A program made the translations under genes and the position numbers. The notes beneath the pieces are model-generated. The model was not told the DNA's origin. It searched no databases and saw nothing but the letters and a program-made list of their open reading frames with translations. A stretch of 64,000 nucleotides of DNA from Bdellovibrionia bacterium (GTDB lineage: Bacteria; Bdellovibrionota; Bdellovibrionia; Bdellovibrionales; JAGQZY01), in assembly GCA_030424715.1 (NCBI GenBank), contig JAUHWH010000001.1, forward strand, positions 248,001 to 312,000, given 5' to 3'. The stretch's first letter is position 1. Each line of letters starts with the position of its first letter. Shown here piece after piece: positions 1 through 64,000 of the stretch.

Positions 1-333
1 GTCTAAAAAGACGGCTTTCGAAGAATCCACTTTTCTTTTCACCCAAAGCGCCTTCACCGCCGGTGGTTTGTCACCTTCGTAGCCCGCCCCGAGGTCAATA
101 ATAAAGTCTTGTGATGCGTGATTCTGTATCAAAGCTAACAAATGTCGAGACTCAAGGTCTCGAAAGAAAGCTTCTCCATGAAGAGAGAAAATATCTTTGA
201 TACTTTGCCCCTCTGCGTTTTCAATATGGTGATCTAAACTTAAAACCATAATCTCGGGCAAGACATCTTTCAAATGATTCGCCAAATGGGACTTGCCAAC
301 GCCACGATGTCCGATCAATAGCCACTGATTCAT
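1..333 (-). CDS. Shikimate kinase-like P-loop protein, truncated by the window edge
   Basis: Only the N-terminal 111 codons lie in the window; the reading frame runs off position 1. Residues 8-15 read GHRGVGKS, a Walker A P-loop, close to the N-terminus as in shikimate kinases, which phosphorylate shikimate with ATP. Further on, a GEAFFRDLE segment resembles the FR-x-x-E shikimate-binding motif of AroK, and LGAG resembles the family's GGG region. The ATG at 333 overlaps the aroA stop as ATGA (330-333), so it is probably translationally coupled to aroA. The position next to aroA and aroB supports a shikimate pathway role. The unseen C-terminus leaves open a longer or divergent kinase. Confidence 0.7.
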   Translation of the reverse strand, partial: MNQWLLIGHRGVGKSHLANHLKDVLPEIMVLSLDHHIENAEGQSIKDIFSLHGEAFFRDLESRHLLALIQNHASQDFIIDLGAGYEGDKPPAVKALWVKRKVDSSKAVFLD

Positions 334-1511
334 TGCTTCACGATCTCCCAAAACCGCGGAAAGCTTTTGTTCACCACATCGCGATCCAATATCTCCACAC
401 GCGCTCCCTGGTGATTGGCCAGTGCAGTCGCCATGGCCATGCGATGATCTTTGTCCGGGTCAAATTCAAACGCTGCGGGATAGCTATGATCTTTGATTCC
501 GTCAATGGAGACGGAGTCTGCCTCTCTCTGGACTTGAAACCCCAAGCGCCGTAAAAGCTCAGTGGTTTTGGAAAGTCGATCGGACTCTTTATGAGCAAGT
601 ACCGACAATCCTGAAAGGGTGGAGCGTCCCTGAACCCGACTGACCAGCACCGCTAGCACAGGGAACAGATCGGGATTGTTTTGCAAATTGATCGAAATGG
701 GCTGTAAAAATTCAGCCGTGGCTACGGACAGTGTTTCACCCTCAATAGAAAAAGAAGCTCCAAGCTTGTCTAAAACAGACAAAAAGTTGCCGTCAGGTTG
801 TAGGGGATTGGGGGGAAACGACAATAAGTCTAAACGCCCCTTTGTGATAGCAAAGGCCGCAAGGGCAAAAGCAGAACTCATATCGGGCTCGACATTGAGA
901 GATTGCTGGGTCAAACGAGAATCAGACCCTACCCGTAATCGACCCTTGGCGACCTCTACCCCCATACCCAACTGTTCTAAAATGTTTAAAGTCATATCTA
1001 AATAACTGCGGCTATTCTCTTCGCCATGCAGCCGAATCTGCAAAGTCTCTGGCAGGCACCATGCTGACAACAGGATCGCACTTACATATTGACTGGAATC
1101 CTGCAAGCTCATCGACAGCTCTTGATCAAGAGCCCAGCCTTCGGATTCTAAATGGACCGCGTTATTACTTTGCTGCTCTATTCGCACCCCGAGAGTTCGC
1201 AAAACCTCGTACAGTCCGTCATGGGGGCGTTCAAAAAGTCTTGTGGTCCCAGAGAGAGTAAAGGCTCCAGATTCTCGCGACAGCCTCGCCAGCAAAAAAC
1301 GAAAGGTGGTTCCACCTGAGCCGCAATCAAAGTGCTGCTTGCCTTGTTTAAAATCGCTCAAGGCTTTTTGCAAAAGGACCACGTCCTCACTGGCGGAGGC
1401 CCCCTGAATCTGAAGTTCCGAAAAAAAAGACTGGATAATCAAGGCTCGATTCATCAAGGACTTTGATGCCGCCAACTCGCCTGTAAAAAGAAATGGCTTC
1501 ACTTCACCCAA
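330..1511 (-). CDS. aroA: 3-phosphoshikimate 1-carboxyvinyltransferase (EPSP synthase)
   Basis: Catalyses transfer of enolpyruvate from PEP to shikimate-3-phosphate, the sixth step of the cytoplasmic shikimate pathway. The 393-residue protein has SKSLMNRALI near residue 16 (the conserved SKS-x-x-NRAL substrate-binding segment), DCGSGGTTFRFLLA around residue 62 (usually N-A-G-T-A-x-R), and a C-terminal DKDHRMAMA segment typical of the second domain. It is somewhat shorter than the usual 420-440 residues and the normal AGT core is replaced by GSGGTT, so it is a divergent member. It overlaps aroB by 13 bases upstream and the shikimate-kinase-like gene by 4 bases downstream, indicating one operon. 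Confidence 0.9.
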   Translation of the reverse strand: MGEVKPFLFTGELAASKSLMNRALIIQSFFSELQIQGASASEDVVLLQKALSDFKQGKQHFDCGSGGTTFRFLLARLSRESGAFTLSGTTRLFERPHDGLYEVLRTLGVRIEQQSNNAVHLESEGWALDQELSMSLQDSSQYVSAILLSAWCLPETLQIRLHGEENSRSYLDMTLNILEQLGMGVEVAKGRLRVGSDSRLTQQSLNVEPDMSSAFALAAFAITKGRLDLLSFPPNPLQPDGNFLSVLDKLGASFSIEGETLSVATAEFLQPISINLQNNPDLFPVLAVLVSRVQGRSTLSGLSVLAHKESDRLSKTTELLRRLGFQVQREADSVSIDGIKDHSYPAAFEFDPDKDHRMAMATALANHQGARVEILDRDVVNKSFPRFWEIVKQ

Positions 1512-2563
1512 AGCTGTCTCTTTGCCTCTTCTAAAATGTCAGCCACAGCCACCTTCTCTAAAACAGGCTGCCCAACATTTTTTAGGAACACAAACTGGAT
1601 TTGTCCCGTGCCGGTCATTTTTTTATCGGCTCCGATCAACGAGCCAAGAGTTTTGGCGCTGGGCCTTTTGTACCAGTCCAAAGCTTGCGCTGGCACTCGG
1701 TCAAACTTTTGGGCAATCACATGAACAAATTCAGAGTAGAGGGCATCACTAAGAACTCCGCGATGACGGCTCCACTCCAGGGCAAAAAACACCCCTTGCA
1801 GAACACTATCCCCATGGGCCCAACCAAAATGGGACTCCAGGGCATGGCCAAAGGTGTGACCAAAGTTTAAAATTTGGCGAATCGCTTTGGTCTCAAAAGG
1901 GTCTTGCAAGATGACGGCGTACTTGTCTTCTATACATTGGGGCATAAAGCGCCACAAAAAATCCCGAGCCTCACGCTTTTCCATGGCGATCTCTTTAAAA
2001 AAGTGGGAGTCACCGACAAGGGCCATCTTTATCAATTCTCCGTAAGACTGCTCCATGACCTCGATTGGGTTGGTTTCAAGCAACTCTTTGACAATGTAGA
2101 CGGCTTCCGGAGGGTAAAAGGTTCCGATTTGATTTTTTGAGCCGTCAAAATTGAGCCCGTTCTTACCACCATGGGCGGAGTCCATGGCAGCCAGCCAAGT
2201 GCTGGGGATTTGGATAAGTCGCACTCCACGCTTGAGGACCGACGCTATAAAGCCTCCGAAATCACCCAAACTACCACCCCCTAAAACCACTAGGTGTTGC
2301 GAGCGATTGATGGGTGTTGGCCACTTTTTTAAGACCGCGTCCAAATTTTTAGGAAAACTCTTAAAGTCTTTCAAAGACTCGCCACCCTTAAAGCCCACCC
2401 GTTGAGTGAACTTTTTTATAAATTGAATGGTTTCTTGTGAGGAGACATCGGTCTTGAGAAGGACCTCATCAAAAAGCAGTAGACTCTGCGAGACATCAAT
2501 CTTTCCTGTAGGGAAACTCTGAGAAATGGCAACCTGACTTCTAAAGTTATCAAATGAGTTCAC
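1499..2563 (-). CDS. aroB: 3-dehydroquinate synthase
   Basis: Converts DAHP to 3-dehydroquinate, the second shikimate step, using NAD and a divalent metal. The NAD-binding GGGSLGDFGGFIAS segment, the PSTWLAAMDSAHGGKNG segment, and the metal-binding FGHTFGHALE motif are all present. A longer frame could start at 2602 inside ung, but a GTG at 2563 has AGGAG at 2568-2572 just upstream, overlapping the ung stop codon; that start (354 residues) is preferred. The first stop-to-start gap to ung is 7 bases and the 3' end overlaps aroA, so ung-aroB-aroA read as one transcript. Confidence 0.94.
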   Translation of the reverse strand: MNSFDNFRSQVAISQSFPTGKIDVSQSLLLFDEVLLKTDVSSQETIQFIKKFTQRVGFKGGESLKDFKSFPKNLDAVLKKWPTPINRSQHLVVLGGGSLGDFGGFIASVLKRGVRLIQIPSTWLAAMDSAHGGKNGLNFDGSKNQIGTFYPPEAVYIVKELLETNPIEVMEQSYGELIKMALVGDSHFFKEIAMEKREARDFLWRFMPQCIEDKYAVILQDPFETKAIRQILNFGHTFGHALESHFGWAHGDSVLQGVFFALEWSRHRGVLSDALYSEFVHVIAQKFDRVPAQALDWYKRPSAKTLGSLIGADKKMTGTGQIQFVFLKNVGQPVLEKVAVADILEEAKRQLWVK

Positions 2564-2570
2564 AGGACTC

Positions 2571-3272
2571 CTAGTTCTCAACGGAGGGCAGTTCCCAATC
2601 AATGGGCGCTTGGTTGTGGCGAATCAAAAAATCATTCGCTTTTGAAAAATGCCGACAGCCAAAAAAACCACGGTGGGCCGAAAGGGGTGATGGATGAGGC
2701 CCTTCCAAAACCAGATGCCTTTTACGATTAACAAACTCGGCTTTTTTCTGAGCATAGCTACCCCAAAGAATAAACACCATGGGCTCTTCTCTGTCGTTAA
2801 GCACTTCGATCACTCGATCAGTGAAAGTCTCCCATCCCTTTTTGCGGTGAGAGGCGGCCTGGCCTTTCTCAACGGTCATCACACTATTGAGTAGTAAAAC
2901 CCCTTGCCGCGCCCATGATTCCAGAAAACCATGCCCCTGATTGGTGATCCCCAAATCTTGCTTCAGCTCTTTATAGATGTTGACCAAAGACGGCGGTGTT
3001 TTAACCCCCGGTAACACGGAAAAACATAGCCCATGGGCCTGTCCCGGGCCATGATAAGGGTCTTGCCCCAAAATAACAACTTTCACATCATTAAAGGGGG
3101 TGTGCTTGAAAGCCTCAAAATATTGCGACTTCTTGGGGTAGATGGTCTTGCCCTCATTGTACTCCTGCTTAAGAAACTGGCGTAACGTCGCCATATAGTC
3201 TTTTTTGAACTCGTCTCGCAGCTGAAGATGCCACGAAGCCTCTAAGCCGGTTGCTGTCTTTTGTTTTTCCAC
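2571..3272 (-). CDS. ung: Uracil-DNA glycosylase
   Basis: Removes uracil from DNA in base-excision repair. The 233-residue protein has the family 1 water-activating loop [18 protein letters not shown], the [14 protein letters not shown] segment, and the C-terminal [14 protein letters not shown] loop that inserts into the minor groove. Length matches the usual 220-230. It is the first gene of the minus-strand run ung-aroB-aroA-shikimate kinase; no functional link to aromatic synthesis is known, so the pairing is probably simple co-transcription. Confidence 0.95.
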
Positions 3273-3425
3273 CTAAACCTCACTGGCACCAATCTAAAAA
3301 CAACGGGAGCCCAGGTCAACCCTCCCCTTATTAAAGAGGGTGGCTCCAAGTATCCGAATTTAATGATAATTTTAGCGCATTGACAGATTCTCAATCAACC
3401 TCACCTTTTCATTACGAGGTGTTCT

Positions 3426-3767
3426 ATGATTAAAATCGAATCCAGCTCAGAGATGATCGACCAAAAGGCCGTCACCGCCTATATCCAGCAACAGATGGTG
3501 GAGCTACAACCCCATTTGCATGAAAAATCAGCTCTTCAAGTCAAATTGGTTCAGCTTAAAAATGGTTTCGAAGCTCAGTTGACTGCGATCGAAGAAGAAG
3601 GCGAAATCCAAACCATCGGCCGGCACGCCGACTTGTACGACGCCATTCGCAATGCGAAAGAGGGATTGCTCGATTACTTCGTTGCCGCAGAAGATGAGCT
3701 GAACCCACGACTTCGTGAAGAAAAGCTCAATTACATGTCTAAACACGGCAATTTATACTTACATTGA
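3426..3767 (+). CDS. Probable ribosome hibernation-promoting factor-like protein (S30AE fold)
   Basis: A 113-residue soluble protein. Its pattern matches the short HPF/RaiA family, which binds the 30S decoding region in stationary cells. An N-terminal strand is followed by the helix AVTAYIQQQMVELQPHL, two strands, a Gly-Glu-Ile segment, then ADLYDAIRNAKEGLLDYF, which corresponds to the D-x-Y-x-A-I-x-x-x-x-x-K-L signature. Sequence similarity by eye is modest and the basic residues usual in HPF are few. A GAGGTG sequence precedes the ATG. It is divergent from ung and followed 24 bases later by the DUF1820 gene. Confidence 0.55.
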   Translation: MIKIESSSEMIDQKAVTAYIQQQMVELQPHLHEKSALQVKLVQLKNGFEAQLTAIEEEGEIQTIGRHADLYDAIRNAKEGLLDYFVAAEDELNPRLREEKLNYMSKHGNLYLH

Positions 3768-3791
3768 TCAACAATAATTGTATAAAAAATT

Positions 3792-4133
3792 ATGGGCAAA
3801 AAATCTGAAAACACTTATTACCTCGTTCATTACCGTGACCCTCGCGACGGCGCTCATCAGTCTTTAAAGGCCCGAAAAATTTCGGACTCGTCTTTGGGGC
3901 TTAGTTTTATCTCTCTTTCCGATTTTATATTTGATACCAACTCACTTCTTGTGAATCCCGATGAAGAGGCCAAAAAGGCAAACTTTGAGAACGTAAAAAC
4001 CTTTCATCTCTCCATTTACTCTGTGTTGTCGATCTCCGAGATTGGCGAACACACCAAAGACTTGAGCTTTAAAAACGATCGTTCCAACTTATTTGTGCTT
4101 AATGGCGATCCCCACGAAAGACCACCCAATTGA
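3792..4133 (+). CDS. DUF1820 family protein
   Basis: A 113-residue protein of unknown function. It matches the DUF1820 pattern: an N-terminal YLVHYRDP strand, a middle block with serine and leucine-rich strands ending in FDTNSLLVNPDEE, and the later FHLSIYSVLSISEIGE segment. DUF1820 proteins occur widely in proteobacteria without a known activity. There is no signal peptide or membrane segment. Its stop overlaps the TTG start of the following secreted protease (TTGA at 4130-4133), which suggests coupling, although the two proteins would be in different compartments. Confidence 0.75.
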   Translation: MGKKSENTYYLVHYRDPRDGAHQSLKARKISDSSLGLSFISLSDFIFDTNSLLVNPDEEAKKANFENVKTFHLSIYSVLSISEIGEHTKDLSFKNDRSNLFVLNGDPHERPPN

Positions 4134-5251
4134 TCTTCAAGTTACTGTTCTCCCTTCTTTTTGCACAAAATCTTTGTGATCAAGTTATCCCCTTGGCGCC
4201 CGACTACCAAGCGTTGGACGCCCGGATCCAAAAAAAAATAGCTGATGCCTCGAACCTTGCACCCGTTGCGTCTGAAGCTGACTCCGTTTTATCCAAACTG
4301 ATTGCCGCCAAAAGCCCTATTCTACTGGACTGGTTGAAAAAAAGAGAACTGATGTCCGCAAAAGAGGAGACCATCGCTAAAGAGTGGCGGAAGTACTATC
4401 TTGATAACTTTATTCTCAGCCGCTACCCCTCGGACAACAAACGCATCAACAATGGCGTGGAAAATCTTTTTTTGGAAATCGCAAACCTAGCCTTTCCGAA
4501 GGTCTACCAACAGAAAATCGAAAAACTGCTCGTGCAGGTGCAAAAAGATGCCAAAGCGATGGTTGAAAATTGGCCCATAGAGCCCACCCAACAAAAACAA
4601 ATCATACAAAAAATCGCGAGCTTGAAGCTTTACTGGTTTGAAAAGCTACAGGGCACCCGTTTCGAACAAAAGCCCCTGGAGTTCGTTCGCTGGGGCGTGG
4701 CTTACGATCCGATCCATCATGAAATCAACATGGGTGTCTTAGCCAAGCGCTATCCTTCAGATGCTAATCTCTACGCTGTTCTGGCGCACGAAATGGGCCA
4801 CGCCATGGACCCCTGTCGTTGGGGCGCCTACTTTAACGGCCCCTCACCTTTTACAAAACTGCATTCCTGTTTGCGCCAGGACAAGTCGGTGGCCGCAAAA
4901 AAACGGGATGACTCGCAAATGCAACAGGCTCTAAAGTCGCAATTGCTAACGCCAGCCATGGCGCAATCATTGAAAGAAAACCCAACCTGCAACCGTAGTT
5001 TTTATCCTGCAGTGGGAGTGCAAAAAGACCAATTGGCTGAAGCTTTTGCCGACTGGTTCTCGGCAGAGGTCTTCGCAAAAAGCACGTTTTTAGGACAACA
5101 CCCGCGCCCCGACTTGTGCGCGTCCAATGAATTGCAAGCCGGATCGTCCTACCTACCCAACCACGATCGACTGGCCAAAATATATGGGGCCCAGCCTTTA
5201 ATCGCGGCAAAATGGAAGACCCCCACGCCCCCTTTCCATTGCCCTCTTTAG
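4130..5251 (+). CDS. Secreted zinc metalloprotease with HEMGH motif
   Basis: The 373-residue protein starts with a hydrophobic signal peptide (about residues 1-13). It has HEMGHAMD at 220-227, the HExxH zinc site, and a downstream AEAFADWF segment (Glu304) that could provide the third zinc ligand as in gluzincin proteases. Many cysteines in the C-terminal half suggest disulfides and an extracytoplasmic location. The specific peptidase family was not recognised. The start codon is TTG overlapping the upstream stop; there is no better in-frame ATG before the signal peptide. Peptidase activity is inferred from the motif only. Confidence 0.7.
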   Translation: MIFKLLFSLLFAQNLCDQVIPLAPDYQALDARIQKKIADASNLAPVASEADSVLSKLIAAKSPILLDWLKKRELMSAKEETIAKEWRKYYLDNFILSRYPSDNKRINNGVENLFLEIANLAFPKVYQQKIEKLLVQVQKDAKAMVENWPIEPTQQKQIIQKIASLKLYWFEKLQGTRFEQKPLEFVRWGVAYDPIHHEINMGVLAKRYPSDANLYAVLAHEMGHAMDPCRWGAYFNGPSPFTKLHSCLRQDKSVAAKKRDDSQMQQALKSQLLTPAMAQSLKENPTCNRSFYPAVGVQKDQLAEAFADWFSAEVFAKSTFLGQHPRPDLCASNELQAGSSYLPNHDRLAKIYGAQPLIAAKWKTPTPPFHCPL

Positions 5252-5299
5252 AAACGCTCTTATTTTGAGCATGTCGCTCATTTCCGGACTAAAGCAAAG

Positions 5300-5344
5300 T
5301 TGACTTTCTGCTTTTATACACATAATTTACATATTACTTACATA
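5300..5344 (+). promoter_or_regulatory. lexA promoter with a direct repeat of TTACATA
   Basis: A TTGACT (5300-5305) and TAATTT (5323-5328) separated by 17 bases fit a sigma-70-type promoter. Overlapping and downstream of it, TTACATA occurs at 5327-5333 and again at 5338-5344, an 11-base period (about one helical turn), just before the AGGAGGT ribosome site at 5345-5350. The repeat is a candidate operator. It does not contain a TTAC-N3-GTAA palindrome. Confidence 0.5.
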
Positions 5345-5354
5345 GGAGGTATTT

Positions 5355-6029
5355 ATGAACATTATTGGAAACGATTTCCACCCCCTCACACCTAAAGAGA
5401 AAAATGTTTTAGAGTTCATTGAAGATTATATAGAGAGCAATGGTTACTCACCAAGCTTCGTTGAGATCAAAGATCATTTTGGTTTTGCCTCGAATAACTC
5501 AGTTCAGAACTACCTCCGCCAGCTAGAATCGAAAAACTACATCCACAATCCGGGTGGTAATCAAAAAAGAGCCATTCGGGTGGTGCACTCGGCCCAGGCC
5601 ATGCCCGACAACCTCAAGCGGATTCAAACACGTTTGACCCCCAATGTGACCATCCCTCTTTTGGGTAATGTGGCTGCTGGTGCCCCCATAGAACATCTGA
5701 AACATGACGAATACATAGACATCCCCGTCTCTCTATTAAAGAAGCCCGATCAAACCTATGCTTTGCAGGTGCAAGGAAACTCCATGATTGAAGATGGTAT
5801 TCACGATGGAGACACCATCTTGGTTCAACGACAAGAGTTTGCCTACGACGGAGAGATTGCCGTGGCTGTGGTTAATCATGAAGCCACGGTGAAACGAATT
5901 TTTCATCCAAAAAAAGGTAATAGCAAAATGGAGTTGCGCCCGGCCAACTCGTCGATGGATTCTTTTTGGTATGACCCCGAAGATGTGGACATTCGTGGTA
6001 TCGTGGTCGGACTGATTCGAAAGTACTAG
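5355..6029 (+). CDS. lexA: LexA SOS repressor
   Basis: A 224-residue transcriptional repressor of the DNA damage response. Residues 1-75 form the winged-helix DNA-binding domain (LTPKEKNVLEFI, then YSPSFVEI). Residues 98-224 form the S24 autoproteolytic domain with the Ala-Gly cleavage site at 108-109 (VAAGAP), nucleophile Ser143 (GNSMI) and general base Lys180 (ATVKRI). A strong AGGAGGT ribosome site precedes the ATG. The protein is slightly longer than E. coli LexA, mostly at the linker. It is directly followed by a glycosyltransferase gene with no spacer. Confidence 0.95.
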   Translation: MNIIGNDFHPLTPKEKNVLEFIEDYIESNGYSPSFVEIKDHFGFASNNSVQNYLRQLESKNYIHNPGGNQKRAIRVVHSAQAMPDNLKRIQTRLTPNVTIPLLGNVAAGAPIEHLKHDEYIDIPVSLLKKPDQTYALQVQGNSMIEDGIHDGDTILVQRQEFAYDGEIAVAVVNHEATVKRIFHPKKGNSKMELRPANSSMDSFWYDPEDVDIRGIVVGLIRKY

Positions 6030-7025
6030 ATGAAAACAGCTCTTTTTATTCGCCTGGACCGTATGGGCGATCTTATTTTAACACTCCCTTGTGATGGCTT
6101 GATCAGCGAGCGCTACCAGACCCATTGGCTGATACCCAATGGGCTTGAGTTCGTTGCCGATCATGCAACACCTAAAAAAGAGTACCTTGCCATTTCAAAA
6201 CAATGGAGTTGGAAGAACTTCTTCCAACTCCGCAAAACAATTAAGACCATCGCTCCCGATGTGTCAGTGAGCTTTCATGTTCCCTGGTGGATCAACTTTG
6301 CTTTGTGGAGCTGTGGAGTGAAAACCAGAGGGGGCGTGCTCTCACAGTGGCACTCTTATTTGTTTCTCAACAAAGGGCTTCGACAAAAGCGCAGCCGGGT
6401 TGAGGCCCATGAAATGGAGTACAACTACCAGTTGGTAGAACATGTTTTTGATTTAAAACGAAACCGAGAGAAATGGACGGCATTAGAACTGTCAGCCTCC
6501 GACGAGCAGAGTGTTCCGTTTGACGTCTCGCAAGACTACTTTGTGGTCCACCCGGGTATGGGAGGCTCGGCTCTCAATTGGCCGACCACGTCTTATGCCG
6601 ACGTCATCAATGAAATTTCAGGAAAGGCCACAGTGGTTATCACTGGGACGAAGGCCGACGACCCTTACCTAAAGCCCTTAAAAATGAATTTAAAAGAAAA
6701 CCATCAAGTTGTGTGGTTGGATAAACAACTGGATGGTCCGCAATTGTTGAAACTTCTAAAAAATGCCAACGCCATTATCGCCCCCAGTACGGGAGTGCTC
6801 CATCTGAGCGCCTCGCTGGGGGCGGCCTCTTTAGGTGTTTTTTCCCCTATCAAGGTTCATCGAGATCAAAGGTGGGGGCCTAAGGGCCCGAAAGCCTTTA
6901 CCTTTTCACCCTCCGTCCCCTGTCCCGCCCACTTCGAGTGCCTGAAAGAAGAATGCCCCCACTATTTTTGCATGGAGAAAATGGCAACAGCCCCTGTTGC
7001 ACAAAAAGCACTTTCTTTTTTATAG
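6030..7025 (+). CDS. Glycosyltransferase family 9 (heptosyltransferase-like)
   Basis: A 331-residue GT-B fold enzyme resembling ADP-heptose:LPS heptosyltransferases, which build the lipopolysaccharide core at the inner membrane. The N-terminus ALFIRLDRMGDLILTLP matches the family's RxDxxGDxxLtxP signature. The second domain has VVHPGMGGSALNWP and a donor-binding APSTGVLHLSASLGAASLG stretch. A C-terminal Cys-rich tail (CPAHFECLKEECPHYFC) is also seen in related proteins. The ATG immediately follows the lexA stop, so it is probably co-transcribed with lexA, an unusual pairing. The donor sugar cannot be read from the sequence. Confidence 0.85.
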   Translation: MKTALFIRLDRMGDLILTLPCDGLISERYQTHWLIPNGLEFVADHATPKKEYLAISKQWSWKNFFQLRKTIKTIAPDVSVSFHVPWWINFALWSCGVKTRGGVLSQWHSYLFLNKGLRQKRSRVEAHEMEYNYQLVEHVFDLKRNREKWTALELSASDEQSVPFDVSQDYFVVHPGMGGSALNWPTTSYADVINEISGKATVVITGTKADDPYLKPLKMNLKENHQVVWLDKQLDGPQLLKLLKNANAIIAPSTGVLHLSASLGAASLGVFSPIKVHRDQRWGPKGPKAFTFSPSVPCPAHFECLKEECPHYFCMEKMATAPVAQKALSFL

Positions 7026-7111
7026 AGTCCTCTTTCGACCCGACTCGTAAAGTCCCCACTTTTGATGAGTAGTGTGATATTTTAGCAGGTATTCAAACAA
7101 GGAGAACTGTT

Positions 7112-7672
7112 ATGAAAAAACAATTACTAATTCTACTAGCCACCTTTGCCGTAAGCCTGAACGCCCACTCTCTTTTTGAACTGCGTGCTGGTTACGGTGT
7201 AAATACACCCAGCGATGACACCATTTCTGCTGGCAACACTATGGGTAATATGTCTGGACTCAACCTTGACGCGATCGTCGAGCTCCCCATGGTTCCTGTG
7301 GGCTTGGGTTTACGATACGAAAGCATGGGATTTGATATCGCCTCAGGAGCCAACACTTTTGAGACCGACGTGACGAGAACATCTCTTTTGATCAACTACC
7401 GTATCATCGACCTTTTTGCCTACTTTGGTATTATTGGAACCATCGGTATTGCGAATGACCTGACCGTAAAGGTGCCGAATCAGCCCGATGGCAAATATGA
7501 CAGTGATATGACGTACACGATCGGTGTCGAAGGTGGCGTCTCGCTGGGGCTCATTATGCTTGGTGCTGAACTGGGTATGAGTATGGCTAAATATGAAAAC
7601 ACCAACAACTTTCCGACAGAAGTCACCACCGATGGCATTTACGCCAAGGCTCTTGTTGGAGTGGGCTTCTAA
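7112..7672 (+). CDS. Small outer-membrane beta-barrel protein
   Basis: A 186-residue protein with a signal peptide (about residues 1-19) followed by alternating polar/hydrophobic strands, Gly-rich turns, and an aromatic C-terminal residue (VGVGF), all typical of eight-stranded outer-membrane barrels. No family could be named. AAGGAG precedes the ATG. It stands alone between the glycosyltransferase and a strong terminator at 7702-7732. Confidence 0.75.
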   Translation: MKKQLLILLATFAVSLNAHSLFELRAGYGVNTPSDDTISAGNTMGNMSGLNLDAIVELPMVPVGLGLRYESMGFDIASGANTFETDVTRTSLLINYRIIDLFAYFGIIGTIGIANDLTVKVPNQPDGKYDSDMTYTIGVEGGVSLGLIMLGAELGMSMAKYENTNNFPTEVTTDGIYAKALVGVGF

Positions 7673-7701
7673 TTCACCCTTCTTCATCAATAACAAAAAT
7701 A

Positions 7702-7732
7702 AAAAAGCCAAGCTACTACAGCTTGGCTTTTT
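7702..7732 (+). terminator. Intrinsic terminator after the beta-barrel gene
   Basis: A 13-base perfect stem (7702-7714 with 7720-7732) enclosing a 5-base loop. The GC core is GCCAAGC/GCTTGGC, and the stem ends in a run of five T on the plus strand and a run of A on the other side. It can act in both directions, mainly ending the gene at 7112-7672. Confidence 0.9.
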
Positions 7733-7877
7733 CTTTACTGTTCTATGATTGTAACCAAAGGCGTTGTCACCCGTCTTCTCATAATTAAATTGAGAGGTCC
7801 GTTTGCAATAAGTGTGAACCATTAAAGTTAAGCTGAAGCTACACTTAATATTGGCTAAAAGTTTATAGATTAACTCT

Positions 7878-8876
7878 TTATTTAGATTCGTCGGGCCAAC
7901 CACCTAAAGGTGCTTGAGTTACACAATTGTACTCTTCTTGGTAGGGAGTGTAGTTCTGAGTGGCCTCTTTAATCGTCCGATCACAACAACTGATATTATC
8001 CAGCAACATAATCTGAATTGTTCCACCAGAGTTAACACAAGAATTTTTTTCTTTCACTTGTGGCTCTTCAACAGTATCCAATTCAGTTTGTGTGTAGAGT
8101 TTTTTCAATGTCGCCAGATCACCTTCGGTATATTGAATAGGATTGGTCAAATAGTACGTGTTCGCGCAATAATTCATAATGGAAAGAGGGTCGTATTCAT
8201 CAATTGGCATTATCATAGTGCTAGTAAAGTTTTTCCATACTTCTCCATCAATCACACCGATCTTACATGATGGTGCATCCATTCGCTCGTGCTCGTGTCC
8301 GAGGCCTAAAATATGACCCATCTCATGCAGAGCCCCATGGATGAAACAAAGTTGCCACTTGGAGTTACAGTTTACCTCGTCTTTTTCGATTCCAAGAGTG
8401 AGCCCCATAAAAAGACCACGAGCACTCTCTCCAGAAGCGGCCGCGACCCCACCGGCTTTTTTACGAATGAAAACTCGAACCCCATCAAATTGTGTTCTGT
8501 AAAGGTTTCTTTTCGATTCTTTTCGGGGAGTGGAGCGACGTTCGTTAATAAAATCAAGTTCCTGCGAGGGTACAACTGGGCAGTTGCCAAATCCGGTAAA
8601 ACCAATTTGGGGAATGTTATTAAATTGTTCTTGAATGGATTGTGTGAATATAGATTTGGCTTCATTATAAAGCTGTTTGTCTGTATCGGAAATTTCATCC
8701 AAAGATGTTTTTATTGGTTTACGGTCGGTTGAATATAAATATTCAATAGATTCGAAGCATACGGTAATGTTCTTCGAGTTCTTCCACAGGAGCCTTTGAT
8801 CAACCAGCAGGGCTCCGCCAGCAAATGCAACTTGATTTAGGGCAAAGATAAATAGAGACAATATTAAGATTTTCAT
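7878..8876 (-). CDS. Secreted astacin-like zinc metalloprotease
   Basis: A 332-residue secreted protein with a signal peptide (about 1-19, AFA-G). HEMGHILGLGHEHERMD at 184-200 is the metzincin HExxHxxGxxH zinc site extended by the H-E-x-x-R-x-D residues characteristic of astacins (M12A). The Met-turn SIMNY lies at 232-236, and its Tyr is the fifth ligand in astacins. Cysteines at 40, 99, 169 and 177, and a Cys-rich tail near 280-315, suggest disulfides. Such proteases would digest host or environmental protein. It lies in an AT-rich accessory stretch and has no operon partner. Confidence 0.85.
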   Translation of the reverse strand: MKILILSLFIFALNQVAFAGGALLVDQRLLWKNSKNITVCFESIEYLYSTDRKPIKTSLDEISDTDKQLYNEAKSIFTQSIQEQFNNIPQIGFTGFGNCPVVPSQELDFINERRSTPRKESKRNLYRTQFDGVRVFIRKKAGGVAAASGESARGLFMGLTLGIEKDEVNCNSKWQLCFIHGALHEMGHILGLGHEHERMDAPSCKIGVIDGEVWKNFTSTMIMPIDEYDPLSIMNYCANTYYLTNPIQYTEGDLATLKKLYTQTELDTVEEPQVKEKNSCVNSGGTIQIMLLDNISCCDRTIKEATQNYTPYQEEYNCVTQAPLGGWPDESK

Positions 8877-9029
8877 AATGCCAAAATAGCATAGAAAGTC
8901 GAAATCCCTAGAAATTTATGAATAGCCTAAACGAATTATAAAACTGTATAAAAAGTCGACAGCACATGTCTTTTTTCTACTATTCAATGTCCCAACCATT
9001 AATCGCTAACTAGAGAATTACAGGTGCTT

Positions 9030-9620
9030 TTACGGGATTATATTCTCAATTGTACAATAGTCTTCAAAATGAGTAACGATTTCATCGTATCTCATCTGAA
9101 AATCTAGGTCTTTTTTATTACTAGGAACAAAATGTAAGAATCCATCTTCAAAATGCGTCAAGCCTTCGACGTTCTCAAACTCTAAGTCCTCAACATCTGT
9201 GCTGTAACCTGTTGCAAAGGCTTTTCCATTTGTGTCGATGTTAATAGTGACATTGAAGGCATCTCTACATACGTATTTATACAGATACTCGCTATCCGTA
9301 GACACGGACAAGTCAGTGCCTGGTTCTTTTGGGTTGCAGAAATATTCACTTACAAAGTAATCATACTCATCATAAGGCTCGACTGGGAATTCTTTTCGGC
9401 TTGTCGTCACATGGGCCCAACCATTGGTAAAGTCTAGTCTATAGGTGGCAGAGTCATAATCACTGTCTAACTCTTCCTCAGATACAAATTTACCGGCATT
9501 ACCGCATTGTTTACTAATTACGAACTCAGCAGCCTCTTTGGACGAAGTCACATCATCAACGTATTCAGCCCAGCTAAAGTTTGAAATCCCTAAAACTAAT
9601 AAAACGATTATAGTTTTCAT
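9030..9620 (-). CDS. Secreted protein of unknown function
   Basis: A 196-residue acidic protein with a clear signal peptide (about 1-18, SWA-E). It has five cysteines and many Asp, Glu and Tyr residues, consistent with an exported beta-rich protein. No family was recognised. The ATG at 9620 has a purine-rich GGAGGAATTG upstream. It lies in the same AT-rich stretch and orientation as the astacin-like gene but is separated from it by about 150 bases, so co-transcription is uncertain. Confidence 0.6.
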   Translation of the reverse strand: MKTIIVLLVLGISNFSWAEYVDDVTSSKEAAEFVISKQCGNAGKFVSEEELDSDYDSATYRLDFTNGWAHVTTSRKEFPVEPYDEYDYFVSEYFCNPKEPGTDLSVSTDSEYLYKYVCRDAFNVTINIDTNGKAFATGYSTDVEDLEFENVEGLTHFEDGFLHFVPSNKKDLDFQMRYDEIVTHFEDYCTIENIIP

Positions 9621-9928
9621 AAATCAATTCCTCCCGTGTGTCTCTAGTAGCCGCTCTTTCTCGCTTGAGATTCATCACCTGACAGACCTTATAGATAAAA
9701 AAAAATATGTAGTAAACCCTCAAAAGCAGCCCTAACAGATATTAAACAATTGGCGAGAACAACGCCGCCACACGAGAGATAGCCGCTACCTGCCCCTTGC
9801 CAGCCGCTTCAGACTCACCCCGTCATCTCACCGTCGTCCAGAATCGAGTGAAATTTCAATCTGATTCAAAAGCCATTTCTAAATAAAAATATGAATTGTA
9901 GAAACAAGTCACCTCCATAGAGTAGCGC
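9621..9928 (-). other. Intergenic stretch without a supported gene
   Basis: About 300 AT-rich bases between the unknown secreted protein and the HNH endonuclease. The part nearest 9640 should hold the promoter of the secreted-protein gene. The segment 9755-9860 is richer in C and has no open frame worth calling. No tRNA, repeat or terminator was seen. Confidence 0.5.
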
Positions 9929-10858
9929 CTAGTAAAAGCTTTGTCGGGTGAACAGTTTATGATGCTCCCGACAAAGCAGCCGTAAATTTTCGATACGGTT
10001 GTCTCCCCCAAGTGACAGTGGTTGAATGTGATCAATCTCGAGCCCGCCTTTGCTTTGACAAGCCCTACCCGTGGAGTGATCTTTAAACTGGCAGCAGGCC
10101 AAGTCCCGCTGCCAAACTTGCCGCTTTAAACTTTTACTGAGTGTGCGACGAAGTGGAGAGGTGCGCGTTCGTAGCGGCAGTGATTTTAAAGGGGAAGTCT
10201 GTATTTTTTTGGATTTTTGTGTCGAGACTTTATTTTTTGCCGCTTGCTCTAAGGGATCGATTTGCTTCAAGCAACGAGACAGCATCCATTCTATGAGCTC
10301 TTGAGTGCTTAAATTGGGCTTAAGCTCTTTTAGACGATTTAATTTTTTCATTGTTTCTTGATCTAAAGTCACACGGAGCTCTGTGATCTCTGGGGTGATC
10401 ACTCGTTCTCTGTCTATTTTTTCGAAAGGCTTAGGGCTGATTTGAATCAACTGCACCTCTGCCTGCTTTTGAGTTTTGCCGCTGAGGCTCTCAAGAATTT
10501 TAATCTTTTCTGCAGGATTATAGTTCTTCTGATTGATTTTCTTCTCTTGCCTAAAAAAGCTCGCCGCTTTTGACATATTAGATAAACTCAGCTCTCCAGA
10601 AGTGATTTTACTTTTGATTTCAGGCACTTCTTTAAGAAGGCGCATGGAGCTGATTCTTCTTTGCGCAGCACTTTCACTATACCCAAGGAATTCGGTGCAA
10701 TAGGAGAAGAGGGAGTCATGGCCTCTTTGAGCAAAGAGTTTTCGACCTTCAACTTCTTTTAAAGAGTCTAAGATTTCGCTGGTTATTCTTCTTTCTTGCC
10801 TGACCAGGCGAAGTAAGTTTTGATTAAGCTCTTCATTGTTCATATGTTCTAAATCCAT
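9929..10858 (-). CDS. HNH endonuclease
   Basis: A 309-residue protein. The C-terminal 40 residues contain an HNH nuclease core, with LEIDHIQPLSLGGDNRIENLRLLC followed by REHH and a preceding Cys pair. The N-terminal 150 residues are helical and basic, including AQRRISSMRLLKEVPEI, and probably bind DNA. A Lys/Thr-rich linker (about 210-245) joins the halves. Proteins of this layout are typical of Bdellovibrio-like genomes, where they occur as scattered copies; whether they are mobile, defensive or involved in recombination is not known. GGGAGGGG sits upstream of the ATG. It has no partner methylase nearby. Confidence 0.8.
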   Translation of the reverse strand: MDLEHMNNEELNQNLLRLVRQERRITSEILDSLKEVEGRKLFAQRGHDSLFSYCTEFLGYSESAAQRRISSMRLLKEVPEIKSKITSGELSLSNMSKAASFFRQEKKINQKNYNPAEKIKILESLSGKTQKQAEVQLIQISPKPFEKIDRERVITPEITELRVTLDQETMKKLNRLKELKPNLSTQELIEWMLSRCLKQIDPLEQAAKNKVSTQKSKKIQTSPLKSLPLRTRTSPLRRTLSKSLKRQVWQRDLACCQFKDHSTGRACQSKGGLEIDHIQPLSLGGDNRIENLRLLCREHHKLFTRQSFY

Positions 10859-10889
10859 GACCCCTCCCTATGAGTACAAGGAGTTTATC

Positions 10890-10979
10890 ATGGCTTTTAA
10901 AAAACAATTTTTCGAACGAGAACGGTTTGTGAGAGGACTATGTTTTGTGGCCGAGGTGGCGCTTGTGTGGTCTTGCTAA
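10890..10979 (+). CDS. Possible 29-residue small ORF beside the HNH gene
   Basis: An ATG at 10890 is preceded by AAGGAG with a 6-base spacer, a better ribosome site than many genes here have. The frame encodes 29 residues starting MAFKKQFFERERF and ending in a hydrophobic tail before TAA. No homology is recognised. It diverges from the HNH gene and is followed by a GC-rich hairpin (10989-11028). It could be a short expressed peptide or a truncated gene start. Confidence 0.25.
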   Translation: MAFKKQFFERERFVRGLCFVAEVALVWSC

Positions 10980-11572
10980 AGCCAAACAGGGGGGCTTGTA
11001 GCGCCTGATACTTCAAACTAAAGCCCCCTATTAAGTGGTCGATCGGCTTTTCAGATTTTTGAAAAATAAACAGTCAAACAAAAATTAAATCATTAAGAAT
11101 TCGGAATCCGAACTCTGACTGCCGCTACGGCAATGCCATTCGGTTAAGGAGATAAAAAGATGGCTAGCAACCCAAAATAATGAATTGAATACTGCCGCAT
11201 CATGGAAGTAAATCAGGTTCTTCAACAGAGCTAAAGTACCATTCTAATCTGACAAAATGAGCCAGCTTTACAGGACCAAACCGACTACATTTTTTAGCAC
11301 GTGTATTCGCATTAAATTTTAGAACATCAAACTCAACCAATATTTTCGTTGGCAATTCTCAACACCAGATGGTGGTCTTGGGCGGATTGACTTATTTGCA
11401 AGAAATTTAGAATGGATGTTTGAAGCGGATCGATCTTGACCCCTTAGTTCAGCCCTGGAAATAAATTTTGACCTTATACTTTTTAGCACTTTATTCCACT
11501 TGAAAATGTCCAAGTGGTCTAGAACTTATTAACATCGTATCAACTTGTCGTGCTTTATATTAAAATCTCAAC
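10980..11572. other. 590-base gap with gene-remnant-like stretches
   Basis: No intact gene is seen here. Two short plus-strand frames look like protein C-termini without starts. One ends at the TAA at 11209-11211 (reads KEIKRWLATQNNELNTAASWK). The other covers 11323-11436 (includes WQFSTPDGGLGRIDLFARN) after an in-frame TAG. A loose hairpin at 10989-11028 (GGGGGGCTT with AAGCCCCC, 23-base loop) could terminate transcription. The composition is AT-rich. I read it as degraded DNA between two accessory genes. The final 100 bases should carry the promoter of the gene at 11573. Confidence 0.35.
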
Positions 11573-13078
11573 ATGCGCACAGCAATCATATTATTACTAG
11601 CTACTCAGCTTCTTCATGCGAGCGATGTGCTAGACTCATTGCCAGGGCCGGTAAAAATTATGTTGAATAGGGCTCCAGAAAACAATCGACAGGGAGTTAG
11701 AGAGTATTTGACTGCAGCTGGAGTATTTAATCCTGATTCAAATAGAGGGCTTGCAGTTCACCTCCATGGACAACTTGAGAAAAATACTTGTTTCAATGAG
11801 CTAGCAGGCATGTTCTATGCTGATATAAATATTCTTGATGTTTTGACTCAGGGGAATGGGTTTAGTTTCGACAATGCCCTTGAGGATGAACCGCACATTT
11901 CTTATAACTTAGACAAAGTAAAACTTCCTGTGAAAAAGGGGTGGCTGTGGAAGTTGGCGATGAAATATTCCCGTGGCGATCCAAATATTGCGATGGAACT
12001 TATTGGGACCTGTGGACATGACGATACTCGGCAGCTTCACACGGGTTTTTTGCAGTTTAAAGGGGTCAAGGCCACCAGTTTGTCATTTCAAGAACAAGTA
12101 GTCAGAAAGTATCGCCCCTCATTCCCTAATTCCGCCGTTACATTGAGGAGTGGATCTGCTACCCTTGGGACTGAATCTAAAATACTCACCCAGTGTCCCG
12201 GACGTGATTCTCTTATATTTACTCCAGGCAGTCTCGGGGCTGGTGTGGACATTGATGAGCAAACAAAAAATCAAGTAGCAAGTATTCAGTCGCCAGACCT
12301 AGGAGCCGTGGCACAACCTGCAAAATATTACCATACCATTGCTTCTGCGTACATGAGTTGTCTTCTCGCCCGAAGAGGAGTTCCGAATTTTGTAACCCGC
12401 TTGATTCAACGCAAAGTTATTTTGAATTACCGAAGCTCAAAGCTGTGCCAGAATATCGGGCGAATTCTTAAGCATCATGAAGGAGCTCTAAAGCAATTCG
12501 GGGAGCAAAAAAAATATAAATCCTTTGAATCATATTTGAGCGATCAGGCAAAAAAAATCGCGAAATTCAATCATCAAGAGCGCTCTAGTTTTTGTAAGCT
12601 CGGTAATGGTGCTCAGAAACCCATTTGTTCGTTCTTATGGCGATTCACTTGGCCTGGTGTGCAAAAAAGATTAAAAGGTTCATCTCTAACTATTAATGAC
12701 CTAATAACTAGAATATTAGGAGAAGCTGATGCAGCAGTGCTCTTTTCTAAATCAGGTGATTACAATCCTAATAAATGTACTAGCACGAAGTTCTTACCTA
12801 CTATTGGGGATTGGATGAGGCTCTATGGTAATCCGAATCGGCGACCTTGTCCCGACCTCTCTCGAAGAAGGTGTTTAGCTGCAAAACAAGTTATGAGGAC
12901 ATGGCATGCTGACTTTACATTATCTAAAGCGCAACATGGCGTAGGCTCACAATTTGCTAATAGAGTTTGTGAAGAGGTCCCTTACAAGAAAGATCCACTC
13001 GAGAAGTCATGTGAAATATTGAGTAGTATTAAAAGTGACACTTCAGTTCAAACGAATAGAAGTGAAGCAAAACGGTGA
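11573..13078 (+). CDS. Large secreted protein of unknown function, probably frameshifted near the end
   Basis: A 501-residue protein with a short signal peptide (about 1-16, LLHA-S) and more than ten cysteines, so likely exported and disulfide-bonded. No domain was recognised. A 'conserved-looking' lysozyme-like WTWP-type motif is absent, although FLWRFTWPGVQ and IGDWMRLYGNPNRR are notable. Near the 3' end, skipping one base in the AAAA run at 13031-13034 moves translation into a frame that stays open to a TGA at 13185-13187. This adds about 50 residues that read as protein, with Cys and alternating strands. The annotated C-terminus (after residue 487) is therefore probably an artefact of an indel. 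Confidence 0.6.
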   Translation: MRTAIILLLATQLLHASDVLDSLPGPVKIMLNRAPENNRQGVREYLTAAGVFNPDSNRGLAVHLHGQLEKNTCFNELAGMFYADINILDVLTQGNGFSFDNALEDEPHISYNLDKVKLPVKKGWLWKLAMKYSRGDPNIAMELIGTCGHDDTRQLHTGFLQFKGVKATSLSFQEQVVRKYRPSFPNSAVTLRSGSATLGTESKILTQCPGRDSLIFTPGSLGAGVDIDEQTKNQVASIQSPDLGAVAQPAKYYHTIASAYMSCLLARRGVPNFVTRLIQRKVILNYRSSKLCQNIGRILKHHEGALKQFGEQKKYKSFESYLSDQAKKIAKFNHQERSSFCKLGNGAQKPICSFLWRFTWPGVQKRLKGSSLTINDLITRILGEADAAVLFSKSGDYNPNKCTSTKFLPTIGDWMRLYGNPNRRPCPDLSRRRCLAAKQVMRTWHADFTLSKAQHGVGSQFANRVCEEVPYKKDPLEKSCEILSSIKSDTSVQTNRSEAKR

Positions 13079-13187
13079 TTGTACTACATATTTAAAATGT
13101 AAGAGTCGCGATCCATCTGACACTTTTCAGTGCGGGAGAGTGAAGCAACCAGTGATTCTAAAAAATAATTTGTCAGTTTCATTTTGA
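13035..13187 (+). other. Out-of-frame C-terminal continuation of the 11573 gene
   Basis: The frame starting at 13035 translates as a protein-like segment containing KRIEVKQNGDCTTYLKCKSR and later FQCGRVKQPVILKNN, ending at TGA 13185-13187. It joins the upstream gene if one A of the AAAA run (13031-13034) is removed. It has no start codon with a ribosome site of its own, so it is better read as the lost C-terminus of the upstream gene than as a separate gene. Confidence 0.5.
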
Positions 13188-13549
13188 TTTTTTTTGATTG
13201 TAATCATTTTGAGACCTGGGCCTTTGCTCAAACAACACTCTTTATCTATCGGGAAATCTCTTTTCGTTGTGCCCCAATCCTTAACCGACCGAACATCGAA
13301 AAAGACTAAAGCAATCTACAAAAACATCCTTAGACCAAGACCCAAAAATCGAACTGGGAGTCGTAGCTAATTTCACAGATTTTTGAAGTGACGGCCTTCT
13401 ATGGAATAAGAGCATCAAATTGAGCCTGTTTTGCCGAATGGAAGTTTCAATATCTTGTCGAAGAGGTTGCGAAAGGGGTTCAGTATGTTTTAGGCCGAGC
13501 GGGCTGAGCCTACTAGGCCAAACCCGCTTCGAACAAAATAGAATCAATA
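13188..13549. other. Intergenic stretch without a supported gene
   Basis: About 360 bases between the frameshifted secreted protein and the minus-strand gene ending at 13550. One plus-strand frame at about 13283-13383 reads like a protein tail (KTSLDQDPKIELGVVANFTDF) but has no start. The antisense frame through 13281-13547 has a biased, low-quality composition. An AT-rich run sits at 13185-13202. The content may be remnant DNA. Confidence 0.35.
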
Positions 13550-14008
13550 TTAATTGGAACCTTGATTGATATGGTGAATCGGTTCAAATGCACAGCTGGC
13601 TTTTTTAAAAGAGTTGGTAATTCCGTTAGCATCGATAGTCATACTAACAGGGGCGTTGCCAGCAGACTCTACTGACACTTGCCAGACCACATCTCCTTCA
13701 AGATTAAGGCTGAAACCTTCTTCAACTCCATGCTGATAAGAGAAAAATCGAGCGGGGATCTCTAACTGCTCAATAATGGGTGGCGTTTGCTTAGGAATAT
13801 CGGCCCAGTGTTCTTTACGAATTTTCACATAACCGGCACCAGAACCATAGCAAGCAACCAGGTTCTCTTGGGCTCCATCCAAGCAAGCTGTCAGTTCAAC
13901 GATGTCACCACGAAAAGTTTCTCCAACACAAGTCAGCTGCATATTGTCGGAAGAAGCCGACGCGAAAGCAGGGACCAAAAGGGTTAGTAACAAAAAAGAT
14001 TTGAGCAT
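13550..14008 (-). CDS. Small secreted protein of unknown function
   Basis: The ATG at 14008 is chosen because GGAGG lies 4 bases upstream and the protein then begins directly with a signal peptide (MLKSFLLLTLLVPAFASA). A longer frame to 14089 would bury it. The mature part has about 134 residues and four or more cysteines (LTCVGE, LTACLDG, VACYGSG, ASCAFEP), suggesting two disulfides in a small beta protein. No family was recognised. It lies downstream of the M13 peptidase gene but beyond that gene's terminator. Confidence 0.65.
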   Translation of the reverse strand: MLKSFLLLTLLVPAFASASSDNMQLTCVGETFRGDIVELTACLDGAQENLVACYGSGAGYVKIRKEHWADIPKQTPPIIEQLEIPARFFSYQHGVEEGFSLNLEGDVVWQVSVESAGNAPVSMTIDANGITNSFKKASCAFEPIHHINQGSN

Positions 14009-14106
14009 AAAGCCTCCATAAAAATGATTGGCCCGAAAGGTACCAAAACCGAGGTCAATTGATAGTGGTATTGCATTTTTTATAGGCAAAACGAGTCTTT
14101 AAGGCA

Positions 14107-14136
14107 TAAAAAAAGCCCAATCCTGGGATTGGGCTT
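14107..14136 (-). terminator. Intrinsic terminator of the M13 peptidase gene
   Basis: An 11-base perfect stem, AAGCCCAATCC at 14113-14123 with GGATTGGGCTT at 14126-14136. On the minus strand it is followed by a run of T (the A run at 14107-14114). It sits about 30 bases past the stop of the peptidase gene. Confidence 0.9.
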
Positions 14137-14168
14137 CATGAACTTTGGGAATCACGACTCTAGCAGCG

Positions 14169-16157
14169 TTACCAGATGGTGACGCGCTCGGATTCTGGTA
14201 AGAACAGTTTGTCGCCGGCTTTGCAGTTGTAGACTTTGTGAAAGTCTGGCTGATGCTTCATTTGTTCGTTCACCCGGGCCCATACCAAGGCATGGGGATC
14301 TGTCTTTAGACGCATTTCGATTTGCTTAGGTCGCATAACACCACACCAAGCTCTTGCGTATTGAAGAAAAAAGTTTTTGGTGGCGCGTTCACGAGCCACG
14401 GGGTCAACCGGCATCACCTTTTTCGCGGCACTCAAAGCAAAGGTGACTCCGACCAGGTCACCAATGTTCTCACCGAGGGTGAGTTTACCGTTGTGACCAG
14501 CGCCCTCGAACTGAGCGATCAACTTTTCGCCACGCTCTTTGAACTTTTTCACATCTTTCGAGGTCATCCACTGACGAACCTTACCCTTTTCATCATACTT
14601 AGAGCCTTGGTCATCAACACCGTGGCCAAGTTCGTGCCCAACCACAGCGCCAACAGCGCCGAGGTTGACCCAGTCTGGCAGATTAGGATCGTAAAAAGGG
14701 TACTGCAAGATACCCGCTGGCATCACGAACTTGTTACTGGTTGGCGAATAGTAGGCGTTCACTGTTAAGGGGCCCATATACCAAATGGATTTATCGACAG
14801 GTTTACCCAAGCGCTCAAACTCACGCTCAGAAAGATTTTTTGCCAACAACTCTTGGTTGTGAATGTATTGGTTGGGTTTGTAATCCGCCACTGGATTGAA
14901 GTCCCATTCTTTTTCCGTTTTAGGCTTTACCACCTGAAACGTGGCTTTTTTGATTTTCTTAATGGCGTTGGCTTTCGACGTTTTTGACAGCCACTTGTTA
15001 CGCACAAGGCCCTCGATGATAGAATTGCGGACTTGTTCCAAGAGACCCACAAACTTCTTTTCTGGAAAGTTCGGGAAAAACTGACCAAACAGCTCGTGAT
15101 CGATCTCTTTTGTGAAATGGCTCATCACATCTTCGGTGCAACGCTCATCAAGTGACGAGCGCTTCGGTGGGCCACCTAAATATTTGTTGCGAAAAGCAAA
15201 GCTACGCTTGAAATAATCTGGGTAGCCCTGGTCCAAATACCCCTCCACACTCTGAAAGAGGTAAGCACTCTTCAGTTGATCTAAAGAGTACTTCGCAATC
15301 GCCTTGTCTAAAAATTGAAAGACATTGTCCATGGGGTTGCGAATTTTCGTTTTCTTGGGGACTTTCGCCAAAATCTTTTTCAGACGTAGGTTTTTATATT
15401 TTAACAATTGCGATTTTTTGGAATAGGCCCGCTTCGACCATAAAGGGCGACGCTCGGCTGGTGAAGGATAGGTGTTGATGTATTCTTTTTCAAATTCAGC
15501 AACCCACTGCGCTCGCTTGGCGGGGTTATCCAATCCAGCCAACGTGAAGAAGTCGGTGGCGATAGCCTCAAACTCTTTCATCAGATCTTTGTTGTCATAG
15601 TAACTCTTTTCAGGGAGAGACGTTAAGCGCGCTGGCAGCATGATAAAGTCGTAGATATCACTGTTGTCGAGATTGGCAATATTTCCGTAACTGACATGGG
15701 AGTCTTGCCCCTTTAGTGACTGCTCAACAAGATAGTCAACAAAGTCCGCTTTGGTCTTGAGGTTTTGCACTTCGGCGACGGTGGCCTTCAGCACAGCCTT
15801 TTCTTCAGCAGCGCGAGCACTCTCATCCATGCAGGAGGAGTAGTAGTCATTCAGTTGCTGACTTTTTTCGTTGAAACTCTTCTGTGAATTTAAAGTTTTT
15901 AAATAGTCTTTTTTAGCCGTTAATACTCTTTCGTAGGAGTCGTTGAAAGAAAATATATGGCGACTGCGATCTTCGCGCAGCTGAAACTTCTCGAGAGCAG
16001 GGCCACAGGCATGCTTAAAGAAGTCATTACAGGCATTGACTTGGGGATCGACAGGGAACGCTCGACGGTCTGGAATTTCACTGGTTTTCTTATTCGTGGT
16101 GCACGAGAACAGCATCACGCTTGTTAAAGCAAGCAATGCTAGAATCAATCGCTTCAT
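14169..16157 (-). CDS. M13 family zinc endopeptidase lipoprotein (neprilysin/PepO-like)
   Basis: A 662-residue enzyme with a lipoprotein signal ending LFSC (Cys19), so probably membrane-anchored in the periplasm or on the surface. The N-terminal domain has the family's DFFKHACG segment near 45. The catalytic part contains NAYYSPTSNKFVMPAGIL (467-484), the zinc site HELGH (508-512), and GENIGD (562-567) with the third ligand Glu563. M13 enzymes cut peptides of limited size. Length matches the family (about 670). A single-gene transcript ends at the terminator just downstream. Confidence 0.93.
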   Translation of the reverse strand: MKRLILALLALTSVMLFSCTTNKKTSEIPDRRAFPVDPQVNACNDFFKHACGPALEKFQLREDRSRHIFSFNDSYERVLTAKKDYLKTLNSQKSFNEKSQQLNDYYSSCMDESARAAEEKAVLKATVAEVQNLKTKADFVDYLVEQSLKGQDSHVSYGNIANLDNSDIYDFIMLPARLTSLPEKSYYDNKDLMKEFEAIATDFFTLAGLDNPAKRAQWVAEFEKEYINTYPSPAERRPLWSKRAYSKKSQLLKYKNLRLKKILAKVPKKTKIRNPMDNVFQFLDKAIAKYSLDQLKSAYLFQSVEGYLDQGYPDYFKRSFAFRNKYLGGPPKRSSLDERCTEDVMSHFTKEIDHELFGQFFPNFPEKKFVGLLEQVRNSIIEGLVRNKWLSKTSKANAIKKIKKATFQVVKPKTEKEWDFNPVADYKPNQYIHNQELLAKNLSEREFERLGKPVDKSIWYMGPLTVNAYYSPTSNKFVMPAGILQYPFYDPNLPDWVNLGAVGAVVGHELGHGVDDQGSKYDEKGKVRQWMTSKDVKKFKERGEKLIAQFEGAGHNGKLTLGENIGDLVGVTFALSAAKKVMPVDPVARERATKNFFLQYARAWCGVMRPKQIEMRLKTDPHALVWARVNEQMKHQPDFHKVYNCKAGDKLFLPESERVTIW

Positions 16158-16277
16158 GGGACCTCCTTAAGGGAACAAGCCCTAAAAAATAGAATTGATC
16201 ACCAAAGATGACAAGCGAAAAGACACAATGAAGAGGGTCATTTTTCATGGCACAGCAACGATGACAGATAATGATAC

Positions 16278-17060
16278 CTAGTTTTGAACGTAGACTTGGT
16301 TAATTCTGTCGCGCGCCGCCTCGGCCAAGGCACCGTGGCTCTCAAAGTCTTTGGGGTCGATTAAATCGAGGTAGTGAACATCGACCACAAGCTCTTTCAT
16401 CGCCATCAGTTGTAAGAAATGGGGCGCAAATGTCATATCGTCGTACCAACAAATCTGATCGCAATTCTCCTTCGAAAAGGGCTCGCCATTGATACTGCGA
16501 TATTTCAAGCAGATGGGCAAAATGGGAAACTTGGTCTGAAAGGGCACCCGAAACAATGACTTTTTGAAGGGTAAGATTTGACTACCATCCGTGCTCGTAC
16601 CCTCCGGAAAAATAAACACATTAAAATTTTTGTCGAAAAGCTCAACGAGGGCTTGGACTTCTTGCTTCATTTTTCGACGATTGATTCTATCAATGAAAAA
16701 CGACCCGCCGAGCTTTGCCATATCACCGAGAAAAAAAGTCTTCTCCATCTCCACAGAGGTCACAAAAACTGCTGGTTCTACCGAACTCAAAACAAGAATG
16801 TCAAAGTACGACATATGATTACAAACCATAAAATAGTTTTGCGAAAATAGATCGTCACGGGTTTTATGAACATTTACGGTCACATTAAGTTTCTTCAATA
16901 AGCGCCGAGAGGCATCCGCAGTGATTTCTAAGGCCCTTTGGCGCCGCAACACCTCGTCGTTACGATTGACGATCTGGTTTTTCACTGCCTGGGATACATA
17001 GCGTGACACCAGCCAATTGGCATTCATAATGTTTTTACTGGCATTCCAACCAAACTTCAT
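16278..17060 (-). CDS. 1-acyl-sn-glycerol-3-phosphate acyltransferase (PlsC-like)
   Basis: A 260-residue membrane-associated acyltransferase, probably making phosphatidic acid from lysophosphatidic acid. NHMSYFD contains the catalytic His82 and Asp87 (HxxxxD). FPEGTSTDG at about 151 is the glycerophosphate-binding block, and PILPICLKY is the later motif. Its ATG overlaps the stop of the upstream lipoprotein gene (17057-17060). PlsC-fold proteins can also act on other lipids, so the exact substrate is inferred. Confidence 0.85.
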   Translation of the reverse strand: MKFGWNASKNIMNANWLVSRYVSQAVKNQIVNRNDEVLRRQRALEITADASRRLLKKLNVTVNVHKTRDDLFSQNYFMVCNHMSYFDILVLSSVEPAVFVTSVEMEKTFFLGDMAKLGGSFFIDRINRRKMKQEVQALVELFDKNFNVFIFPEGTSTDGSQILPFKKSLFRVPFQTKFPILPICLKYRSINGEPFSKENCDQICWYDDMTFAPHFLQLMAMKELVVDVHYLDLIDPKDFESHGALAEAARDRINQVYVQN

Positions 17061-17527
17061 AACTTCGTAGACCAGGTGTCGATGGTAAGTAATTCTGAAC
17101 CAGTGATCCTGCGCAACTCTTCGTTGATAAGATCTCCCGAATTGGGCAGGCCCGAAGAGTTATCAAGATCCATCTGAGCACATATATAAATAGACCCTGT
17201 TATAATCTCTGTCACCGGCTCTGACGTGCTGGGGTTGATCCAGGTGCTTACCGTACCGTCACAACCAAGGACATCGCAACTGAGAACAACAGAGCCCGTA
17301 GCCACTGGGTCAAACTGCAAGCTCGAACCACAACCGGAGCGCGACAGTCTCACAAAGCCCGTGAGTGAGGGCTGAGGATTGGCATTACTACAGTTTGTTG
17401 AGTTGCCCGTAGAGCAACCCACTCGAATATTGGGCATGCTCACCACGGTATTACTGGATTTTTCACAGGCCGTGACCACTAGGGTCAACAGAGCCAATAC
17501 AATAGGAACTCTCTTACAAAATTTCAT
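17057..17527 (-). CDS. Putative lipoprotein of unknown function
   Basis: A 156-residue protein with a signal peptide ending VVTAC (Cys21), a lipobox. The mature part is rich in Ser, Thr, Asn and Gly and has several cysteines (GCSTGNSTNC, SGCGSS, SCDVLGC), suggesting a disulfide-bonded surface domain. No family was recognised. It overlaps the acyltransferase gene by 4 bases, so the two are co-transcribed, but nothing in the sequence explains a functional link. Confidence 0.65.
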   Translation of the reverse strand: MKFCKRVPIVLALLTLVVTACEKSSNTVVSMPNIRVGCSTGNSTNCSNANPQPSLTGFVRLSRSGCGSSLQFDPVATGSVVLSCDVLGCDGTVSTWINPSTSEPVTEIITGSIYICAQMDLDNSSGLPNSGDLINEELRRITGSELLTIDTWSTKL

Positions 17528-17667
17528 AACTCATCTCGATTTTTTGGCAATATAGCAGGTCCGCGTGGCCCACACAATCTCAGAAAAGCGCCCGAACAGC
17601 CACCATGTAGCCGCTCACCACTTTTTAAGAGGACCACCGCTCCGCACAGCCCGACAAGGCCACCCCG

Positions 17668-17711
17668 TGCCGACTTAGCAGTAACTTAGCGGTGACTTGG
17701 TAATGACTTGC
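17668..17711. repeat. Four imperfect 11-base tandem repeats
   Basis: Four consecutive 11-base units sharing the core ACTT: TGCCGACTTAG, CAGTAACTTAG, CGGTGACTTGG and TAATGACTTGC. They lie in the non-coding gap between the end of the FHA protease gene (17768) and the start of the lipoprotein gene (17527). The period equals about one turn of DNA, so the units would face the same side of the helix. No function is known. Confidence 0.6.
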
Positions 17712-17767
17712 AGAGCCCTCACTCAAGGATCTTGAATCGACGGCGGCCCTGCGGGAGCCACATATCC

Positions 17768-20356
17768 CTATTGGGCGATGGTGTGCTTGAACCGCAATGG
17801 TTTGGCGTTTTTGAAATCTACGAAAAACTGATCAGCCACTCTGGGATCTTCTTCGAGCGGCGCACAGTAGCCGTACAGTTGAAACGGCGTTTTAAGACCT
17901 CGAAAGGGTTTGTACCAGACGCCTGGCAAGGGTTTTGGGTCTTCACCCTTGATCTTTCTCAACTTCTCTTGCTTGCGACGGTCACGTAAAAAATTAAGCA
18001 TAAAAGCCGATTGCGTCTCGAAAGCCTCTAAACCTAAGCCGCAGACTAGATCTTTCTTCTCATCTCTTTGCACCCACTCGAGCCCATACCCGGTCCAGGA
18101 GACCTGTTCAGCCCCCTTATATAAGCCCGTTTGTAAACGAAGGCTTTCCACTTTCTGAGCATTGGGTATTTCAAACTGAAGGGGAAACAACGACAAGGAT
18201 CCCTTAATAACATCTCCGCTAGTCTGTAGACTCACGCCGTTCATGGAGGGGAGGTTCGCGGCTTTATCTGCGCTCAAGAACTCGAGCAGAGCCTGTTTCT
18301 CCCAGAAATAAGGATTGATGATCAAGTGAGACACAATGAAGTTGCGAAAGTTATCTTCGATAATTTTTAACAAATGATCATTGTAAACGTTAAAAACGCG
18401 ACCGATACAAAACGTACCTTCGGGCATCTCTGTGCAATAAGTCAGTATGTTGGTCACTTCAAATACTGTAACCCATTCCCTCTGCCAGGTGCGCCCGAGA
18501 CGATCCTTCACCGAATCCGACCGGATGTCTTCGGTCTTAAGATCGAGATTTTGAATGGTGAAGTCTTTCATGGCTGCAGGGCGAACAAATCGTGAAACCG
18601 AATTCGCCAAAATTCCTTGTTTGCCAATAAAGTTTTTCATGAACAATTTGAGGCCGAAAAACCCTGGGTTTCTCAAGTCATTGTCACCATAGACGATCAA
18701 CTGCGAATAAGGCGCCCCGTAAGACAGGTTTTGTAAACGTTCTTTGTTACCCGAATCATTCTTCGGCTGATAAAACACATCCGAGACCAAAAGATCGACC
18801 TTGTCAGGCGTGTTTTCAATATTGTAGCCATAGGCTTGAAAATCGAACTTTTTCTCTTTTTTCAATTGCTCCTTATACTTAATAAAATCCGCTTTCGAAG
18901 GAGTGTCGATCAGCCCTGCCAGTTGTGGATAATAGCGGTCATTTATTTTTTGGAATACGCTTTGGGAAAGATCAAACTGAGACGGCAGGATCGCGGGAGT
19001 CTCGTCGCTGGTGTAGGACTTCCAATCGAGAACAACTTCGTTTTTCTGTCGCAATAGGTTTTGAACCGAGAAGAAGGTCTCTAGCACTTTTGCGTTTAAC
19101 GGATTGAGGATCAATTCATCGACTTTTGCAAAATCCATCGGCACAGTCACGTCAATTTTTATTTCCGTAAAAGCTCGAGCGGCCTCGGGGTATTCGTCAA
19201 ACTGCGGCAAATAGGGCAATGACAAAGACTGCAGCATAAGAGCGGGTTTGAAGTTTAAGACTCGCTTCATAGCAAGCTCTATCGTCTGAGGCTCAGATCC
19301 CCCAACATATTTCTCATAGGCTAATTTTAAATCTTTTGACGGAGTCCCTAAATTGAAGTTTTCAGAATTGGTGGCCGCGAAAACCAGGGCCACGATGTCA
19401 CCGTTTTCATCCAACAAAGGGCCACCACTGTTGCCGGGGCTGGTTCCAGCACTGTACCGCAAAAATTTTACGTCCGGTTCATCAAGGTCAGACGACTCAC
19501 TGGATATAATGCCATCTCGGATGGCGATGCCCTCGCCGTGCACGTTACCTACTGTGTATACCTTTTGCTCGATCTCGTAGTTTTCCGCAAAATCCAGGTG
19601 CCCATAGTCTTCCATCCCTTGGGTTTCTAGAAAAAGAAAGTCGCGTTTGACGTCGAAGCCCAAAACTTTTTTTATCTGGTGCTGTTCGCCGTCCGCCGTT
19701 TTTAAGTAGAAATCGTTATTGATATCGATAACCATACGACCCATCAGACAGTGGGCTGCGGTCAAAACCACGTTGGGTCCCACCAGAAAGCCCGTACAGA
19801 AGCCACTGGACTCTTTGAAATCACTATCTTGCAGTTTTGCGTACTTTTTGATCTCGGCGATGGCTTCGTCATCTCGATTGGTTTCGAACTCCACGATTTT
19901 ATCGCGCACCCGACTGATGAGTTTCGATTGTTGTACAGACTCTGGCTCTTGCCTAATGGCCATATAACCAAAAAGACTGACCGCCATAAGAAGCGCCACC
20001 ACAGCTCCGACCATCAAGACTCTTTGTTTAACCTTGGCTTTGTGCTCACCATGCACCACCGAGTAAAAATCCAGTTTCGTTTTACCACTCTCGACATAGG
20101 CGGCCGTCGCAAAGCCAATCTGGTCGCTGATATAAAATATTTCACGATTGTTAATCACATGGGTGCGACTGGCTTCAGCATTTTCATAGGTCCACTGTCC
20201 TTCATTAAAAAAGAGCTTGCCGTGTTCCGGGTCCAAAGAAAAATGCTGCACCACAATATTGTTGCTGCTGGAGCGGCCGAGGGTGTACTCCCCGGGCTCC
20301 AAGTCTAAGGTTTCAACAACCATATCAAGATGAATTATCGCCAATTTTAAATTCAT
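17768..20356 (-). CDS. FHA domain-transmembrane-trypsin-like serine protease
   Basis: With the ATG at 20356 (GGAG 9 bases upstream; a longer frame from 20395 has a weaker site) the protein has 862 residues. Residues 1-100 form an FHA domain, a phosphothreonine reader (LGR at 26-28, LDPEH at 41-45). One membrane helix spans about 112-132. Residues 180-350 form a chymotrypsin-like protease with the triad His202 (LTAAHC), Asp239 (KRDFLF) and Ser310 (SPGNSGGP). Residues 360-862 are a large region of unknown family. The topology puts the FHA domain inside and the protease outside the inner membrane, hinting at phospho-signal control of a periplasmic protease. Single gene, divergent from the MOSC gene. 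Confidence 0.85.
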   Translation of the reverse strand: MNLKLAIIHLDMVVETLDLEPGEYTLGRSSSNNIVVQHFSLDPEHGKLFFNEGQWTYENAEASRTHVINNREIFYISDQIGFATAAYVESGKTKLDFYSVVHGEHKAKVKQRVLMVGAVVALLMAVSLFGYMAIRQEPESVQQSKLISRVRDKIVEFETNRDDEAIAEIKKYAKLQDSDFKESSGFCTGFLVGPNVVLTAAHCLMGRMVIDINNDFYLKTADGEQHQIKKVLGFDVKRDFLFLETQGMEDYGHLDFAENYEIEQKVYTVGNVHGEGIAIRDGIISSESSDLDEPDVKFLRYSAGTSPGNSGGPLLDENGDIVALVFAATNSENFNLGTPSKDLKLAYEKYVGGSEPQTIELAMKRVLNFKPALMLQSLSLPYLPQFDEYPEAARAFTEIKIDVTVPMDFAKVDELILNPLNAKVLETFFSVQNLLRQKNEVVLDWKSYTSDETPAILPSQFDLSQSVFQKINDRYYPQLAGLIDTPSKADFIKYKEQLKKEKKFDFQAYGYNIENTPDKVDLLVSDVFYQPKNDSGNKERLQNLSYGAPYSQLIVYGDNDLRNPGFFGLKLFMKNFIGKQGILANSVSRFVRPAAMKDFTIQNLDLKTEDIRSDSVKDRLGRTWQREWVTVFEVTNILTYCTEMPEGTFCIGRVFNVYNDHLLKIIEDNFRNFIVSHLIINPYFWEKQALLEFLSADKAANLPSMNGVSLQTSGDVIKGSLSLFPLQFEIPNAQKVESLRLQTGLYKGAEQVSWTGYGLEWVQRDEKKDLVCGLGLEAFETQSAFMLNFLRDRRKQEKLRKIKGEDPKPLPGVWYKPFRGLKTPFQLYGYCAPLEEDPRVADQFFVDFKNAKPLRFKHTIAQ

Positions 20357-20468
20357 AGAATCTATCTCCGCCTTCACCCAATAAACACTCAACATAGTAC
20401 TGATATGTCCAAGAGGAGTAAAGGGCTCAACTTGACGTGCCCACAGAAAAAGAGCTAATCAATCAGGC

Positions 20469-21266
20469 ATGAGCCAACCCATCGTAAAAAGCCTGACGGT
20501 CTACCCTCTCAAGTCGGCGGCCGGTATAGCCATAAATGAAATGCCTATTGTGTCGTCGGGCCCACAACACGATCGAGAGTGGATGGTTGTAGATGGCAAT
20601 AACAATTTTGTTTCCCAACGAACTCACCCAAAGATGGGACAGATTCAGACACAACTCACGAAAGACCATCTCATTCTCAATGTTCCCGGAATGTCGGCTC
20701 TTAAGATTCCGAAAATTCATGGCAACCCAGAAACGGAAACTGTGAAGATCTTTGGAAAGGAAACTTTGGCAAATACGGTGGGAGAGACTTTTGACCAATG
20801 GTTAAGTGACTACCTTGGAGCCAAAGTGCGCTTGGTGCGGTCACCAAGCAAGCCCAGTCGAGAGACGTCAGGGAACCATGGTCCCAAAACTGAAGTGTTG
20901 TTTCCAGACGGCTATCCCTTTTTGTTGACCAATGACGCCACCCTGACTGAGCTCAATAAAAAACTTGCTAAAACGATTCTGATGAACCGCTTTCGACCCA
21001 ATATTGTAATAGAGGGAGCGCCGGCAGACGCAGAAGACTCTTGGTCTTCTTTTATGATCAACGGCGTGCCTTTTCTGTCGGTGAAAGCCTGCAGTCGGTG
21101 TTCCATTATCAATTTAGATCAAGAGACCGGGACTAAAAATTCTGATGTTACAAAAACTCTGAAAACTTATCGAACAAAAGACGGACATGTTGTTTTCGGA
21201 AGGAACCTCTCTCATCAGGCCGAGGGAGTGATTCGCGTCGGCGACCCGCTTGATTCAATTCAATAA
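20469..21266 (+). CDS. MOSC domain protein (YcbX-like)
   Basis: A 265-residue cytoplasmic protein with an N-terminal beta-barrel MOSC_N part (VYPLKSAAGI, DREWMVVD) and a C-terminal MOSC domain. The latter has NRFRPNIVIEG and the conserved VKACSRCSIINLD cysteine motif that binds molybdenum cofactor. YcbX detoxifies N-hydroxylated bases, so this is the likely role. The usual C-terminal ferredoxin domain of E. coli YcbX is absent, as in many short homologues. Its 3' end overlaps the convergent menE gene by 12 bases. Confidence 0.88.
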   Translation: MSQPIVKSLTVYPLKSAAGIAINEMPIVSSGPQHDREWMVVDGNNNFVSQRTHPKMGQIQTQLTKDHLILNVPGMSALKIPKIHGNPETETVKIFGKETLANTVGETFDQWLSDYLGAKVRLVRSPSKPSRETSGNHGPKTEVLFPDGYPFLLTNDATLTELNKKLAKTILMNRFRPNIVIEGAPADAEDSWSSFMINGVPFLSVKACSRCSIINLDQETGTKNSDVTKTLKTYRTKDGHVVFGRNLSHQAEGVIRVGDPLDSIQ

Positions 21267-22358
21267 ATCGAGCTGCTTTTTTAGTTGGCTTCGATCAATC
21301 TTACCCAACTCCGTTCTCGGTAGCTGAGTTATTTTATATATTTTATGAAAGCGCTCATAGGGAAGAACCTGTTGATTAAGATCGTCGAAAAGAACTTGCG
21401 CCTCCCCCTCAACAATCAGGTGAAGCTCAAAGCCCCGTCGCTGGTTTGCCACCGCAATAATCTCGAAAGGCTGGCTGATGAAGCCACCGATTTTGGTTTT
21501 CAATTCATTCAAGTTGACGGTTTCCCCAAGAATTTTCACAAGCTCGGTTTCTCGACCTCGCACCTTTAAATGACTCCCATCAAGCTCAATACGATCATCA
21601 AGTAAAAAAGGGTTGGGCCGCGGCTCCCAGCGGGCCTCCGATTGATCATTAACCCATAGAAATCCAGTATACAGAGCCGAAGAATCAATCGCGTGGCGCT
21701 CACCATGCTGCTCAAATCGTACATGAGGCAAAATTTTTGCTTTAGGATATTCGAGGACCTGTAAAGAAGCGAGCGTTGCGCTGGCGACCAAGGCTGACGT
21801 TTCAGTCATGCCGTAACTCGGAAGCAAGGGCCAGTCCAGTTGGCGCGCCTTTCTATACAGCTCCTGATCCAAGGCCCCGCCCCCAACAAGCACAAAGCGT
21901 AGGCTCGCCGGCGCTTGCGCCTCTGCCTGGATCAAATCGTATATCTGGGTTGGCACCAACGAGGTGATGGTGACCTTGCTTCGCTGTGCTGTCTTTAAAA
22001 ACTCCGAAACATTCCAGTGCTCCAAATTCACATAACCGGCGCCCGATAAAAAGCAACGAGCCTCGATAGCCAGTCCTCCGATATGGAACCTCGGCAAGGG
22101 GCTGAGCCAAGAGTCATGCCCATCCACCTGAAAGAATTTATTGACCGCTGCCGCCCCACTGAGAATAGCCGACTTCGACAAAGCAACCAATTTAGAGCCT
22201 CGAGCGCTCGATTCTGTCCCAGAGCTCTTCAACCAAACAGTCCCCGGTAAGGGATGATCATTCACTGCCCTCTGTAACTGCCGCCGGTCTTCTTTAGGCA
22301 GCCGGGGGTTGAGAAGCAACAGAGATTCTTCGCTCTCCCAGAAAACGTCTTGCTTCAT
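21255..22358 (-). CDS. menE: O-succinylbenzoate-CoA ligase (MenE-like)
   Basis: Activates o-succinylbenzoate with CoA and ATP in menaquinone synthesis. The ATG at 22358 overlaps the menC stop as ATGA, so that start (367 residues) is preferred to the longer frame. The acyl-CoA synthetase motifs are WLKSSGTES (P-loop-like, 3-9 region of the core), LPSYGMTETSALVA, a later LLDDRIELDG, KVRGRETELVKILGETV, and a C-terminal LPRTELGKIDR lysine motif. The protein is shorter than the usual 450-500 residues, mainly at the N-terminus. It is last in the men operon. Confidence 0.85.
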   Translation of the reverse strand: MKQDVFWESEESLLLLNPRLPKEDRRQLQRAVNDHPLPGTVWLKSSGTESSARGSKLVALSKSAILSGAAAVNKFFQVDGHDSWLSPLPRFHIGGLAIEARCFLSGAGYVNLEHWNVSEFLKTAQRSKVTITSLVPTQIYDLIQAEAQAPASLRFVLVGGGALDQELYRKARQLDWPLLPSYGMTETSALVASATLASLQVLEYPKAKILPHVRFEQHGERHAIDSSALYTGFLWVNDQSEARWEPRPNPFLLDDRIELDGSHLKVRGRETELVKILGETVNLNELKTKIGGFISQPFEIIAVANQRRGFELHLIVEGEAQVLFDDLNQQVLPYERFHKIYKITQLPRTELGKIDRSQLKKQLDLLN

Positions 22359-23263
22359 AGAACGCTCACCCAAGGTTGCTTTTCCAGCAGAGAGCCAAAC
22401 CCGACACCCACCTCTCCCGACAGTTGAAGATTGGGACCTTGGCACAACAGGCCTCCATGAAAAGGCGTTTCCTGATACACATTGAGTGACATCAATCCGT
22501 AATCCACCGAAGGCTCTCCGTATCCCGCTGCTGCGACCAAAGCGTGGGCAATTCCCACCGGATGGTCAAGGTAAGAAGTAAACACAAGAGGGTGATCGTC
22601 TTCGGGGATTTTTTGCTTCGCTGGCTTGATGATGCGAAAATCGTAGCTCACTTCATCGGTCTCTACAGTCGGTTGATCATAAGCCCAAGGCCACCGAACA
22701 TCCTGGTCGGACGAGTGCCAAAGCGAGGCCTCGGAGAAGGGGTCTTCCACAAAGTCCACTCGTTCGCGAGCGTCACTGATTTCTTTAAAAAAAAGAACCG
22801 TGCCCCTGCCGTTGCAGTCCAGTCGTAACCGAGCATCAACGGGCATTTTAGAACAAAAATTGAGGATAAAAGGGATTTCAAGATCAGTGTCCCGCATGAC
22901 TTTTAACTTAAAGGTCCGAAAACCTTGTTGGTAGGCCATAAGTGCATCCTCTAGTGAGGCTTCACCCAGGGACCGGATTAAAAAATGATTGGGTAGTGAA
23001 ACACCTTTTGCCAATGGCGCTTTTTGTTCTCGCGCCCGTCCGTCAAGTTCTGCCATACTCAGGCTGCGCTCTAAGAGAGGGATGCCTTGGGGGTGCTGCA
23101 ACTGCTGCGGGACCTTCTCAAAGTTCGGATCGCCGAATTCTGGCCACGGAAAAATATCGGCATAGCCACTTTCAAACTCGGAGGTTTGCAGCTTCAAGAG
23201 GTAGCCGCGCCTGGAGCCCCCCGCCTTGAATTGCAACTGGTAATCGGAGAGCCAAATTTTCAT
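22355..23263 (-). CDS. menC: o-Succinylbenzoate synthase
   Basis: An enolase-superfamily enzyme that dehydrates SHCHC to o-succinylbenzoate. The 302-residue protein shows FKLKV (K-x-K catalytic lysine), LDCNG and DFVEDPF (metal-binding Asp and Glu), and IIKPAK (second-half Lys). These match the MenC arrangement. It overlaps menA and menE by 4 bases each, consistent with translational coupling. It is divergent from typical MenC in the C-terminal third. Confidence 0.88.
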   Translation of the reverse strand: MKIWLSDYQLQFKAGGSRRGYLLKLQTSEFESGYADIFPWPEFGDPNFEKVPQQLQHPQGIPLLERSLSMAELDGRAREQKAPLAKGVSLPNHFLIRSLGEASLEDALMAYQQGFRTFKLKVMRDTDLEIPFILNFCSKMPVDARLRLDCNGRGTVLFFKEISDARERVDFVEDPFSEASLWHSSDQDVRWPWAYDQPTVETDEVSYDFRIIKPAKQKIPEDDHPLVFTSYLDHPVGIAHALVAAAGYGEPSVDYGLMSLNVYQETPFHGGLLCQGPNLQLSGEVGVGFGSLLEKQPWVSVL

Positions 23264-24153
23264 CCCATCACCAGACCGATGGAAAATAAGATGGAAAATA
23301 GCAATTGATGGAGAGCGGCCAATCCCAGTGCTTTGTTCAAATGCTTTTTATCCTCAATGGCAAAAACAAAGCCCACGAGAAACACAGCCAAAGGCGAGAT
23401 CGCAAATGAGATCAACACGTACAGTTTTTCCAAAGCCACCAAATAGTAAAAGTTCAAGGCGTAGGTCAGAAGACACAACAATGCGATTTCTATTTTCACA
23501 AAACCATCGCCAAACCGAACCGCTAAGGTGCGCTTATGGACTAAAACGTCAGTTTCGCTATCTCGCAAATTGTTGATGGCAATTAAAACCGTCGATAAAA
23601 AACCAATCTGTAAACCGGCAACCACCATCGCACCATTCACATGCAGGGCGTGGAGATAAGCCGTGCCCGCGACAGCAAACAGACCAAAAAAGAGAACCAC
23701 GAACAAATCACCCAACCCCAAGTAGGCCAGCGGAAAAGGCCCCCCCGTGTACCCGTAGGCGAGAAAAAGGGAGAGTAAACCCAGTATGACAATCGGTGCG
23801 CCACCTCTCAAAACCAGCGGCATCCCGAACACACAAGCCAGCCCAAGAAAAGCAAAACCAATAAACCAAACCTGCTTTTCTGACAGCAATCCTGTTTGTG
23901 TGACTCTCTGGGGTCCGATGCGTTTTTCACAGTCGGCGCCTGTTTTAAAATCTATGGCGTCATTAAATAAGTTGGTCGCAATTTGAATACAGAAAGCACC
24001 CAGCAGTGCATACAGGCTCACCCACCAGTCGAAAAATAAATTGAGAGAAAGACAAAGAGCCGTCGCCACCATCACCGGAACCAGCGCCGCCGTGAGCGTC
24101 TTCAGGCGAAAGGCTAGTAACCATGGATAAAGTTTACGCCAAATTGCCAACAC
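23260..24153 (-). CDS. menA: 1,4-dihydroxy-2-naphthoate prenyltransferase
   Basis: An integral membrane UbiA-family enzyme that attaches the polyprenyl chain to dihydroxynaphthoate, giving demethylmenaquinone. NLFNDAIDFKTGAD contains the Asp-rich Mg-prenyl diphosphate site, followed by IGPQRVTQTGLLS. About eight hydrophobic helices follow, with a second Asp-rich loop (NNLRDSETD). The frame extends to a TTG at 24192 without a ribosome site. GTG at 24153, with GGAG just upstream, is preferred (297 residues), giving a 20-base overlap with menH. Confidence 0.92.
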   Translation of the reverse strand: MLAIWRKLYPWLLAFRLKTLTAALVPVMVATALCLSLNLFFDWWVSLYALLGAFCIQIATNLFNDAIDFKTGADCEKRIGPQRVTQTGLLSEKQVWFIGFAFLGLACVFGMPLVLRGGAPIVILGLLSLFLAYGYTGGPFPLAYLGLGDLFVVLFFGLFAVAGTAYLHALHVNGAMVVAGLQIGFLSTVLIAINNLRDSETDVLVHKRTLAVRFGDGFVKIEIALLCLLTYALNFYYLVALEKLYVLISFAISPLAVFLVGFVFAIEDKKHLNKALGLAALHQLLFSILFSIGLVMG

Positions 24154-24853
24154 TATCTCCAATCCATTTTGCCACAAAAGTCGGTTGGTCAAAAATCACG
24201 CCATGACCGGCATTTGCGATCTTTGTCGCGTGCCCCGCGGGTAACCAATTTTTTATCTTACCGAACCATTCACTATACTTTTCATCGTCATTACCGCAAG
24301 CCCAAAAAACTTTGCTACCATTTTCTTTAAAAAAGGTATCCCGTTGACCCTGTTTTGCTACTGACCAATCTCGTAGCATTTGCACTTTCTGCTGCAAAAC
24401 TTTCTTTGAGAGATTTCTGGTCGGTCGCACCCGGTCGTTCTGAAACAACGGAAGATTGTTCCAGTGCTGAAGCCATTGCTCGACACTTTGGGCTTCCGCT
24501 TTGCGAGCCAATTGCTCCTCCCACTGAAGTCGCTGCTCAACACTTTCAGTAAGTCCGGGTTGAGCGCTGAGCAACAAAAAACCATGGTATCGAGCTGGAT
24601 CTAAATGCATCAACAGCCTTCCTCCCATGGAGTAACCGACCATTACTTTTTTAACATTGGAATCCGAAACCGACGCCGTATGCTTCTGAGCCCAATCCTT
24701 CATACCACGCTCCCCTTGCAGGTCTTGATAATCGGAAAAAAGATCGTGAACGACCACCCGAAGCGGATCTGGAATTTCAAGGCCCTCAATTATGGGTGCC
24801 CAGTCGCTGGGGTTTCCTAAAAATCCGTGGAAAAAGTGCAGCTCTATGACCAT
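24134..24853 (-). CDS. menH: SHCHC synthase-like alpha/beta hydrolase (MenH)
   Basis: Probably eliminates pyruvate from SEPHCHC in menaquinone synthesis. The alpha/beta hydrolase signature has HGFLGNPSDW (oxyanion side), the nucleophile elbow GYSMGGR with Ser, and the C-terminal ANAGHGVIFDQP with the catalytic His. The start is taken at the ATG at 24853 (239 residues), which overlaps the menD stop by 10 bases. Position between menD and menA supports the assignment over a generic hydrolase. Confidence 0.85.
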   Translation of the reverse strand: MVIELHFFHGFLGNPSDWAPIIEGLEIPDPLRVVVHDLFSDYQDLQGERGMKDWAQKHTASVSDSNVKKVMVGYSMGGRLLMHLDPARYHGFLLLSAQPGLTESVEQRLQWEEQLARKAEAQSVEQWLQHWNNLPLFQNDRVRPTRNLSKKVLQQKVQMLRDWSVAKQGQRDTFFKENGSKVFWACGNDDEKYSEWFGKIKNWLPAGHATKIANAGHGVIFDQPTFVAKWIGDSVGNLA

Positions 24854-26376
24854 ATTCGATCGTAGCCTTCCCAAAAAAGTCGCGACTGCTCTTGGTCGGG
24901 ACACAATTCAATCAAATTCAATCCGGGCTTGGGAGTCTCTAGAAGACCTTCCGAAAGCCGAGAGTAATTCCACCCCCACATTTTCGCAAAGGCGGAGAAA
25001 TCAAGGGAGTGATTGTTCTGGAAAAGCTTTTCTTGAAAAATTCTAGAAAATATCTGCCCGCCTTCATTGTTGATCACGACAAGATGAATCGACATGTGTT
25101 GATCTTTTAAATAAGGCGTCACCCACAGACCATTAAAGTCGTAGAGCGTGGTCAAATCACCCAACACAATCCACTGCGTGCCACCAGTATGGGCGCCCCC
25201 GAGGGCCGATGATATCTGACCATCAATGCCGTTAGCACCACGATTCGCCGTTATGAACCTCTGGCTGTTATCTAGTAAGTCCCATTCTCGAATGGGTAAG
25301 CTGTTACCCAGATACACCGGATCGCTCTTAGGAATGATTTGGGTCAGCTGTTGAACAAACGCCGCCTCTGACTTGGGAAACTGAGACAACAGCGATTCAA
25401 TCTTTTGTTGGACCTGCTCCCCACGCCGCTGCCAGGCCCGCCATGGCCAAGGCTCAAGCTGCAAGGTGTTTTCATCAATGTCGGTCAGGTGTTGTTGATA
25501 ATGAGTGCCATGGCTCAATCCGCCGTACTCTTTGTCGCTAAAGCTGACCACCGGTAGGCCCATGGATTCGAGATCACGCCAGTAGCGACCAAGGGGAACA
25601 TCGCCAAGCCTTAGAACACTTTTAACCTCGCCACTGGCGAGCATCTCGCTCACTCCTTTTTCGCCGCCTCGAATGATTTTGTCTGAAAGAACTTCTAAGC
25701 TCCTTAAACCTGATGTGGCCTCGGCAAAAATGGGAACATCAAACCCGCGCAGCGCACGGACCACCGCCGCTCTACCCTCAGCCGGCAAGGCCCCAACTAC
25801 AACCAAGGGTGCTTGGAGAGCCGTCGTCATTTTTTTAGGGGTTAGCACCGGCAGGTTTTTAGGAGAGGCATGGGACACCGTAAAGGGCACCATCTCACCA
25901 GCGAGCAATGGCTCGTCAAAGCAAATGTTGATGTGGCTGGGTTTGTTCAGCGAAATTTCTAGAGAGGCCCTTTCGTCAACCTCGATATCCCAAGCTTTTT
26001 CCACATAACCCTGAAATAAAGCACTTTGGTCAATGGTCTGCGGAGCACCAGTGCCTCGCAGTTTTTTGGGGCGATCTGAGGACAACACAACCAGAGGCGT
26101 GTTGGAATAGTGAGCCTCAATGACAGAGCTCAGTAGTTCGGCCACAGCAGTGCCCGATGTGGTGAGCACCGCAACGGGAGCTTTGTCTCGCCGCGCCCGC
26201 CCCAAGGCAAAAAACCCGGCGGATCGTTCATCATAAAAACTTAAGACTTCAAAGGGGGTGGGTTGCGACAAAATTTTGATAAAGGGAGCGTTGCGTGCAC
26301 CCGCGCAGACACAAAGAGTTTTAACGCCTTGATCTAGTAAGGTTTGTAAGATGCCTTGGGCTTTTTCTAAGTTCAT
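24844..26376 (-). CDS. menD: SEPHCHC synthase (2-succinyl-5-enolpyruvyl-6-hydroxy-3-cyclohexene-1-carboxylate synthase)
   Basis: A thiamine-diphosphate enzyme joining 2-oxoglutarate-derived succinyl semialdehyde to isochorismate. The ATG at 26376 overlaps the menF stop (ATGA), giving 510 residues. CAGARNAPF corresponds to the family's G-S-R-x-x-P-L block, DERSAGFFALGRA and TTSGTAVAELL follow, and the ThDP-binding half has NRGANGIDGQISSALG and GDLTTLYDFNGL. The domain order is PYR, central, PP. It is a coherent but divergent MenD. Confidence 0.93.
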   Translation of the reverse strand: MNLEKAQGILQTLLDQGVKTLCVCAGARNAPFIKILSQPTPFEVLSFYDERSAGFFALGRARRDKAPVAVLTTSGTAVAELLSSVIEAHYSNTPLVVLSSDRPKKLRGTGAPQTIDQSALFQGYVEKAWDIEVDERASLEISLNKPSHINICFDEPLLAGEMVPFTVSHASPKNLPVLTPKKMTTALQAPLVVVGALPAEGRAAVVRALRGFDVPIFAEATSGLRSLEVLSDKIIRGGEKGVSEMLASGEVKSVLRLGDVPLGRYWRDLESMGLPVVSFSDKEYGGLSHGTHYQQHLTDIDENTLQLEPWPWRAWQRRGEQVQQKIESLLSQFPKSEAAFVQQLTQIIPKSDPVYLGNSLPIREWDLLDNSQRFITANRGANGIDGQISSALGGAHTGGTQWIVLGDLTTLYDFNGLWVTPYLKDQHMSIHLVVINNEGGQIFSRIFQEKLFQNNHSLDFSAFAKMWGWNYSRLSEGLLETPKPGLNLIELCPDQEQSRLFWEGYDRIWS

Positions 26377-27422
26377 AAAATACCGAATATCCGCTTCACT
26401 GAGTTTCTCTTTAGATTCAGCTCTTGCCACTCCTGATCAAACGAGCTTTCTTTGACGATGCCACAGCCAGAGCCTATTCGGATCTCCCCTTGGTTCCAAC
26501 TGATGTTTCGAATGGCGACCACGACATCGGCTGCCGCTGGGGAGTAAGATATCGCAAACGGAGCACCGAAAGATCCACGGGGTATCAGCTCTTCGAAGGC
26601 TGGCATGTAACGAGAGTTCTCTGACCGAGGATAAGTGCCCAACGCGGGTGTCGGATGCAAGCAGGTCACCAAGTCGCCCAAAGACATTTTAGAGTGGGCG
26701 GTGAACGCAATGGGAGTCAACAGGTGGGCTAAGTGAGGCGTGCTCAATACTTTTGTTGAAGACACTTCCACCGCCCCCTTCAAACTGAGCTGAGCAACGA
26801 TATCCTGAACAACCTTTTGATGCTCGCTGTTCTCTTTGTGATTCTCTAGAAAAGATGTTGGATTCCTCTCAAAATGTTCAAGAGGGGTGGTTCCTGCTAA
26901 CGCCATGGTTTCAAAGGCACGCTCTTGTTTTTGAGAAATAAGAATCTCTGGAGTCAATCCAAGAACACCCTTGTCCGCCTCCCACTGTCCGTACAAAAAA
27001 CCAGATTCATGGCCGAGGGCAGAGAATAAAAAACTTTCAAGGTCGGCAGACTCAACCCTATGAAGACTCTTCTCGAAAACATAGGGCACGACTTTTTCAA
27101 CGGTACCCCTGGCAAAGCCTTGTTGGATTAGGTCAAACTGTGTTTGAAACAAATCACGATCGGGAGACTGCCAAGTCACCCCCACGGGGCCTTTTCGAAA
27201 AAGCGAAGACACCTTTTCTCGACTCGCCTCTACAATCGCAGGGTACTGGAGCCATCGAAAGCTTTCGGTCCCGAAAAAATCCATGGTCGCAATCGCCGGG
27301 CCGAGCGGCCTTGCATTCGAAACTTCTGGGACTCCCCACATCAACCAAACACGGTCCTGTTTTGCAAAAATGGCACCCTGCTTTAAGAAGCTCAACTTGT
27401 CGAAATTTTCCAGGTTTTCCAT
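26373..27422 (-). CDS. menF: Isochorismate synthase
   Basis: Converts chorismate to isochorismate, the first committed menaquinone step. The 349-residue protein has the chorismate-binding fold motifs GLTPEILI, ALAGTTP, HLLTPI, LHPTPALGTYPR, PRGSFGAPFA and the C-terminal RIGSGCGIVKESSFDQEW with the Mg-ligand glutamates. It is shorter than E. coli MenF (431), mainly at the N-terminus. It is the first gene of the men operon, and a divergent promoter region of 83 bases separates it from the DAHP synthase gene. Confidence 0.92.
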   Translation of the reverse strand: MENLENFDKLSFLKQGAIFAKQDRVWLMWGVPEVSNARPLGPAIATMDFFGTESFRWLQYPAIVEASREKVSSLFRKGPVGVTWQSPDRDLFQTQFDLIQQGFARGTVEKVVPYVFEKSLHRVESADLESFLFSALGHESGFLYGQWEADKGVLGLTPEILISQKQERAFETMALAGTTPLEHFERNPTSFLENHKENSEHQKVVQDIVAQLSLKGAVEVSSTKVLSTPHLAHLLTPIAFTAHSKMSLGDLVTCLHPTPALGTYPRSENSRYMPAFEELIPRGSFGAPFAISYSPAAADVVVAIRNISWNQGEIRIGSGCGIVKESSFDQEWQELNLKRNSVKRIFGIL

Positions 27423-27505
27423 GCCAGGTTTATTCCACAGAACCCGGGTTTTGAGTAGGAAGTTAGGCGATTCTTTGGTAATGTTCGGTCGAGTTTAAGG
27501 ATGTT

Positions 27506-28294
27506 ATGGATCGAACAGTGAATATTGGCCCTGTAAACATAAATAAATCGACTTTCACAGTGATTGCTGGTCCCTGCTCTATCGAGTCTGAAGAGCAGTT
27601 TTTACCGACCGCCCAGTTTGTTCACGAAAAAGGCGCCTCTTTGGTGCGTGGCGGCATTTTCAAGATGAGAACCCAGCCAGATGCATTCCAGGGATTGGGT
27701 GACCAGGCCATTGCTTTAGTAAAAAAGATGAAAGAATCCCTGCAGGTCCCCTTTATCGCCGAGATCACCGATCCTCGCCAAATTGATCTCTTGATGCCCG
27801 TGGTGGACTGCTTTCAAGTCGGTAGTCGTAACATGTACAACTATGAACTTCTTAAAGAGCTGGGCAAATACCAAATTCCCGTTCTCCTAAAACGTGGCTT
27901 TTCGGCTCTTATCAAAGAGTGGGTCAAAGCCGCTGACTATGTGATCTCTAGTGGTAATGAAGATGTGATTTTGTGTGAACGGGGCATTCGCTCTTTCGAG
28001 GGCCCTTTGCGCAACACGCTGGATCTCTCTGCCGTGGCCTACTTAAAAGCCCACACCTCGTTCCCTGTTTTTGTTGATCCTTCCCATGGCACCGGCCGCC
28101 CTGAACTTATTATTCCCATGTCGAAGGCCGCCGTGGCCTGTGGCGCCGATGGCCTGATGGTTGAAGTCCACCCCAATCCAGACAAGGCTTTGAGCGATGG
28201 CTTTCAAGCACTGAACTATGAGTCTTTCGGAAGCCTGATGGATCAACTCCGACCCTTTCTTTCACTCATGAACAAAGAACTGAGCCATGGATAA
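27506..28294 (+). CDS. aroF: 3-deoxy-7-phosphoheptulonate synthase, type I beta
   Basis: Condenses PEP and erythrose-4-phosphate, the first shikimate step. The 262-residue protein lacks an N-terminal regulatory domain. It contains AGPCSIES (PEP binding), GGIFKMRTQP, IAEITDPRQI, LKRGFSA, LCERGIRSFE and VDPSHGTGRPELI (metal ligands), the pattern of the KDO8P-synthase-like beta class. The short length, without an ACT or chorismate mutase domain, suggests little feedback control. It overlaps ubiE by 8 bases and diverges from menF, linking aromatic and quinone supply. Confidence 0.93.
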   Translation: MDRTVNIGPVNINKSTFTVIAGPCSIESEEQFLPTAQFVHEKGASLVRGGIFKMRTQPDAFQGLGDQAIALVKKMKESLQVPFIAEITDPRQIDLLMPVVDCFQVGSRNMYNYELLKELGKYQIPVLLKRGFSALIKEWVKAADYVISSGNEDVILCERGIRSFEGPLRNTLDLSAVAYLKAHTSFPVFVDPSHGTGRPELIIPMSKAAVACGADGLMVEVHPNPDKALSDGFQALNYESFGSLMDQLRPFLSLMNKELSHG

Positions 28295-28988
28295 AAGAGA
28301 ACAGACCATTAAAAATATGTTCTCTGAAATTGCCGGCTCCTATGACACCGCCAACTCTGTATTAAGTTTGGGCATCCATCATTTATGGAAGAACAAACTT
28401 GTGGACCAAACGCCATTACAACCCGGAGACTCTTGCTTGGACTGTGCCACGGGCACCGGCGATCTCGCTTTGCTTTTTAAAAAAAAGGTGGGGCCCGCTG
28501 GCCAAGTGATCGGTACCGACTTCTGCCAAGAGATGCTTGATGAAGCACCGGCAAAAGCCGAAGCTCAAAAATTGGATATCACTTTTCAGTTGGCCGATGT
28601 CACAGAACTTCCCTTCGAAGACAACCAGTTTCATTCCACCAGCATTTCATTTGGTATCCGTAACGTAGAAAATCGCGAAAAGGCCTATCAAGAAATGGCT
28701 CGAGTGACCAAGTCTGGTGGTCACGTTATGGTTCTTGAATTTGGTCAGATCGAAACACCGGTGATCAAACAGGGCTACAACTTCTACTCGCAAAAAGTTT
28801 TACCTTTTATCGGCGGCCTGGTCTCTGGCAAGCCTAAGGCTTACCAGTATCTTAATGATTCTTCTCAGGTGTTTCCCTGTGGTGAGCCGTTTAAAAATGA
28901 AGTTATGGCCACGGGCGCCTATCAAGATGTATCCGTGTTCCCTCTCAGTTTTGGCGTCGCCTACATTTACAAATGTCAGGTCCTATAA
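28287..28988 (+). CDS. ubiE: Demethylmenaquinone methyltransferase
   Basis: A class I SAM-dependent methyltransferase (MenG/UbiE) that completes menaquinone by methylating demethylmenaquinone. The 233-residue protein has the family's N-terminal FSEIAGSYDTANSVLSLG, the SAM motif LDCATGTGDLALL, the acidic GTDFCQEML, and the later SFGIRNV and EFGQ segments. Start overlaps the DAHP synthase stop by 8 bases. It is transcribed away from the men operon but from the same divergent region. Confidence 0.95.
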   Translation: MDKREQTIKNMFSEIAGSYDTANSVLSLGIHHLWKNKLVDQTPLQPGDSCLDCATGTGDLALLFKKKVGPAGQVIGTDFCQEMLDEAPAKAEAQKLDITFQLADVTELPFEDNQFHSTSISFGIRNVENREKAYQEMARVTKSGGHVMVLEFGQIETPVIKQGYNFYSQKVLPFIGGLVSGKPKAYQYLNDSSQVFPCGEPFKNEVMATGAYQDVSVFPLSFGVAYIYKCQVL

Positions 28989-29016
28989 CGCCACCACAAA
29001 CAATGGCTCTCCTGTT

Positions 29017-29796
29017 TTATACCGGTGAAACACCGGTTTCTTTTGGTGTGGGCTCTCGCCGAAACAGCTTGGATAGAAACTCTTCAAACTGAGACCAAGA
29101 CCCTCGCACTTCTTTAAAGAAATCACCATTTTTGATTTGGGCAAAAATCTCGCGCATCTGAACTTCAATGGGTCGATCCACTTTTAATTTTTTATTGAGG
29201 TAAAGCATCGTCACGATAGCCGTGAGCAAACCCACAAAACCACCAGGTGAGAGTATGGCTGCCGTCAGACCGGCTAGCCCCAAAACACCACCCTTTTTAA
29301 AGGCTTCACCGTGAAAGTGCTCCTGATAGCCGTAAGCGAGGCCACAAATAGCGACCAGACAAATAAAGGGCTTCGCTGCAAACAGTCCCACCACGCCAAT
29401 TTCACCGAGAGCTTGTGAAAAGCCCTCTTTGTCTTTTTGAGTCCAACCTAGAACCAGGGAGACAATGGCAACGGCCTCACCGACAACGGGATCAAGAAGT
29501 TCTTTTTTGTTTTGATTGAACGTCTCTCTGAGCAACTGATCATTGATGCCGAGGTTCCGAAGTAAGATAAAAAAGTTTTCGCGAGCGGTTTGAACTTTTT
29601 CGCCTTCAGAACGCTCCTGTAATTTTCGGATATAGTCTTTGCCCCAATCGATGAACTCCTCTTTTCTGATAGGAGCGTCGCGATTGATAAACTTCTCTAC
29701 TTGTCCACCGCGGATTTTTTGAAAAACACTATCACGAACCACAGCGGCGGTTCTCAAAATGTTTTCCTCAATCTCTTTCCATTGTGATCTAAACAC
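29017..29796 (-). CDS. Psp-operon membrane protein of unknown function
   Basis: A 259-residue protein. The N-terminal 110 residues are charged and helical. A central hydrophobic region (about 150-205, rich in Gly, Ala and Leu) could form two or three membrane helices. A charged, aromatic C-terminal segment follows (VRGSWSQFEEFLSKLF). No family was recognised. It is the last gene of the pspC-pspA run and overlaps the previous gene by 8 bases, so it is probably part of the envelope-stress response set. Confidence 0.6.
   Translation of the reverse strand: MFRSQWKEIEENILRTAAVVRDSVFQKIRGGQVEKFINRDAPIRKEEFIDWGKDYIRKLQERSEGEKVQTARENFFILLRNLGINDQLLRETFNQNKKELLDPVVGEAVAIVSLVLGWTQKDKEGFSQALGEIGVVGLFAAKPFICLVAICGLAYGYQEHFHGEAFKKGGVLGLAGLTAAILSPGGFVGLLTAIVTMLYLNKKLKVDRPIEVQMREIFAQIKNGDFFKEVRGSWSQFEEFLSKLFRREPTPKETGVSPV
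29021..29044 (+). terminator. Terminator after ubiE, lying in the next gene's last codons
   Basis: ACCGGTG (29021-29027), three A, CACCGGT (29031-29037), then TTCTTTT on the plus strand. The hairpin is also the coding sequence for the last residues (ETGVSPV) of the convergent gene ending at 29017. Confidence 0.75.
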
Positions 29797-30298
29797 ATGC
29801 GCCTCCTAAGGCTTCCGACTTGGCTTCGTCCCATTGACGAGACAACTCTCGCACTTTTTGCAACTGAGCATGCAACCCACCCTCTGACTTCGGCTGCGCT
29901 TGGGGCCAGCCGGACAATACACTACCAATGATCTGAGTCCAATGCTCGGGGCTAGAGTCTTTTGCGAGGCTCACCCACATTTTATCGAGCACCTCATCAT
30001 AGTCTTGTTTTAAATGGGGGTAGGTCGACACCGCTTGCGCATGATTCTGGTAAACCTGGCCTAGCAGACTGCGTAAATGACGACTTTTAGGCCAAGACAA
30101 AGAATGTCGCCTTCCATCGCGTTTCGCTTTTAAAATCCAGCTTTGCTTTTTACCTCTGTCCGCCGACGAATCAGAATCCGCCTGCAGCAGAACGAGGGCT
30201 CCAACAAAAAACCACAAAAACACCGGTTCTCGACTCATGAAAAATAGTCCAATAAAAACGACTGCAGCCAAATTGCGTGCCTTCTTTCGCGATAACAC
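29789..30298 (-). CDS. Psp-operon small membrane protein of unknown function
   Basis: The GTG at 30298 is chosen because AGGAG lies 7 bases upstream, just past the pspA stop; a longer frame from 30346 would overlap pspA by 35 bases. The 169-residue product starts with basic residues, then a hydrophobic hairpin (AAVVFIGLFF, VFLWFFVGALVLL), and a soluble helical C-terminal domain of about 110 residues. No family was recognised. Its position between pspA and the next membrane protein suggests a partner of PspA. Confidence 0.6.
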   Translation of the reverse strand: MLSRKKARNLAAVVFIGLFFMSREPVFLWFFVGALVLLQADSDSSADRGKKQSWILKAKRDGRRHSLSWPKSRHLRSLLGQVYQNHAQAVSTYPHLKQDYDEVLDKMWVSLAKDSSPEHWTQIIGSVLSGWPQAQPKSEGGLHAQLQKVRELSRQWDEAKSEALGGACV

Positions 30299-30311
30299 AA
30301 TGGTTCTCCTT

Positions 30312-31031
30312 TCAATGGGTTTGCGGGATGATCTCAGGAACCACAACCCGACCGGGCAACTGTCGCCCCTTCATTTTTAACTTCAATTGCTCCAAGCGAG
30401 ATTTTCTAAAATGATCGGTGCGCTCTTTGCGCATTTTCACAACTTCTTTTTTCCAATCGTCGCTCGGGCCACGGAGAGTCTCTAAACGAGATTCCAACTT
30501 TAAAATACTCTCTTCCACACCATTGAGCCCCGGTCTCAGGTGACCGATCTCTTGATGAATTTTCGAAAACTGCTCTTGCAGCTCTTCTCTCATCTGAACC
30601 GACTGACTTCGTGATACTAAGATGGAAAGCTGGGACTCCGACTTTTGGAGCTGCTGGGCCAACTCGACCTCCACTTGCTTTGCTGTCTCAACTTCTTCTT
30701 GAATAAGATTTAAGTTTTTAGAGGTCTCTTCGATTTCCTTGACCAATAAATCCAATTCTTCCATCAGGCGCAGGGCCAGAGAGTCGCGGTCGCGAGCGGC
30801 TGCCATCTCCACATCTTCTTTCAAGCCCAGCCTCTTGTTTTCTAAGAGCTGCAACTGGGCCTCGAACTTTTTGCGTTGAAAAATCAGGTCGATCAAACTT
30901 TCTTTTAAACGCTTTTGATTCGCCCTTTGTTGTTGGATCACTCGTTTGGCTTCTGTCACGGGATCTTTGGATCCCCCTCGAGCTCCGAAAAACGCCATCA
31001 ACATTTTTTTTAGTTGGTCTAATATCGTCAT
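30312..31031 (-). CDS. pspA: PspA/IM30 family envelope-stress protein
   Basis: A 239-residue, almost wholly helical coiled-coil protein. It begins with an amphipathic segment (MTILDQLKKMLMAFFG) and has long Glu/Gln/Leu heptads through residues 40-170, as in PspA and Vipp1, which bind and remodel damaged inner membranes (ESCRT-III superfamily). The C-terminal 50 residues are basic. Sequence divergence from E. coli PspA is high, so the call rests on architecture plus the adjacent pspC. AGGAG precedes the ATG. Confidence 0.75.
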   Translation of the reverse strand: MTILDQLKKMLMAFFGARGGSKDPVTEAKRVIQQQRANQKRLKESLIDLIFQRKKFEAQLQLLENKRLGLKEDVEMAAARDRDSLALRLMEELDLLVKEIEETSKNLNLIQEEVETAKQVEVELAQQLQKSESQLSILVSRSQSVQMREELQEQFSKIHQEIGHLRPGLNGVEESILKLESRLETLRGPSDDWKKEVVKMRKERTDHFRKSRLEQLKLKMKGRQLPGRVVVPEIIPQTH

Positions 31032-31046
31032 GAAATCTCCTTTTCT

Positions 31047-31433
31047 CTATTGCTCAAGTTGTGAAAGATTCGGTAGTAAAAAGTGCAGGACAAAGTAGAG
31101 GAACAGAACCATTCCGAAAGATCCTAACAAGGCAAACACCGCAACAATCCGTACCGGAACAACGTCGACTTCAAAACGTTGCGCCAGTCTGAGGCACACA
31201 CCTAAAATCTTGGGCTGATTGACGCTGCTTTCTCGGCCCTCAACTGGCATCAAGAAAGCACACAGAAAATACAAGAAGACGCCCACACCGAAAAACAAAA
31301 CACTAAACAGCCAAAGCAAACGAACCGCGCCCGCATTCACACCAAACTGTTGCCCGAAGCCTTGGCAAACCCCAGCCAACCAGCCGTCTTCTGATCGTAC
31401 CCATTGGTTTTGATGTTGTTGGATTGTATTCAT
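31047..31433 (-). CDS. pspC: PspC-domain protein with two PspC repeats
   Basis: A 128-residue inner-membrane protein. The first PspC domain (about 12-65) has GWLAGVCQGFGQQFGV followed by RLLWLFSVLFFGVGVFLYF. A second, more divergent one (about 74-125) has ILGVCLRLAQRFEV and VRIVAVFALLGSFGMVLFLYF. PspC senses or transmits membrane stress to PspA. A strong AAGGAG ribosome site and a good promoter (31513-31541) lie upstream. It heads the operon pspC-pspA and two unknown genes. Confidence 0.88.
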   Translation of the reverse strand: MNTIQQHQNQWVRSEDGWLAGVCQGFGQQFGVNAGAVRLLWLFSVLFFGVGVFLYFLCAFLMPVEGRESSVNQPKILGVCLRLAQRFEVDVVPVRIVAVFALLGSFGMVLFLYFVLHFLLPNLSQLEQ

Positions 31434-31512
31434 GTCTCGTCTCCTTGTTTCGCGCTCCCTCGAGCCACGGTTTAAGTTTAGGGCTTAGCTATATCCGAAA
31501 GCCTATTTATGT

Positions 31513-31541
31513 ATAGTAGTATATAACTATGTGTATATCAA
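31513..31541 (-). promoter_or_regulatory. Candidate promoter of the psp operon
   Basis: On the minus strand, TTGATA (31536-31541) and TACTAT (31513-31518) are separated by exactly 17 bases in a very AT-rich stretch about 80 bases upstream of pspC. This fits a sigma-70-type promoter. No sigma-54 site (GG-N10-GC) typical of the E. coli psp operon was noticed. Confidence 0.55.
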
Positions 31542-31836
31542 GCAAATTGTTATGCCTTTGCTAAACCTCCACAAGCACCTAATATTATTAGTTTTTCCTT
31601 AAATTAACTCCTAGCCTAAGAAAATTGAAGGGTTCCTTGCGACAGGAAAATAACAAGATGAGAGCCTCGCCCTTGCTCCTTAGATCCATCTCTACAGAAA
31701 AATACGCACTATTGGAAGGGGACGCTTCCGCTTTAGGAATGGGGGGGGGTAAATTAAGAAATACCAAATTCGCTTGCAATCCCCGACAGACAAACCGAGG
31801 TCCCCCTACTGGAGAACTTAAAAGGCTCTCAATGCA
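31542..31836. other. Non-coding stretch upstream of pspC, with a nine-G run
   Basis: Two overlapping frames of 60-70 residues on opposite strands show no family features and no convincing ribosome site. The only notable element is a run of nine G at 31741-31749 in the middle of the gap. Nothing resembling a tRNA or an intrinsic terminator for the M23 gene was found. Confidence 0.45.
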
Positions 31837-32784
31837 TTAATGTCCGGAAGCTCCGCCACAGTGCCAAAGACTTTGGGGATTGACACGACGTCCGCGAATT
31901 AAAACCTCTAAATGCACATGGGGAGCTTGGCGCCGGGCATTCCCCGAGTTACCGACCCCACCAATCACAGAGCCTGGCGAGACCCGCGAGCCGCGACGCG
32001 CTTTCCTTGGTGACGAGTGCATGTGCATATACTTAAAAACGGTGCCGTTGTCGCAAGTGACGTAGACCATATTTCCAGCGCGGGCTCCCACATGGGACGT
32101 GGTGACTCGTCCGGCACAGGGAGATCGCAGCGGAGTCCCCTTAGGAGCATAGTAATCCGTGCCACCATGGCGGTATCGACGACCACCCGATCTTCTTGGC
32201 GCATGATAGTGCCCCAACCCTCCGCCATTTTTTAAGCCATGGCAGCGGTCCAAGACAAAGGGGTATGAGTAGCCATTCTTTGACTTCACACTATTGGTCG
32301 GTGCCGGGGCGGGCTGAGGGTTTCTTCGAATGTCCATGGCCGCTGGACCACACTCTCCGTTGCTGTATCGGCCATAGTCTTCACTCAAAAAGGCACTTTG
32401 ATGGACAAAAGCAAAACCTCCGGGACAATTGCGGGTCTCTGGTGATGCAAACTTGACCCAGCTTCCAGCTATGCCAAGGGCCACGACACGATTTTGGGCT
32501 CCTTTTGAAGTGCGACCTGTTATGACTTCAGAGCCACAACGGTTGTGGCCTGTTCCCGCCCCAACACGGATGTTGTATCTGGTCCGCACACGCAGCTGAC
32601 ACTGGTTGGGAGCATTTTCACCAATCACTGTGTCGGTATCGGGGTCCCAAAAGGCAAAGCCTCCGCTCGTTGTTTCAGCCACTTGGCGACTTCCGTTGAT
32701 GGAATCGGAAACATTTTGTTTTTTACCAGTGTTCTGGCAGGCGCCAAGCATCGCGAAGAGACACAAAGTGTATAGATATCTCAT
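31837..32784 (-). CDS. M23 peptidase lipoprotein with SH3-like domain
   Basis: A 315-residue lipoprotein (lipobox LGAC, Cys16). Residues 62-130 resemble a bacterial SH3 domain (YNIRVGAGTGHN). Residues 170-300 form a LytM/M23 zinc peptidase with HGGTD (His206, Asp210) and HVH (289-291), all expected zinc ligands. M23 enzymes cut peptide bridges of peptidoglycan. Extra cysteines suggest an oxidised periplasmic protein. The ATG overlaps the stop of the upstream PQQ-like gene (32781-32784), so both are one transcript. Confidence 0.9.
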   Translation of the reverse strand: MRYLYTLCLFAMLGACQNTGKKQNVSDSINGSRQVAETTSGGFAFWDPDTDTVIGENAPNQCQLRVRTRYNIRVGAGTGHNRCGSEVITGRTSKGAQNRVVALGIAGSWVKFASPETRNCPGGFAFVHQSAFLSEDYGRYSNGECGPAAMDIRRNPQPAPAPTNSVKSKNGYSYPFVLDRCHGLKNGGGLGHYHAPRRSGGRRYRHGGTDYYAPKGTPLRSPCAGRVTTSHVGARAGNMVYVTCDNGTVFKYMHMHSSPRKARRGSRVSPGSVIGGVGNSGNARRQAPHVHLEVLIRGRRVNPQSLWHCGGASGH

Positions 32785-33317
32785 TGTTGCGCCTCTCTAA
32801 TTTTTCCGGAAGCGTCGTCGACAAGAAGGTTCTTGGCAAATTGTATGTTGATGCCCTGTCGAGTGATATCGGTCCCACCGTTGAACTGGACGTTCTTTTT
32901 TTCATAAAGTCCGTCATGCTTCCACACTGTTTTCCCTGTCATTTTATCAAGCTTGTACACTTTGCCGATGGCAGCCAAGTAGATGTGCTTTTTCTCGATC
33001 AAGGGTGTCGAAGGGTTAAAGGCTTCGGTGTCCAAAGACCACAGAAGTTTACCGGCTTCATCAAAAACATAAATCAAAGCCGTGGCTAATTCGTGATCAG
33101 CCACTGGTATGACTGAAACAGCGACACCTTCTCCGCGCACCACCGTGATCGGACTCTCCACCGCCATTCCTTGGGGAATTTTTAGTGGTTGCACACGCAC
33201 TCCCTTAGCGCTGGTCACCCGCAGGCTCTTGTTGGATTTATTCAGTTCAATGGAAAGGTCAGCCGCATATGAGCTAAGAGACCACAAAAAAAGGCAGACA
33301 AAGAGATAGTGTTTCAT
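32781..33317 (-). CDS. Secreted PQQ-repeat-like protein
   Basis: A 178-residue exported protein with a signal peptide (about 1-18, SYA-A). Two segments resemble beta-propeller PQQ repeats: ATALIYVFDEAGKLLWSLD and LAAIGKVYKLDKMTGKTVW. The protein is too short for a full propeller, so it may be a small beta domain or a partial repeat unit. It is co-transcribed with the M23 peptidase gene, suggesting a periplasmic role linked to the cell wall, but the function is unknown. Confidence 0.6.
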   Translation of the reverse strand: MKHYLFVCLFLWSLSSYAADLSIELNKSNKSLRVTSAKGVRVQPLKIPQGMAVESPITVVRGEGVAVSVIPVADHELATALIYVFDEAGKLLWSLDTEAFNPSTPLIEKKHIYLAAIGKVYKLDKMTGKTVWKHDGLYEKKNVQFNGGTDITRQGINIQFAKNLLVDDASGKIREAQQ

Positions 33318-33405
33318 CCCCTAATTGTAGCCCGAAGAGCATGTTTTATCCAACGATTGAAGGGCCAACAAGACCATCTAACGGGAGGTCTTTATGGGAA
33401 CAGAG

Positions 33406-33432
33406 GAGGCTCTCTATTACTGCGAGAGCCTC
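33406..33432 (-). terminator. Hairpin spanning the valS stop codon
   Basis: GAGGCTCTC (33406-33414) pairs perfectly with GAGAGCCTC (33424-33432), with a 9-base loop that contains the valS stop (33417-33419). There is no T run directly after it on the minus strand, so it may be a weak terminator or mRNA 3'-end structure. Confidence 0.45.
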
Positions 33433-36098
33433 ATTAGGGATTCTCGCATCTCCTCGACTTTAGACGAAATACTCGCTAAAAGCTTTTTGTCGGCTTCCAC
33501 CACGTCTTCAGGCGCATTGGCTACGAAGCGCTCGTTGGATAACTTACCGTTGATCTTTTGCATGTCTTTTTCTTGCTTTTCGATCAGCTTTTTTAGACGC
33601 GTCACCTCTTTGTCGATGTCTACCAAACCCTCAAGAGGGATGATCACATCAACTTGAGAGTCTCCGAGGCGAATAGGGGCCACCGCACACTTTTTTAAGG
33701 AATCTCGAGCGCTGATCGTGCAATTTTCCAAAGACGCCAGTCGCATGATTTCTGATTTGTTGCTGCCCAAAATCTTCTGGGACTTGTCGTCTTTGGGAGA
33801 CAGCCACGCGTCTATTTTTTCGCTCGGCTTTATGCTGTTCTCACCTCTCACATTACGAACGGCGGTGATGACCTGCTTGACCAATTCCATTTCAAAAGAG
33901 GCCTCTTCACTTCCAAGACTTAACCACTTCTGATCTTTTTCAAAATCAGGGTAGTCGTCAACAATGCAAGCCTCGCCTCGGATGGGAAGCTTTTGATAAA
34001 TCTCTTCGGTGATAAAGGGAGCAAAAGGATGTAACAGTCGCACGATGCGATTTAGGGTTTGGGCTAACATCAACTGTGTGACTTTCTTTTGCTCTTCGTT
34101 TTCGCCGTAGAGTACGGGCTTTGAAAACTCAAGATACCAATCACAAAACTCGTGCCAGGTGAATGCGTAAATCCGATGAGCCGCATCGGAGAATCGCATT
34201 TCTTCGAGCAGTTCATTGACTTCTTTTTCAACGAGTCCTGTTTGATAAATCAACCAGCGATCCGCTGTCATGAGATCAGCAACATTAATAACCGCCTCGG
34301 TCCCCTCTGTGGGAGCCTCGAAGCCCTCCATATTGGAGAGCGAAAATCGAGTGGCGTTCCAAATTTTATTCATGAAATTGCGATAGCCCTCAAGGCGTTG
34401 CAGAGAAAACTTCAGATCTTTGCCGGTTGCCATTTGGGACATTAATGTAAATCGAAGGGCATCGGCGCCGTAACCATCAATCATCTCGACAGGATCAATG
34501 GAGTTCCCCAAAGACTTGGACATCTTTCGACCCTGAGAATCTCGAATCAAACCATGGATATAAACCTGACGGAAAGGAACATCACCTTTCATCTCAAGCC
34601 CCATCATGATCATACGTGCGACCCAGAAAAAGATAATGTCGTGACCCGTGACCAAAACCGACGTTGGGTAAAAAGTTTTGACGGCCTCGGTATCCTCAGG
34701 CCAGCCCATAGTGCTAAAGGGCCACAGACCAGAGCTAAACCAGGTATCAAGAACGTCCTCTTCTTGAGTGATGTCTTTGCCACCACACCCCTCACACTGG
34801 CTGGGGTCTTCTTCGGCGACAGTGACATGATCACAATCAGCACAGTACCAGGCCGGGATACGATGCCCCCACCATAGCTGGCGGGAGACACACCAATCTT
34901 CAATGATGTTCATCCAATGAATGTAAGTTTTCGTCCACTGCTCCGGCACAAACTTGAGACTCTCGTTGCTCACAACATGGCGAGCCGGAGTCGACAAATC
35001 TTTGGTTTTCACAAACCACTGCTTACTTAAATAAGGTTCGACAACGGCACCCGTTCGATCACAGTAGCCAACCGCATGTTGATGGGGCTCGGTTTTTATC
35101 AAGAACTCTTTGTCTTCGAGATCCTTAACGATGCGCTTGCGCGCCTCTTGCACTTTCAACCCTTGATAAGGGCCGCCGTTTTCATTGAGAGTGCCGTCGA
35201 CATTCAAAATGTTGATGAACTCCAGCTCATGTTTTTTGCCTAACTCATAATCGTTAAAATCATGGGCTGGGGTGACTTTCAAGGCCCCCGTCCCAAACTC
35301 ACGATCGACGTACTCGTCGGCAATAATGGGTATCTTGCGATCGATGATGGGAAGAACCACAAATTGACCCACCAGATCTTTGTATCGGTCGTCGTCGGGA
35401 TGCACACACACACAGGCGTCCCCCAGATAGGTCTCTGGCCGGGTGGTGGCAATGACGATTCGCTTTTCACTTCCCTCGACCGGATAAGATAAATGATAGA
35501 GGCTACCCTTGGTGTCTTTATGAACCACCTCAAGGTCAGAGATGGCCGACTGCAAGGGAGGCGACCAGTTCACCAATTTCTCGCCCTGGTAGATCCACTG
35601 CTTTTTATAAAGATGAACAAAGGTTTTACGAACCGCTTTTGAAACGCCGGGGTCGAGAGTGAACGTCTCCCTTTTCCAATCCACCGAGTCTCCCAGTCGC
35701 TTCATTTGACTGTAGATCCGATCACCATAGGTTTCTTTCCATTTCCAGACTTCTTCGAGAAAGGCTTCGCGGCCCATCTCTAAACGCTCTTTGCCCTGCT
35801 TGCGGAGGTCTTTTTCAACCACTGCTTGGGTGGCGATCCCCGCATGATCGGAGCCGGGAAGCCACATGGCATTGAAGCCCTTCATACGCTTCCAACGAAT
35901 CAACAAGTCTTGAATCGTATGATCAAGAGCGTGCCCCATATGCAAAAAACCGGTCACATTGGGTGGCGGCAAGATAATGCTATAGGGAGGTTTGGTGGAT
36001 TGGTCTTCGGCGGCAAAATAGTTCTGGTCTTCCCAAAACTGGTAAATTCGGCCTTCAACATCATTCGGATCGTAACGGTCACTTAAATTCTCAGACAT
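33417..36098 (-). CDS. valS: Valyl-tRNA synthetase
   Basis: Charges tRNA-Val. The start is taken at the ATG at 36098 (893 residues); an upstream GTG at 36113 would add five residues. The class I motifs are HMGH (PPPNVTGFLHMGHALD) and KMSKS (GRKMSKSLGNSIDP). The editing domain lies between (VIATTRPETYLGDACVCVHP), a zinc-type CADCD and CEGCGG pair follows, and a C-terminal coiled coil near 820-885 is typical of ValRS. The length is normal. Confidence 0.96.
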   Translation of the reverse strand: MSENLSDRYDPNDVEGRIYQFWEDQNYFAAEDQSTKPPYSIILPPPNVTGFLHMGHALDHTIQDLLIRWKRMKGFNAMWLPGSDHAGIATQAVVEKDLRKQGKERLEMGREAFLEEVWKWKETYGDRIYSQMKRLGDSVDWKRETFTLDPGVSKAVRKTFVHLYKKQWIYQGEKLVNWSPPLQSAISDLEVVHKDTKGSLYHLSYPVEGSEKRIVIATTRPETYLGDACVCVHPDDDRYKDLVGQFVVLPIIDRKIPIIADEYVDREFGTGALKVTPAHDFNDYELGKKHELEFINILNVDGTLNENGGPYQGLKVQEARKRIVKDLEDKEFLIKTEPHQHAVGYCDRTGAVVEPYLSKQWFVKTKDLSTPARHVVSNESLKFVPEQWTKTYIHWMNIIEDWCVSRQLWWGHRIPAWYCADCDHVTVAEEDPSQCEGCGGKDITQEEDVLDTWFSSGLWPFSTMGWPEDTEAVKTFYPTSVLVTGHDIIFFWVARMIMMGLEMKGDVPFRQVYIHGLIRDSQGRKMSKSLGNSIDPVEMIDGYGADALRFTLMSQMATGKDLKFSLQRLEGYRNFMNKIWNATRFSLSNMEGFEAPTEGTEAVINVADLMTADRWLIYQTGLVEKEVNELLEEMRFSDAAHRIYAFTWHEFCDWYLEFSKPVLYGENEEQKKVTQLMLAQTLNRIVRLLHPFAPFITEEIYQKLPIRGEACIVDDYPDFEKDQKWLSLGSEEASFEMELVKQVITAVRNVRGENSIKPSEKIDAWLSPKDDKSQKILGSNKSEIMRLASLENCTISARDSLKKCAVAPIRLGDSQVDVIIPLEGLVDIDKEVTRLKKLIEKQEKDMQKINGKLSNERFVANAPEDVVEADKKLLASISSKVEEMRESLMRLSQ

Positions 36099-36156
36099 GG
36101 CACTTTTTAGCACAATTCCAGAGAAGGCCCAAGCCCAGGACGTCGTATTTTACGAG

Positions 36157-37380
36157 TTATTTGGTCTTTACCAGTTGGGGATCGGGCAGGGTTTTCACGA
36201 TCGTTAGGAAGAGTCCAACTCCAACAATCGCCATACCGCCGGAAGCGAAAAAGGGCGCTCCCTGAGAGTATTCTTGGTAGAGCCATCCGCCAGCCACGGG
36301 TCCCACAATTCGCCCTATGGCGCCCATGCTGTTCATGACCCCCATAACATACCCCTGCTGCTCTTCGTCGGCGATCACCGATGCCAAACCAACAATCGGG
36401 GGCCGCATGCATCCATTACCCACAGCGAGTAGGGTCATCACCACAGCCAACATCGCAATGGAAAAGCTCAAGCCTATTCCGAAAAAGCTGACCGCCATGG
36501 CCAGCAGCCCAAACATCAAAACCTTTTTTTCTCCGAACTTAGGTATCCATTTTCGAATAAAATAAGCTTGGGTCAAAACCATAATCACACCGACGTAGGC
36601 AAAACTAATGGAGGCTAATTTATAACCCCAATCAAAACGATCCTGAACGAAGGGGAAGACCATCACTTCCATGAGGGCCATAGCGAGACTCATTAGAAAA
36701 AATATAAAAAACAAGGACCGCAGCAAAGGCTGCTTAAAAATAAAGGTGAATGATTCTAGGCGGCCGACTTTTTCACGTTCCCTGGCTCCGGGGTTAGTTA
36801 TGGTCTCGGGCAGAAAGAAGTAGGCCAAGACAAAGTTCAAGCCATTCAAACCCGCAGCAACCAAGGCGGAAAACTGAATGCCAAAAGGTGGCTCAGACCC
36901 AAGCGCTTCGCCGATGGGCCCGGTCAGCCCAGCAATAGCCGGGCCCATAATGAACCCCAATCCGAACGCGGCCCCAATCAACCCCATACCTACCGAACGT
37001 TTGTCTTTTGGCGTGATATCCGCAATATAGGCCTGGGCTGCTGAAATATTAGCCGCAAAAAAACCGGCCAGCCCTCGGGCAATAAAAAGATAGCTCAGCT
37101 CGGTCGCGTAAGCGAAAAAGATATACGAAAACGTGGCGCCAAAAAGACTGACCAATATAATGGGCCGACGCCCAAACCGATCACTCAGTTTGCCCCAGAT
37201 CGGAGAAAACAAAAACTGCATAAACGAGAAAATGGCCATCAACAGACCAATTTCTAATGGCGTGGCTGAAAACTCTCGAGCCAAGTAAGGGATCAACGGG
37301 AGAATGATCCCGAAGCCGACGAGGTCCAAGAAAACAGTGAAGAATATGATTTTTAAAGCGCGTTTTTGCTGGGCGTTCAT
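36157..37380 (-). CDS. MFS transporter, DHA1/TetA-like
   Basis: A 407-residue, 12-helix transporter. The first half has the motif A loop GKLSDRFGRRPIIL between helices 2 and 3 and GFIMGPAIAG (motif C, the antiporter motif) in helix 5. The family includes drug:H+ antiporters such as TetA. The substrate cannot be inferred. It is a single gene between divIVA and valS, on the same strand as both, with only a short spacer to valS. Confidence 0.85.
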   Translation of the reverse strand: MNAQQKRALKIIFFTVFLDLVGFGIILPLIPYLAREFSATPLEIGLLMAIFSFMQFLFSPIWGKLSDRFGRRPIILVSLFGATFSYIFFAYATELSYLFIARGLAGFFAANISAAQAYIADITPKDKRSVGMGLIGAAFGLGFIMGPAIAGLTGPIGEALGSEPPFGIQFSALVAAGLNGLNFVLAYFFLPETITNPGAREREKVGRLESFTFIFKQPLLRSLFFIFFLMSLAMALMEVMVFPFVQDRFDWGYKLASISFAYVGVIMVLTQAYFIRKWIPKFGEKKVLMFGLLAMAVSFFGIGLSFSIAMLAVVMTLLAVGNGCMRPPIVGLASVIADEEQQGYVMGVMNSMGAIGRIVGPVAGGWLYQEYSQGAPFFASGGMAIVGVGLFLTIVKTLPDPQLVKTK

Positions 37381-37444
37381 TGGCGGCTACAGTAGTGGAC
37401 TTCACTGCCCGGGTCAATCGGGCAGCTCAGGTTGTAGAATGTAT

Positions 37445-37466
37445 AAAAGGGGGTCTGTCGCCCCCC
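37445..37466 (-). terminator. Terminator after divIVA
   Basis: On the minus strand GGGGG (37461-37465) and CCCCC (37449-37453) form a stem with a 7-base loop, followed by TTTTAT. It lies about 25 bases past the divIVA stop and separates it from the MFS gene. Confidence 0.75.
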
Positions 37467-37488
37467 TGCTGGGAACGGCTCTAGAGAC

Positions 37489-38004
37489 TTACAGGTCCGC
37501 TGGTTGTTGGATCTTGGGAACCTCAAGATTGGGCTCTTCAACGCCTGGGTCCGGAACCACGGTGTGGCCTTGGTCAATCATTGCCAAATGAGCTTTGACC
37601 AATGACTTTAAGCCGGCCTCAAACTGCATGCGCGACTTTTTCAGGTCATTCACGTCCTGATACATATTTCGCAAAGATTCTCGGGCCTCTTTAATGATGA
37701 TGTCAGCCCTCTGCCGAGCTTCGCGGATAATAAGGTCAGCCTCTTTTTGAGACTCCACCTTCATGCGCTCCGACATTTGCGAGGCGGTTTGCAAGGTTTG
37801 CTTTAAGGCTTCTTCTCTTTGTCGAAAGTCGTCAAGGGCGACTTCGCTCGCCTTTTGCTTTTCCTTGAGCTGCTCGTGCTCGCGAGAAAGGGTTTCCACT
37901 TCGTCAGCCACGTCTCTTAAAAAATCGAACACCTCTTCGGTGTCCAACCCAAAAAATTTGCGACCAAAAGTTTTATTGGCAATATCCATTGGCGCGACTC
38001 TCAT
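37489..38004 (-). CDS. divIVA: DivIVA-like cell-pole/division protein
   Basis: The ATG at 38004 has GGGAGG upstream and gives 171 residues. The N-terminus MRVAPMDIANKTFGRKFFG, followed by LDTEEVFDFLRDVADEVE, matches the DivIVA lipid-binding head, and residues 40-140 are a continuous coiled coil. A Pro-rich tail follows. DivIVA proteins bind curved membranes at poles and septa. It is the last gene of maf-yggS-proC-divIVA, an arrangement like the ylm-divIVA neighbourhoods of Gram-positives. Confidence 0.9.
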   Translation of the reverse strand: MRVAPMDIANKTFGRKFFGLDTEEVFDFLRDVADEVETLSREHEQLKEKQKASEVALDDFRQREEALKQTLQTASQMSERMKVESQKEADLIIREARQRADIIIKEARESLRNMYQDVNDLKKSRMQFEAGLKSLVKAHLAMIDQGHTVVPDPGVEEPNLEVPKIQQPADL

Positions 38005-38038
38005 AATTCCCTCCCTGGTTTTCATTTATGAAAGCGGA

Positions 38039-38869
38039 TCAAGAGTTTTCTTTTGCAAGCTCGTGATCACGCATCAAGGCTTTATTAAAACTCATTCTCA
38101 GGATTCCTTCAAGTTCCAGCTCACGCATTGAATACAATCCTGCCGCCGTGACCCCTTTTTTTGACGCAACTCTCACTGTTTGCTGGTCGAAACTAATCTC
38201 GGGGCTCTCGGCAGCCATCTGAGCTGTGCCTAAAAAGGTTTCAGTGACGATTTTTCGTGCAACCTCGGGTTCAATGCCATTTTCTTCGATCCAATCCTGC
38301 CAGTACTTCATCAGCTCGAATATAAAGCCCGTTCCACTGCTCGAGGCCACCATCAGAGCCGAAAATTCTTCGCCCTCTTCTGTAGACACCACGTGGCCTA
38401 AAGGGGTGAATAATTTTGTCACTAACTTTTCTAAAACCAAATTCGGCTTGGCCAGGCAAAATCCAATGACCGCACGACAGATGAAAATCGGCGTGTTGGG
38501 CATCACGCGTACGAGTTGCGCTTCTGGAATATATTTTCTCAAGGTGCTCAACTGAATGCCGGCCGCCAAACTGATGGCGACTTTCTCGGAGCTGAAGGTG
38601 TTTTTTAAAGACTCCAACAGGCTTAATAAATCCTGCGGCTTTGTGGCCAGAATGATAATGTCTGATTTTTCGACCAGCTCCTCGGGCGTGTCGACACTGG
38701 TCACATCAAACTTGGCGGCCAGCTTTTGAGCCTTACCGGGAGTGCGGTTATGGATCAGGACTTGATCGGGACGTAAAGTTTCACTTTTAAGAAGAGCACT
38801 GAGAATGGCCCCCCCCATATTTCCCAATCCAATAAATCCGACGGTTTTGTCACTCAATAGAAAATTCAT
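38039..38869 (-). CDS. proC: Pyrroline-5-carboxylate reductase
   Basis: Makes proline from pyrroline-5-carboxylate with NAD(P)H. The 276-residue protein has the Rossmann motif VGFIGLGNMGGAIL, the ILATKPQ segment, SLAAGIQL, RVMPNTP, and the C-terminal signature region around SKKGVTAAGLYSM. Length is typical. It sits between yggS and divIVA on the same strand. Confidence 0.95.
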   Translation of the reverse strand: MNFLLSDKTVGFIGLGNMGGAILSALLKSETLRPDQVLIHNRTPGKAQKLAAKFDVTSVDTPEELVEKSDIIILATKPQDLLSLLESLKNTFSSEKVAISLAAGIQLSTLRKYIPEAQLVRVMPNTPIFICRAVIGFCLAKPNLVLEKLVTKLFTPLGHVVSTEEGEEFSALMVASSSGTGFIFELMKYWQDWIEENGIEPEVARKIVTETFLGTAQMAAESPEISFDQQTVRVASKKGVTAAGLYSMRELELEGILRMSFNKALMRDHELAKENS

Positions 38870-38951
38870 GGTCTGCTCCAGGGCTAGGCCTTACCATAAT
38901 ACTGGTACGACTCTCGCGAAATATCAAAGGTTTTATAAAATCAAAGAAAGG

Positions 38952-39623
38952 TCAACGAGGCCCTAGCAAACGCTCTCCGACACGGACATGGGTGGCGCCC
39001 TGACGAACAGCAAGGTGAAAGTCGCCACTGGTCCCCATCGATAAAGTATCAAACTCGGGCGCTTGTTTTTTTTGTGCCGCCAAAAAACATTGTTGGGCCT
39101 TGCCAAACCATCGCAATGAAGACTCCTCCGAATCACTGGCAGGAGGGAAAAACATCAAACCACGAATGCGAACTTGCTTTAGCAATGATCCTCGCTCTAA
39201 GAGTTCGTGGAGATCGTTCGGCCGAACTCCATTCTTAGACTCTTCATTGGCAATATTAACCTGTATCAAAACATCTTGAATACAGTCGATGGACTTCGCA
39301 ACGCGCTCGATCTTTTCAAGCTCGGTCGATCGCGCAACTGTGTGGATCAAGTGAAACCGCCCAACAATATCTTTGATTTTTTTAGTTTGAAGAGTCCCTA
39401 TAAAGTGCCAGCGAATGGCCAACTCCTGCAGCTGTTCTTGCTTTTCTAAAGCCTCTTGCAAATAATTTTCACCGAAATCCTGAACACCAAGCCTGAACAG
39501 CTCCTCGATCTTTTTAACGGGTTGCTTTTTAGAGACGGCAACAAGGAGAACCTTTCGGCCAGAGCCTTCCTTCTCTATAGAGTCTTGCACTTCTTTTAAG
39601 TTAGCTTTTAAATTGCCAGTCAT
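38952..39623 (-). CDS. yggS: YggS/PLPHP family pyridoxal phosphate homeostasis protein
   Basis: A single-domain PLP-binding protein that buffers PLP and affects amino-acid metabolism. The protein has LVAVSKKQ (the PLP-lysine), FGENYLQEAL, WHFIGTLQTKK, VNIANEESKNGV, LMFFPP and SMGTSGDFHLAV, which bind the cofactor phosphate. The ATG at 39623 (223 residues) is preferred to an upstream start lying deeper in maf; it still overlaps the maf 3' end by 23 bases. Confidence 0.93.
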   Translation of the reverse strand: MTGNLKANLKEVQDSIEKEGSGRKVLLVAVSKKQPVKKIEELFRLGVQDFGENYLQEALEKQEQLQELAIRWHFIGTLQTKKIKDIVGRFHLIHTVARSTELEKIERVAKSIDCIQDVLIQVNIANEESKNGVRPNDLHELLERGSLLKQVRIRGLMFFPPASDSEESSLRWFGKAQQCFLAAQKKQAPEFDTLSMGTSGDFHLAVRQGATHVRVGERLLGPR

Positions 39624-40194
39624 TTTCTTGAAATACCTTTTCAATTTTCTCGATGGGCAAACCAATAACGTTGTTCAGCGAGCCCTCGAATCCCTCGACA
39701 AACTTTTTCGCTGTGCCTTGAATACCATAGGCACCCGCTTTGTCCATGGGGTCACCGGAATCAACATATTCAATAATCTCTTTTTGAGACAGCGTGCGAA
39801 ATCGAACGCGGGTGCAATCATGACCCAAAATGAGATGTTCTTTTCTGAGATCGAACAGACAAAAGCCTGTAATCACCTCGTGGACCTGGCCAGACAGCTG
39901 GTTTAAAATAGAGACAGCATCTTGTTCGTTTTTTGGTTTTCCGAGAGTTTTTGACTGAAACACCACAACCGTATCCGCACCGAGCATCAAATAGTCCTTA
40001 GATTTCAGGGGCTTAAAGGACTGGGCCGCGGCTTCGACCTTCTGCTTGGCGCAGTCAGAAATTCGGTCCGGTAAATTCAGGTTTTCATTAAGAATTTCCG
40101 ATACTTCTATAGGGAAAATGCAAAACTCGTAGCCTCGCTCTAAAAGGATTTGCTTACGACGGGGAGATTGAGAAGTCAGGACGAGTTCATGCAT
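39601..40194 (-). CDS. maf: Maf-family nucleotide pyrophosphatase
   Basis: A 197-residue house-cleaning enzyme that hydrolyses non-canonical nucleoside triphosphates and is linked to septum control. LTSQSPRRKQIL at the N-terminus is the signature (S-x-S-P-R-R). The central LGADTVVV has the catalytic Asp, and GKP and GAYGIQG follow. Only 29 bases separate its start from the divergent tadC gene, so its promoter region must be very compact or overlap coding sequence. Confidence 0.94.
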   Translation of the reverse strand: MHELVLTSQSPRRKQILLERGYEFCIFPIEVSEILNENLNLPDRISDCAKQKVEAAAQSFKPLKSKDYLMLGADTVVVFQSKTLGKPKNEQDAVSILNQLSGQVHEVITGFCLFDLRKEHLILGHDCTRVRFRTLSQKEIIEYVDSGDPMDKAGAYGIQGTAKKFVEGFEGSLNNVIGLPIEKIEKVFQENDWQFKS

Positions 40195-40223
40195 GGGGAC
40201 TGTTTAAAACAAAAGGTTTAAAA

Positions 40224-41123
40224 ATGGGAAGTGAATTATTACTTTATCTGGGGATTTTATTGGCGGGCTTTTCCGTTCTCTGGACCGTCTTTACAATTTT
40301 TTCGGTGAACGAAGACAGCAAGGCTCTTTCTTGGGCCACGGGTGATCGCCCCGACAAATCGGAATCGCCTATCATCAACTGGTCTCGCCCACTTGTTCAC
40401 CAACTCACTATTAAATATGCGAAACGCATAACCAATGCCAATTTTCGAAAAAATATCGAATACAAAATTATGACCGGTGGTCTCGACAACGAGCTTAATG
40501 TCGATGAGTTTATCGGCCTCAAAATGCTATGGGGCGTGTTCTTTCCCGTGCTCATGGCAATCTTGAATTTTTCTCTGAGCCTAGGATACCCATGGCCCGT
40601 GTTTGTCATCGCAGTCCCTTTTGGCTGGATGATTCCCGATTTTCACGCCAACAAGCAAAAACAATTTCGGTACCAAGCGATTATAGTGGATTTGCCTTTC
40701 TTTGTTGACCTCCTCGCTCTTTCAACCCAAGCGGGCGCCGACTTCATGGGTGCGATTCAAAAAATCACAGACGCCGCTGAGAATAGTCTATTGGCTAAAG
40801 AGTTTGACAAAGTGCTTCGCGACACTCGTCTTGGTAGTACCCGAGAGCAGGCCCTTAAAGGCATGTCAAAACGTCTCGACATCCCTGAGGTTACTAGCTT
40901 CGTGAATGTCTTGACGGATGCTGACTCCACAGGAGCTAGCATCGGGGGCGTCCTGAAAGAACAATCCGAACAAATGCGCCTTGAGCGATTTGTTCGAGCT
41001 GAAAAAGCGGGGGCAAGAGCCTCGCAAGCCATCTTACTACCAATGATGCTGTTCATTATACCCGCCGTTTTCATCATGGTTTTTGCACCTGTTGGACTGC
41101 AATTCATCTACGGGGGGCAGTGA
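40224..41123 (+). CDS. tadC: TadC-like type II secretion F-domain membrane protein
   Basis: A 299-residue inner-membrane platform protein of the Flp/Tad pilus type. It has an N-terminal helix (4-24), a hydrophobic pair at about 95-135, a cytoplasmic T2SSF domain (VDLPFFVDLLALSTQAGADFMGAI; later PEVTSFVNVL with SIGGVL) and a C-terminal hydrophobic hairpin (270-295). The normal partners TadA (ATPase) and TadB are absent from this window; the neighbour upstream is the divergent maf. It starts the plus-strand operon with DUF192 and FHA genes. Confidence 0.88.
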   Translation: MGSELLLYLGILLAGFSVLWTVFTIFSVNEDSKALSWATGDRPDKSESPIINWSRPLVHQLTIKYAKRITNANFRKNIEYKIMTGGLDNELNVDEFIGLKMLWGVFFPVLMAILNFSLSLGYPWPVFVIAVPFGWMIPDFHANKQKQFRYQAIIVDLPFFVDLLALSTQAGADFMGAIQKITDAAENSLLAKEFDKVLRDTRLGSTREQALKGMSKRLDIPEVTSFVNVLTDADSTGASIGGVLKEQSEQMRLERFVRAEKAGARASQAILLPMMLFIIPAVFIMVFAPVGLQFIYGGQ

Positions 41124-41473
41124 TGGGACATGTGTTGATTAACCAATCAGAAAATAGCACGCTGCTCGATGATTTGACGATCGCCACCAGCTTTCGGTCA
41201 CGGGCCCAGGGTCTTATCGGTACTCGATCTCTCAACGAAAATGCCGGAATCTGGTTCCCGAAAACAAATTGGATCCATACTTTTTTCATGTCGATCCCCA
41301 TCGATGTCATCTACCTCGACAAATCCATGCGAGTTAAAAAACTGCAGCCAAACTTACAGCCTTGGCGCTTTCCGGCTCCTGTGTTCAAAGCCCACTCCGT
41401 TGTGGAAGCCAGCGCCGGCTTTATTCGCCAAAAGAATCTAAAAATTGGAGATCAGTTGCATGTGGGCCATTAA
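41123..41473 (+). CDS. DUF192 family protein
   Basis: A 116-residue protein with the DUF192 pattern: SFRSRAQGLIGTRSL (R-x-x-G-L-M-x-R), GIWFPKTNWIHTFFMSIPIDVIYLD, and the C-terminal GFIRQKNLKIGD. The function of this family is unknown. Its ATG overlaps the tadC stop (TGATG at 41121-41125). It has no signal peptide here, whereas many DUF192 proteins are exported. Confidence 0.88.
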   Translation: MGHVLINQSENSTLLDDLTIATSFRSRAQGLIGTRSLNENAGIWFPKTNWIHTFFMSIPIDVIYLDKSMRVKKLQPNLQPWRFPAPVFKAHSVVEASAGFIRQKNLKIGDQLHVGH

Positions 41474-43091
41474 GATATTGAACGGCTCTCAGGCCGGAAA
41501 AATTTTTCAAGCCAGCGAGGGCAGTCACACAGTGGGTCGCTCGACGCAAGCAACAATGAGAGTGAAAAGCGCCTCTGTCTCAAAAGTGCATGCCAAGATT
41601 ATCGTGACAGAAGACAAGGTCATTATCTCAGACAACAATTCGAGTAACGGCATTGTTGTTAATGGCGTCAAGGTCCAAAACAAGGCTCTCCGCTCCGGTG
41701 ACAAATTTGCTCTGGGCGAGGTTTTGTTTGATGTGATTCAGCTGCCAAATTTTGTATCCATCATTCCCGACTCGGGAACACCTCGGCCCCAGCCAATGCA
41801 GCAGGGCAATACCGCCCTGGCTCCGCAAAATTTTGCAATGGATAACCCTGAACAGCACCACGACATGCAAGTGCTAGCAATTAATGTGGCGCCAGCAGAA
41901 CAAGAGCCCGTCGCCACTTTAACTGTCCAAGAAAAATTTGAAAACTATATTGAAAATGTAGCACTCCCTGGTGTCTACGAATACTCGTACAAGTTTGACC
42001 TAAAATACATCGTGATGTCTTTTGTAGTTCTATTTGTTCTGGTTGTGACAACCCTTTCCGTCATTCCTGTCCTTCGGGTGTCCCGAGATTTTGTAGTGGA
42101 CGAAAGCAGTCGGAGGGCGGACTCTTTAGCGAAAATTCTAGTGCAAGAAAACCGACAATACGTTATCGAGAAAAATGAATTTAGCATCAATGTCCGGTCA
42201 GCTAAAAATGAAGCCGGAGTCGACCAAGCCTTTATTATCGACGCCCTCGATGGTCACATCATCGCGCCGGTCCAGCTGAATGGACGTTACGCCAACATTC
42301 CATTTGTGCAAAAAGCCCGGAAAAAGCCTGGTCACTATCAAGAGGTTATGGACAACACCATTGGCGTGAGTCGCCCGATTCTCTACACGAACCCTTTGAC
42401 CGGAGAGCCATCTCCGGCCGCCTATGCCATCGTTTTATACAATCTGGACCGAGTGGCTCTGGATGTTCCAAGAACATTAAGTCTGATGATCCAAATCTTG
42501 CTCATCACCTTGATAGCTGGTGGAGTTTTATACTTTTTTCTCTACAAAGTGATTACAAAGCCCATCTATGATCTCAATGAAGAAATGAACGCGGCTCTTA
42601 AAGAGGGTAATAATAATGTTGAGACCCGTACACCGACCCCTATCTATCAAAAGCTCGTTTCCAATATTAACAGCGCTCTGTCCCGCATGAGTCAGGACGA
42701 ATCTCAGCAAATGACCGTGGGCCTTGGCGACAAGAACATGGAAGCCTCGGAACTTGTCCATATGTTTCCGGTAGCGACCATTGCCATTTCATCTGAGGAT
42801 GAGATGGTGATCGCCCACAACGATCTGATCGGTGGCCATCCTCTTTTCGACGATGAAAATATATTAGACAAAACTCTAGATGACTTGACGGACCCCTCAC
42901 TTGTCGAAAACCTGAAGGATTTGTTGCAAAAGTCGGTGGATAATCCCAATCAAAAGCACAGCAACAGTCTTCCCTCGGGGAGCGGTATTCAATTTGAAGT
43001 CTCTATCAAGTCAATACAAGAGCTAGGCACTATCAGTTACTATGTTGTTTGTTTTACAGAAGTCTATGACGAGGAGAATTTCGAAGAGTGA
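41460..43091 (+). CDS. FHA-domain membrane sensor protein with HAMP/PAS-like output
   Basis: Start at the ATG at 41460 (GGAGAT upstream; 543 residues). Residues 1-95 form a canonical FHA domain with Gly26-Arg27, Ser41, His44 and Asn63, the residues that contact phosphothreonine. Transmembrane helices lie near 183-205 and 340-362, enclosing an extracytoplasmic sensor domain of about 130 residues. A HAMP-like segment follows (about 363-415), and then a PAS-like domain (about 430-540). There is no histidine kinase or GGDEF domain, so the output is unknown. It overlaps DUF192 by 14 bases and the next FHA gene by 4. Confidence 0.85.
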   Translation: MWAIKILNGSQAGKIFQASEGSHTVGRSTQATMRVKSASVSKVHAKIIVTEDKVIISDNNSSNGIVVNGVKVQNKALRSGDKFALGEVLFDVIQLPNFVSIIPDSGTPRPQPMQQGNTALAPQNFAMDNPEQHHDMQVLAINVAPAEQEPVATLTVQEKFENYIENVALPGVYEYSYKFDLKYIVMSFVVLFVLVVTTLSVIPVLRVSRDFVVDESSRRADSLAKILVQENRQYVIEKNEFSINVRSAKNEAGVDQAFIIDALDGHIIAPVQLNGRYANIPFVQKARKKPGHYQEVMDNTIGVSRPILYTNPLTGEPSPAAYAIVLYNLDRVALDVPRTLSLMIQILLITLIAGGVLYFFLYKVITKPIYDLNEEMNAALKEGNNNVETRTPTPIYQKLVSNINSALSRMSQDESQQMTVGLGDKNMEASELVHMFPVATIAISSEDEMVIAHNDLIGGHPLFDDENILDKTLDDLTDPSLVENLKDLLQKSVDNPNQKHSNSLPSGSGIQFEVSIKSIQELGTISYYVVCFTEVYDEENFEE

Positions 43092-44026
43092 GTGCTTTGA
43101 AGTATAATATATTTAAAGCTATTGATTTTCTAATCAAGGTGGAGTCCGGCCCTGATAAGGGGCGCGTCTATCGCCTACTCCCTCCTCAGGTCACTCTAGG
43201 CAGAGACCCTTCGACCTGCCAAATCGTATTAGGTGATGCAAAAGTCAGTCGCCAACAGTGCACGATCAAATTTAAAGACAATGTGATCTGCGAGGATTTG
43301 AGCACTCGAAAGACCACATTGGTCAACGGTCACCCCTGTCGCCGGACGATACTAAAGCCCGGCGATCGCATCTCTTTTGGGGACACTTCTTTGGTTTTTG
43401 AAACCCGCTCGAAAGCCCAACCGACGCCCGAGCTCGGAGGCCAGACTCAGCCCACCGAGGAAGCGCGCAACAAATCCGAGGGGCGCAAAAAGTTTCGCTT
43501 GTTCTTAATTGCCATCATTGCCTTATTTGGGGTGGTCCTCGCCTTGCAGCAGGAGAACTCGGCACCCCCCAGTGAAAACCTCGCCACCCAAGAAGATCTA
43601 AATAAGCAAATCGAAGCCAGCCGAGAGAGGGCCTCGCTCTTGCGGGATTCTCGAGAAGAAAAAATCAAATTAAATGATAAAAAATATCTCTACAGTGTCG
43701 AAAAACATTTTATCTCAGGATTTAGAGACTTCCAAAATGGTCGCTACGGCAGAGCCCTTGATTCTTTTGGAACAACGATCGCTACAGACCAGACCCATGC
43801 CCGAGCGCAACAGTACGCGAAGTCCGCTCGTAAAAAGCAGGGCGATCTGATCGATACCCACCTGCGAGATGGTGAAAAATACAAAAATAAAATGATGTTT
43901 AATCGTTGTGCTGCTGAGTATGAAAAGGCGTTGGTTTTGATTACCAATGTCAACTCGAAGCGATACGATTTAGCTAAAGCTCAATTGACAGAATGTAGAC
44001 TGCTGAAGACAGGGGGCTACCAATGA
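43088..44026 (+). CDS. FHA-domain membrane protein with TPR-like repeats
   Basis: A 312-residue protein. An N-terminal FHA domain (about 12-108) has Gly38-Arg39, Ser55 and Asn80, but Gln58 replaces the usual His. One membrane helix spans about 136-153. The C-terminal 110 residues hold TPR-like helices (FQNGRYGRALDSFGTTIATD; FNRCAAEYEKALVLI). The FHA domain is inside and the repeats are outside if the helix crosses once. GTG start overlaps the previous stop, and the stop overlaps the next ATG by 4 bases. Confidence 0.83.
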   Translation: MSALKYNIFKAIDFLIKVESGPDKGRVYRLLPPQVTLGRDPSTCQIVLGDAKVSRQQCTIKFKDNVICEDLSTRKTTLVNGHPCRRTILKPGDRISFGDTSLVFETRSKAQPTPELGGQTQPTEEARNKSEGRKKFRLFLIAIIALFGVVLALQQENSAPPSENLATQEDLNKQIEASRERASLLRDSREEKIKLNDKKYLYSVEKHFISGFRDFQNGRYGRALDSFGTTIATDQTHARAQQYAKSARKKQGDLIDTHLRDGEKYKNKMMFNRCAAEYEKALVLITNVNSKRYDLAKAQLTECRLLKTGGYQ

Positions 44027-45987
44027 ATATTCTTGTTTATAAAGACGACCAATTGGTTCAGGAAATCACTCTCGTCACTGGTCAAAGCTATAGCGTTGGG
44101 CGTAAAGAAGGCTGCTCCATCCAACTCGAGAAGTTTCCGGGTATCTCACGACAACACTTCGAAATCGAGGAAGAAGGCCCTGGCTCGTGGAGAGTCAACG
44201 TTATGTCTGATATAAAGCTAATCGAATTCGAAGGTGAAGAGCGCAAAGACTTTTTGTTGAGTGAAAAAGGTAAGTTCTTCTTGTTTCCGTACACCTTCAA
44301 GTTTTCGGGAGACCCTTTGGCGGTGCAAAATTCACAACCCGAGGGCAGTGAGAACTTCTCTGTTGAGCCTCTTGATCAGGATATTGAGGCCATAGAACCG
44401 GTCAACTCCGATTCTGATCTGGCAGCCGAAGATCTTGATGGTGACAGTGATGAAAAAACCACAATCCAGAGTTTTAATGGCCTGCCCTATATAAAAATTA
44501 TCGGACAAAAAGGCAAAAGGTCAGAATATTTTCGGCTTGAGGGCAACCTATGGGTAATCGGGGGGCATGAAGGCGCTTCGGTTTTTTTGCGGGAGCCCGC
44601 AGCTTCGCAGAATCACTTTGAAATATCCCGAACTGACAAAGGCTTTTTCATTATTGATCTTGGGTCAAAACAAGGCACCGAACTCAATGGACAAAAGCTG
44701 ATTGCCAAGAAGCCATCTCATCTGCAGAGCGGCGATATTATAACCGTCGGTAACACCTCTCTGCAATTCGAATTGCGCGACAAAGCCTTTAAAAGAAAAG
44801 TGAACAATATTCCACTAAATGTTTACAAAAACCCCCTGCTCTTTTTTGATCAAGATGTTGCCATGGTCTCACTAGATGACGAAGAGCTTAGCCCTGGACG
44901 TGCGGAAGAAATCAGTGCAAAAGCTCCTGCTGTGGCTAAAAAGAAGAACCGAAAAGTCTTACTTGCCGTGGTTGCCAGTTTGTTTCTCCTGTTTGCAGTA
45001 GGTAAAGAGTTTCTTGTTCAAGACACTGGAAAACCGAAGCCTGTGGTGGGCGCCGACCCTTTCAGCCAGCTATCTCCGGCTGAGCAAAAGATCGTTAAGC
45101 AAACCTACAAGCTGGCCAGTCAACTGTACCTTGGTAAAAACTATGAGCTCTCCTTAGTGCAACTTGAGAAACTCCATACGATCATCCCGGTCTACAAAGA
45201 ATCGAAAAAGATGGAAGAAGACTGCATTAACGCCCGTGATATTCAAAGACAGATGGCACTGCGCGAACAACAAAAAAAGCAACAGATCGAAATGGAGAGA
45301 AGGGTGAACTCAGCGATTGCCCAATGCGAGAAAAACTATGCAAGCTCCAACGACATCGATGGAGTCAAAGCTTGTTTGGCTCCCGCTGCTGACCTGGACC
45401 CAAACAATCCAAGAATTGCCCAACTGATTACCGAGGTGACCGCTCGAGATGAGGAACAAAAAATTCGTCAAAAGATCGCGCAAGAGCAAGCAGAAAAGAT
45501 TCGGCGAGGTAAAGAGCTCTATCAAAGGGCTCGCGTCTTACACGACAAACATCGCTGGCTAAAAGCCATTGAGGCCTACGAAAACCATATTCACTCGGGA
45601 TTGCCCGACCCCCAAGGTCTTGTTAAAGACTCGAAGCGTAAGCTCTCTAGCATTGAGAACCAGATAAAATCTAAAAAGGACCAACTCCTTGGCGAAGCAA
45701 AAGCCAAATACAGCGGAACACAACTACGAGATGCTCTAAAGCTGGCGAGAAAAGCCCAGCAAGTGGACCCCTATGATCCCAAGATTTCATCATTTCTCTT
45801 TCAAGTTGAAAAAGAGTTAACCAACAAAATGAAAACCATTTACATGGACAGCGTTATTGAAGAACGGTTCGGTAACCTAGAGGCTAGCCGAGTGAAATGG
45901 GAAGACATTATCAAACAAGACATCGAAGATGGTGAATACTACCTCAAGGCCAAACGAAAGTTAAAGCAATATGGATATAAATATTAA
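44023..45987 (+). CDS. Tandem-FHA membrane protein with TPR-like repeats
   Basis: A 654-residue protein. The first FHA domain (about 1-98) keeps Gly26-Arg27, Ser42 and His45. The second (about 154-253) has Gly-Gly-His at 180-182 where Gly-Arg is expected, but keeps Ser195, His198 and Asn222. It is probably a non-binding or altered domain. An acidic linker (105-145) separates them. One membrane helix spans about 311-327. The C-terminal 330 residues contain helical repeats and coiled coil (YKLASQLYLGKNYELSLVQL; ALKLARKAQQVDPYDPKI). The next gene overlaps by 17 bases. Confidence 0.85.
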   Translation: MNILVYKDDQLVQEITLVTGQSYSVGRKEGCSIQLEKFPGISRQHFEIEEEGPGSWRVNVMSDIKLIEFEGEERKDFLLSEKGKFFLFPYTFKFSGDPLAVQNSQPEGSENFSVEPLDQDIEAIEPVNSDSDLAAEDLDGDSDEKTTIQSFNGLPYIKIIGQKGKRSEYFRLEGNLWVIGGHEGASVFLREPAASQNHFEISRTDKGFFIIDLGSKQGTELNGQKLIAKKPSHLQSGDIITVGNTSLQFELRDKAFKRKVNNIPLNVYKNPLLFFDQDVAMVSLDDEELSPGRAEEISAKAPAVAKKKNRKVLLAVVASLFLLFAVGKEFLVQDTGKPKPVVGADPFSQLSPAEQKIVKQTYKLASQLYLGKNYELSLVQLEKLHTIIPVYKESKKMEEDCINARDIQRQMALREQQKKQQIEMERRVNSAIAQCEKNYASSNDIDGVKACLAPAADLDPNNPRIAQLITEVTARDEEQKIRQKIAQEQAEKIRRGKELYQRARVLHDKHRWLKAIEAYENHIHSGLPDPQGLVKDSKRKLSSIENQIKSKKDQLLGEAKAKYSGTQLRDALKLARKAQQVDPYDPKISSFLFQVEKELTNKMKTIYMDSVIEERFGNLEASRVKWEDIIKQDIEDGEYYLKAKRKLKQYGYKY

Positions 45988-46669
45988 GCTGACGGAACGC
46001 TCTTATGGCGGCAAAAAATTTCGCCCCAACACGGTTGTCGATTTCGAACCATCGAACAATCTGTTGCTGTGTGTGACGCCCTGGGGACAGACCGGAGTTG
46101 CTGAAAAAGTCATTCAATCCATTAAAAGCTTTGTCACCATGGCCAACGAAGACACTGAGCTGACAGTCCCTTACGCTCGCAAGGAAAACCTACAACACTT
46201 TGGCAATATTCTTCGTATGGCCGTGATTATGGCCAGTGAAAAGATCAACTCTGAATTTAACAAAGAAGAATACACTTGTGGGTTCGAGATCTTTGCCGCT
46301 ATCAAAGACGGTCCCCAGTGGATCTATGTCAGCTGTGGCCAGCCGACGTTGGTGGTGCATCGCCCCGACACAGGCACCCTCCCCCTGTCGCAAGCCATTG
46401 ACCTCAATGTTCTTACCTTAAAGAATCCTATACATGATCCATTACCCAACCAACTGTTGGGCCTTGGTCAGCACCCCCCTATTCAGTATGGAAACATCCG
46501 ATTGCGGGGTCGCGACAAGTTCGCCTTGATCAGTCGCACCTATTTACCAAGCGCTTTTTTCCAATTGAATAAAGATGAGTTTGATATCGATAGAATCTCT
46601 CGAACACTGGCCGACGACAACCAAGAAGTTCCCTTTTGGCTAGGATTCATTCATCTCGATGAGATGTAG
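45971..46669 (+). CDS. PP2C-fold protein lacking catalytic metal ligands (pseudo-phosphatase)
   Basis: A 232-residue protein that follows the PP2C Ser/Thr phosphatase fold in outline: a helix (LRMAVIMASEKI), paired strands (GFEIFAAIKDGPQWIYVSCGQPTLVVHR), then RGRDKFALISRTY and a C-terminal helix-strand. The expected Asp residues are gone: the usual G-D-S-R is CGQP, S-D-G is SRT, and the first D-G-x-G-G is replaced by TPWGQTG. Such a protein would bind rather than hydrolyse. It ends the FHA operon, and its 3' end overlaps the convergent sulfatase-like gene by 30 bases. Confidence 0.6.
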   Translation: MDINIKLTERSYGGKKFRPNTVVDFEPSNNLLLCVTPWGQTGVAEKVIQSIKSFVTMANEDTELTVPYARKENLQHFGNILRMAVIMASEKINSEFNKEEYTCGFEIFAAIKDGPQWIYVSCGQPTLVVHRPDTGTLPLSQAIDLNVLTLKNPIHDPLPNQLLGLGQHPPIQYGNIRLRGRDKFALISRTYLPSAFFQLNKDEFDIDRISRTLADDNQEVPFWLGFIHLDEM

Positions 46670-48430
46670 ATAGTCGGCGTTCTCGGGTAAAAAGAAGTAA
46701 AGTTCTGACAAGCTGGGCGCGAAATCAAAGGGGCGCTTCACATCGTTAATAAACAACATGTTAAGATTTAGATTGAGAGCCCGTCGGCGATTTCGAATGG
46801 CATCCACCTGCGCCCAGAAACCATCCAAAGGTCTTTTTTTGGCTTTGAGCATAGAAATGCCATGGACCACTTTACGCAGCCCTGGGTTTTGACAATGCTT
46901 GTAAAACGAAGCCATATCTTTTTTTTCTTCGACAAAATATTTTAAACATCCGCCACTGTCGAACCTGGGAGGCTCTCTCAAATTGGCTTGCGCCAGAAGA
47001 GTCCATGCCGAGCGTTTGGTTTTTTTTCCGACTTCAAATAAAGTGGTCCACTGCTTGTTGGATAAGGCCTCATAGGCCAGCCAGCTCAGTAAAATTTCTT
47101 GCTGAGCTCGATTGGCGGATCGGATTTTTTGGTCAAAATCATCGTTATCGAGTTCGCTGCCTTCCCCACGCTTATTCCAGGTCACGAGCTGTGACAACTG
47201 ATCCAGCTTTTGAGAGTCCAAGCGCCGGTCGGGGCAATCAACACCGAAACTCTTATGACAAAACTGAGGAAAAAATGACTTCATCTTGGCGGCAATATCA
47301 AACTTTACTAAAAGTCGCCGGGCCTCTTCTTTGGCTAAGGGCTCGAACTCGTTTTTATCAAAAAAGGTGTCGTAAACCTGCAACCCGTGGTTTTGAGCAA
47401 ATAAATACTGTCTTTTACGGATACCGAATGTGGTTTGGTTGGAAAGCTGCATCCATTTTAGCCAAGAGTTTTTCTGAGTGATCCAGCGATCCTCTCGATC
47501 TGGAGAGAATACAAGGTCACCCTGGGACGGCTTGTGTGAGAGAAGTTTATGGAGCCATTGACCAACACGAGCAAACGAGACCATCTCTGTGTTCAAATTT
47601 TCTAAGTTTGATTTCACATTTTGAGAAAGCTTGATTTGCAGGGGCACATGCAAATACTGACTGCTCAAAGGATTAAAAGGATTTAGAGAATCAACGGGTC
47701 CACCTAAACCCAGAACAACAAAATGGATATTCTTCCAACGTCCGCGCTTTTTTAACTGAAAGATCAGGCTGTCGATAGTTTCGTGGATCTCTTGCACCTC
47801 GGAGAGGCGACCCATAGGGCGCTCATTGTCTAGGCCATCTTTGGTGACGCGATTTTTATAAAGTAAATCGGGTGCATAAAGAGTGAGAAAAAATGATCGC
47901 CCCTTAACTTCTTCATCTAGCCAACGAATGGCTCGACGGGTTGTTTCAGCAAAGGGCCGAAAAAAACGGGAATCCTCGCCCCAGAAAGCTTCATTGAACT
48001 CCTCAAACCCCTGAGAAACACCAAACTTGTTAAGCACCGGTACTCCGCCAGAAAAGAAACCGGTCCGCATCTTAAGGTTGAGGGCCTGCTCTCCTAAAGT
48101 CTGAAGCCGCGCCGAAATGCCCGAGGCCCCATTGTTGGTCACGCCATGCTCCGGAATATCGAGCCCCGTAAACAACGAACTTATGTTGGCTTGAGTCATA
48201 CTTGAGGGGGCATAGGCATGGGTGAAGCGGATGAACTCATCACAGACTTCCTGCAAATGGGGCAAAGTCTCTAGGCGTCGCGAGTCCGCACAAAGAAAAT
48301 CCTGCTCAGAGAAGGACTCCAGAGCAATTAAAACAACGGGTGGCTTTTTAGAGGTAAAAGGGGAACAGGAGACTGATAAAAAGCCAAGTCCAATCAGAAA
48401 TACGCGCCATTGGTGGCGAAAGTCTCCCAT
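46640..48430 (-). CDS. Sulfatase/phosphoethanolamine-transferase-fold lipoprotein
   Basis: A 596-residue protein with a lipobox SVSC (Cys22). Residues 31-300 follow the alkaline phosphatase/sulfatase fold: VVLIALESFSEQD (first metal Glu as in LtaS-type enzymes), AYAPSSMTQANISSLFTG with the nucleophile candidate Thr79, and IPEHGVTNN. The second metal motif, normally S-D-H-G, reads LGLGGPVDS, so catalytic competence is doubtful. The C-terminal 280 residues have no recognised family. The 3' end overlaps the PP2C-like gene. Confidence 0.6.
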   Translation of the reverse strand: MGDFRHQWRVFLIGLGFLSVSCSPFTSKKPPVVLIALESFSEQDFLCADSRRLETLPHLQEVCDEFIRFTHAYAPSSMTQANISSLFTGLDIPEHGVTNNGASGISARLQTLGEQALNLKMRTGFFSGGVPVLNKFGVSQGFEEFNEAFWGEDSRFFRPFAETTRRAIRWLDEEVKGRSFFLTLYAPDLLYKNRVTKDGLDNERPMGRLSEVQEIHETIDSLIFQLKKRGRWKNIHFVVLGLGGPVDSLNPFNPLSSQYLHVPLQIKLSQNVKSNLENLNTEMVSFARVGQWLHKLLSHKPSQGDLVFSPDREDRWITQKNSWLKWMQLSNQTTFGIRKRQYLFAQNHGLQVYDTFFDKNEFEPLAKEEARRLLVKFDIAAKMKSFFPQFCHKSFGVDCPDRRLDSQKLDQLSQLVTWNKRGEGSELDNDDFDQKIRSANRAQQEILLSWLAYEALSNKQWTTLFEVGKKTKRSAWTLLAQANLREPPRFDSGGCLKYFVEEKKDMASFYKHCQNPGLRKVVHGISMLKAKKRPLDGFWAQVDAIRNRRRALNLNLNMLFINDVKRPFDFAPSLSELYFFLPENADYLHLIEMNES

Positions 48431-48526
48431 TTCTTGACCTCCTTCGGTATCTCCATTGTAATAGATGAATCAACAGAGGCCAATGCTTCTGGTCGAAGTG
48501 GCCACAGGTGTTACAAAGGAGTTCCC

Positions 48527-49156
48527 ATGCTTGTCGATAAGTTTTTTATTCTGTCCCAAGGAAGCGCCGAGATTCTTCTCTGGATCCTATTGCTCACCAG
48601 CGTTCTCAGTATTGGTATGATCATCGAGCGCTTTATGACACTGCGGACAGTCTATAGAAGAAATATGGAGTTCCGGGCCAAAGCCCAAGACCTTCTCCAG
48701 AGCCGGACCCTCGACGAACTGGAAGACCTGGCCAAAGACAAAGACAGCCTACCAGGTAGAGCCCTGTCCTATGGCCTCCGTCACGTCAAAACTGACGGTG
48801 CCAATGGATTGTCCGAATTGTTTAATTCTTTTCTAATGATCGAAAAGCCAAAGCTGGAGAAAAATCTGAACTTTTTGGCAACAGTCGGGTCAAACGCCCC
48901 TTTCGTGGGACTTCTCGGAACCGTTTTAGGAATTATGAAAGCCTTTAGTGACCTGGCGGCCAACACCGGTGGCGGCAATGACGCTGTCATGAGTGGTATT
49001 GCCCACGCCCTGGTGGCCACAGCGGTGGGCCTGTTTGTAGCGATTCCTGCTGTGATCGGTTACAACTATTTTCAAAAATTAGTGCGACAAAGCCTACAAT
49101 CCATCGATGTCGCCCGTGAACTTTGCATTGCTTACGCTAAGAGCAAGAAGGCCTAA
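48527..49156 (+). CDS. MotA/TolQ/ExbB proton-channel family protein
   Basis: An inner-membrane proton-channel subunit. Start at the ATG at 48527 (AGGAG 5 bases upstream), giving 209 residues; a longer frame to 48410 lacks support. Three helices: one near 13-33 (EILLWILLLTSVLSIGM) and a pair near 125-185 with the family's PFVGLLGTVLGIMKAF and VATAVGLFVAIPAVIGYN. It is followed by the ExbD/TolR partner 3 bases later. The pair could power a TonB, Tol-Pal or gliding-motility machine; the exact system cannot be told. Confidence 0.92.
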   Translation: MLVDKFFILSQGSAEILLWILLLTSVLSIGMIIERFMTLRTVYRRNMEFRAKAQDLLQSRTLDELEDLAKDKDSLPGRALSYGLRHVKTDGANGLSELFNSFLMIEKPKLEKNLNFLATVGSNAPFVGLLGTVLGIMKAFSDLAANTGGGNDAVMSGIAHALVATAVGLFVAIPAVIGYNYFQKLVRQSLQSIDVARELCIAYAKSKKA

Positions 49157-49159
49157 GGC

Positions 49160-49570
49160 ATGGCAGGTTCATACAACTCCGGACAAGACGAACCTATTGC
49201 AGAAATCAATGTGGTTCCCCTCGTTGACATTATATTAGTGGTTCTCATTATTTTTATGGTCACCGCTCCAATGGTTTTGAAACCCACCATTGACGTGGAT
49301 TTACCGCAGGCCTCATCGGGCGAATCCAAAGAGGCTCCTAAAAGTATTGAGGTTGTGGTTAGCAAAATGGGTGAGCTTTATTTAGATGGAAGTAAAGTTT
49401 CATTGGAAGAACTCAAAAATTCAGTCACTGTTGAGGCCAAAAAGAATAGCAAATCCTCTGTCGTATTAACCGCCGACAAAGATGTGACTTTGGATGGGCT
49501 CACCCAAATCATCGACGCTATAAAAGGCTCCGGAATTAAAAAAGTAGGGTTTAGCATTCAAAAGAAATAA
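49160..49570 (+). CDS. ExbD/TolR family proton-channel partner
   Basis: A 136-residue protein with one N-terminal helix that carries the proton-relay Asp (NVVPLVDIILVVLIIFMV). A periplasmic beta-alpha domain follows (about 60-136, with VVLTADKDVTLDGLTQIIDAI). It pairs with the TolQ/ExbB-like protein upstream. No TonB or TolA gene follows; the next gene is an outer-membrane barrel. Confidence 0.92.
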   Translation: MAGSYNSGQDEPIAEINVVPLVDIILVVLIIFMVTAPMVLKPTIDVDLPQASSGESKEAPKSIEVVVSKMGELYLDGSKVSLEELKNSVTVEAKKNSKSSVVLTADKDVTLDGLTQIIDAIKGSGIKKVGFSIQKK

Positions 49571-49830
49571 CTCAGGCAAACAAAACTCTTCGACTGGGCC
49601 CCGACTCTTTCCAGCCGACCGTGAAAGGACTACAATTTTCTTTGAAAATTATACTAAACACGAAATCGTAAGGGCCATGTTTTTCTTATAATTTTTAATA
49701 CTTTAGACAGTCTTCCATAACAAAAAGCTATGGACTCCCTAAAAATATAGAATTTCTCTCCCACCGAAGACTCTGCTAGTTTGCGAAAGTTGCTCGTCAC
49801 CTAAATGAGCACTTTCCGGGGGGAGATTAT

Positions 49831-50640
49831 ATGAGACAATTTGGAGTCGTTTTTTTATTCTGCTTCCTGTGGAGTCTAAACGGCCAGGCTCAAACACTCT
49901 CAGAAACGTTGCTAAGGGAAAGTCCAAAGCTTTCAATCAATTTAGGATACAACTACGAAACAAACTTGCAAAAGTCGACGACCTACCAAAACAGTCAGTC
50001 CTCGGCTTTTCAAATATCTCCGAGATACCGACTCACCGATGAGTACACGCTCATCGCCCAAACCGGGTTTAGTCAGTCGCTCAGTAGAGAGCGTCGCAGT
50101 GACATGATTAACTCTTCAGTGGGAGTCACGCGCAACCCCATTTCTATCTTGGATGTGGCTGATTTACGTCCCACTCTATCACTCACCCTGCCCACAAACT
50201 CCATGCAACGACAGGATGATTCGCTGAGAGGGGCCGCCACCTTAACGGGAATCGCTTATTTTCGAACCTTTTCTCGTTGGATTTTTGCAGTGGGCTCGCA
50301 AGCTCGCATTAACAATCACCAGTTTTCCATATCCGCTATTAATGGAGCTAACCTACAAACCCAAGTGGCTGCCTTTGGTACCGTGGGATACACGCTGGGT
50401 AAGTTTCAACTGGTGGCTCGAGGCTCACAACGAACCGCTTGGTCTTACCGAGGCAAAAGATATGGCTTTTTTGGGCTGGATCAATCAATCACTTATATAC
50501 CCAATCGAAAAATGGCTTTCTCCATTGGGCATAGTAACCAAGGTAACATTCTCGCCCGCGATGGGTTGCGCTCAAATGTTGCCTTATTTAACTCACGGAC
50601 CTCAGTGGTCTATTTAGGAGCGCTTTACAATTATCAATAA
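49831..50640 (+). CDS. Outer-membrane beta-barrel protein of unknown family
   Basis: A 269-residue protein with a signal peptide (about 1-20, GQA-Q) and repeating amphipathic strands across the whole length, ending in an aromatic-rich strand (VVYLGALYNYQ), as in outer-membrane barrels of about 12 strands. No family was recognised. GGGGGGAG precedes the ATG. It is followed 26 bases later by the giant metalloprotease, so the two may be one operon (transporter plus secreted enzyme). Confidence 0.7.
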   Translation: MRQFGVVFLFCFLWSLNGQAQTLSETLLRESPKLSINLGYNYETNLQKSTTYQNSQSSAFQISPRYRLTDEYTLIAQTGFSQSLSRERRSDMINSSVGVTRNPISILDVADLRPTLSLTLPTNSMQRQDDSLRGAATLTGIAYFRTFSRWIFAVGSQARINNHQFSISAINGANLQTQVAAFGTVGYTLGKFQLVARGSQRTAWSYRGKRYGFFGLDQSITYIPNRKMAFSIGHSNQGNILARDGLRSNVALFNSRTSVVYLGALYNYQ

Positions 50641-50666
50641 TTTTTAAGACATTGGGGGAAAACAAT

Positions 50667-53600
50667 ATGCAATCAATCAAAATGGCCATCGGTCTGGTTA
50701 TCTCGGCAGCTCTGCTGCTCACCGGATGCACCGAAGACCGACAAGAACAAAAAATACTGAAACCACAAGACGTGGTTTTTTCTAAAAGCAACATCGACAC
50801 CCAGGCGAACTACCTTTACGCGCCACTGGGTCAAGAAAGCAGCCGCACCTCCTTGTACGGGCGCTCTTTTGAAGTGGGACAGTCCAAGGTTGTTAAGTTA
50901 CAGATCAACGAGTTTTCTTTGGACGTGCTTTCCATCGAAAAAGACGACCGTTTTTCTGACAACCCAAACAACCAAAAACTGCTGATTTCTATCCCCATTG
51001 AACATGTGGACTATCGCTGCGCCGATGACGCTTACGGCGAGTGTATTGGCAACGAGGTTGAAAACGAACGCATCACCTGGGACCAAAAGAAGTTCTTCAA
51101 GGCCAAGTTCGCCGATGCAAAAATTGTGGACACCAACTTTTTCTCCTATGAATTTGCTGGCCAAGGACAGTGCTATTCTGAGGAAAACTCTGAACTTCTG
51201 GCCCGATCCATCACCTCAAACAGTCTGAACTTCACACTGAAGCGCGACTACAAAGACGAGTTGTTTTTCTTTTGCATCCGAAACCATGATCTCTCCGACT
51301 TTACCAACTTAAACTGGACTGAAACCACCAGCTATTCTTTGGTCAAACTTGCTGATGTGGCTTCGCCGGATTACCCAAAAGCTGTGTATCATCCGGACTG
51401 GATCAATACTTTTGGTTTTTTCGAAACGGATGACTACCAATTGGATGTGGACGGTAACGCCACCCAGAACGGCGAAATTAAATACATGCAACGTTGGAAC
51501 CCCAATCGCTCTGAAATTGTTTATCATTTGAGCGAGAGTTTTAACAAACCGCAAAACGCTGCACTAAAAGCGGCCACCTACGAGTCTTTCAATCGACTGA
51601 ACAGTGGTCTGGCAAAAGCAGGAGCCAAGTTTCGCTTGAAACTGGCCGAACCCAGTGCAGAATCGGACCCATCGGACCTCAGAAAGTCGATGGTTATCCT
51701 TGTGGATGACCCGGCCGCAAGCAGTGTGATCGGTTACGGACCCTCCATCGTCAATCCCTTAACAGGAGAGGTGATCGCAGCCAGAACCATGATGTATTCC
51801 GGTTCGATTCGAAAGTTTGTTCGATTCACTTATGAGGACATTGTTCGTGACTATGGCAAAGAGGCGACTACTGAAGGCGCAACCGCTCCATCTTCTGGCG
51901 CAACCCAGGCCTCGAACCTCTCTGAAAGCTTAGGGAACCTAAGTGCTGACTTCGCGATGCCCATGAGTCGGCTGGAGGCCCAAAGCCTGGTTGATTTTAG
52001 TAAAATCGATGCTCTGAAGAGTGACGTGATTCAAAACCAAGTCAGTCGCACGCCAGAGTTGAGCGAAGACGAGATCGATCACTTTATGAAAAACGAAGCC
52101 AACAAAGACTACATGAAATTGTTGGCTGAACAAAACAAATACCCAGCTGAAGCTTTATCCTTCGGTGAAGTCAGCCAAGATATGTTGCAACAACTCATCG
52201 CTGAAGTGGGACAGCTGAAACCTTGGGAGACCCTTACAGACCTGGAAAAACAAGGGGTTTTGAATGTTCTCACGCCTTATGTTTGGGTGCCCACTCTCAT
52301 TCACGAGATTGGCCACAACCTAGGTTTACGACACAATTTTTCCGGCTCTGAAGATGCTGACAACTTTTACGCGCCTGAAGAAGTCGCAGCCCTGGCCATC
52401 CCTGCTTTAGACGCCCCAATGCCCTATAGCTCGGTGATGGATTACCCAAAGTCTGAGGTCAATGCCCTTCGTGCTTTAGGCAAATACGACATCGCTGCTC
52501 TACAATTCGGGTATGCTGACGCGGTGACTTTAGAAGACGGAAGTATTGCTAAAGTCGATTCTGCTAAAACACCGACCGAGGGTCTCAAGGCCTATCAGTA
52601 TTGCTCAGATGAAGGTGTCGCTCCCAACCCCAGCTGTAATCCCTTTGATGAAGGGGTCACCATGGTTGAGATGGCTCAAAGTATGATCGACAGCTACGAA
52701 GAGCGATACACCACCAGTAACTTCAGACGAGGACGTGCCAACTTTAGCGGACTCGGCGATGACAGATATTTAGCGAGCAAGAATCGTACGTTTCGTAACC
52801 TCCGTTTAATCTTTGAGCGTTACGAATCTCTCGTGAACGACTTTGATCTGGATCAAGAGACGATTGATTCCGTGCCATGGTTGAGTGAACTGGATCAAGC
52901 GGTGGAATTGGCCACTGATTTTATGATCAAGGTCATAAAAACTCCCGACACAGTTTGTATCATTCAAGATCGAGCGACTGGACAGTTGCAACCGGCCCCC
53001 ATTGGGATTTTTAGCCAGTTGGCTCACGATCGCACCCGACGCTGTAGCGACTTACAGTTGAACGAGCAATTCATGGTCGTTGGTGAAGGAGGCAAACCCT
53101 TGAACTCTTTAAAGTTGCCGAGCAATCCAAATCGATACGCCGATCAAATTGATGTGCGTGGGACTTGGATTGATAAGGCACTGGCCATGCGAACGTTGTT
53201 TCGCAGAACCGTGGGAAGCACCCTGCACGATGACGTCAACGGCAACTTTTTGGATCATCCCAAGTCGGCTCCTAAAATCATGCAGCTGGTCCAGGACATG
53301 ATGACGAACAACATGGTCGCACCTGTTGACATACAGTTTGTCGACGGAACTAAAACAACGGCCAACTTGGGCGTGAGATTCGACGATGGTTTCTATGAGA
53401 TTCCGGCTCCAGAGCTGCCACTGCCGAACTGGATCCTTGGACTTCCTTATATGAACATGACTTTGCCTGAAGCTTTGACCATGGTTCTACAGCGCAATGT
53501 TGCCCAGGGCTCCGATTCACCCACCAAAACCCTGATGCTTGAGTCGCTTAAAGTCTATCGTTTTCACCCCAATCCGGGGTCGAGGGACTATCTGTCGATT

Positions 53601-53945
53601 GATGCCAATGGCGAAGAGCTTTTTGTTCACCGTCGCAGTCAGCTTGCTGCGACCCTGGTGACTGCAGCTCAACGTGCCAGTTTCTACGAAAGCACCGGAC
53701 TTGATATGGGGACCTTGGCCAGCCTCCTTGAGAAAATGGAAGCCGAAGCTAATAAACCACCGGTTTTCGAAGACCCTAAGGAGGAAACACCTGTTGGGGA
53801 GAATGCGGTGACTCCGTCTTCACTTCTAAGCTCGTCATCTCCGGCGGAACAAGCTGTGATCCAACTGGGTGCTGAGCCTTTGCGGGCGTATCTCAACAAC
53901 CCCACAAGCTCGGACTATATGAAGAGAATTTTACTGTCTCTGTAA
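50667..53945 (+). CDS. Very large metzincin metalloprotease lipoprotein
   Basis: Start at the ATG at 50667 (GGGGGA upstream), giving 1092 residues. The signal ends LLTGC (Cys21), a lipobox. HEIGHNLGLRHNFSGS at 546-561 is a metzincin zinc site (His546, His550, His556), and a Met-turn-like SSVMDY follows at about 590. This matches bacterial zinc-dependent metalloproteases with HE(I/V)GH-x-LGLRHNF. The N-terminal 540 and C-terminal 490 residues have no named domain; several cysteines occur. Probably surface-anchored. A terminator follows at 53969-53998. Confidence 0.85.
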   Translation: MQSIKMAIGLVISAALLLTGCTEDRQEQKILKPQDVVFSKSNIDTQANYLYAPLGQESSRTSLYGRSFEVGQSKVVKLQINEFSLDVLSIEKDDRFSDNPNNQKLLISIPIEHVDYRCADDAYGECIGNEVENERITWDQKKFFKAKFADAKIVDTNFFSYEFAGQGQCYSEENSELLARSITSNSLNFTLKRDYKDELFFFCIRNHDLSDFTNLNWTETTSYSLVKLADVASPDYPKAVYHPDWINTFGFFETDDYQLDVDGNATQNGEIKYMQRWNPNRSEIVYHLSESFNKPQNAALKAATYESFNRLNSGLAKAGAKFRLKLAEPSAESDPSDLRKSMVILVDDPAASSVIGYGPSIVNPLTGEVIAARTMMYSGSIRKFVRFTYEDIVRDYGKEATTEGATAPSSGATQASNLSESLGNLSADFAMPMSRLEAQSLVDFSKIDALKSDVIQNQVSRTPELSEDEIDHFMKNEANKDYMKLLAEQNKYPAEALSFGEVSQDMLQQLIAEVGQLKPWETLTDLEKQGVLNVLTPYVWVPTLIHEIGHNLGLRHNFSGSEDADNFYAPEEVAALAIPALDAPMPYSSVMDYPKSEVNALRALGKYDIAALQFGYADAVTLEDGSIAKVDSAKTPTEGLKAYQYCSDEGVAPNPSCNPFDEGVTMVEMAQSMIDSYEERYTTSNFRRGRANFSGLGDDRYLASKNRTFRNLRLIFERYESLVNDFDLDQETIDSVPWLSELDQAVELATDFMIKVIKTPDTVCIIQDRATGQLQPAPIGIFSQLAHDRTRRCSDLQLNEQFMVVGEGGKPLNSLKLPSNPNRYADQIDVRGTWIDKALAMRTLFRRTVGSTLHDDVNGNFLDHPKSAPKIMQLVQDMMTNNMVAPVDIQFVDGTKTTANLGVRFDDGFYEIPAPELPLPNWILGLPYMNMTLPEALTMVLQRNVAQGSDSPTKTLMLESLKVYRFHPNPGSRDYLSIDANGEELFVHRRSQLAATLVTAAQRASFYESTGLDMGTLASLLEKMEAEANKPPVFEDPKEETPVGENAVTPSSLLSSSSPAEQAVIQLGAEPLRAYLNNPTSSDYMKRILLSL

Positions 53946-53968
53946 CACCCTATCATTTTCAAAAACCG

Positions 53969-53998
53969 GCCCCTTTTCGTAAAGAAACGGGGCTTTTT
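53969..53998 (+). terminator. Intrinsic terminator after the giant metalloprotease
   Basis: GCCCC (53969-53973) pairs with GGGGC (53989-53993), with an inner TTTC/GAAA stem, then TTTTT at 53994-53998. It ends the plus-strand barrel and protease transcript before the convergent M16 gene. Confidence 0.85.
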
Positions 53999-54129
53999 CC
54001 ACCCTACACAGCTCCTTCTCCGACGGCGAAGAGGCCTGTGGAAAACACTGTAGATAAGCTATTCTGATGAGCATAAATCACCAAAACTAATGCTCTTTGT
54101 ATCCCCCAAAACTGTGCATAAAACGACGG

Positions 54130-56949
54130 CTAAACCATCGTTTTTGACTTTTTGTAAGGCTGAATTCGAGGCCATTGAGCGGTAAACTCTTGAAAAGAGT
54201 CAATCTTTTCAAACCCTTCGGGGATGCCCTGGCTTTTCGACTGGGACCCGTTATATAGAAAAACCAGGGTGCCTCGATCAAGCGCCATGGCTTCTTCGAT
54301 AAAGGATTTCAGGCTCTTTTCGGTGATCTTTTTGATCTCGCTCACCAGTTTATCCAAAAAGTGGAAGTCGCCATGGTAGGTACCCGCCATCATAGTGAAG
54401 CGTGACTGACGCTCCCCAAGCGAGTTGGGACTCTGTGAAATGTCGTTAATTATTGAAGCCTTCACCGCCTCAACATCATCACTTTTCAATTGGGTTTTAA
54501 GGTCTTTTAATACCTGATGCAAAAATTGATCGGACCGCTGAAAGCAGTCAAGGGCTTCATGGGTGTCGGATTGAATTAAAGTACCCAGTCCACAAAAGGC
54601 ATGGCTGGAGGTTGGAAACCCGGCGACCACATATCCTAACTGCTGGTGGGTTCGAAGCTCTGTAAAGAACGGCTGTTCAATAAGTCTTCCGATAACATCC
54701 ACGTAAGCCTGATCCCGAATGCTCCAGTCGCTAACTTTATAAAAGGTCAACTGAGCATTATTGTTGTTAGAGCCACTCATTGGCGCAGCCATTTTCTTAT
54801 TTGGCATTTCAAGAAATTTGTTTTCAAAAGCTTCGACATCACTCTCTGTAAACCCAGAGGCTTTTATTTTGCTAAAAAATAGGTCGATCGCCGGCTTGAC
54901 GGCAGCACCATCAATATTGCCGTAAGTAAAACTTCGAATGGCGACTTTTTGGAAAAACTTTTTTGCAAAGTCTTTCACCTGCTCTAGGGTGACTTTTTCA
55001 ATAAAGGGCAGATAGTCTTTGTAGTGAATCGCCGCCGTTGAAAACAGGTTTCCTGATTCATAAAGAATCTGTTGGTAGGCCGCATCGTGATCTTTATTCT
55101 GCAGGGACTTTTTCATTTTTCTTTTTAGGTCTAAAAAAGTCTCTTCGCTCACGTTCACCTGAGCAATGCTGCGAGCATTCTGTTCGTCATATATAAGGTT
55201 TTTCAATAAATCGGATAAGTGCTGCGAGTAACCATTCACATCGACGGTGATCGTATTGTAGCCGTGACTGATGTTAAAATTCAAACCGGCTGACGATACT
55301 GGATAGCCCCATTCATTGAGTTCCTCTCGCTTCATCCTTGCAAAAAGCTTTGCCAGTAAATAATTTTGAGGGTCACGCTCAATGGCGTCCGAGATAAAAG
55401 ATAAAGATATTGAAGCACGAGGGATCTCAAGCTCCGTATCTTGTTGTGCAAAAAGACGAGAATAGTCCTTATAAAGCTCGTCAGTCGCTGCTCCCAAGCT
55501 GGGAGGCGCCACCAGTTCAGTGTTGGTTGGAATATAGGGGTTCACTTCAGGGTATTTGAAGTCGGGATACACAGGAACTGAGTCGAGGGCCTCAACAAGC
55601 TCCTTAGAAAGTTCACTGGAGCTATAGTTGATACCGTAATAGGGCTCGACCTGCCCTTCACATTTGCTTTTCGAGAAATACGAGACCTGTAAGTTTTTTG
55701 TGGTTAACTTATTGAGAAATAGACTGAAGTCGTCAGGAGAGTGCTTATGATAGAGGTAGTGATGACTCAGGAACTCATCCACCGGATAATATAACATCGA
55801 AGCACTAAAATGACTGGCTCGGCTCATGGAACTCTTCGGTTCCATGTTCTTTAGATCGAGGGCCGAAAGAATTTGTCGCTCATTAAATATATAGTCTTTG
55901 AGGCCCTCTTTTTTCAAAAGCTCAATGTAGGAAAAAACAGCCTTTAAAATAGGATCCCTTTGTTTTTTTCCCTCTTTTGTAAGCTGCACTTTAATATGAA
56001 ACATCCGCCACCAAGTGGATGTTTCCAGCCCCACAGCCCAACCCTTCCTTTTTAAAAAAGAGAGGAGAGAACCTTCGCCCTCTTCTCCTAACAATTGGGC
56101 TAAAAACTGGGTTGGCTTGGAGTCCCAGTAGGGAAGATCATCTGGCATATCAAAACTAATTTTCAAAAAATCTTTGTCGCGCACAGTTTCAACTTCATGA
56201 AACAGCGGGGTATCCCCATGGACAAAAAGTTGATCATCAAACTGTGGCTTGTCTATCTGAAGGTTTGGGATATCTGAAAAGTGGTTTTTTGCCAAGGTCT
56301 TGAGTTGTTCCGATGGCAGGGCGCTCATTAGCACTAAGCGCATTAGGTTCGAGGAGTACTTCGTCTTATAGAAGTCCATGACAATATCACGGTTGGCCTG
56401 AGACAAGGTGTTCTTGTCGCCGGTGGCGAACTTAGAAAAAGGGTGCTTGGGGTCCGTTATCATTTGTAAAAACCGGTATTCACGACGCCCGTCGTCCTGT
56501 CGGTTTTTCTCGTGCTCACTGTGAACCGCATTTTTTTCGCGATCGACATATTTCTCGTCAAATGTTGGACATACAAAAAATCGGGAGAAGCGCTTGAGTG
56601 AATCTTCAAAACCACTGTCCACAACATCAAAAAAATAATTGGTGTGATCTATCGAAGTGTAGGCGTTGTGACCGCCACCATTTTTGTTCAAAAAGTCTTC
56701 ATATTCTCCCACTCCAGGATAATCTTCAGTGCCCAAAAACAACATATGCTCTAAAAAATGCGCTAGCCCCAGATGATCATCTGGATTTTGCATAGACCCT
56801 GCCATCACCGCCAAGGCCGCTGATGACTTCACAAAACGTGGATCACTCACCGTTAAAACCTGCAGCTCATTACCGAGTGTAAAAGTATCAAACTTCATTC
56901 CATTGAACACATTGACTTCCTTTGCTGGGAATCGATTACGAAAAGGCAT
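54130..56949 (-). CDS. M16 family metallopeptidase (insulinase/pitrilysin-like)
   Basis: A 939-residue protein of the four-domain pitrilysin type. HFLEH at 64-68 is the inverted zinc motif (HxxEH), and the third ligand is Glu145 at the family's fixed distance. The N-terminal ATG has no signal peptide, unlike E. coli PtrA, so it is either cytoplasmic or exported by another route. The length is typical (about 930-1000). M16 enzymes degrade peptides of limited size in an enclosed chamber. Divergent from the yceI gene. Confidence 0.93.
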   Translation of the reverse strand: MPFRNRFPAKEVNVFNGMKFDTFTLGNELQVLTVSDPRFVKSSAALAVMAGSMQNPDDHLGLAHFLEHMLFLGTEDYPGVGEYEDFLNKNGGGHNAYTSIDHTNYFFDVVDSGFEDSLKRFSRFFVCPTFDEKYVDREKNAVHSEHEKNRQDDGRREYRFLQMITDPKHPFSKFATGDKNTLSQANRDIVMDFYKTKYSSNLMRLVLMSALPSEQLKTLAKNHFSDIPNLQIDKPQFDDQLFVHGDTPLFHEVETVRDKDFLKISFDMPDDLPYWDSKPTQFLAQLLGEEGEGSLLSFLKRKGWAVGLETSTWWRMFHIKVQLTKEGKKQRDPILKAVFSYIELLKKEGLKDYIFNERQILSALDLKNMEPKSSMSRASHFSASMLYYPVDEFLSHHYLYHKHSPDDFSLFLNKLTTKNLQVSYFSKSKCEGQVEPYYGINYSSSELSKELVEALDSVPVYPDFKYPEVNPYIPTNTELVAPPSLGAATDELYKDYSRLFAQQDTELEIPRASISLSFISDAIERDPQNYLLAKLFARMKREELNEWGYPVSSAGLNFNISHGYNTITVDVNGYSQHLSDLLKNLIYDEQNARSIAQVNVSEETFLDLKRKMKKSLQNKDHDAAYQQILYESGNLFSTAAIHYKDYLPFIEKVTLEQVKDFAKKFFQKVAIRSFTYGNIDGAAVKPAIDLFFSKIKASGFTESDVEAFENKFLEMPNKKMAAPMSGSNNNNAQLTFYKVSDWSIRDQAYVDVIGRLIEQPFFTELRTHQQLGYVVAGFPTSSHAFCGLGTLIQSDTHEALDCFQRSDQFLHQVLKDLKTQLKSDDVEAVKASIINDISQSPNSLGERQSRFTMMAGTYHGDFHFLDKLVSEIKKITEKSLKSFIEEAMALDRGTLVFLYNGSQSKSQGIPEGFEKIDSFQEFTAQWPRIQPYKKSKTMV

Positions 56950-57091
56950 GATGCCTAAGATTTATTATAGGTTGGCGACGAAAAAAAATCGCCCTATGCG
57001 CTTCGCGCAATTGTTCAGAAATAGTCCTTTCGCTAGTCTACGTTTGTGTCTAGTATGACTTTTGCTTAGTTTTTACCAAAAAGGAGTCCCT

Positions 57092-57691
57092 ATGAAACTG
57101 ATCATCTTCGCCTTCTTCTTATTTGCCGCAACAATCGCCACCGCCAAACAGGTCCCTCTCGACATAAAAGCCAGTGAAATTCAATGGAAGGGCGAGAAAA
57201 AGCTCACCGACGACAGTCATCATGGCTCGGTAAAGATTAAAAAGGGAACCATCAATATCGATGAACAACGCAATCTAGTGGGCGGAACCATTGTCATCGA
57301 CATGAAATCTATTGAAGACAAGGACCTTTCTGGGAAATGGAAGACAAAACTAGAGCAACACCTCAACAGTGAAGACTTTTTTGATGTCTCAAAACATCCA
57401 GAAGCCAGCTTTAAAATTACCAAAGTAGAGCCCACCAGAAGTAACGTGGCAAAAGTCACGGGCAACCTAACCCTACGCGGGGTCACCCATCCTGAAACTT
57501 TTGAAATTATTGTTGAGAAAAACAACAAAAAGATGACCGCCACAGGGCAAATCACCGTGGACCGGACAAAGTATGGCGTCACCTACAACCAAGAAGGCAA
57601 TCTCCTTCAAAAGGCTGTGAAAGTGGCCAAAGATAAGATCATTAAAAACAACGTGGTCATCACGATCAACCTGAAGACCCAAACAATCTAG
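57092..57691 (+). CDS. YceI family periplasmic protein
   Basis: The ATG at 57092 has AAGGAG 5 bases upstream and begins a signal peptide (MKLIIFAFFLFAATIATA), giving 199 residues. The YceI lipocalin-like fold is shown by IQWKGEKKL, the SVKIKKGTI strand, DKDLSGKWKTKLEQHLNSEDFFDVSKHPEASF, and LRGVTHPETF. These proteins bind isoprenoid lipids; a link to quinone traffic is possible but not shown. Single gene. Confidence 0.92.
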   Translation: MKLIIFAFFLFAATIATAKQVPLDIKASEIQWKGEKKLTDDSHHGSVKIKKGTINIDEQRNLVGGTIVIDMKSIEDKDLSGKWKTKLEQHLNSEDFFDVSKHPEASFKITKVEPTRSNVAKVTGNLTLRGVTHPETFEIIVEKNNKKMTATGQITVDRTKYGVTYNQEGNLLQKAVKVAKDKIIKNNVVITINLKTQTI

Positions 57692-57694
57692 TGC

Positions 57695-57726
57695 AAAAAA
57701 GTAAGGCACCAACAGTGGTGCCTTAC
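57695..57726 (-). terminator. Terminator of the MMPL transporter gene
   Basis: GTAAGGCACCA (57701-57711) pairs with TGGTGCCTTAC (57716-57726), an 11-base stem with a 4-base loop. On the minus strand it is followed by six T (57695-57700). Confidence 0.88.
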
Positions 57727-57733
57727 CACTTGC

Positions 57734-59962
57734 TTAAGATTTGGCTTTCCGGAAAAGCATGGCAAGGTGAGGAAGTACAAACAGGGTCATCATTATAGCA
57801 AGGAACGTCCCAAACACGATTTCTAAACCAAACCGCTGACTCGGCGGGAAATTCGACAAGTAAAACACACTGAACCCTGCCCCAATCACAAGACCGGATA
57901 TAAAGACAGGAGGCCCTTGGGACCGAATCGCCGCAACCCATCCTTCTTTGTCGGTACGAAAACCTTTCGCTGCTGATAAGCGACGAGCTGCCAAAATGAT
58001 ATGAATCATCCCATCAACAGCCAGCCCCAATACAACATTTATCGAAGGCGATGAGATAATGTCCACTGGAACTTCAAAATACCCCACACAACCCAAAAAA
58101 GCCGCCGTGACACCGACAATGGAAAGTCCGGCGTACAGGGTGATCGGTATCGACACAGACAGCAAAAGAATAATCACAACAAACAAGAGCAGGAGAGCCG
58201 CAATCCCCGTCTTCATGCTTTTACGAATTTTTTGAGCTAAACGACTTTGCATATAGTAGCTTCCGCCAACCGTATCCAATCGCAAACCGTGCTTTCGGGG
58301 CTTTGCCATCAACTGATTGATAATTTTATGGCGATCCACGGAGCGTCCTGACTCCTTCATTCGCAACATAAACAAACCCTGCTCTTGGTCTTCCGTTATA
58401 AATCCCCGGGCCACCTTCCCAAAACGATCACGGGATAAGATGCTCATCAAACTTCCCCAGGGTAGAAGTCGCGCCAACCAGTTTTCTTGAGTCTCCTCCA
58501 TGAGGACCGGCAAGGACAGAACCGCCCCCACCGCTGGGTGCCCTTCAACATCCTCTTGTAGGGCTTGCATCTTTTTATAATTCTCTTGGTTGGTAAGGTT
58601 TTTACCCGAGGGGTCGCTAACAACAAAGTTAAGAGGGTTACTTCCCCCGAACCGATCCAACTGTAAAATTCCTTTATAAATCTCTTGGTCTTTTTTGAAG
58701 TATGTCAATAGCGATGGATCGGTATTGATATCGTCTGCACCGAGCCAAGCCATGGCACCGGCGCCTCCTAAAAGACAGAGAGCCAGTGGTACCCCAACCA
58801 TCAGCGGCAAGGGAAGCCAAAAACTTCGGGCTTCTTTTTTGCTCTTGCCCAATTTTGAAAATCGAAGAAAAAGAGGAAACAGAAGATAAGCCATGAGGAG
58901 TGCCGCAAGCGCACCAATACTTCCTCCGACCCCGAGCTGCTGGAGCGGCTTGGCTTCAACAAATATAAGGCTCACAAATCCAAACACCGTTGTCGTGGCC
59001 GCCCAAAAGGAAGCCGGCAAAGTCGTCACAAGTGTCGAGGCTAAACGCTTTCGTTTATCTTGATGGGAATCCTGCCGCCAGTTGGAAGTCAAAAACACCA
59101 CGTGGGAGACAGTCAAGACATAGACGATAGCACCCAAGTTAGCAGTAAGAATTCCGATCGGAACGCCCAGTTGAGATTGCACCACCAAACTGAGGGCAGC
59201 GGCCGTCAAGGCCGCCACGATGGCTCCTATGGCAACAAACAGAGACATGAAGATAAGTAACAGCAACGCCGTACTTATCACTATCGCTCCCATGATAAAT
59301 TGCTTCATGTCACGCATCAACATCTGCCGAATCTCCTCGATGATATAAGGAATCCCAGAGATATAAATCGGATGATCACGAAAAGTCTGACTCTGAATTA
59401 TTTTTTTAATTGCCGAAACCGTTGTTCCCACTTTTTTGAGATCAATAAAACAAACAATCAACGAGTTTTTGCCTGAACCACTGTCAAGAAAACGGGTCCA
59501 CATCGGGTGAGTGAGAGCAGCATCAACGTTCGGTGGGCCCTGGGTCACACTCTGCACATCTAAAACCCCCGGCGCTTTTTCGATCGCCTTGGTCAGCGCA
59601 GTGATTCTTTTCAGATAATTCGGATCCTTAATATCTGGCGCCGGCAGTGATAAGACGACCGAGTCTCCCACGATAAATTTTTTATAAATAAGAGCGTCGT
59701 CTTTGTATATCTTGCTATCTGGAGAAAAGAAAAAAGACGATGTGATCTGAGGAGTCAAATCAACCTGAGTGTAAAAAACGTAAAACAATCCACCAACCAG
59801 CAACAGAATAATGCTCGCAACAAAGGGGTTGATAAAAAAACGATCTAATAATTGCCGTACCACTCTGCCCCTAGACGGAGACCTATTCTCCTCAATTGTT
59901 CCCTCTCCTATCGGTCGGAGAAGATCCTGAGTTGAATCATTTTCATTAAAACAATTCAACAC
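57734..59962 (-). CDS. MMPL/RND family transporter
   Basis: A 742-residue membrane protein with about 12 helices in two halves, each preceded by a large periplasmic loop (about 65-210 and 400-520), as in MMPL and hopanoid/lipid RND exporters. The helices carry the Gly/Ala-rich motifs LSLVVQSQLGVPIGILTANL and ISSPSINVVLGLAVDGMIH. An N-terminal cytoplasmic tail of about 40 residues precedes the first helix. No membrane-fusion partner is nearby. A lipid or hydrophobic substrate is likely but inferred. Confidence 0.88.
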   Translation of the reverse strand: MLNCFNENDSTQDLLRPIGEGTIEENRSPSRGRVVRQLLDRFFINPFVASIILLLVGGLFYVFYTQVDLTPQITSSFFFSPDSKIYKDDALIYKKFIVGDSVVLSLPAPDIKDPNYLKRITALTKAIEKAPGVLDVQSVTQGPPNVDAALTHPMWTRFLDSGSGKNSLIVCFIDLKKVGTTVSAIKKIIQSQTFRDHPIYISGIPYIIEEIRQMLMRDMKQFIMGAIVISTALLLLIFMSLFVAIGAIVAALTAAALSLVVQSQLGVPIGILTANLGAIVYVLTVSHVVFLTSNWRQDSHQDKRKRLASTLVTTLPASFWAATTTVFGFVSLIFVEAKPLQQLGVGGSIGALAALLMAYLLFPLFLRFSKLGKSKKEARSFWLPLPLMVGVPLALCLLGGAGAMAWLGADDINTDPSLLTYFKKDQEIYKGILQLDRFGGSNPLNFVVSDPSGKNLTNQENYKKMQALQEDVEGHPAVGAVLSLPVLMEETQENWLARLLPWGSLMSILSRDRFGKVARGFITEDQEQGLFMLRMKESGRSVDRHKIINQLMAKPRKHGLRLDTVGGSYYMQSRLAQKIRKSMKTGIAALLLLFVVIILLLSVSIPITLYAGLSIVGVTAAFLGCVGYFEVPVDIISSPSINVVLGLAVDGMIHIILAARRLSAAKGFRTDKEGWVAAIRSQGPPVFISGLVIGAGFSVFYLSNFPPSQRFGLEIVFGTFLAIMMTLFVLPHLAMLFRKAKS

Positions 59963-60296
59963 TTACATTAAGCGCGGCATTAAAAAACCATGGGCCTGAG
60001 TGACTCCACCAAGGCCAATTGCAAGCCTTGCTTCTCCTTACGAACACCTCGGACTCTGGCTGCGCCACGCTGGCTTTGATGCCCCGGTGTCGCCTCCGCT
60101 ACCATGGCCACACGAAAGACCAGGAACGCCCGCGGCCAAGCTTTCATTGTTCGCCCTCAGCATTATTGGCACACGGACTCATCTGGAGGCCACTAAGCAA
60201 CGCCCGGATCTCACAACTGTAGACAAGGCGACGCGCCCCCCCTCGCTCCGAAAAATCGGAAGATTCAGGCAGAGATTACAAACCAACGCCGAGCGG
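59963..60296. other. GC-rich gap without a supported gene
   Basis: About 330 bases between the MMPL gene start and the MsrAB stop. The first part must hold the MMPL promoter. Bases 60000-60290 are visibly richer in G and C than the neighbouring intergenic DNA and are open in several frames on both strands. A minus-strand frame from 60147 to 59980 gives a 55-residue basic peptide, but none has a clear ribosome site or family match. No RNA gene was recognised. Confidence 0.4.
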
Positions 60297-61382
60297 CTAC
60301 TTCGAAGCTTCTGGAGGTTTCTCAAATAATTTTGAGAATTCACCGTAGCCTTTCGCCTCAAGCTCTTCTTTTGGTATGAACTTGAGGGCGGCAGAGTTTA
60401 AGCAATAGCGCAATCCAGTGGGTGCTGGTCCATCATCAAACACGTGACCCAAATGAGAGTCGGCAATTTTTGAGCGCACCTCAGTTCGAACACTAAACAG
60501 ACGTCGATCTTCTTTTTCCACAATATGTTCCTTGCTTATAGTGTCGTAAAAAGACGGCCAGCCAGTGCCCGATTTATACTTATGGGTCGAACTAAAAAGA
60601 GGCTCACCACTGACGATATCAACATAGATACCTTCTTTTTTGTTATCCCAAAATTCATTTTTAAAAGGAGGCTCGGTCCCCTCTTTCTGAGTGACCTTGT
60701 ACTGGAGCGGGGTCAATGTGCTTTTTATCTGTTCATCACTTGGTCTTGTGTATTTGCTCATTTTATCCTTCTTTGCTTGGCGGGGCTGGTACTCTCTTTG
60801 ATCGCCCCATATCTTATCAATATATTCGTCTCTGCCCGATCGGTAACGATAGTACTTATACTTGATCGTGCTCTTTTTATAATAGTCTTGGTGGTAATCT
60901 TCTGCCGGATAAAAAGCCAGGGCTTTCCGAATGGGCGTCACGATAGGCTTTTTAAACCTCTTACTTTTGGTCATCGCCGCTTTCGAATCCTCGGCCCGTT
61001 TCTTTTGTTCCTCGGAGTGGTAGAAAATGGCAGTCGCATACTGTGGACCACGATCTACGAACTGCCCGCCCCCATCCGTCGGATTGACGTTGCGCCAGAA
61101 GACCTGCAGCAAGTCTTGGTAGCTGACTTTCTGAGGATCAAAAGTGACCTGAACCACCTCAAGATGTTTGGTCGCTCCTGACGCCACTTTTTTATAAGCC
61201 GGGCTGGCGATTTGCCCCCCCATAAAGCCCGAAACCACGGACTTCACGCCTGTAAGTTTCTCAAAGGGCGGTTCCATACACCAGAAGCACCCACCGGCAA
61301 AAGTGGCTTTTTGCATATCGGCGGCTTCCAGAGAAGGAGCCAACATCATCGTGACGATTAAAACCCAGTAAAATTGTCGCAA
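60297..61382 (-). CDS. msrAB: Periplasmic MsrA-MsrB fusion methionine sulfoxide reductase
   Basis: A 361-residue exported enzyme (signal peptide about 1-21, EAA-D). MsrA at about 25-190 has GCFWC (catalytic Cys32) and the later EDYHQDYY. MsrB at about 215-340 has [22 protein letters not shown] and the catalytic RYCLN (about Cys327). It repairs oxidised methionine in envelope proteins. The zinc CxxC pairs found in many MsrB proteins are not present. An electron donor such as a thioredoxin-like domain is not in this window. It is 8 bases downstream of the ferritin-like gene. Confidence 0.94.
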
Positions 61383-61390
61383 AGGTCCTC

Positions 61391-62020
61391 CTAAAGATCG
61401 AAAGCAACACCAGGAATGGACACTTCCATACCCAGTTCAAGAGCCACTGATTGGATCAAAAAATCAAAAGCCCTCTGTTCAATCATTCGTAAAGCCATCA
61501 GTTTTTGTGACGAAACCTTCGAGGATTCTGCCAAAAGGCTTTGAATTTGCTCCAGATGGTGCTCTTCTTCGCGAAGAATAGCCTTAATTTGAGACGCTCC
61601 CCCAAAGGGCTCCATCAGTTGAGCGTAAAAAGGATAAACTTGATTGGCTCTTTCTTCAATGAGTAAGGTCGACAGGAGGTAGTTCAAATAAGAGTCCTCA
61701 CCTTCAAGGGCGGCGCAAACCGCTTGGTCCACCGATTGAATATAGGAACGCCCCGCTTCTCCCGCCAATAGAAACTCATCAGTATAGGTCTTCAGATGAC
61801 CGTCACTCATTTTTAGAGCCATCTTTTTGAAAATCTGGGCGTGTCGAATCTCCTCTGTCATATGGGCAAGCACCTCGGAGTCGATGTTTTTTTCGAATTG
61901 GCTTTTGACGATTTTACGGGCTCCCATATACTCCATCAAACTGATGGTATTCAAAAATCGAGCGTGTTTGTCGGGTTGCACGGTTAATTCACGCAACACC
62001 TGTTGCCAATGGGTCTTCAT
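61391..62020 (-). CDS. Ferritin-like diiron protein in the biotin operon
   Basis: A 209-residue helical cytoplasmic protein. The expected ferritin-like iron ligands are all visible: Glu30 on the first helix, Glu57-x-x-His60 (EIRH) on the second, Glu123 (EERA) on the third, and Glu152-x-x-His155 (EEHH) on the fourth. The ATG directly follows the stop of the BioD-BioA gene with GAGGAG across the junction, so it is translated with it. Diiron proteins of this type can be oxygenases or oxidases; a biotin-pathway role is inferred from position only. MsrAB follows 8 bases later. Confidence 0.75.
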
Positions 62021-63964
62021 CTAAAACTCCTCTTTTATGATTTGATGGATCACCTGATAGGTTTTTTGTAACTCCGTTTTTGTCATACAATAGGGTGGGA
62101 CCGTATAGATAGTCCCGCCCAAAGGCCGCAAAAGCACTCCCTGCTCCAGCGCTTTCCGGTGAAAGCGAAAAGAAAAATCACCTTTAAAATAATGGGGGTC
62201 ATCACTATTCACTTCAAAAGCTCCGATGGTTCCCAAGGTTCGCACATTGTAAACCTCACAGGCTTGCTCAAGATCGCCCAAACACTCTCGAGTCCATTGC
62301 TCAATATTTTGAACGGCCCTCTCAGTCTGCGATGTTTCAATGAGATCTAAGCTCGCCAGAGCCACTCGACAGGCGATGGGGTTGGCGGTGTAAGAATGCC
62401 CATGGAGAAAAGCTTGCCGCATGTCCGAGTTGTTGAAGACATCAAAAAGACGCTGCCCCACCAAGGTTACCGCCAGTGGCAAATAGCCCCCCGTAAGCCC
62501 TTTGGACAAACACAAAAGATCCGGCTTCAAACGAGAGTGTTCAAAGGCAAACATTTTTCCCGTACGATAGAATCCTGTGAACACTTCATCGCAAATAATC
62601 AAAGACCGGCTACGGTCAGCCAGGGTCGCTAAACGATCAAGGACTTCCGCTCCGTACATTCGCATGCCAGAAGCCCCTTGCACCATCGGTTCGAGAATGA
62701 CCGCCGCGCACTGATCTCCGTGCTTTTCGAAATAAAGCTGCAATGCCTCATCGTCAAACGGATCCACTGTGTCCACCTCAAAAAGAAGAGGAGAAAATAT
62801 CTCATTGAATCCTCTTCGCTCACCCACAGACATCGCGCCCAGAGTGTCACCGTGGTAGGAGCCTCGAAAAGCTAAAAACCGTGTCTTGTGCTTATCACCA
62901 TTTTGTTGATGAAACTGATAGGCCAACTTCAACGCCACTTCAACAGAAGTGGATCCATTGTCCGAGTAAAAAGCCTTATCTAAATTAGCCCCTCGAGCGC
63001 GGGCCAGCTCCACCAGTCGCTTTGCCAGGAGAGTGCCAGGTTCATGGGAGAATCCCGCATAGATGACGTGCTCTAATTGATGAGCTTGGTCCTGCACTGC
63101 TCTTGACAACCCCGGGTGACAGTGACCAAAAAGATTAACCCACCAAGAAGAGATGGCATCTAAAACTTTGTGATTTCCTAGATAGAGATAAGAGTCTTTA
63201 CCTTTCGTAACGACGGGGTGATTTTTGACAATACCGTGTTGGGTGAATGGATGCCAAACGTACTCCTTATCGAAGGCCTCTAAGTCCTCCGCGGTTTGAT
63301 CACCATGTTTCCATTTTGGGCACAGCTGCTCTACTAAAGCCCGAGCGCCTTCACTTTTTGACAAGAACCCATCAAAAGAATCGGCGTTCACAGAATCAAA
63401 GGTTGGCAACTCAAGAACGACAGGGACTCCGGACTGCTCTTCGAGAAGCTCTTTAAGACCAGGGTCCGTCGCTCCGTTAAGAACGATTCCAAGACAGGGG
63501 ATGGATTTTTCATTTAGAGCTTCGATACTAAGAAGTGTGTGATTGATGGTGCCCAATCGGGTGGAGGCAACCAAGAGACAAGGGAGTTCCATCCCTTGAA
63601 TCAAATCGATGATTTTGTCTTGCTTATTAAGAGGAACCAGAAGACCACCGGCGCCCTCCACCACATGGATGGTCTCGTCACGCTCATCCCAATCCTTTAA
63701 AATTTCAGCGAGTCTCAGGTCTTTTTGTTCCAGCGCCGCCGCACGGTTGGGGGACATCGGTTGCCGCAGAGAATAGGTCGAGGGTTTGATACGCAATCGC
63801 TGCTCACAAACATCGGTCACATGATCGGTGTCCGTCGGGTACCCCGCCTGAACCGGTTTGAAGTAGGTCACCTCAGTTTGCTGACCCAAGGCGTGACACA
63901 AAAAAGCAGACACCACCGTTTTGCCAACATCGGTGTCAGTCCCTGCCACAAACACTCCCTTCAT
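62021..63964 (-). CDS. bioD/bioA: BioD-BioA fusion: dethiobiotin synthase and DAPA aminotransferase
   Basis: A 647-residue fusion doing two successive steps of biotin synthesis. BioD (about 1-215) has the ATP loop GTDTDVGKT and EGAGGLLVPL. BioA (about 225-647) has WHPFTQH, SDNGSTSVEVALKLA, RGSYHGDT, CDEVFTGF (Asp459 to PLP nitrogen) and LSKGLTGGYLPL (Lys488, the PLP lysine). The reaction order is reversed relative to the domain order, as in the plant BIO3-BIO1 fusion. A purine-rich GGAGGAGGC precedes the ATG. bioB and bioF are not in the window. Confidence 0.94.
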   Translation of the reverse strand: MKGVFVAGTDTDVGKTVVSAFLCHALGQQTEVTYFKPVQAGYPTDTDHVTDVCEQRLRIKPSTYSLRQPMSPNRAAALEQKDLRLAEILKDWDERDETIHVVEGAGGLLVPLNKQDKIIDLIQGMELPCLLVASTRLGTINHTLLSIEALNEKSIPCLGIVLNGATDPGLKELLEEQSGVPVVLELPTFDSVNADSFDGFLSKSEGARALVEQLCPKWKHGDQTAEDLEAFDKEYVWHPFTQHGIVKNHPVVTKGKDSYLYLGNHKVLDAISSWWVNLFGHCHPGLSRAVQDQAHQLEHVIYAGFSHEPGTLLAKRLVELARARGANLDKAFYSDNGSTSVEVALKLAYQFHQQNGDKHKTRFLAFRGSYHGDTLGAMSVGERRGFNEIFSPLLFEVDTVDPFDDEALQLYFEKHGDQCAAVILEPMVQGASGMRMYGAEVLDRLATLADRSRSLIICDEVFTGFYRTGKMFAFEHSRLKPDLLCLSKGLTGGYLPLAVTLVGQRLFDVFNNSDMRQAFLHGHSYTANPIACRVALASLDLIETSQTERAVQNIEQWTRECLGDLEQACEVYNVRTLGTIGAFEVNSDDPHYFKGDFSFRFHRKALEQGVLLRPLGGTIYTVPPYCMTKTELQKTYQVIHQIIKEEF

Positions 63965-64000
63965 GCCTCCTCCTGAATCAATAGTTTTAAGGCTGCAGCA

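Follow-up and report, generated by a model that had tools for sequence, protein, structure and literature searches.

What turns on the Tad machine of Bdellovibrio when it meets prey has, to our knowledge, not been established. At the locus described here, the gene for a Tad platform protein sits among genes for likely phosphothreonine (pThr) readers, away from the rest of the machine. The locus lies in a 64,000-nucleotide stretch of a Bdellovibrionia genome (the window; GCA_030424715.1, contig JAUHWH010000001.1, positions 248,001 to 312,000). A sequence-only reading of the window had proposed that six genes here encode a phospho-regulated envelope assembly that uses TadC, a candidate for an undescribed system, under control like that of the type VI secretion system (T6SS) and with its kinase encoded elsewhere. 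We examined what the six proteins are, how widely their order is kept, and what each is likely to contribute.

Results

The operon consists of six overlapping plus-strand open reading frames, encoding TadC, a DUF192 protein, FHA1, FHA2, FHA3 and a protein that we call gene 6, with successive overlaps of 1-4, 14, 4, 4 and 17 bases (Table 1); all of the reading frames were present in the order and of the families first described. TadC scored 59.8 bits against Pfam T2SSF (cut-off, 25.2), and the DUF192 protein (69.6 bits to Pfam DUF192), FHA1 (54.5 bits to Pfam FHA), FHA2 (57.8 bits) and FHA3 (77.7 bits, in two stretches) were likewise above their curated cut-offs, giving a total of four FHA domains in three membrane proteins. 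Upstream of tadC, a search for a FliA promoter gave no clear excess over shuffled sequence (mean score, 8.33 versus 8.16).

Table 1. Genes and predicted domains of the operon (window coordinates; TM, transmembrane segment)
Feature	Position	Strand	Remarks
TadC-type inner-membrane platform protein	40224..41123	+	T2SSF domain; 299 aa; 3 hydrophobic helices; orthologue of Bd0470
DUF192 (COG1430) protein	41120..41473	+	117 aa from GTG at 41120; first ATG 41123; orthologue of Bd0471
FHA1	41460..43091	+	Pfam FHA; two TM; orthologue of Bd0472
FHA1, FHA domain	~41529-41717	+	
FHA1, TM1	~42009-42065	+	
FHA1, TM2	~42465-42521	+	
FHA2	43088..44026	+	Pfam FHA; one TM; orthologue of Bd0473
FHA2, FHA domain	~43190-43381	+	
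FHA2, TM	~43493-43549	+	followed by helical periplasmic C-terminal part
FHA3	44023..45987	+	Pfam FHA, 2 stretches; one TM; orthologue of Bd0474
FHA3, FHA-A	~44071-44307	+	
FHA3, FHA-B	~44551-44751	+	
FHA3, TM	~44956-45012	+	
Gene 6, PP2C-fold pseudophosphatase	45971..46669	+	232 aa; AlphaFold2 and Foldseek; orthologue of Bd0475

The operon is the orthologue of Bd0470-Bd0475 of Bdellovibrio bacteriovorus, which encodes the platform protein TadC for the type IVb/Tad (Kil-like) pilus. The same six genes occur in the same order in a B. bacteriovorus kdesi locus (L244), with the same flanking Maf and sulfatase genes, and the sizes of the window FHA2, FHA3 and gene 6 proteins match those published for Bd0473-Bd0475 (PMC12034629), a study that already called Bd0470-Bd0475 one operon. 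The suggestion that the system was undescribed therefore does not hold, given that these genes have been published (PMC12034629, PMC6561027) and that FHA-rich Kil/Tad homologues have been described in predators, including the Bdellovibrionales (eLife 2021, PMC8460266).

The conservation of the six-gene order across the phylum is a new finding of this analysis. The order was kept in 38 of 39 contexts within the order Bdellovibrionales and in 40 of 48 outside the class; it is thus shared by tens of other genomes rather than restricted to one, which rules out chance, and the DUF192 gene occupied the second slot in every resolved six-gene context. TadC was 50-68% identical to its orthologues across the order. 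Identity to members of the Bdellovibrio family was about 57% for TadC and roughly 25-35% for the other operon proteins. Gene 6 was not found after FHA3 in five genomes of one group (f14), so the module can apparently do without gene 6 in that slot, and an f13 locus without gene 6 (L177) was left out of the counts because the contig ends there. One genome (G008) has an intact Tad locus with neither TadC nor gene 6 found, which may be an assembly gap, and it was accordingly not counted as a co-loss. Among the best 80 loci of one scan of named genomes, none was titled Myxococcota.

The remaining Tad core genes of the window genome, which encode a TadZ-TadA fusion, TadB (at C15:445340), the secretin RcpA, the CpaB protein RcpC and the Flp pilin, lie together at about C15:438-446 kb, some 155 kb from the operon. 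No TadC was found at that locus, and the operon TadC is the sole full-length TadC found in the genome. The expected co-occurrence with TadA and TadB was borne out, in that both are present in the window genome and the TadZ-TadA protein is present in 79 of 79 phylum genomes; TadC is similarly near-universal in the phylum.

Judged from sequence, the Arg and Ser predicted to contact pThr are retained in most of the FHA domains. In FHA1, the pThr residues R27, S41, H44 and N63 are invariant in 94 of 94 sequences, the window protein included; in FHA2, R39 and S54 are invariant in the same number, and the pocket Asn is K75 in the window. FHA3-A retains R27, S42 and H45. The pThr Arg and Asn of FHA3-B are gone in the window genus and kept by nearly all other members, suggesting that not all of the FHA domains here need read phosphothreonine. 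The AlphaFold2 model of FHA1 (mean pLDDT, 86.8) places a periplasmic alpha/beta sensor-like domain between TM1 and TM2, followed by a signalling coil and a PAS-like C-terminal domain. The C-terminal part of Bd0474, the FHA3 orthologue, has been described as TPR and extracytoplasmic (PMC12034629).

Gene 6 had no Pfam match and no usable NCBIfam match, and its annotation thus needed a fold comparison. The AlphaFold2 model (mean pLDDT, 94.6) had PstP (1txo), tPphA and PppA (6jkv) as its top Foldseek matches, with E values of 1e-11 to 8e-11, and we are confident in predicting a PP2C fold closest to these three proteins. Four metal-binding and catalytic Asp positions in the PP2C motifs (NED, DGxGG, xDG and DN) were scored. 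None of the four is kept in the window protein or in any of 46 sampled class members (46/46), whereas the full set is present in 24 of the 40 relatives from other classes. The degenerate PP2C first recognized by eye is upheld by both fold and lost motifs. On the TadC tree the class forms one fully supported branch, and at least five changes of gene 6 active-site state are forced. Where pairs allowed computation, dN/dS was 0.011-0.086, indicating that the inactive form is under strong purifying selection; the invariant residues (N97, E106, G123, G164 and W223) include no metal-binding set of Asp/His. These sequence comparisons suggest that gene 6 originally encoded a PP2C phosphatase of the operon and now encodes a pseudophosphatase in the window class. 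Bd0475 has been termed hypothetical in published work; its identification as a probable PP2C pseudophosphatase, with an active site lost class-wide, is new.

A membrane Ser/Thr kinase was found in 74 of 75 genomes, unlinked to the operon, in agreement with the proposal of a kinase encoded elsewhere, and a Pfam-recognized PP2C of intact type, separate from gene 6, was found in 75 of 75. At one locus (L025) a 342-aa membrane kinase adjoins a degenerate TadB/TadC pair. It was rejected as a general writer of the phosphorylation, with no match at E 1e-10 in the genus taken as Bdellovibrio proper (g16) or in many others, and no kinase is thus tied to the operon by position. We infer a kinase-substrate link to the operon.

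Discussion

With a probability of roughly two in three, we consider that the operon combines the TadC half of the Tad platform with a pThr-reading FHA module for control and assembly that includes the gene 6 pseudophosphatase. TadC would join the separately encoded TadZ-TadA motor, TadB, RcpA and RcpC. FHA1 would serve as a membrane sensor, with its FHA domain in the cytoplasm and its sensor-like domain in the periplasm in addition to the PAS-like domain, and FHA2 and FHA3 would each cross the membrane once, with their FHA domains on the cytoplasmic side and a helical part in the periplasm. The FHA proteins may bind Thr-phosphorylated partners. The writer is most likely the PEGA-domain membrane Ser/Thr kinase, which is widespread, and the binding could link an envelope or contact signal to the assembly or firing of the pilus when prey is attacked. 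The first proposal of a phospho-regulated TadC assembly thus stands for TadC and its FHA-rich surroundings; with the gene 6 active site lost, the PP2C of the operon itself is unlikely to work as a phosphatase here. The likeliest role for gene 6 is that of an adaptor that binds a partner such as FHA2, and any dephosphorylation would be left to the separate intact PP2C.

Published phenotypes of the orthologues are consistent with a part for the operon in prey attack. Bdellovibrio cannot prey without its type IVb (Tad) pilin genes (PMC5430801), and transposon mutants of Bd0470 and Bd0474 were unable to kill prey, the former failing to attach and the latter attaching without killing (PMC6561027). 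Bd0474 binds Bd0075 in a two-hybrid assay, and an interaction of Bd0475 with Bd0473 has been predicted (ipTM, 0.604) (PMC12034629). The published mutants are of B. bacteriovorus orthologues only; by analogy, the window organism may be a predator itself.

We considered whether the FHA proteins could instead form YscD/SctD-like scaffold rings in a static Tad basal body, with FHA folds kept for packing and gene 6 as a further scaffold. All three FHA proteins match the cytoplasmic FHA-like Pfam domain Yop-YscD_cpl above its cut-off, FHA2 and FHA3 are laid out much as ring proteins are, with FHA, a single TM and a periplasmic part, and both the degenerate FHA3-B site in the window genus and the lost catalysis of gene 6 would fit a structural role. 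However, packing alone does not predict the phylum-wide invariance of the pocket Arg and Ser in FHA1 and FHA2, in many members outside the class the PP2C of this operon is of intact type, and scores against the type III secretion system (T3SS) family SctD/YscD (TIGR02500) were 21.8 and 26.1 bits, short of the cut-off of 86. We therefore regard a purely structural module as unlikely. That gene 6 could still be an enzyme, using an atypical metal site or acting on another substrate and leaving the operon with a phosphatase of its own, is suggested by the high-confidence fold, the strong purifying selection and the presence of a few invariant residues; this is improbable given that all four tested Asp are substituted throughout the class sample and that the invariant residues do not provide a metal site.

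Slightly less probable still is a separate envelope system that has borrowed a TadC and is unrelated to pilus assembly. The distance between the operon and the other Tad genes would allow it, and the two loci are also apart in strain HD100 (Bd0109-0119 versus Bd0470; PMC5430801, PMC6561027). It is opposed by the finding of no other full TadC in the genome, by the near-universal presence of both TadC and TadZ-TadA, by the reduced expression in host-independent strains of bd0470 along with the other pilus genes (PMC3818213), and by the class of predation defect that the Bd0470 mutant shares with a pilT mutant (PMC6561027).

Returning to the pThr-reading module on TadC, we tentatively extend it, at somewhat less than even odds, to a history in which the operon phosphatase became a conserved pseudophosphatase at or before the base of the class and was eroded or lost several times elsewhere while the FHA readers were kept, the resulting adaptor gating TadC-dependent pilus assembly at prey contact. 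An adaptor of this kind, either phospho-sensing or phospho-independent, would mean that a pseudoenzyme serves as a switch for the machinery of predation. The dead gene 6 of the class and the intact-looking form in the same slot in other classes offer a natural comparison, and a strictly conserved operon that brings together TadC, pThr readers, a membrane protein resembling a sensor and a phosphatase turned pseudoenzyme narrows the control parts to a few that can be tested.

Related known systems include the Kil system of Myxococcus xanthus, a Tad-like contact-dependent killing apparatus whose genes for a Tad-type secretin, an ATPase, TadB/TadC and CpaB likewise lie in split clusters, together with many FHA proteins (PMC8460266). 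The window genome has this split core with several FHA proteins, at two loci. It differs in that its TadC lies inside the FHA operon, away from TadB, and in its ATPase, which in Kil is fused to an N-terminal FHA domain and here is fused to a ParA/CbiA domain (TadZ), with no FHA match. The T6SS threonine phosphorylation pathway is PpkA-PppA-Fha1/TagH, and the operon shares its logic of an FHA reader, a PP2C and a kinase controlling an envelope machine. In our case the machine is Tad, the operon phosphatase is inactive and the kinase is unlinked; the analogy originally drawn with T6SS is only functional, since no T6SS FHA family model (TagH/VI_FHA, NCBIfam) reached its cut-off, with TagH at 28.5 bits against 120.25. 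Membership in T6SS or T3SS FHA families was rejected on these cut-offs, and likeness to T3SS is limited to the Yop-YscD_cpl domain. Compared with the phosphatases PppA and PstP, gene 6 has the same fold and lacks all four catalytic Asp in the window class, and compared with Bd0470-Bd0475 the window proteins have diverged, with a degenerate phosphothreonine site in the FHA3-B of the window genus.

Orthology and conservation of the operon

The six plus-strand genes of the operon were confirmed in the order TadC-DUF192-FHA1-FHA2-FHA3-gene 6, with overlaps of 1-17 bases. The identical set and order occurs in Bdellovibrio bacteriovorus kdesi (L244), with Maf and sulfatase genes as neighbours in both genomes, and the published lengths of Bd0473 (386), Bd0474 (674) and Bd0475 (228) agree with the operon orthologues. 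The operon is the orthologue of Bd0470-Bd0475, the TadC operon of the Tad pilus. Bd0470-Bd0475 are stated to form one operon (PMC12034629). An insertion in Bd0470 (tadC) abolished attachment, killing and rounding, and an insertion in Bd0474, with tadC noted as upstream in the same operon, abolished killing and rounding with attachment retained (Duncan et al. 2019, PMC6561027). Bd0474 bound Bd0075 by two-hybrid, and a Bd0475-Bd0473 interaction is predicted with an ipTM of 0.604 (Abulude et al. 2025, PMC12034629). In addition, bd0470 is among the pilus genes that are down in host-independent strains (Capeness et al. 2013, PMC3818213), predation needs flp1, flp2 and flp4 (Avidan et al. 2017, PMC5430801), and Kil/Tad-like machines with many FHA proteins have been described in Myxococcales, Bdellovibrionales and Bradymonadales (Seef et al. 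2021, PMC8460266). Given this orthology and the published operon, mutant, regulation and Kil/Tad work, the system is not an undescribed one, contrary to the sequence-only reading, which had named it the best candidate for such a system.

The gene order is also not restricted to this genome, a restriction that the sequence-only reading had set as refuting its proposal. All six genes were contiguous, in the same order and strand, in 38/39 Bdellovibrionales contexts with enough sequence; in the single exception, a 1.5 Mb genome (G064; L099 and L145, G064:C35), the operon is split, with gene 6 ~18 kb upstream of the TadC-DUF192-FHA1-FHA2-FHA3 block on the same contig. Another family of Bdellovibrionia had the six-gene order in 3/3 contexts. 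Of the 48 contexts with enough sequence outside the class, 40 had all six genes in order (one with ~2.5 kb inserted after TadC), 5, all from family f14 (L178-L182), had the first five genes with the PP2C gene after FHA3 missing, and 3 had TadC alone. Gene 6 was present in 77/79 Bdellovibrionales genomes, own genome counted, and, by profile search, in 196/242 phylum genomes that were ≥90% complete. Genome G008, rated 100% complete, keeps a Tad locus (L288), and TadC and gene 6 were both not found there, reflecting either gene loss or an assembly gap.

Features of the operon, the window and the Tad loci
Feature	Position	Strand	Domain match; hydrophobic helices
TadC		+	T2SSF, 59.8 bits (Pfam); three
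DUF192 protein		+	DUF192, 69.6 bits (Pfam); none
FHA1		+	FHA, 54.5 bits (Pfam); two
FHA2		+	FHA, 57.8 bits (Pfam); one
FHA3		+	FHA, 77.7 bits, two FHA stretches (Pfam); one
Gene 6		+	No match in Pfam search; none
FHA3-B domain	window 44551-44751		
FHA-protease protein, 875 aa	window 17771-20395	-	
Met-zincin protein, 1097 aa	window 50652-53942	+	
Main Tad locus (L026)	C15:432001-452000		
TadZ(ParA)-TadA fusion, 735 aa	L026:10740-12947		
RHS-repeat/DUF6531 protein	L026:13847-15538		
Truncated TadB-like/TadC-like pair (254 and 141 aa)	C15:417-419 kb		
Operon with truncated pair (L025)	L025:8381-11010 (G000:C15:416381-419010)		
Tad locus of G008 (L288)	G008:C33:106001-125000		

Gene 6 of the class has a predicted PP2C fold that lacks the catalytic Asp residues

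The AlphaFold2 model of gene 6 (mean pLDDT 94.6) matches PstP (1txo), tPphA, MsPP and the T6SS phosphatase PppA (6jkv) with E values of 1.3e-11 to 7.6e-11, and tPphA came up again, weakly (E 2e-4), when PDB sequences were searched with a profile. The same-slot gene 6 in other classes bears the PP2C motifs NED, DGFGG/DGMGG, xDG and DN. We scored the four catalytic Asp in 86 gene 6 sequences (46 class members and 40 others). All 46 class members had 0/4, a result insensitive to alignment because a T-x-W-G-type sequence stands in place of DGxGG. Outside the class, 24/40 had 4/4 (20/21 in family f12) and the remainder 0-3, the partial scores being sensitive to alignment at the C-terminal motif. 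Judged by model and sequence, gene 6 of the class is best classified as a pseudophosphatase, having the predicted PP2C fold and falling outside the definition of a catalytic PP2C, which bears out the earlier description "degenerate PP2C."

In a quick, unrooted TadC tree, 45 class members formed one fully supported group, and the Asp state of gene 6 mapped on this tree showed five or more changes on well-supported branches. Because the tree is unrooted, the phosphatase-first direction rests on general background, by which the fold was ancestrally a catalytic PP2C. The dN/dS of gene 6 was 0.011-0.086 in genus pairs where it was computable, with higher values falling on nearly saturated dS. The inactive form is under strong purifying selection, as a conserved protein rather than a decaying gene. 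No paper naming Bd0475 as a PP2C or pseudophosphatase was found in the literature searched. The operon is known; the new detail is the phosphatase-to-pseudophosphatase conversion within a predation-pilus operon conserved across the phylum.

The Tad machine, FHA readers and kinase

The window spans C15:248001-312000 of a genome of 3.13 Mb in 18 contigs, which carries its main Tad locus, L026, ~155 kb from the operon. Reading of the sequences suggests a Flp pilin, prepilin peptidase, CpaB/RcpC and secretin RcpA there, together with TadE-like pseudopilins, a TadZ(ParA)-TadA fusion and TadB. No TadC was found in L026, which leaves that of the operon as the only full TadC identified in the genome. 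The proposed co-occurrence with tadA and tadB held: both are in L026, the fusion has full or near-full-length matches in nearly all phylum genomes tested, and TadC was found in 78/80 genomes tested and TadZ-TadA in 79/79. An RHS-repeat/DUF6531 protein directly follows TadB, and G008 has one too. Elsewhere, a second TadB-like/TadC-like pair is truncated; its operon (L025) adds a 152-aa protein and a membrane Ser/Thr kinase of 342 aa that has HGD and DFG motifs, is patchy in Bdellovibrionales and, at E 1e-10, had no match in Bdellovibrio proper (g16).

In FHA1, all four pocket residues (Arg, Ser, His and Asn) were kept in 94/94 sequences, as were Arg and Ser of FHA2, whose Asn is replaced by Lys in the window; Arg/Ser of FHA3-A were kept nearly always. 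The FHA3-B Arg was kept in 92/93 other sequences (one gap aside) and lost in the window and its congener G001; the genus has lost both the pThr Arg and Asn, which nearly all other phylum members retain. The FHA1 model (mean pLDDT 86.8) can be read as FHA, disordered linker, TM1, periplasmic alpha/beta domain, TM2, long coil and PAS-like domain, the names other than FHA coming from the predicted model. FhaA matches the FHA part of this model, and so does the FHA domain of B. bacteriovorus DgcB, which was solved with a phosphopeptide and thus provides a precedent in Bdellovibrio for pThr reading by FHA. Elsewhere in the window, an N-terminal FHA domain (just above cut-off) is joined to a trypsin-like protease domain, and another protein has a Met-zincin (DUF4953) protease domain.

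A Ser/Thr kinase was found in 74/75 genomes and a Pfam-recognisable PP2C in 75/75. A kinase form of ~630-700 aa is widespread; several g16 genomes have no other Pkinase match at E 1e-8, and in the window's genome this form combines a TM helix with a PEGA domain. The strongest PP2C of that genome lies outside the operon and has intact motifs. Both lack positional linkage to the operon, consistent with the suggestion that the kinase is encoded elsewhere. Because neither adjoins the operon, we can only infer that the kinase may be the writer and the separate PP2C the eraser.

Proposed mechanism and comparison with known systems

Based on protein families and the orthologue mutants, we propose that TadC of the operon would complete the Tad platform, FHA1 could sense the envelope, and FHA1-FHA3 may recognise partners carrying phosphothreonine and so position or gate the Tad machine. 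In the class, gene 6 has ceased to be a phosphatase and most likely has a binding role inside the module. How phosphorylation would lead to pilus firing is likewise deduced from the families and those mutants.

The FHA proteins of the operon fell below the T6SS and T3SS FHA family cut-offs. The T6SS phosphatase PppA shares its fold with gene 6, although gene 6 of the class is without the catalytic Asp. One stated signature of Kil, FHA fused to the ATPase, is absent here, the ATPase being the TadZ(ParA)-TadA fusion; however, the operon and Tad locus together are Kil-like in their split loci and FHA content.
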